NCBI GenBank assembly: GCA_040757115.1
Contig: JBFLYA010000093.1
Coordinates: forward strand, 1 to 14,294
Origin: a bacterium
GTDB taxonomy: Bacteria > UBA9089 > CG2-30-40-21 > SBAY01
Reading direction: 5' to 3'
Length of the DNA stretch: 14,294 nt
Shown: positions 1-14,294 of the stretch, piece by piece
How the letters are laid out: each line of letters starts with the position of its first letter
Position numbering within the stretch: the first letter of the stretch is position 1
Notes under the pieces: model-generated
Seen by the model: the letters and a program-made list of their open reading frames with translations, nothing else
Told to the model about the DNA's origin: nothing
The model's database searches: none
Program-made: the position numbers and the translations under genes

Positions 1-12
1 GAAATAAATAAT

Positions 13-84
13 CACACAGAGACACAAAGTCACAAAGGAATTGAATAAAACAATAAACCTTTGTGTTCTTTGTGGCTTTGTGTG
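13..84. repeat. 72-bp inverted repeat in non-coding cassette
   Basis: The left arm (13-38) reads CACACAGAGACACAAAGTCA and on to CAAAGG. The right arm (58-84) begins CCTTTGTGTTCTTTGTGGC and ends TTTGTGTG. The arms are imperfectly complementary around an AT-rich loop. The element recurs with the same sequence at 9152-9223. It resembles small palindromic intergenic repeats or MITE-like elements. No transposase or target duplication is visible, so its class is uncertain. Confidence 0.7.
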
Positions 85-96
85 AGAAAATAAAAA

Positions 97-120
97 GGAG
101 ATATTTTAGGAGATATTTTA
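97..120. repeat. 12-bp tandem duplication
   Basis: Two adjacent copies of GGAGATATTTTA occupy 97-108 and 109-120. The equivalent place in the second cassette copy (about 9237-9248) has only one, so this is a copy-specific duplication, probably replication slippage. Confidence 0.85.
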
Positions 121-198
121 GGGTCAAACCGTGAATGTGGAATGCACAATAATTCGGTGAGGCAGAGGAAAAGGAAAAGACAGCGAATCAAAGCTTTT

Positions 199-330
199 GT
201 CTAACCCTGCGTTGCAGTTGACGGCGGGGGACTGTGCCGTGGTCAGAGTTTTGTGGTCTCTCAAAGTTTTATCTTGCTATCAAACTTTTGTGGTAATTCT
301 CCTCGCCGCACCTGAACTTTATCGTTAGCC
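199..330 (+). repeat. attC site of non-coding cassette 1
   Basis: The R'' core GTCTAAC is at 199-205 and the R' core GTTAGCC at 324-330, 132 bp in total. The arms GTTGCAGTTGACGGCGGGG and CTCGCCGCACCTGAAC are imperfectly complementary, leaving the unpaired bases typical of attC hairpins. The last six bases, TTAGCC, belong to the next cassette, whose own R'' is GGCTAAC. The recombination point is expected between G324 and T325. Its variable middle is nearly identical to attC at 2547, 9325 and 14145, all on non-coding cassettes. Confidence 0.88.
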
Positions 331-341
331 GAGAGGGAAAT

Positions 342-1397
342 ATGAAACCATTCAAATTTAACATGTCATCGCCAGTTTATGATGATCTCTTCGTAGATCG
401 AGAGAAGGAACTACGCCAGACAATTGACTGGTTAATGTCCGGGACTGGTAACCTCATTATTACTGGAGAAAGAGGTATAGGGAAAACTAGCCTCGCTTGG
501 AAAACCATTGCCGACACAGAGGAAAAGACTAAAGATACTTTAATTATTAGAGAAACTGTATATCAATTTCATGGTGAAGGATTTGGCACATTTCTCTCTG
601 AGCTTGGAAAGCAAATTACTGTTTCTATATGGCAACTCATAAGTGGCAAATCGTTTTCGGAGCTTTTTTCTGGGTCTTTGGATTTCGAGAAGAAAAAAAT
701 TGAGTCAAAGAATATTAAGGCTCTCCGCCGGATTTATAATATCCTTTCGGCATCTCAACTCTCGTCCAAAGCTACCGAAATGGGCAAAATCGGTGGGAAA
801 TTATTCATAGAAGCTGGACTCCAAGAGGGACTCGAAAAGGGGATGACCCGTATGGCAATCACGAACTTCGAGTTTCTTGCCATCATTGATGAACTCAAGG
901 AGATCGCCTCAAGACATGGATATTCACGGATTGTTGTAATAGCAGATGAGTTCAACTATTTGCATTTTTCAGAACAGAGCGATTTTGTAAGGACTTATTT
1001 CCAAATCCTCAATTCTCGGAATATACTATTCGGATTGATAGGTTTCAATATTGATCCTTGGTCAGTTCCCGGACTTAGCCAATGTGTAGAGACATATATT
1101 CCACTTGGTCCATTTGAATCTTCTGACCATGTCCGCCAACTAGTCTCAGTCGGTCTCCCACAAGCGGAAAACGCCGATATTCGCAACTTCTTGATTTCCG
1201 AGGATGTATCCCAGCAGATATTCACCGAATCAAAAGGGAATCCACGACTTATTCAAGCATTTTGTTTTAACTTCATGAGGGAATTGGAAGTAATTGAAGG
1301 GAGTCGTGACTTCTCCAAGGCATTTGAACTTGCCAAACGGGAAATTGTAGAACAAGTTTTAAGACAAGAAGAAATGATGAAGAGATTCAAAGGCTAA
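342..1397 (+). CDS. AAA+ family ATPase (Orc1/Cdc6-like P-loop NTPase)
   Basis: This is a 351-residue cytoplasmic P-loop ATPase. It has Walker A GERGIGKTS at residues 42-50, preceded by the FVDREKEL box (17-24) typical of Orc/Cdc6-like and STAND-type ATPases. Walker B is IVVIADE (197-203), a sensor-like strand ILFGLIGFN lies near residues 229-237, and a GNPRLIQ segment near the C-terminus matches the sensor-2/lid region of this superfamily. There is no fused effector domain, so it probably works with a partner or is a reduced member. The start is the ATG 12 bp after attC, with GAGAGGG just upstream. The stop TAA lies inside the R'' core of the following attC. It is the only gene of a 1,193-bp cassette (325-1517). 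The substrate is unknown; similar ATPases occur in defence and plasmid contexts. Confidence 0.82.
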   Translation: MKPFKFNMSSPVYDDLFVDREKELRQTIDWLMSGTGNLIITGERGIGKTSLAWKTIADTEEKTKDTLIIRETVYQFHGEGFGTFLSELGKQITVSIWQLISGKSFSELFSGSLDFEKKKIESKNIKALRRIYNILSASQLSSKATEMGKIGGKLFIEAGLQEGLEKGMTRMAITNFEFLAIIDELKEIASRHGYSRIVVIADEFNYLHFSEQSDFVRTYFQILNSRNILFGLIGFNIDPWSVPGLSQCVETYIPLGPFESSDHVRQLVSVGLPQAENADIRNFLISEDVSQQIFTESKGNPRLIQAFCFNFMRELEVIEGSRDFSKAFELAKREIVEQVLRQEEMMKRFKG

Positions 1398-1523
1398 CAA
1401 ATCGCTGCACCTGACTGCGGGGGGCTGTGCTGTTTTCAAGGTTTTGTGGTTTATCAAGGTTTTATCTTGCTAACAAAGGTTGGTGGTGATTCTCCCCGCG
1501 GCAGGTGAGCTCAATCGTTAGGC
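1392..1523 (+). repeat. attC site of AAA+ ATPase cassette
   Basis: R'' GGCTAAC is at 1392-1398 and R' GTTAGGC at 1517-1523, 132 bp. GGCTAAC complements the GTTAGCC that opens this cassette at 324-330, so the circular form would have a perfectly paired core. The arms GCACCTGACTGCGGGG and CCCCGCGGCAGGTGAGC pair imperfectly. The R'' core contains the ATPase stop codon. The middle part closely matches the attC at 2940-3071. Confidence 0.9.
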
Positions 1524-1546
1524 TACTGAAGTATTGAGGATTTATC

Positions 1547-2434
1547 ATGAAAACAACCATAGATCATCTTCCTGACTACAAGCAAGAGGAACTCGAAAAT
1601 ATTATCGGAATCATCCGTAATGCAGCAAAGGTGGAAATGATTATTCTGTTTGGAAGCTATGCACGGGGAGACTTTGTAGACCACGATTTTCGATATGATG
1701 CTGAAGAGCAACACTTCACAAGTTATGAAAGTGATTTTGATATCATGGTGATTGTGAAGGAAGAAAAGGTAGTAGACGATTATAAGATTTGGAATAAGGT
1801 TGAAAATCAAATCAGACACAAGATTCATACACCAACAAAGCTTATTAGGGAAGATATTGAGCATGTCAATGAACAACTCTCAGTTGGCAGATACTTCTAT
1901 GCTGATGTCAAAAAAGAAGGTATACTACTTTATGATTCAAAACGATTTCAGCTGGCAAGAGCAAGAGAGCTTACCCCAGGAATAAAAAAGGCACTGGCAG
2001 AGGAGGATCATAAAATTTGGTTTCCCAAGGCGAAGGAATATTTTGTGTATTACGAAACTGGTTTTGAGAAAGGTTGGAATAATTCAGCTGCTTTCAATCT
2101 CCACCAGACTACCGAACATCTTTACACTGGCGCTTCCCTCGTTCTTACCAGCTACAAACCAAGAACGCACGATCTGGAAAAATTAACAGAGCGGATGGAA
2201 AAGATCGATCGAGATTTTGCCAAGATTTTCCCGCGGGAAGAAGGTGAAGAAAAGCGATTATTTGAGCTTCTTAGAAAAGCCTATGTTGATGCACGATACA
2301 AGAAATCGTACAAAATCACCAAGTCTGAACTTGAATACCTTGCCGACCGTGTGAAGAAACTACGCAGATTGGCATTAAAAAAGTCTCGGGAGAGGATTGA
2401 GCAATTTGAGAAAGAAATTATCACAAAAGCCTAA
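1547..2434 (+). CDS. Nucleotidyltransferase-HEPN fusion protein, copy 1
   Basis: This 295-residue protein joins an N-terminal minimal nucleotidyltransferase (MNT) to a C-terminal HEPN domain. The MNT core is GSYARGD at residues 36-42, followed after an insert of about 20 residues by the catalytic acidic pair in SDFDIMV (D63, D65). The HEPN part spans roughly 150-280 with NLHQTTEHLYTGASLVL (184-200) and RTHDLEKL (206-213). A clear Rx4-6H RNase motif is not evident, so it may bind nucleotide or RNA rather than cleave. MNT and HEPN proteins usually form toxin-antitoxin pairs in which the MNT AMPylates or adenylylates the HEPN toxin; here both are one chain. The ATG follows a TGAGGA Shine-Dalgarno site, and the stop TAA is inside an attC core. 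A paralogue about 84% identical lies at 9482-10366. Confidence 0.86.
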   Translation: MKTTIDHLPDYKQEELENIIGIIRNAAKVEMIILFGSYARGDFVDHDFRYDAEEQHFTSYESDFDIMVIVKEEKVVDDYKIWNKVENQIRHKIHTPTKLIREDIEHVNEQLSVGRYFYADVKKEGILLYDSKRFQLARARELTPGIKKALAEEDHKIWFPKAKEYFVYYETGFEKGWNNSAAFNLHQTTEHLYTGASLVLTSYKPRTHDLEKLTERMEKIDRDFAKIFPREEGEEKRLFELLRKAYVDARYKKSYKITKSELEYLADRVKKLRRLALKKSRERIEQFEKEIITKA

Positions 2435-2460
2435 CTAATCGCTGAAGCTGACGGGGGGAG
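2429..2460 (+). repeat. Truncated attC (left arm only)
   Basis: R'' GCCTAAC (2429-2435) and a left arm ending in a GGGGGG tract are present. The sequence then switches at about 2460 to the interior of the non-coding cassette (TATTTTAGGGTCAAAC). The right arm, the R' core and the first part of the next cassette, including its 72-bp inverted repeat, are missing. GCCTAAC matches the GTTAGGC at the start of this cassette, so the gene-bearing cassette was once complete. Confidence 0.82.
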
Positions 2461-2672
2461 GTATTTTAGGGTCAAACTGTGAATGTGGAATGCACAATAA
2501 TTCGGTGAGGCAGAGGAAAAGGAAAAGACAGCGAATCAAAGCTTTTGTCTAACCCTGCGTTGCAGTTGACGGCGGGGGACTGTGCCGTGGTCAGAGTTTT
2601 GTGGTCTCTCAAAGTTTTATCTTGCTATCAAACTTTTGTGGTAATTCTCCCCGCCGCACCTGAACTTTATCG
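2461..2672 (+). mobile_element. Non-coding cassette, copy 2 (5' truncated)
   Basis: From TATTTTAGGGTC onward the sequence follows the non-coding cassette seen at 1-324 and 9133-9450, up to and including its attC. The first part, with the 72-bp inverted repeat, has been deleted together with half of the preceding attC. The deletion joins it physically to the MNT-HEPN cassette, so the two would now move as one unit, with start core GTTAGGC and end core GTCTAAC that no longer match fully. Confidence 0.8.
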
Positions 2673-2678
2673 TTAGGC
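2547..2678 (+). repeat. attC site of truncated non-coding cassette
   Basis: R'' GTCTAAC at 2547-2553 and R' GTTAGGC at 2672-2678, 132 bp. It is almost identical to 199-330 and 9325-9456. The TTAGGC end belongs to the following cassette, whose R'' is GCCTAAC at 2940. Confidence 0.88.
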
Positions 2679-3065
2679 ACTTGAATCCATTGCATAAATT
2701 ATGATACAATTCCAGCTGTTGCGGCAAACAGGATGAAGGTTTCTCACAGCATTCCCGCAGAGACGAACCAGAGAAAATCAGATAGCGGTCAGCATCCATA
2801 GAGAAGTAGGGTAGGCGGTCGAGGGGCCAGGAACCACAACCAAAACGAAGGACGAGAGGCGTACTACAACCGTAGATAGGAACTACAGAGGAGAGCAAAA
2901 TCTAATCAAGCAGAGGAGACCTTGGGTCCAAGGGATATTGCCTAACCCGGCGCTGCACCTGACTGCGGGGGGCTGTGCCGTAATTAGAGTTTTGTGGTAT
3001 CTCAAGCTTTTATCTTGTTTACAAAGTTTGGTGGTAATCCGCCCCGCAGCAGGTGAGCTTTATCG
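2673..3065 (+). mobile_element. Small cassette without a convincing gene
   Basis: The cassette has matched ends (GTTAGGC at 2672, GCCTAAC at 2940), so it is intact as a mobile unit. The 260-bp body has no good open frame on +. The frame from ATG 2733 reads to the TAA in the attC core at 2943-2945, the place where real cassette genes end, but is broken by two TAG codons at 2799 and 2877. The only longer frame on - (2617-2898) runs into the attC and looks spurious. The body is less AT-rich than its neighbours. It may be a decayed gene or a non-coding cassette; I do not recognise a product or an RNA family. Confidence 0.6.
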
Positions 3066-3071
3066 TTAGCG
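2940..3071 (+). repeat. attC site of small cassette
   Basis: R'' GCCTAAC at 2940-2946 and R' GTTAGCG at 3065-3071, 132 bp. Arms GCACCTGACTGCGGGG and CCCCGCAGCAGGTGAGC pair with one unmatched base in the left arm, as expected of attC. The TTAGCG end belongs to the large following cassette, which closes with CGCTAAC at 9007. Confidence 0.9.
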
Positions 3072-3097
3072 GAAATTTTGCTTAAAAAGGTAGAATA

Positions 3098-3511
3098 ATG
3101 AACAAAACAAAACTTGGTTCAGAAACGGCAAAAGGAGGATTTGCAAACGAGAAAGCAATTTGTAAAAAATTCAATGACTGGGAAAAGGATATAGAAGCAC
3201 AGAAATGGCTTAAAATAATGGGATATGATATTAAAAAACTTGATTCTGTCCAAGCAATTCAAATTCCTACCAGAATAAAGAAGATTGAATTAAGTAAGTT
3301 TGAAGTTAAAGAAGAAGAATATGAGCAATTTGTGAGATTTAAAAAGGCAGATGCTCAAATAAGAATTATCATAAAGATTAGAAATATACTAAAAATTGAG
3401 AACTTATCACTAAAGAAAGCAAATTCAGATGCTGATTATAATCAAATTGACAAAAGAACCATTGTAGACTATCAAGAGATGTGGAGGTTTGATGATATGC
3501 CTTTGAATTGA
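3098..3511 (+). pseudogene. HinP1I-like restriction endonuclease, N-terminal remnant
   Basis: The 137 residues resemble the N-terminal half of HinP1I, a type II endonuclease of about 247 residues that cuts GCGC. Shared blocks recalled from the known enzyme are LGSETAKGGFANEKAI (cf. LGSKTAKDGFKNEKDI), YNQIDKR (cf. FNQIDKH) and DYQEMWRFDD (cf. HYQEMWKFDD). In HinP1I the active site is D62-x18-Q81-x-K83. Here the aspartate lies in KADAQ (residues 82-86) and the spacing and lysine are kept, but glutamine is replaced by serine (SLK). The frame stops right after the FDD block and no continuation is found in the next 90 bp in any frame, so the C-terminal half is lost. The start ATG lies 27 bp after attC behind an AAAGGT site. 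It is probably inactive, though a short repurposed protein cannot be excluded. Confidence 0.72.
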
Positions 3512-3601
3512 AATGTCTTTAGAACCATAAATGAAAGGCAAAGAGAAGAAAAGAGTTTTTTAAATTAGCACAAATTACAAGCACCTTAAAAAGGAGTAAA
3601 A

Positions 3602-3790
3602 ATGCATAAGGATTTTAGATGTTATATGGGATGGCGGGAAAATCCATCAGGAACAGGAGAAGCTACCGTAGTTGTAATTCCATTAGGAGATGGATTGACC
3701 GATAAGCAATTAGGTAAATTATTGAGGCCGTTGAGAGTAACAACATTTAGTGAAGAAACAATTGATTTTAGAGTTCAAGAGCTGGATTAG
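3602..3790 (+). CDS. Small protein of unknown function (62 aa)
   Basis: This 62-residue frame starts with ATG 7-8 bp after a good AAGGAG Shine-Dalgarno site and ends with TAG 16 bp before the methyltransferase, so it is likely translated as the first gene of that operon. The N-terminal part has glycines and aromatics (CYMGWRENPSGTGEA), then a hydrophobic strand VVVIPLG and a C-terminal basic-then-acidic segment. There is no signal peptide, membrane segment or cysteine pair. I do not recognise the family. Its position suggests an accessory or regulatory subunit of the kinase-ATPase operon, which is inference from spacing only. Confidence 0.6.
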   Translation: MHKDFRCYMGWRENPSGTGEATVVVIPLGDGLTDKQLGKLLRPLRVTTFSEETIDFRVQELD

Positions 3791-3806
3791 GAGGTAAAGA
3801 AGATAG

Positions 3807-4910
3807 ATGAAAATGTGTGCAATTCAGTCTTTGACTAATAATGAATACAAGGAAAATACATTTCACCAACTTTCACCGTATTTGGGGAAACTAAAATCTA
3901 ATATAGCAAAAAAACTAATATTAAGTTATACTAAACCATATGATACTATTTGTGATCCATTTTCAGGTTCGGGGACTGTTGCATTAGAATCTTTAACACT
4001 TAATAGACATATTATAGCAAACGATATTAATCCCTATGCAGTTATTTTGACTAAAGCAAAAATGTACCCTCCAAATTCGTTAGATGAAGCTTTGGAAAGA
4101 GCAGAATATTATCTTAATTGTACCAAAGAAGAAATGACCAGGATATCTTTATCAAGAATACCAAAATGGGTAAGAACCTTTTTCCATCCAACTACCCTTA
4201 AAGAGACCTTATCGTTAGTTAGATTATTAAAAAGAAATGAGGAATACTTTATTTTGGCCTGCGTACTTGGTATTCTTCATCATCAAAGCACGGGATTTCT
4301 TTCATATCCATCAAGCCATATAGTTCCATATCTGAGAACAGAAAAATTTCCCAAAGAAAGATTTCCAACATTATATACCTATAGAGATATTAGGCCAAGA
4401 CTTCTTAGTAAAATAAAGCGTGTATTTAGACATTTTCTCAGAATAGCTCCGATGTTATTTCGAGAATGCAAAACAGAATGTGTTGAGAAATTAGAATTAC
4501 CAGAAAATAGTATTGACGCTGTAATAACCAGCCCACCATATATGGATACATTGAGTTATGGAGGAGATAATAGATTGAGACTGTGGTTCCTGGGAATAAA
4601 CGATTATCAATACTATGATAATAAGAGTCCTCGAAATCCACAAGATTTTCATCTTTTAATAAAAAATGCGTTGAGCAGGCTTTATTTTGCATTGAAGTCA
4701 GATTCATATTGTATATTTGTAGTGGGAGAAGTGAAAAAGGGTAAGAAATCCATTAACACATCTTCAATAATTCAGGATGTTGTTCTTAGTAATGGTGGTT
4801 TTAAAATATTGAGTGTAATTGAAGATGAAATCCCCTATTCAAGGAGAATAAGAGGGAAAAGAGATACGATTAAGAAAGACTGGTTTGTTATTATGAAAAA
4901 GGAGAAATAA
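3807..4910 (+). CDS. DNA methyltransferase (N4-cytosine or N6-adenine type)
   Basis: This 367-residue protein has the two hallmarks of amino-methylating DNA methyltransferases: the S-adenosylmethionine motif I DPFSGSGT (residues 50-57, followed by ANDINPYA at 71-78) and the catalytic motif IV TSPPY (241-245) in a VITSPPYMDTLSYGG context. Motif I precedes IV with about 185 residues between, which could hold target recognition. The order differs from the beta-class enzyme at 12342-13568. SPPY is more often N4-cytosine, but base and target site cannot be read from sequence. GGAGG lies 13 bp before the ATG; a second ATG two codons later is an alternative. It ends 4 bp before the kinase-ATPase gene, so the two are probably co-translated. 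It could protect the host or mark self DNA for the downstream genes. Confidence 0.85.
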   Translation: MKMCAIQSLTNNEYKENTFHQLSPYLGKLKSNIAKKLILSYTKPYDTICDPFSGSGTVALESLTLNRHIIANDINPYAVILTKAKMYPPNSLDEALERAEYYLNCTKEEMTRISLSRIPKWVRTFFHPTTLKETLSLVRLLKRNEEYFILACVLGILHHQSTGFLSYPSSHIVPYLRTEKFPKERFPTLYTYRDIRPRLLSKIKRVFRHFLRIAPMLFRECKTECVEKLELPENSIDAVITSPPYMDTLSYGGDNRLRLWFLGINDYQYYDNKSPRNPQDFHLLIKNALSRLYFALKSDSYCIFVVGEVKKGKKSINTSSIIQDVVLSNGGFKILSVIEDEIPYSRRIRGKRDTIKKDWFVIMKKEK

Positions 4911-4914
4911 TACT

Positions 4915-7401
4915 ATGGCAGAAAGAAATTTACCTCAGGAGAATGAATTCCAAGGAGAGCAGGTGCTCGGTTATAAACTCTGCAAGGAAATTGGCAGAGG
5001 GAAAATAGGGGTAGTCTATAAGGCGTCACATTCCAGAACAGGGGATATAGCAGCTTGCAAGATAATTCCAAAAGAAAATTTGAAAAGTGGATGGGAGACC
5101 GAAATAGAGAAAATTGCAAAATTGAGTGGTATCTCAACCGTAGCACAATATAAAAAACATGCCGCAGAGCAAATTAAGGAGTTACCGTATATTTGCATAT
5201 TTTATGAGTATGTAGGCTATGGAAATAAACCTGCCCTTAATTTAAGAGAATATATAATACAAAATCCTAATCAAATCTCCTTGTTTTTTATTGATATATT
5301 AGTTCAGAAGATTTTAGAAACTTTTCATGCTATGAAAACTGTTGGTATTAATCACAATGACCTTCATGAAGGAAATATTTTAATTTTTCATGACCCTCGC
5401 TCTATTGAACCAGAAACGCCAATTATAAAAATAACAGATTTTGGAATAGGTGGTTCATACAACAAATTAGAACCTAAAGATGATTATAAACAGCTAGTTT
5501 TAATCTGTCATACCTTGCTTGAGAAATTGAGTTATTCTGAGATGGATGGAAAAGATAAATTTCTTTACGACAATTACATTGAGGATTTTTTCCCTAAAAA
5601 AGTATTAGAAACTCATCCTACAGAGGGAATATTTGTAAGAAATCCAAGAGAGCTCCTCAGAATTTTTAAAGAAGAAATCCCTCAAAAGTATTTGGAGGAA
5701 TATACCAAAAGCTACATATCCAGTATGCCAGCCAAATTAACACATCCTTTTGACTATCTACGGTGTGAACAGATAGGTAATTCATTTGAGCTCTTACATC
5801 GTCTCTATTCTGAAAAGTTTCTTGGATATTCTGATTTATTAATAAGAAATAATACTATTTTGACAGGTCCACGGGGTTGTGGAAAAACAACCATATTTAG
5901 AAATATGAGTTTAAAAACACAAATACTCGGAGATAAAATAAAAAAAGGTGAAGATTACAAGGAAAAGTATATAGGAATATATTATCATTGCAATGATTTA
6001 TATTTTGCATTTCCTTACCTTAAAGAAAAGATTTCTGATGAAAATAGAAAAGCGATAATACATTATTTCAACCTTTCAATCTTATATGAAATCTTAGACC
6101 TTTTAGAAACTTCAAAAAATAAGCCAGGGTTTGAATTAACTGATAGGACGATAGATGAATTACAAGGTTTTTTAAGAGGATACTTTCCCTCATACCAAAT
6201 ACCACCTTTAGGAACGGATATTTTGGCTCATCTAAGGTCAATAATTGTTAATGAAAAACGAATTACACGCCAATGGTTTGAAAAAGGCAGTAATGATAAG
6301 CAAAAACCATATTTTACTCCTATGGACTTTATTAGAAAGTTATGTAATTTAATTCAAACGGATATACCATGGGCAAAAAATCGGGCAATTTACTTCTTTT
6401 TAGATGATTATTCATTCCCCAATATTTCTAAGCAAATCCAAGAAACCTTACATGATTTTATCTTATTTCCAAGTGAAGGGTCTGAGTATTTTTTTAAGGT
6501 TTCTACCGAAAGTATTGTCTCTTTTCACCCATATAGTTCCAAAGGAAAATTATTGGAAGAGGGAAGAGAATATGTTGTAGTGGATCTTGGATACTTCTTC
6601 TTGCGTGATGATAAAAGAGCCGAGTCGTTCCTTTTCGAAGTAGTTAATAACCGGCTAGAAAATTCCCAAGAAATTGATGAGGCATATAAAGATATAAAGA
6701 AAATTTTGGGAGAGAGTGATTATTCAGCTAATAAACTTGCTTACGAAATTAGAGAAAAGAAGCCGGAACATGTCCATTACTATGGCTTGAATATTATAGT
6801 TAGATTATGCACTGGAGATGTTGCTCAAATCTTGGATTTAATCAAGCACATTTTTGAACAGGCTGGAGGTTATAGTCTATTTACTAAAGCAGAAGGAATT
6901 GAATTGCCAATTAAGAAAGAGATACAAAATAGGGCAATTAGGGAAGCAGGAAATAAATTTCTAAGTAACCTTGAAAACTGTCCGAATTATGGTCGAAAAT
7001 TAAGAAAGATTGCTGAGGCGTTTGGTGAGGTTGCGCATCATTTCTTGATGACAAGAAATTCAAAAAACCAGGATAAATATCCTCCATGGCAAGCAGTTAG
7101 AATTGAAGTAACAGAACCTATTGATTTAAAAGAAAGTACATTAGAGATATATAATGAATTATTGCGTTACAGCATATTTATCAGAGATATAGTAGGTAAA
7201 AGTCAATGGGGCAAAGTTGCTCCAAAACTTTATCTACGCAGATTATTGATACCAACCTTTTTACTTACTCCAAGCAAAAGGGATAACATTGGATTAAGCA
7301 AAGATAAGTTTTTAAAGTTGTTAAGAAATCCGAAAGGTTTCACAAAGGATATGAAAAAGAAAGAACCAAGAAGAAAGAGGTTGCAACCAGATGAAAGATA
7401 G
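4915..7401 (+). CDS. Protein kinase-like domain fused to P-loop ATPase
   Basis: The 828-residue protein combines a eukaryotic-type Ser/Thr kinase domain with an NTPase. Kinase features are the glycine loop EIGRGKIGVVYKA (25-37), the ATP-binding lysine in ACKII (K49), the catalytic loop HNDLHEGNIL (147-156, aspartate D149, asparagine N154) and DFG (175-177). All key catalytic residues seem present, although the loop reads HND rather than HRD. A C-lobe continues to about 270. The ATPase has Walker A GPRGCGKTT (318-326) and Walker B YFFLDD (493-498); the remaining 330 residues are predicted helical and unassigned. No membrane segment is seen. GGAG stands 10 bp before the ATG. It lies between a methyltransferase and a Rossmann-like protein. 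Kinase plus ATPase plus methylase recalls BREX/Pgl systems, but here two functions are in one chain; role in defence is inferred. Confidence 0.82.
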   Translation: MAERNLPQENEFQGEQVLGYKLCKEIGRGKIGVVYKASHSRTGDIAACKIIPKENLKSGWETEIEKIAKLSGISTVAQYKKHAAEQIKELPYICIFYEYVGYGNKPALNLREYIIQNPNQISLFFIDILVQKILETFHAMKTVGINHNDLHEGNILIFHDPRSIEPETPIIKITDFGIGGSYNKLEPKDDYKQLVLICHTLLEKLSYSEMDGKDKFLYDNYIEDFFPKKVLETHPTEGIFVRNPRELLRIFKEEIPQKYLEEYTKSYISSMPAKLTHPFDYLRCEQIGNSFELLHRLYSEKFLGYSDLLIRNNTILTGPRGCGKTTIFRNMSLKTQILGDKIKKGEDYKEKYIGIYYHCNDLYFAFPYLKEKISDENRKAIIHYFNLSILYEILDLLETSKNKPGFELTDRTIDELQGFLRGYFPSYQIPPLGTDILAHLRSIIVNEKRITRQWFEKGSNDKQKPYFTPMDFIRKLCNLIQTDIPWAKNRAIYFFLDDYSFPNISKQIQETLHDFILFPSEGSEYFFKVSTESIVSFHPYSSKGKLLEEGREYVVVDLGYFFLRDDKRAESFLFEVVNNRLENSQEIDEAYKDIKKILGESDYSANKLAYEIREKKPEHVHYYGLNIIVRLCTGDVAQILDLIKHIFEQAGGYSLFTKAEGIELPIKKEIQNRAIREAGNKFLSNLENCPNYGRKLRKIAEAFGEVAHHFLMTRNSKNQDKYPPWQAVRIEVTEPIDLKESTLEIYNELLRYSIFIRDIVGKSQWGKVAPKLYLRRLLIPTFLLTPSKRDNIGLSKDKFLKLLRNPKGFTKDMKKKEPRRKRLQPDER

Positions 7402-7459
7402 GGTTGTCTTTTTTAACCCGTAGAAGTAAGGGAAAAGTAAAAAGTAGGTAAAAGGGAAA

Positions 7460-8578
7460 ATGATGAAAAAAACAGAGAATAAAGAAAGTTTTGAAGAAAT
7501 CCTCCCTCCAATTGAGGAGTTAAAGTTAGATAATATTTCCTCCGATGCAACTATAATAGCACCGGCAGGATTTGAAGATAGATGTCTTTCATTTTTGGAT
7601 AAACTTATTATTTCTAACAAGAAAGTTGCAAATGTTATTGGCGTTGAATATGAACCATTTAGTCTAAAAAATAGAAAGAAAGAATTTGAAAGTAAAGCCG
7701 AAAAGGTTTCTTTGAACAAGGTTGAATGGATAACTTATGATAGATTTAATCCTGAAAATTTTTATGGCGATTTTGAAAAGGCAAAAGGGCTTATTAATGA
7801 AACGGCTGATGTAATAATAGATGTATCTGGAATGTCAAAATACTTGATAGTCATTCTCTTAGACATCCTTAAAGACTTTGATAAAAATATAATTATCATT
7901 TACTCTGAAGCAGAAATTTACCATCCAACTAAAGAAGAATTTAAATCAAAAAAATCGAAAAAAAGAGGAAGTCCAGAGGTAATACCTACATTCTTAACAA
8001 AAGGAATTTATAGAATAACTCTGACAACATCGCTTTCCAGTATTGCTATGCAAAATGCGCCATTATTGTTGATTGCCTTTCCCAGTTTTAATTATAAAGA
8101 ACTTACAGCACTACTGAATGAAATAACACCCCAATATCTCATTGAAATTGAAGGCAGGCCCCATGAACAACATAACTATTGGAGACGGGATGCTATTCGT
8201 GAGATTAATGAGAGGATTCCCGAGGATTTTATCTTTACTAAGATAGACAAAATAGAACATAGAGAATTGACCACTTTTAATTATATAGAAACTGTTTCGG
8301 TATTAGATGAAATCTACAAGAAATTTAGATATACACACAAATGTATAATTGCTCCTACAGGAAGTAAACTTCAATCAATAGGGGTTTTTTTCTTTAAGCA
8401 ATTGCATCTTGAAGTTCAGATTGTTTATCCTGCCGCAGAGAAATTTACAAAGGGATATACGGAAGGATGTAGGTATATATGGATGATAAAATTTCCAAAC
8501 TTTTGTAGTTATATAAAAAGTTTAGAAAACTACTCCAGAGCTAATCTAATTTCGTTAAAAGATTTGGTAACCGTTTAG
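7460..8578 (+). CDS. Two-lobed Rossmann-like protein of unknown function
   Basis: I do not recognise the exact family of this 372-residue protein. It reads as two related alpha/beta halves. Half 1 has strand-turn [11 protein letters not shown] (32-42) and [12 protein letters not shown] (118-129) followed by [15 protein letters not shown]. Half 2 has [10 protein letters not shown] (202-211) and [12 protein letters not shown] (295-306) followed by [15 protein letters not shown]. The pattern of strand, glycine or serine turn and helix after the strand is that of Rossmann or CARF-like ligand-binding folds. No nuclease motif is obvious. A run of lysines lies near 162-169. It follows the kinase-ATPase by 58 bp and precedes the methyltransferase fragment by 4 bp. 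It starts ATGATG; the first is used here and the Shine-Dalgarno site is weak. It may be the sensor or effector of the operon (inference). Confidence 0.7.
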
Positions 8579-8582
8579 TATT

Positions 8583-9003
8583 ATGGAGAAATATTTGCTT
8601 TCATTTGGGCAAAATCAGCGGATTCCTTCTGCAAGACAACTTATTTACAAGGATAGGCGAGCAAATCCACTTGGAAAAATTCCTGATGATGTGTGGCAAT
8701 TTTCAAGAATCTGTGGTACCTTTAAAGAACGGATAGGAGAACATCCATGTCAAATGCCTGAAGATTTATTAGAGCTAATAATAAAAACAAGTTCTAATGA
8801 GGGAGATTTAGTTTTAGACCCTTTTGGTGGCACAGGAACAACGGCAGCAGTTGCTAAAAGATTAAAACGGAATTACATAACGATGGAGATATCTACAGAA
8901 ATATTATAATGTTATATTGAAGAGAGTGGATGGTAAAGTTGAAATAAGAAGAAATAAAAAGGTTGAGATAGAAAAGCAGGGAACATTATTTGATATCATA
9001 TAA
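8583..9003 (+). pseudogene. DNA methyltransferase, C-terminal remnant
   Basis: The intact frame (8583-8909, 108 residues) is only the C-terminal part of a beta-class amino-methyltransferase. It has RIPSARQ, the conserved segment [16 protein letters not shown] then [10 protein letters not shown], and motif [10 protein letters not shown] (79-87) followed by YITMEIS. The N-terminal part with the SPPY catalytic motif, normally 150-200 residues, is absent; the ATG begins 4 bp after the previous stop. After the TAA at 8909 a shifted frame (from about 8906) continues without stops as NVILKRVDGKVEIRRNKK and on to TLFDII, ending at TAA 9001-9003 just before attC, which looks like the enzyme's original tail. 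It is therefore truncated and probably frameshifted. It cannot methylate by itself unless it complements another chain. Confidence 0.75.
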
Positions 9004-9006
9004 TTT

Positions 9007-9138
9007 CGCTAACCAGTCGTTGCAGCGGACGGCGGGGGACTGTGCTGTGATTGAAAGTTTTGTAGTATCTCAAGAGGTAATCGTGCTTACAAAGTTTGGT
9101 GGCGATTCTCCCCGCCGCCGCTGAACTCATCGTTAGAC
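9007..9138 (+). repeat. attC site of the 6-kb cassette
   Basis: R'' CGCTAAC at 9007-9013 and R' GTTAGAC at 9132-9138, 132 bp. Arms GCAGCGGACGGCGGGG and CCCCGCCGCCGCTGAAC pair imperfectly. The variable middle (GAAAGTTTTGTAGTATCTCA) is shared with the - strand attC sites at 11336-11468 and 13607-13738. The TTAGAC end belongs to the next, non-coding, cassette. Confidence 0.9.
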
Positions 9139-9450
9139 TAATAAAAATAATCACACAGAGACACAAAGTCACAAAGGAATTGAATAAAACAATAAACCTT
9201 TGTGTTCTTTGTGGCTTTGTGTGAGAAAATAAAAAGGAGATATTTTAGGGTCAACCGTGAATGTGGAATGCACAATAATTCGGTGAGGCAGAGGAAAAGG
9301 AAAAGACAGCGAATCAAAGCTTTTGTCTAACCCTGCGTTGCAGTTGACGGCGGGGGACTGTGCCGTGGTCAGAGTTTTGTGGTCTCTCAAAGTTTTATCT
9401 TGCTATCAAACTTTTGTGGTAATTCTCCCCGCCGCACCTGAACTTTATCG
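9133..9450 (+). mobile_element. Non-coding cassette, copy 3 (complete)
   Basis: This is the only complete copy in the window, 318 bp, bounded by GTTAGAC (9132) and R'' GTCTAAC (9325), which are complementary. It contains the inverted repeat 9152-9223, a purine-rich middle and the attC. A 73-residue frame on - (9169-9390) crosses attC and is not maintained in copy 1 because of an indel, so it is not taken as a gene. The near identity with copy 1 over about 300 bp implies recent duplication within this array. Confidence 0.82.
9152..9223. repeat. 72-bp inverted repeat, second copy
   Basis: Same sequence as 13-84: left arm 9152-9177, AT-rich loop, right arm 9197-9223 ending TTTGTGTG. It sits just inside the left end of the cassette. 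Confidence 0.75.
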
Positions 9451-9456
9451 TTAGGC
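9325..9456 (+). repeat. attC site of non-coding cassette 3
   Basis: R'' GTCTAAC at 9325-9331 and R' GTTAGGC at 9450-9456, 132 bp, nearly identical to 199-330 and 2547-2678. The TTAGGC end belongs to the second MNT-HEPN cassette. Confidence 0.9.
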
Positions 9457-9481
9457 TACTGAATGAGTGAGGATTATATTT

Positions 9482-10366
9482 ATGAAAACGAGTATAGACC
9501 ACCTTCCTGAGTATAAACGAGAGGAACTGGAAAATATTGTTGGAATCATTCGTGCCTCAGCAAAGGTTGAGATGATTATTCTTTTTGGAAGCTATGCCCG
9601 TGGAGACTTTGTGGAGTGTGATTTTCGATATGATGCTGAGGAGCAACACTTCACAAGTTATGAATCTGATTTTGACATCATGGTGATTGTGCGAGAAGAA
9701 AAAATTGTAGATGATTTCAAGATTTGGAACAAGGTTGAAAATCAAATTAGACGCAAGATCCGTACACCAGTAAACCTTATTAGGGAAGATATTGAGCATG
9801 TCAATGAACAACTCTCAGTTGGCAGATACTTCTATGCTGATGTTAAAAAGGAAGGTGTACTGCTTTACGATTCAAAACGATTCCAACTGGCAAGAGCAAG
9901 AAAACTTACCCCAGGAATAAGAAAGGCGTTGGCAGAGGAGGATCATAAACTTTGGTTTCCGAAAGCGAAGCAGTTTTTTGTGCATTATAAGCTTGACTTT
10001 GAAAAAGGTTGGAATAATTTAGGAGCCTTTAATCTCCATCAGACCACTGAAGCTCTATACAGCGGTACTTCCCTTGTCCTTACAAGCTACAAACCTAGAA
10101 CACACGACTTAGAGAAATTAACAGAGCGGATGGAGAAGATCGATCTAAAGTTTTGTGAGATTTTCCCAAGAAAAGAAGGTGAAGAAAAGAGATTGTTTGA
10201 ACTCCTCAAGAAAGCCTATGTTGATGCAAGATACAGCAAGAATTATAAAATAACAAAACAAGAACTTGAATACCTTGCTGAGCGAGTGAAAAAACTACGC
10301 AGATTATCATTGAAAAAATGTCGTGAGAAGTTTAAGCAATTTGAACAGGAAATTAAAAAAGCCTAA
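9482..10366 (+). CDS. Nucleotidyltransferase-HEPN fusion protein, copy 2
   Basis: This 294-residue paralogue of the protein at 1547-2434 aligns along its length with one gap near the C-terminus; by hand count about 84% of residues agree. GSYARGD (36-42) and SDFDIMV (62-68) of the nucleotidyltransferase are intact, as are NLHQTTE and RTHDLEKL of the HEPN region. Changes cluster in residues 164-196 and 222-231. The ATG at 9482 is chosen because it matches the start of copy 1 and follows GTGAGGA; an in-frame GTG at 9467 is less likely. The stop TAA lies in the GCCTAAC core at 10361-10367. Its attC is missing apart from the cores, so this cassette is probably no longer excisable by itself. The proteins may form AMPylation-type toxin-antitoxin or nucleotide-sensing modules. 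Confidence 0.86.
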   Translation: MKTSIDHLPEYKREELENIVGIIRASAKVEMIILFGSYARGDFVECDFRYDAEEQHFTSYESDFDIMVIVREEKIVDDFKIWNKVENQIRRKIRTPVNLIREDIEHVNEQLSVGRYFYADVKKEGVLLYDSKRFQLARARKLTPGIRKALAEEDHKLWFPKAKQFFVHYKLDFEKGWNNLGAFNLHQTTEALYSGTSLVLTSYKPRTHDLEKLTERMEKIDLKFCEIFPRKEGEEKRLFELLKKAYVDARYSKNYKITKQELEYLAERVKKLRRLSLKKCREKFKQFEQEIKKA

Positions 10367-10379
10367 CCCATCGTTAGGC
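10361..10379. repeat. Collapsed attC at convergent array junction
   Basis: GCCTAAC (10361-10367), CCATC, GTTAGGC (10373-10379) form a 19-bp inverted repeat. The + strand core holds the stop of MNT-HEPN copy 2, and the - strand core holds the stop of the nuclease gene. The normal hairpin arms of about 118 bp are gone. The left flank GCCTAACCC and right flank ATCGTTAGGCACT each match the ends of complete attC sites at 2940 and 2672, consistent with deletion of the palindromic stem. It marks the point where array polarity reverses. Confidence 0.78.
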
Positions 10380-11315
10380 ACTACCCGTAAGTATCTCATA
10401 AACCCTCAGGTAGATGTTTCCGGTCTGCGCTGCAGCCCGGCGTTTCCTGAGTAGTAGCTGGACGAGGTCGATCCTACCTTCCATCACTACCATGAGATCG
10501 CTACCGTCCATCAGGAAAATCAAGCGTCGACCTGAGGAATGGGCGCGGACTCCATCCTCAGAGTAGCCGTTAATGGCAAGATAGAGCCCAAGGGTATTGT
10601 CCAGTTTTCGTGAGAGCTTGCCCGCCAAGGAGTCGAGATCCGAAGCACGCACGGGTTCTTTCTGCCACTTGGCCTCGAGCAAGTAGTCAGTGCCTTCGAA
10701 CGTGAAGGCACCGTCAATCTGCTCTCCGATCACCTTAAAGGAGGCCTTGGGATCAAGATCAAAGAGCTCAAAAAGACGACGTAGGATATTCTCAAGCCGG
10801 TATCCCCGTGCCTGGGCGTCTTCAGAAGTGAGTAAGTCCAGGTAGGCGATGGTCAACTCTTCCAGCGCCTGCTGCACAGCATCACTCTTCACCCGACGCT
10901 CGTGGGCTTCCTGCCGGCGGCGTTCGATTTCCCGCTCCTCCTCCAGGAACTCGTCGAGGCCGCGGATCTGACCTCGGAGTGCATCGACTGCTGACTTTGC
11001 ACCGGCGACCTTTTTTGCGCCGTCTTCCAGTCTCGCGAGGTGGCTGAAGTCCTCAATGCGCGAGACTTCAGTCATGAGTTTGAGAAGCTGCCTCTGGTAA
11101 ACGTCCTCGTTTCTCGCAAGAAACTCGATCAACTGACCTACGATGTTCCACTTGTAGTCTCCCCAGTTGAGTCTCGACAGAATCGTTGAGTCGGTAAGCG
11201 CCTGGGTTAGGAAACTCTGAAGGTCGGACTTGTACCAGTAAACCTGCGTGAGTGCCTCCTTGAGGGCGTGGAGCGCCGCAGGAGCGATCCTCTTGCATGG
11301 GTATCTCTCAGCCAT
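10374..11315 (-). CDS. PD-(D/E)XK restriction-type nuclease
   Basis: The 313-residue protein has a helical N-terminal part (1-95), a charged coiled-coil-like stretch with RRRQEAHERR (about 100-150), and a C-terminal Mrr-like nuclease domain. The PD-(D/E)XK signature is GEQIDGAF (D201) followed by YLLEAKWQ (E214, K216), with a supporting glutamate in GYRLENIL (E175). Such proteins are usually annotated as restriction endonucleases or type IV-like nucleases; target unknown, no methyltransferase is adjacent. The ATG follows GGAGGGGG. The stop TAA is in the collapsed attC core. The gene is clearly richer in G+C than its neighbours (many GCG, CGC, CTG codons), suggesting a different source genome. 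It is the sole gene of its cassette (start core GTTAGGC at 11342, - strand). Confidence 0.78.
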   Translation of the reverse strand: MAERYPCKRIAPAALHALKEALTQVYWYKSDLQSFLTQALTDSTILSRLNWGDYKWNIVGQLIEFLARNEDVYQRQLLKLMTEVSRIEDFSHLARLEDGAKKVAGAKSAVDALRGQIRGLDEFLEEEREIERRRQEAHERRVKSDAVQQALEELTIAYLDLLTSEDAQARGYRLENILRRLFELFDLDPKASFKVIGEQIDGAFTFEGTDYLLEAKWQKEPVRASDLDSLAGKLSRKLDNTLGLYLAINGYSEDGVRAHSSGRRLIFLMDGSDLMVVMEGRIDLVQLLLRKRRAAAQTGNIYLRVYEILTGSA

Positions 11316-11335
11316 CGTTCATGCCCCCTCCGTGT

Positions 11336-11468
11336 GCCTAACGATTGAGTTCAGCGGCGGCGGGGAAAATTGCCACTAAACTTTATAAGCACGATTGCCT
11401 ATTGAGATACTACAAAACTTTCAATTACGCCACAATCCCCCGCCGTCCTCTGCAACAACTGGTTAGCG
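11336..11468 (-). repeat. attC site of MjaI-like R-M cassette
   Basis: Read on -, R'' CGCTAAC is at 11468-11462 and R' GTTAGGC at 11342-11336, 133 bp, one base longer than the others. The middle matches the 9007-9138 and 13607-13738 sites. Its orientation is opposite to the attC sites left of 10361. Confidence 0.88.
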
Positions 11469-11522
11469 AAATTATAATCTTCCTCCATCGCAATAGATAG
11501 ATTTCCTTCGCATCTACTGAGG

Positions 11523-12115
11523 TTATAAGTCTTCAAAGAAGATATTTATCCCATCCTTTACTTTGTCATAATAGATGATATGTACCCCGATAATTTCTGG
11601 TAACATTTGCTTTGATTCGTAGGTTTGGGGGGTTTGATGCTTATGGGAACTTCATCTATATAACCATCTATTCCCTTTGCTTCATCCTCAGGGTCAGACA
11701 TTCTGTATGCTTTCCCTAAGGTTTCGGCAACGCGTTTCATTATAGCCTCTTGGAATTTAAGACCGACAAATGTCTTCACAATTACTAAGTCCTTAACCCA
11801 GTCCTCAATCATTTGGGCATCAATGAGGCTAATAACCTCTTTGAAGTTTTCCATCATCTGCAGAATTTTCATCTTCGCTTTTTCGATAGCCTCAGGGTAT
11901 TTATTCAAGTACCATTTTTCCCATTCTTCAAGTTTTTTACCTTTGAATTCCTTAATCAGTTCACTCATTTGCCCAACAACTTCGGGCCTGGTTCCCTGGG
12001 CATTTTGATTCGCCAAATTGATAAGTTGGGTAGCGTATTTCGGAAATGAAACAACTTCCGCATCAAGCAGTTGCGTAATATCAATTCTATAAAGTTTTTG
12101 CCTTTTTGTCAACAC
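11523..12115 (-). pseudogene. MjaI-like restriction endonuclease, frameshifted
   Basis: The uninterrupted frame (12115 to 11558, 185 residues) resembles the MjaI family of type II endonucleases (CTAG): LYRIDITQLLDAE, RPEVVGQMSELIKEF (43-57), WEKWYLNKYPEAI, then KTFVGLKFQEAI and GIDGYIDEVPISIKPP (148-163), with D150 and K161 as likely catalytic residues. After IKPP the frame becomes unlike the family. Adding one C to the six-C tract (G run 11627-11632 on +) restores a family-like tail, QTYESKQMLPEIIGVH then IIYYDKVKDGINIF, ending at TAA 11525-11523 and giving 197 residues. This is a disabling mutation, a sequencing or assembly error, or a phase-variable tract. The CTAG-type methyltransferase lies upstream on the same strand (226-bp gap). 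Confidence 0.78.
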
Positions 12116-12341
12116 GAATGCACACGAATAAGAAGCAAATATTCCCCCTTAATAAAGGGAGTTAGGTGGTTGTTGACCCATAGGCGTTAAAATATAAGGC
12201 TTATTAAAGAGGCAAAAATTAACTAAAATTGATATAACTTCCTCATTTTTAATTTTGATTTTCTTCATGAATGTTTTCGTCCTCCAATAGCCGCCTTAAA
12301 CCTTTCATAGTATCGGAACGGAAAAGTTTCATCGAGCCGCA
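12116..12341 (-). other. Gap between methyltransferase and endonuclease
   Basis: This 226-bp AT-rich stretch has no clear gene. Two short - strand frames are visible: 27 codons from ATG 12332 to TAA 12249, starting 9 bp after the methyltransferase stop, and 39 codons from ATG 12268 to TAA 12149, overlapping the first. Neither resembles a control (C) protein or other known family, and the pair could be remains of one broken gene. TTCCCCCTTAATAAAGGGAG (about 12143-12162) can form a small hairpin. Confidence 0.45.
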
Positions 12342-13568
12342 CTAAATTCGTTCGCAAAAATGGAGATTAATGAAAGTTTTATTTTTAAGATACAAATAAG
12401 AGACTAAATGACTGGCTTCATCGTATTTGATCTGGTCAAATTTAAGGTAAATGCTTTGCCCTTTTAGTTTATCCCATAACCAGTTAATAGCTTCATTCTC
12501 TCTACCCGATACTGCCTTAATACCTATCAATCTCACAATAAGATCATTCGTAAGCTCCATCTCATTCGGGGTAATCACACGCCTCACGCGTAGATATTCT
12601 TCTTTTCCATTGCTATTAATGTCAATTTTCGAGCCGAAGGTCATCTTTCTGGGGTCAATCTTTTTATCAAATTGGACTGTATCATGGAATATGTAGGGTA
12701 ATGTTTGTATTTGCTGTCGATAATCTATCTCCTTCCGTTCTGGTTTAACAATCTCAATAATGCTTTTATCAAAGATATCTCTTTGCTCGATACCCAATTT
12801 CTTTCTAATGATGGGTAAAAAAGACTCATTTATTTCATAACCTATCGAGTTTCTATGAAGTTTTTTTGCAGTGAGAGAAGTTGTACCACTGCCCAGGAAA
12901 GGGTCAAGTACGGTTTCTCCAACAAAACTAAACATTTTAATCAATCGTCTGGGAAGTTCCTCAGGAAACATAGCCAGATGATGATCCTGTTTTTCACCAG
13001 GAAAATTCCAATGTCCGGCGAAATATTCGTTCCATTCTTCTACGGATAGGATAGATTGTTCCTTTGCTGTTTTATTGATTTTTGGAGAGCATCCTGGCTT
13101 CTTAAATAGTAGAATAAACTCATAATCAATCTTAACAATACCATTCCGTGGATAAGGATATGAACCCATAATGGTGGCACCGCCTGTGGTATTGCAGGTT
13201 GTTACTTTTTGCCAAATGATGGCTCCCATATAATCAAACCCGGTGGACTCGCAAAATTTGATAATTTCGGTTCTTATGGGAATTACCTTGTATCGGCCAT
13301 AATAAACGGCTCTTGCGAATTGGTCTCCGATATTGATACACAATCGACACCCCGTGTGTAGTGTCCGATAGCACTCCTTCCAGACTAAGTTCAGATTGTT
13401 GATGTATTCTTCATATGTATCATGGAAGCCAATCTGGTGAATATTGTCGTAGTCCTTAAGTTGCCAATATGGGGGTGAGGTTATAATAAGGTGGACAGAA
13501 TCATTACTCACCTCCTGCATAGATCTTGAATCGGCAATTATAATTTTATGTCGTGTCATATCTTGCAT
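12342..13568 (-). CDS. N4-cytosine DNA methyltransferase (MjaI/CTAG-like R-M)
   Basis: This is a beta-class methyltransferase of about 408 residues. Catalytic motif IV TSPPYW comes first (near residue 30) and the S-adenosylmethionine motif DPFLGSGTT near 222-230, followed by SIGYEINESF. TSPPYW is typical of N4-cytosine enzymes. About 150 further residues follow motif I and may contribute to target recognition. Association with an MjaI-like nuclease suggests CTAG as the target, by family rather than by direct proof. The start is taken as ATG 13568, 9 bp after a GGGG-containing site; an in-frame GTG at 13574 would add two residues but leaves little spacing. It is the first gene of a 2.27-kb cassette (11342-13612). 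It appears intact, so methylation may persist although the nuclease is frameshifted. Confidence 0.85.
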   Translation of the reverse strand: MQDMTRHKIIIADSRSMQEVSNDSVHLIITSPPYWQLKDYDNIHQIGFHDTYEEYINNLNLVWKECYRTLHTGCRLCINIGDQFARAVYYGRYKVIPIRTEIIKFCESTGFDYMGAIIWQKVTTCNTTGGATIMGSYPYPRNGIVKIDYEFILLFKKPGCSPKINKTAKEQSILSVEEWNEYFAGHWNFPGEKQDHHLAMFPEELPRRLIKMFSFVGETVLDPFLGSGTTSLTAKKLHRNSIGYEINESFLPIIRKKLGIEQRDIFDKSIIEIVKPERKEIDYRQQIQTLPYIFHDTVQFDKKIDPRKMTFGSKIDINSNGKEEYLRVRRVITPNEMELTNDLIVRLIGIKAVSGRENEAINWLWDKLKGQSIYLKFDQIKYDEASHLVSYLYLKNKTFINLHFCERI

Positions 13569-13606
13569 ATCCACTTACCCCTTCTTTTGTTTGTCATCAA
13601 TCGGGT

Positions 13607-13738
13607 AGCTAACAACTGAGTTCAGCGGCGGCGGGGAGAATCGCCACCAAACTTTGTAAGCACGATTACCTATTGAAATACTATAAAACTTTCAATCACG
13701 GCACAGCCCCCGCCGTCCGCTGCAACGATTTGTTAGAC
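13607..13738 (-). repeat. attC site of HicBA cassette
   Basis: Read on -, R'' GTCTAAC is at 13738-13732 and R' GTTAGCT at 13613-13607, 132 bp. Arms GCAGCGGACGGCGGGG and CCCCGCCGCCGCTGAAC pair imperfectly. The R' end belongs to the R-M cassette, whose R'' is CGCTAAC; these differ at the last position, the only imperfect pairing among complete cassettes. Confidence 0.88.
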
Positions 13739-13917
13739 TACTTCAGACCTAAATATTTTCTAATATGTTTTGCTAAGTCATTATCAATTTCGGTGTGTCT
13801 TGGAACAGGTTGTTTCTTACCAGTCGCAGGATTCATATAGAGATCATGGTTAGCTCCTGGTCTTAAGAAAATACAACCATCTTTTATAAGTTGACGAACA
13901 AATTCTTTTCGTTTCAT
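13738..13917 (-). CDS. hicA: HicA family toxin (mRNA interferase)
   Basis: The 59-residue protein has the HicA layout: KRKEFVRQLIKDGCIFLRPG, then ANHDLYMNPATGKKQPVPRH and a C-terminal EIDNDLAKHIRKYLGL. HicA toxins fold like a double-stranded RNA-binding domain and cleave mRNA using a histidine in the G-x-S/N-H motif, here GANHDLY (H24). Length is normal. The start ATG overlaps the hicB stop (ATGA), so translation is coupled. The stop TAG directly precedes the GTCTAAC attC core, sharing its G. Toxin-antitoxin cassettes are common in large integron arrays and are thought to stabilise them. Confidence 0.88.
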   Translation of the reverse strand: MKRKEFVRQLIKDGCIFLRPGANHDLYMNPATGKKQPVPRHTEIDNDLAKHIRKYLGLK

Positions 13918-14111
13918 ATAGCCATAGCCACTTCTTTTATCTGATGTTCTTCTGGAACTTCATCCATAGCCATCAGAAGGTACGCATCTTTAATATTTTC
14001 TTCTAATTCCTCAATAGTCTCTCCTTGCGTCATGACTTCTGGATGTTCAAGAAGTTTACCAAGCCAAAACTTTTCTCCTTTCCAATAAATCATGGTGGTT
14101 TTCGTTTTCAT
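13914..14111 (-). CDS. hicB: HicB family antitoxin
   Basis: The 65-residue protein shows the HicB partial RNase H-like fold: strands TTMIYWKGEKFWLGKLLEHP, then VMTQGETIEELEENIKDAYLL, the typical G-x-T-x-E-E-x-x-x-N helix. It neutralises HicA by binding it. There is no recognisable C-terminal DNA-binding domain, so autoregulation may be weak or through another route. The antitoxin gene comes first, with a strong GGAGGA Shine-Dalgarno site 6 bp before ATG, and overlaps hicA by 4 bp. Together they fill a 538-bp cassette (13613-14150) with matching cores GTTAGAC and GTCTAAC. Confidence 0.87.
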   Translation of the reverse strand: MKTKTTMIYWKGEKFWLGKLLEHPEVMTQGETIEELEENIKDAYLLMAMDEVPEEHQIKEVAMAI

Positions 14112-14144
14112 GATTATTCCTCCTGCAAATATTTTATTAACAAA

Positions 14145-14276
14145 GTCTAACGATAAAGTTCAGGTGGGGCGGGGAGAATTACCACAAAAGTTTGATAGCA
14201 AGATAAAACTTTGAGAGACCACAAAACTCTGACCACGGCACAGTCCCCCGCCGTCAACTGCAACGCAGGGTTAGAC
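14145..14276 (-). repeat. attC site of reverse non-coding cassette
   Basis: Read on -, R'' GTCTAAC is at 14276-14270 and R' GTTAGAC at 14151-14145, 132 bp. It is nearly identical to the reverse complement of 199-330 and 9325-9456. The TTAGAC end belongs to the HicBA cassette. Confidence 0.88.
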
Positions 14277-14294
14277 AAAAGCTCTGATTCGCTG
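14271..14294 (-). mobile_element. Non-coding cassette, copy 4 (edge of window)
   Basis: The last bases, after the attC core, read as the reverse complement of the CAGCGAATCAAAGCTTTTGT segment that precedes attC in copies 1 to 3, with one difference. Together with attC 14145-14276 this shows a further copy of the same cassette, in reverse orientation and continuing beyond the window. Confidence 0.72.

Follow-up and report, generated by a model that had tools for sequence, protein, structure and literature searches.

Defence genes in integrons are established in V. cholerae, V. parahaemolyticus and mobile integrons (PMC12409362, where Darracq 2025, Kieffer 2025 and Getz 2025 are cited on defence-gene cassettes). 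Archaeal integrons are also known, and they carry restriction and methylation genes (PMC9668308). Fused cassettes, e.g., blaGES-1/aacA4, arise when an internal attC is lost in part or completely (PMC4670013). The locus described here resembles the defence cassettes of PMC12409362 in that defence-type genes are flanked by attC sites within a long array on the chromosome, but it differs in that a 5.1-kb candidate defence operon is inside a broken restriction-modification (R-M) cassette. It shares with the fused cassettes of PMC4670013 the presence of several genes as one attC-bounded unit, but here there is no attC remnant and foreign DNA has replaced the middle of a cassette. The 6-kb unit is very probably a two-gene R-M cassette whose middle was replaced by an independent operon that encodes a DNA methyltransferase (MTase), a kinase-ATPase and a CARF6-like protein. 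The nested cassette, the conserved and uncharacterised operon, and an R-M cassette common to two domains of life are new here.

The window, i.e., the whole stretch of DNA analysed (14,294 nt), is contig C93 of a draft genome of 4.3 Mb in 462 contigs, and the two inner junctions of the 6-kb unit are given as assembled. It has nine full attC sites of 132–133 bp, six on the plus strand and three on the minus strand, as well as two attC remnants. An attC covariance model (CM) was built from eight of the nine window sites, and a search with it shows approximately 130 attC sites genome-wide and 88 in a same-genus genome. Each of the two 132-bp sites that flank the 6-kb unit displays a single-strand fold with an L stem and an extrahelical base. 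With cutting at G^TT, the unit is at positions 3066–9132 (6,067 bp) and the closing recombination point is after G9132. Features of the unit are in Table 1.

Table 1. Features of the 6-kb unit and its borders (positions in the window; the two flanking attC sites, whose CM scores are given, are training members of the model)
Feature	Positions	Strand	Remarks
Upstream attC	2940–3071	+	CM 150.2 bits; R' core GTTAGCG (3065–3071) opens the 6-kb unit
Start of ancestral R-M cassette	3066–3097	+	(G)TTAGCGGAAATTTTGCTTAAAAAGGTAGAATA; resembles the sequence before the REase gene in relatives
Truncated HinP1I-like restriction endonuclease (REase)	3098–3511	+	Homology until 3496, residues 1–133 of 278, followed by foreign codons and a stop
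Insert	3497–8603	+	5,107 bp; takes the place of about 0.8 kb in the R-M cassette
62-aa ORF	3602–3790	+	No family match and no relatives
N4/N6 DNA methyltransferase, 367 aa	3807–4910	+	Pfam N6_N4_Mtase 2.1e-15; DPFSGSG and SPPY motifs
Ser/Thr kinase-ORC-CDC6-like ATPase fusion, 828 aa	4915–7401	+	Pfam Pkinase 1.4e-16, ORC-CDC6-like 4e-46
CARF6-like protein, 372 aa, predicted nucleotide sensor	7460–8578	+	PADLOC CARF6 6.9e-22, residues 28–345
R-M methyltransferase remnant, C-terminal part	8604–9000	+	84-bp internal deletion at 8621/8622; frameshift near 8890
Closing attC, of the R-M cassette	9007–9138	+	CM 148.7 bits; R'' core CGCTAAC (9007–9013)

A first-pass annotation of this DNA had placed the two core sequences at the ends of the unit with no attC between them, and both points hold. 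The core coordinates are exact and the cores are exact complements. Between the borders (positions 3072–9006), a CM search with filters off has a best score of 9.1 bits, compared with 143–158 bits for true sites. A generic scan of the segment for R''/R' palindromes gives 11 matches, where shuffled sequences give a mean of 7.5 and a maximum of 13, and none of the matches is at a breakpoint of the insert. The unit thus has the properties of an integron cassette, i.e., a 3' attC, matching start and end cores, and no internal attC.

The same annotation read the unit as one cassette with a six-region operon. One attC-bounded unit with matching ends that carries a defence-like operon is indeed present; however, the outer regions (3098–3496 and 8604–9000) are broken halves of R-M genes that are intact in 15 relatives, the cassette ends belong to the R-M cassette, and the inner operon is a separate module. 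By homology, the first and last regions are the two broken halves of one HinP1I-like R-M pair. The REase fragment has 72% identity to the intact REase of a same-family genome (G002:C183) across residues 1–133. An intact homologue of this REase aligns with R.HinP1I (PDB 1ynm) over nearly its whole length (E 4.7e-56), which is the likeness to R.HinP1I-type R-M; the partner here is an N4/N6 methyltransferase and both genes are dead. The MTase fragment is of the N4/N6 type and is 87% identical to the intact G002 MTase, and an ORF called at 8583–8909 is this remnant with a foreign start. A full-length HinP1I-like pair is thus found in relatives but not in the window, where both genes are truncated and, as read from their sequences, both are dead.

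In G002:C183 the intact REase and MTase genes are side by side with an attC remnant directly after them. In a contig search, 15 genomes, among them G002, have R followed by M at a distance of about 15 bp or less. This set covers Cloacimonadota, Chlorobi, Clostridia, Planctomycetota and further groups as well as two archaeal MAGs. No insert is present between R and M in any of the 15 genomes with an intact pair. The R-M pair of an archaeal Methanomicrobia MAG (L087) is located between repeated attC-like sites that are 1,760 bp apart. A Thermodesulfovibrionia MAG (L086) has an N-terminally truncated REase and an intact M in a 1.7-kb cassette that ends in a CM-detected attC at 7820–7879. In relatives, the position after M is that of an attC in L086 and of an attC remnant in L075. 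The cassette start GTTANCGGAAATTTTGCTTAAA..ATG is common to relatives L087, L088, L090 and L093, and more loosely to L092 and L108. The R-M cassettes of relatives have ATTTCCGNTAAC at their 3' ends, which, when compared by eye, mirrors the cassette start in the window. The common start and 3' end indicate that the frame of the 6-kb unit is the R-M cassette. One R-M cassette is common to archaeal and bacterial MAGs, and this is a new addition.

A native single cassette with a six-region defence operon would account for the single attC-bounded unit, for genes that are all on one strand, and for matching ends of a rare type. However, the first and last ORFs are halves of a different, broken system; the operon relatives do not have these two ORFs and the R-M relatives do not have the operon. 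A native six-gene origin is scarcely tenable, and the 6-kb size is the result of an invasion.

The breakpoints of the insert, 3496/3497 and 8603/8604, were set by alignment with six intact relatives. The 18-bp R-M stretch at 8604–8621, which precedes the 84-bp deletion, could be a chance match, and the right breakpoint would then be 8622. Neither direct nor inverted terminal repeats that bracket the insert were found, nor was a target duplication, and the CM and a palindrome scan show no attC remnant at either inner junction. The lack of these three features makes illegitimate recombination probable, and the insert probably entered in this manner. Transposon insertion was put aside, as there are neither terminal repeats nor a target duplication, and so was insertion by the integrase at a secondary site within the REase gene, as the breakpoints have no G^TT junction or attC.

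A proposed sequence of events starts from an ancestral integron cassette of about 1.76 kb, which would have consisted of the start core, the HinP1I-like REase gene, the N4/N6 methyltransferase gene and an attC. The C-terminal half of the REase and the catalytic half of the methyltransferase, about 0.8 kb, would then have been lost and their place taken by the 5,107 bp with the operon, probably by illegitimate recombination. Both outer attC recombination sites would have been left untouched.

The same arrangement could also come from several cassettes that fused when their internal attC sites were lost, with one for the operon flanked by one for the 5' and one for the 3' part of the R-M pair. 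Fusion with a truncated attC is seen in this genome, where a half attC at 2432–2456 is followed by a 220-bp module; in L086 the REase is fused to the start of another cassette, and fused cassettes that can be excised as one are known (PMC4670013). Yet neither inner junction has an attC remnant, and the outer halves derive from genes that are neighbours in a single R-M pair, and their order is correct. Additionally, the outer ends of the 6-kb unit match, whereas those of the apparent fusions (L086 and the MjaI unit of the window) are mismatched. Cassette fusion is therefore unlikely.

A chimera from the assembly of this draft genome, which is rich in repeats, was also considered, as about 130 similar attC sites and an assembly of 462 contigs make the order of the array doubtful. 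Against this, both junctions are in unique coding sequence outside repeats, and the R and M halves are correct in order and orientation. The missing half of the REase is absent elsewhere in the genome, the insert is single copy in a search of its own genome, and no second copy of the 6-kb composite was found. A chimera is very improbable, and replacement of the middle of an R-M cassette remains the preferred reading.

The catalytic motifs of the inner operon are intact, in contrast to the dead outer R-M genes. The 367-aa methyltransferase has 38–39% identity to counterparts in two other loci (L079 and L112). The 828-aa protein matches the PADLOC profile CARF6--CARF_STK_AAA at 5.5e-27, and its alignment shows that the kinase HxD..N and DFG motifs and the Walker A and B motifs are all present. 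We know of no experimental study of CARF6--CARF_STK_AAA proteins. A partial single-sequence AF2 model of the 372-aa protein has a mean pLDDT of 43.6 and is confident only at approximately residues 21–150. Foldseek matches of this model to Cdn1, Card1, Cam1, Can2 and Csa3 are weak, all with E above 0.001, and a PDB sequence search with the CARF alignment gave nothing convincing. The CARF assignment is thus a prediction from a profile match, with weak support from the modelled structure. An Rfam scan of the window gave weak miRNA matches alone, far under the gathering scores, and scans for promoters and terminators gave results like those of shuffled sequences.

The gene order MTase, kinase/ATPase, CARF is also found in two other genomes (G046 and G014). 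A Bradyrhizobium quebecense plasmid has the same order with the kinase and the ATPase as separate genes. In G163 the kinase, ATPase and CARF are fused in one protein of 1,218 aa, which is beside the same kind of methyltransferase. A more distant version of the operon without the kinase domain is on contig C55 of the same genome. At all loci seen, a DNA methyltransferase precedes the kinase/ATPase/CARF module. The CM detects no attC at the three operon loci scanned with it, i.e., those of G046, G014 and C55. As far as tested, therefore, relatives of the operon are found only outside attC borders, which the first-pass annotation had named as evidence against its reading, and relatives of the outer R-M genes are also found in cassette form. 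The kinase-ATPase is present at E below 1e-30 in four of the 386 genomes searched, this one included, which shows that the operon is rare. No relatives were found in assembled contigs with the 828-aa protein or in viral contigs with its alignment, and a literature search for the combination of CARF, kinase and methyltransferase found no match. The operon is a candidate defence system, conserved and uncharacterised, in several unrelated bacteria.

Compared with the CARF6--CARF_STK_AAA entry of PADLOC-DB, the kinase, AAA ATPase and CARF6 modules are the same and have matching profiles, but here they are split over two genes with a DNA methyltransferase in front. The combination of a DNA methyltransferase, a protein kinase and an ORC/CDC6-like ATPase is also a property of Type 2 BREX / Pgl (PMC12839542). 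The 6-kb unit differs from that system in that PglZ has no match among its proteins, in that it lacks PglX- and PglW-type proteins with the full architecture, and in that it adds a CARF protein. The domain content, together with the PADLOC entry for the fused form, suggests that the operon likely functions in anti-phage signalling. In such a role the CARF protein would bind a cyclic oligonucleotide or a similar infection signal, the kinase-ATPase would be the switch or the effector, and the methyltransferase may mark self DNA or have a regulatory function.

With its outer attC sites untouched, the composite still looks like one cassette and is in principle a substrate for an integron integrase. 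An intact integron integrase (IntI) gene is present in the genome (G000:C39, 368.6 bits), so the 6-kb unit could still be excised, and its mobility as one piece is possible. A further proposal, that the composite still works as a 6-kb cassette and that an integron can thereby acquire a multi-gene signalling defence system that is no cassette of its own but invades an existing one and rides on its attC ends, is tentative and rather doubtful. The structure is of significance in that large "multi-gene cassettes" can be nested, with the frame of one cassette and another system inside, and claims on integron capture should therefore check inner junctions besides attC borders. Both the operon and the cross-domain R-M cassette are directly testable.

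Within the array of this genome, matching ends are found in 36 of 80 neighbouring attC pairs (45%), compared with 19% expected, a moderate excess over chance. The GTTAGCG type is rare, at one of 80 starts and two of 80 ends, which makes the end match of the 6-kb unit informative. Spacing was compared for 89 neighbouring attC pairs on the array contigs that were retrieved. It has a median of 897 bp, and only one distance exceeds the 6,067 bp of the unit. The longest, 6.5 kb on contig C38, contains hisS and hisG and is thus chromosomal DNA between array pieces and not a cassette. The unusual size first attributed to the 6-kb unit is borne out, as no larger true cassette-like unit was seen in this genome.

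The gene-less cassette of the window is 318 bp and is found repeatedly. A half attC is directly joined to its 220-bp 3' part, which includes the attC. The end type of this cassette, GTCTAAC, closes 40 of the 80 cassettes in the genome, and this suggests that the cassette has been fused or copied repeatedly.

The cassette array switches strand within the window, and a 19-bp palindrome, a remnant consisting of R'' and R' only, marks the meeting point of two converging cassette series. A nucleotidyltransferase-HEPN gene is present as two diverged copies, each in its own cassette, with the first 300 bp 84% alike at the DNA level. The MjaI-type unit is bounded by attC sites with mismatched ends (GTTAGCT/CGCTAAC), which suggests that it is a product of fusion or deletion. 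A further multi-gene cassette of the same genome (3.8 kb, contig C168) has matching ends. The genome also has an intact integron integrase gene on contig C39, besides several broken ones (C118, C63, C30 and C324).

Locations of the features discussed
Feature	Location	Strand
Gene-less cassette	window 9133-9450	
Its 220-bp 3' part with attC	window 109-328, 2457-2676, 9235-9454	
Half attC	window 2432-2456	
Strand switch	window 9456-11336	
Palindrome	window 10361-10379	
Nucleotidyltransferase-HEPN genes	window 1547-2434, 9482-10366	
MjaI-type restriction endonuclease and methyltransferase, one 2.3-kb unit	window 11336-13738	-
BsuBI/PstI-type endonuclease, Eco57I-type methylase, third gene	L052 (C168):2166-5805	
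Broken integrase gene	C118:6329-7322	
Truncated REase, Thermodesulfovibrionia MAG	L086:6500-6600	
R-M cassette, Methanomicrobia MAG	L087:6036-7848	
ThyX-type gene, Bradyrhizobium plasmid (annotated)	L112:9843-10766	
ThyX-type gene, G046 (assigned from reading of translation)	L079:826-2259	

In the Thermodesulfovibrionia MAG the same REase lacks its N-terminal part up to codon 134, i.e., the exact point where the C-terminal loss of the window REase begins (window 3490-3500), and an in-frame fusion links the truncated gene with the beginning of a different short gene. The R-M cassette of the archaeal MAG, flanked by attC-like repeats, has an MTase that is 89% identical; it possibly represents a cross-domain cassette transfer, provided that the sequence is not MAG contamination.

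A ThyX-type thymidylate synthase gene is absent from the window. Such a gene flanks the methyltransferase-kinase/ATPase-CARF operon in the Bradyrhizobium plasmid and, judging from the translation, in genome G046, on different sides of the operon.

Follow-up and report, generated by a model that had tools for sequence, protein, structure and literature searches.

Mobile gene cassettes in integrons normally lie in a single direction, a rule ascribed to selection of the bottom strand of attC, and their excision requires two attCs of the same direction. The closest described systems to the array considered here are fused class 1 integron cassettes (PMC4670013), a re-inverted superintegron of Vibrio cholerae (PMC11023631) and off-target plasmid inversions by integron integrase (PMC10127599). 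Fused cassettes have been described as arising by slippage at attC stem-loops (PMC8876359; PMC4670013), and an attC once truncated has been shown not to support excision (PMC4670013). The window analysed here, which is the entire 14,294-bp contig C93 of an assembly of 4.32 Mb in 462 contigs, departs from the one-direction rule.

Polarity of the cassette array

Nine full attCs were found in the window (Table 1), each an imperfect palindrome bounded by RYYYAAC and GTTRRRY and recognized by consensus, fold and covariance model. Their directions were called with an arm-alignment script from the L'' arm, which carries extra-helical bases (GTTGCAG versus GTT-CAG); these bases fall on the R''-L'' arm in every case, so that the direction of each attC is fixed without reference to the genes. 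A covariance model built from 29 attCs, with which the whole assembly was searched, produced 132 matches, of which 128 on 33 contigs were tabulated, and the strands that it assigns to the window attCs equal those given by the extra-helical bases. Read from left to right, the array contains six right-pointing attCs followed by three left-pointing ones (++++++---), and by both measures the reversal of polarity described in the earlier note is thus confirmed, on one contig of one 462-contig assembly. Among the 95 adjacent attC pairs of the genome (128 attCs, 33 contigs) this switch, at 10361-10379, is the only one. The same-genus relative G001 has none in 58 adjacent pairs, and G002 has one in 14, a weak match in an opposite-strand pair 12 kb apart on G002:C159. 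A 14-base pattern searched over the class, which comprises just 8 genomes, matched only the window junction, and the same junction had no match in IMG/VR (exact pattern) or in plasmids (distant blastn).

Table 1. Features of the 14,294-bp window; strand is that of the forward sequence as read.
Feature	Coordinates	Strand	Basis
attC, gene-less cassette type	199..330	+	extra bases, covariance model
attC	1392..1523	+	extra bases, covariance model
Truncated attC of first NTase-HEPN cassette, fused into gene-less cassette	2429..2460	+	
attC, gene-less cassette type	2547..2678	+	extra bases, covariance model
attC	2940..3071	+	extra bases, covariance model
attC	9007..9138	+	extra bases, covariance model
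attC, final full one left of the switch	9325..9456	+	extra bases, covariance model
Nucleotidyltransferase (Polbeta) + HEPN gene (NTase-HEPN); in-frame ATG at 9482	9467..10366	+	ORF call
Terminator-like element: 7-bp stem, 5-nt loop, T6	10355..10379	-	consensus match only
Collapsed attC, R''(GCCTAAC)-CCATC-R'(GTTAGGC), GCCTAACCCATCGTTAGGC; polarity switch point	10361..10379	.	
Gene X, 313 aa, right flanking cassette gene	10374..11315	-	ORF call
attC of MjaI-like restriction-modification cassette, first full one past the switch	11336..11468	-	extra bases, covariance model
MjaI-like restriction endonuclease gene, inverted block	11558..12115	-	
DNA methyltransferase gene, inverted block	12342..13574	-	
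attC	13607..13738	-	extra bases, covariance model
HicA toxin gene + small ORF upstream (HicB-like from its position alone), inverted block	13738..14111	-	
attC, gene-less cassette type; contig end 18 bp beyond	14145..14276	-	extra bases, covariance model

Neither an intI gene nor an attI was found beside the array on the 14,294-bp contig, whose ends lie in repeats: both are inside copies of a multi-copy gene-less cassette. Copies of this cassette, which is about 320 bp long, are spread across the genome (those of the window lie at 109-330, 2457-2678, 9137-9456 and 14145-14294), and its attC end occurs in about 40 near-identical copies (97-100%). Because such copies stand at both contig ends, we attribute the break in the assembly to them. 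Elsewhere in the genome, matches to the integron integrase family occur on at least 8 contigs (C39, C30, C63, C118, C114, C324, C154 and C116); one is full-length and above the curated cut-off, and several are split or carry internal stops, so that they may represent either multiple integron platforms in one genome or their decay.

Two further features of the left part of the array deserve description. The first of its NTase-HEPN cassettes has an attC that is cut at about 30 bp and then runs into a gene-less cassette, a loss unlike the 19-bp collapse at the switch. Positions 3072-9006 constitute one 5.9-kb multi-gene cassette between two attCs, with a HinP1I-like endonuclease remnant, a DNA methylase, a CARF6-like protein, a methylase fragment and a kinase fused to an ORC-CDC6-like ATPase (MAD6 / CARF6-STK-AAA-like); by its predicted products it would be a defence-type operon contained in a single cassette.

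The 19-bp junction and its flanking cassettes

The earlier note had taken the sequence at the switch for a collapsed attC that retains only its core sites and supplies the stop codons of both convergent genes. Each reading was borne out, as the R'' and R' boxes are present within 19 bp and the TAA codons of the left gene (10364-10366) and of the right gene (within 10374-10376) both fall inside them, the remnant leaving both flanking ORFs whole. With up to 3 mismatches allowed, the window contains no second copy of the 19-mer; none appeared in 200 shuffles either, and a chance origin was rejected. Across the genome the pattern CTAAC-N2-12-GTTAG is not enriched (14 vs 55 in a reversed control), and for this reason collapsed sites were counted in attC context only; C247:1849 was dropped as a collapsed attC because it sits within a full one. 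The minus-strand hairpin with its T6 is no more than suggestive of a terminator for gene X, since the scanner yields about as many such sites when sequence is shuffled.

Other copies of the left NTase-HEPN gene lie on four contigs, each with a full attC, which starts with GCCTAACCCATCG in C116, C231 and C282 and with GCCTAACCAATCG in C329. Because the first three copies carry it, the 13-base sequence GCCTAACCCATCG at the junction can be assigned to the left cassette as its own. The window copy is identical to that of C116 over its last 208 bp (10166-10373), and the identity stops exactly at 10373; upstream of these 208 bp the two are roughly 50-90% alike in 60-column blocks. The gene is thus a mosaic, suggesting that paralogous cassettes have recombined or undergone gene conversion.

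On the right, gene X had no family match in Pfam, NCBIfam or PADLOC and no useful match among solved structures. Its GC content of 55%, against 38% for the window, indicates that it is probably a recent arrival. The nearest homologue found among genome contigs, 76% identical, belongs to L050, a Bacillota MAG, and is itself an integron cassette; it ends in GTGCCTAAC at the same place as X does and is then followed by a full attC, which is missing in the window. No homologue was found in the other three genomes of the family. Within the inverted block, a dispersed repeat (about 12072-12262) separates the MjaI-like endonuclease from its methylase; copies 92-99% alike are found at other places in this genome and also in the relative of the same genus, and its core of about 40 bp recurs in dozens of places.

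Origin of the reversal

Loss of the hairpin can be separated from the change of direction. Further 19-bp R''-N5-R' remnants occur at C143:7745 (GTCTAACAAATTGTTAGGC, minus strand), at C49:~1720 (GTTTAACAACTTGTTAGGC) and at G001:C178:1024 (GCCTAACCAATCGTTAGAC), and a 25-bp form occurs on G001:C330. All three 19-bp remnants lie within arrays of constant direction, which tells against the collapsed attC as the cause of the reversal and marks collapse as a separate event. The size of the scar is likewise recurrent: in 121 of 138 distinct attCs, deletion of the hairpin in its best direct-repeat register would leave a 5-nt spacer, that is, the 19-bp form. Recurrence thus supports hairpin loss both as a class of event and in its preferred size. 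When GCCTAACCCATCG was compared with the R' ends of the family, the homology available for slippage inside the left attC was at least 4 bp in 102/138, as compared to 1 bp in 136/138 when it was set against R'' ends, as deletion across two facing attCs would require. Slippage within one attC is favoured by this comparison, and such slippage in the attC of the left cassette is the most likely source of the scar.

We therefore distinguish two events, in either order, in an explanation that, taken whole, we give about an even chance of being correct. In one, short direct repeats (ATCG...ATCG) at the hairpin base, one beside R'' and the other beside R', would have permitted slippage that removed the entire hairpin of the left NTase-HEPN attC, with the 19-bp R''-CCATC-R' as product. 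In the other, the right block (X, the restriction-modification genes, HicA and a gene-less cassette) would have been joined inversely at an R box. The GTTAGGC of the junction is the expected R' of the left attC and also the complement of the R'' of X, a box common to both partners; the left partner would have contributed R'' and CCATC(G), and the right partner its own R'', read as GTTAGGC, in place of the R' of the left attC. The agent of this inverted joining is most likely, we infer, the integron integrase, cutting at its cleavage box G|TTAGGC either to invert the DNA between two core sites of opposite orientation or in an inverted integration through an attC top strand, and the sequence at the shared 7-mer fits an integrase crossover and microhomology joining alike. 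Integrase-dependent plasmid inversions between inverted GTTRRRY motifs have been reported (PMC10127599), and inversion between two attI sites by second-strand exchange has been shown (PMC4792948). Inverted attC pairs, however, gave no productive recombination in vivo and only a few illegitimate events (PMC4792948), so that involvement of the integrase would need a double-strand or top-strand route. No second endpoint of the inversion lies within the contig, which ends in a repeat at 14294.

Of the causes that the earlier note had put forward, inversion and the fusion of two arrays are both possible at this R box, as is inverted integration, whereas deletion of two facing attC hairpins is disfavoured by the 1-bp homology. 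One could envision, nevertheless, that a deletion joined two complete and mutually facing integrons tail to tail, taking the intervening DNA together with both terminal hairpins, in which case the 19 bp would be the residue of two attCs. The genome has several integrase loci and many arrays, the attCs to the left and right belong to one family (with about 91% similarity between 9007-9138 and 11336-11468), and both flanking cassettes have kept R''. The deletion, however, would have had that same single base pair of homology to work with, also when judged from the known homologue of X, and an identical 19-bp product has arisen elsewhere from a single attC in same-direction arrays; we consider this origin unlikely, if still worth entertaining. 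An inversion by homologous recombination between long inverted repeats, be they attCs, gene-less cassettes or IS copies, would recall the Vibrio cholerae superintegron, part of whose array was re-inverted by IS3 recombination (PMC11023631), and the contig does contain near-identical gene-less cassettes in both orientations. Such an event should leave an intact repeat at each endpoint, but a 19-bp remnant is all that is present here; as neither an IS nor a long repeat was found at 10361-10379, an inversion of this kind is unlikely at the junction end and is, overall, very improbable.

The two halves may alternatively not be neighbours in any cell, having been brought together by an artefact of library or assembly. 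The assembly is fragmented, with a multi-copy repeat at both contig ends, the NTase-HEPN mosaic is identical to another contig over its last 208 bp, only one switch is seen in 95 pairs, and the junction is a short palindrome, at which chimeric molecules can form. However, the sequence past 10373 is unique, and the two sides share at most about 13-19 bp, too little for the usual misjoin of an assembly graph; a misjoin in the 208-bp repeat would alter the upstream partner and not the direction in which the end of the NTase-HEPN gene meets X; and the junction coincides precisely with boxes of biological meaning. Two other contig ends overlap exactly over 127 bp, which points to, without proving, a graph assembly at k=127; if this is so, the junction bases were taken from reads, as an erroneous merger would require more shared sequence than the two sides have. 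An artefact appears improbable.

Consequences and comparison with known systems

The NTase-HEPN gene and X have no full attC between them, and the attCs that bound the pair, at 9325-9456 and 11336-11468, are of opposite polarity. Ordinary excision should thus not release the pair, which we infer to be fixed in place. The recurrent 19-bp form suggests a simple size rule for attC decay, in which the length of the scar follows from direct repeats built into the hairpin base. If the reversal on a core R box is real, the bottom-strand rule has failed in nature and the product has persisted, and the genome, with its 128 or more attCs and several integrase loci, provides a measure of how rare such failures are (1 in 95 pairs). 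It is also conceivable, although we think it quite doubtful, that the 19-bp remnant is itself a small double-stranded recombination site, in which inverted core boxes flank a 5-bp centre on either side. Such a site, unlike a folded attC, would have no strand bias and would let the integrase join or invert blocks either way, and collapsed attCs would then be seeds of polarity switches.

Each ingredient of this locus has a precedent. The fused class 1 cassettes (for example blaGES-1/aacA4; PMC4670013) resemble the window pair in that the first attC is partly lost, both reading frames are kept and the remnant is no substrate for excision. They are, however, joined head to tail and moved by the attC of the second cassette, whereas the genes of the window pair converge and the second cassette lacks a downstream attC of its own, the next attC lying upstream of X with opposite polarity; the pair is thus not a fused cassette in the sense of two genes of the same direction mobilized by the second attC. 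The re-inverted Vibrio cholerae superintegron (PMC11023631) likewise has two blocks of opposite polarity in a single array, but these arose by homologous recombination between IS3 copies in an evolution experiment, while the window junction has no IS and lies on a core R box. The off-target plasmid inversions (PMC10127599) share a GTTRRRY-type box common to both partners at the junction; they took place in plasmid backbones in the laboratory, in contrast to the natural cassette array of the window, where the integrase is a presumed agent. It is rare, however, for a natural reversal to be located precisely at a core recombination box.
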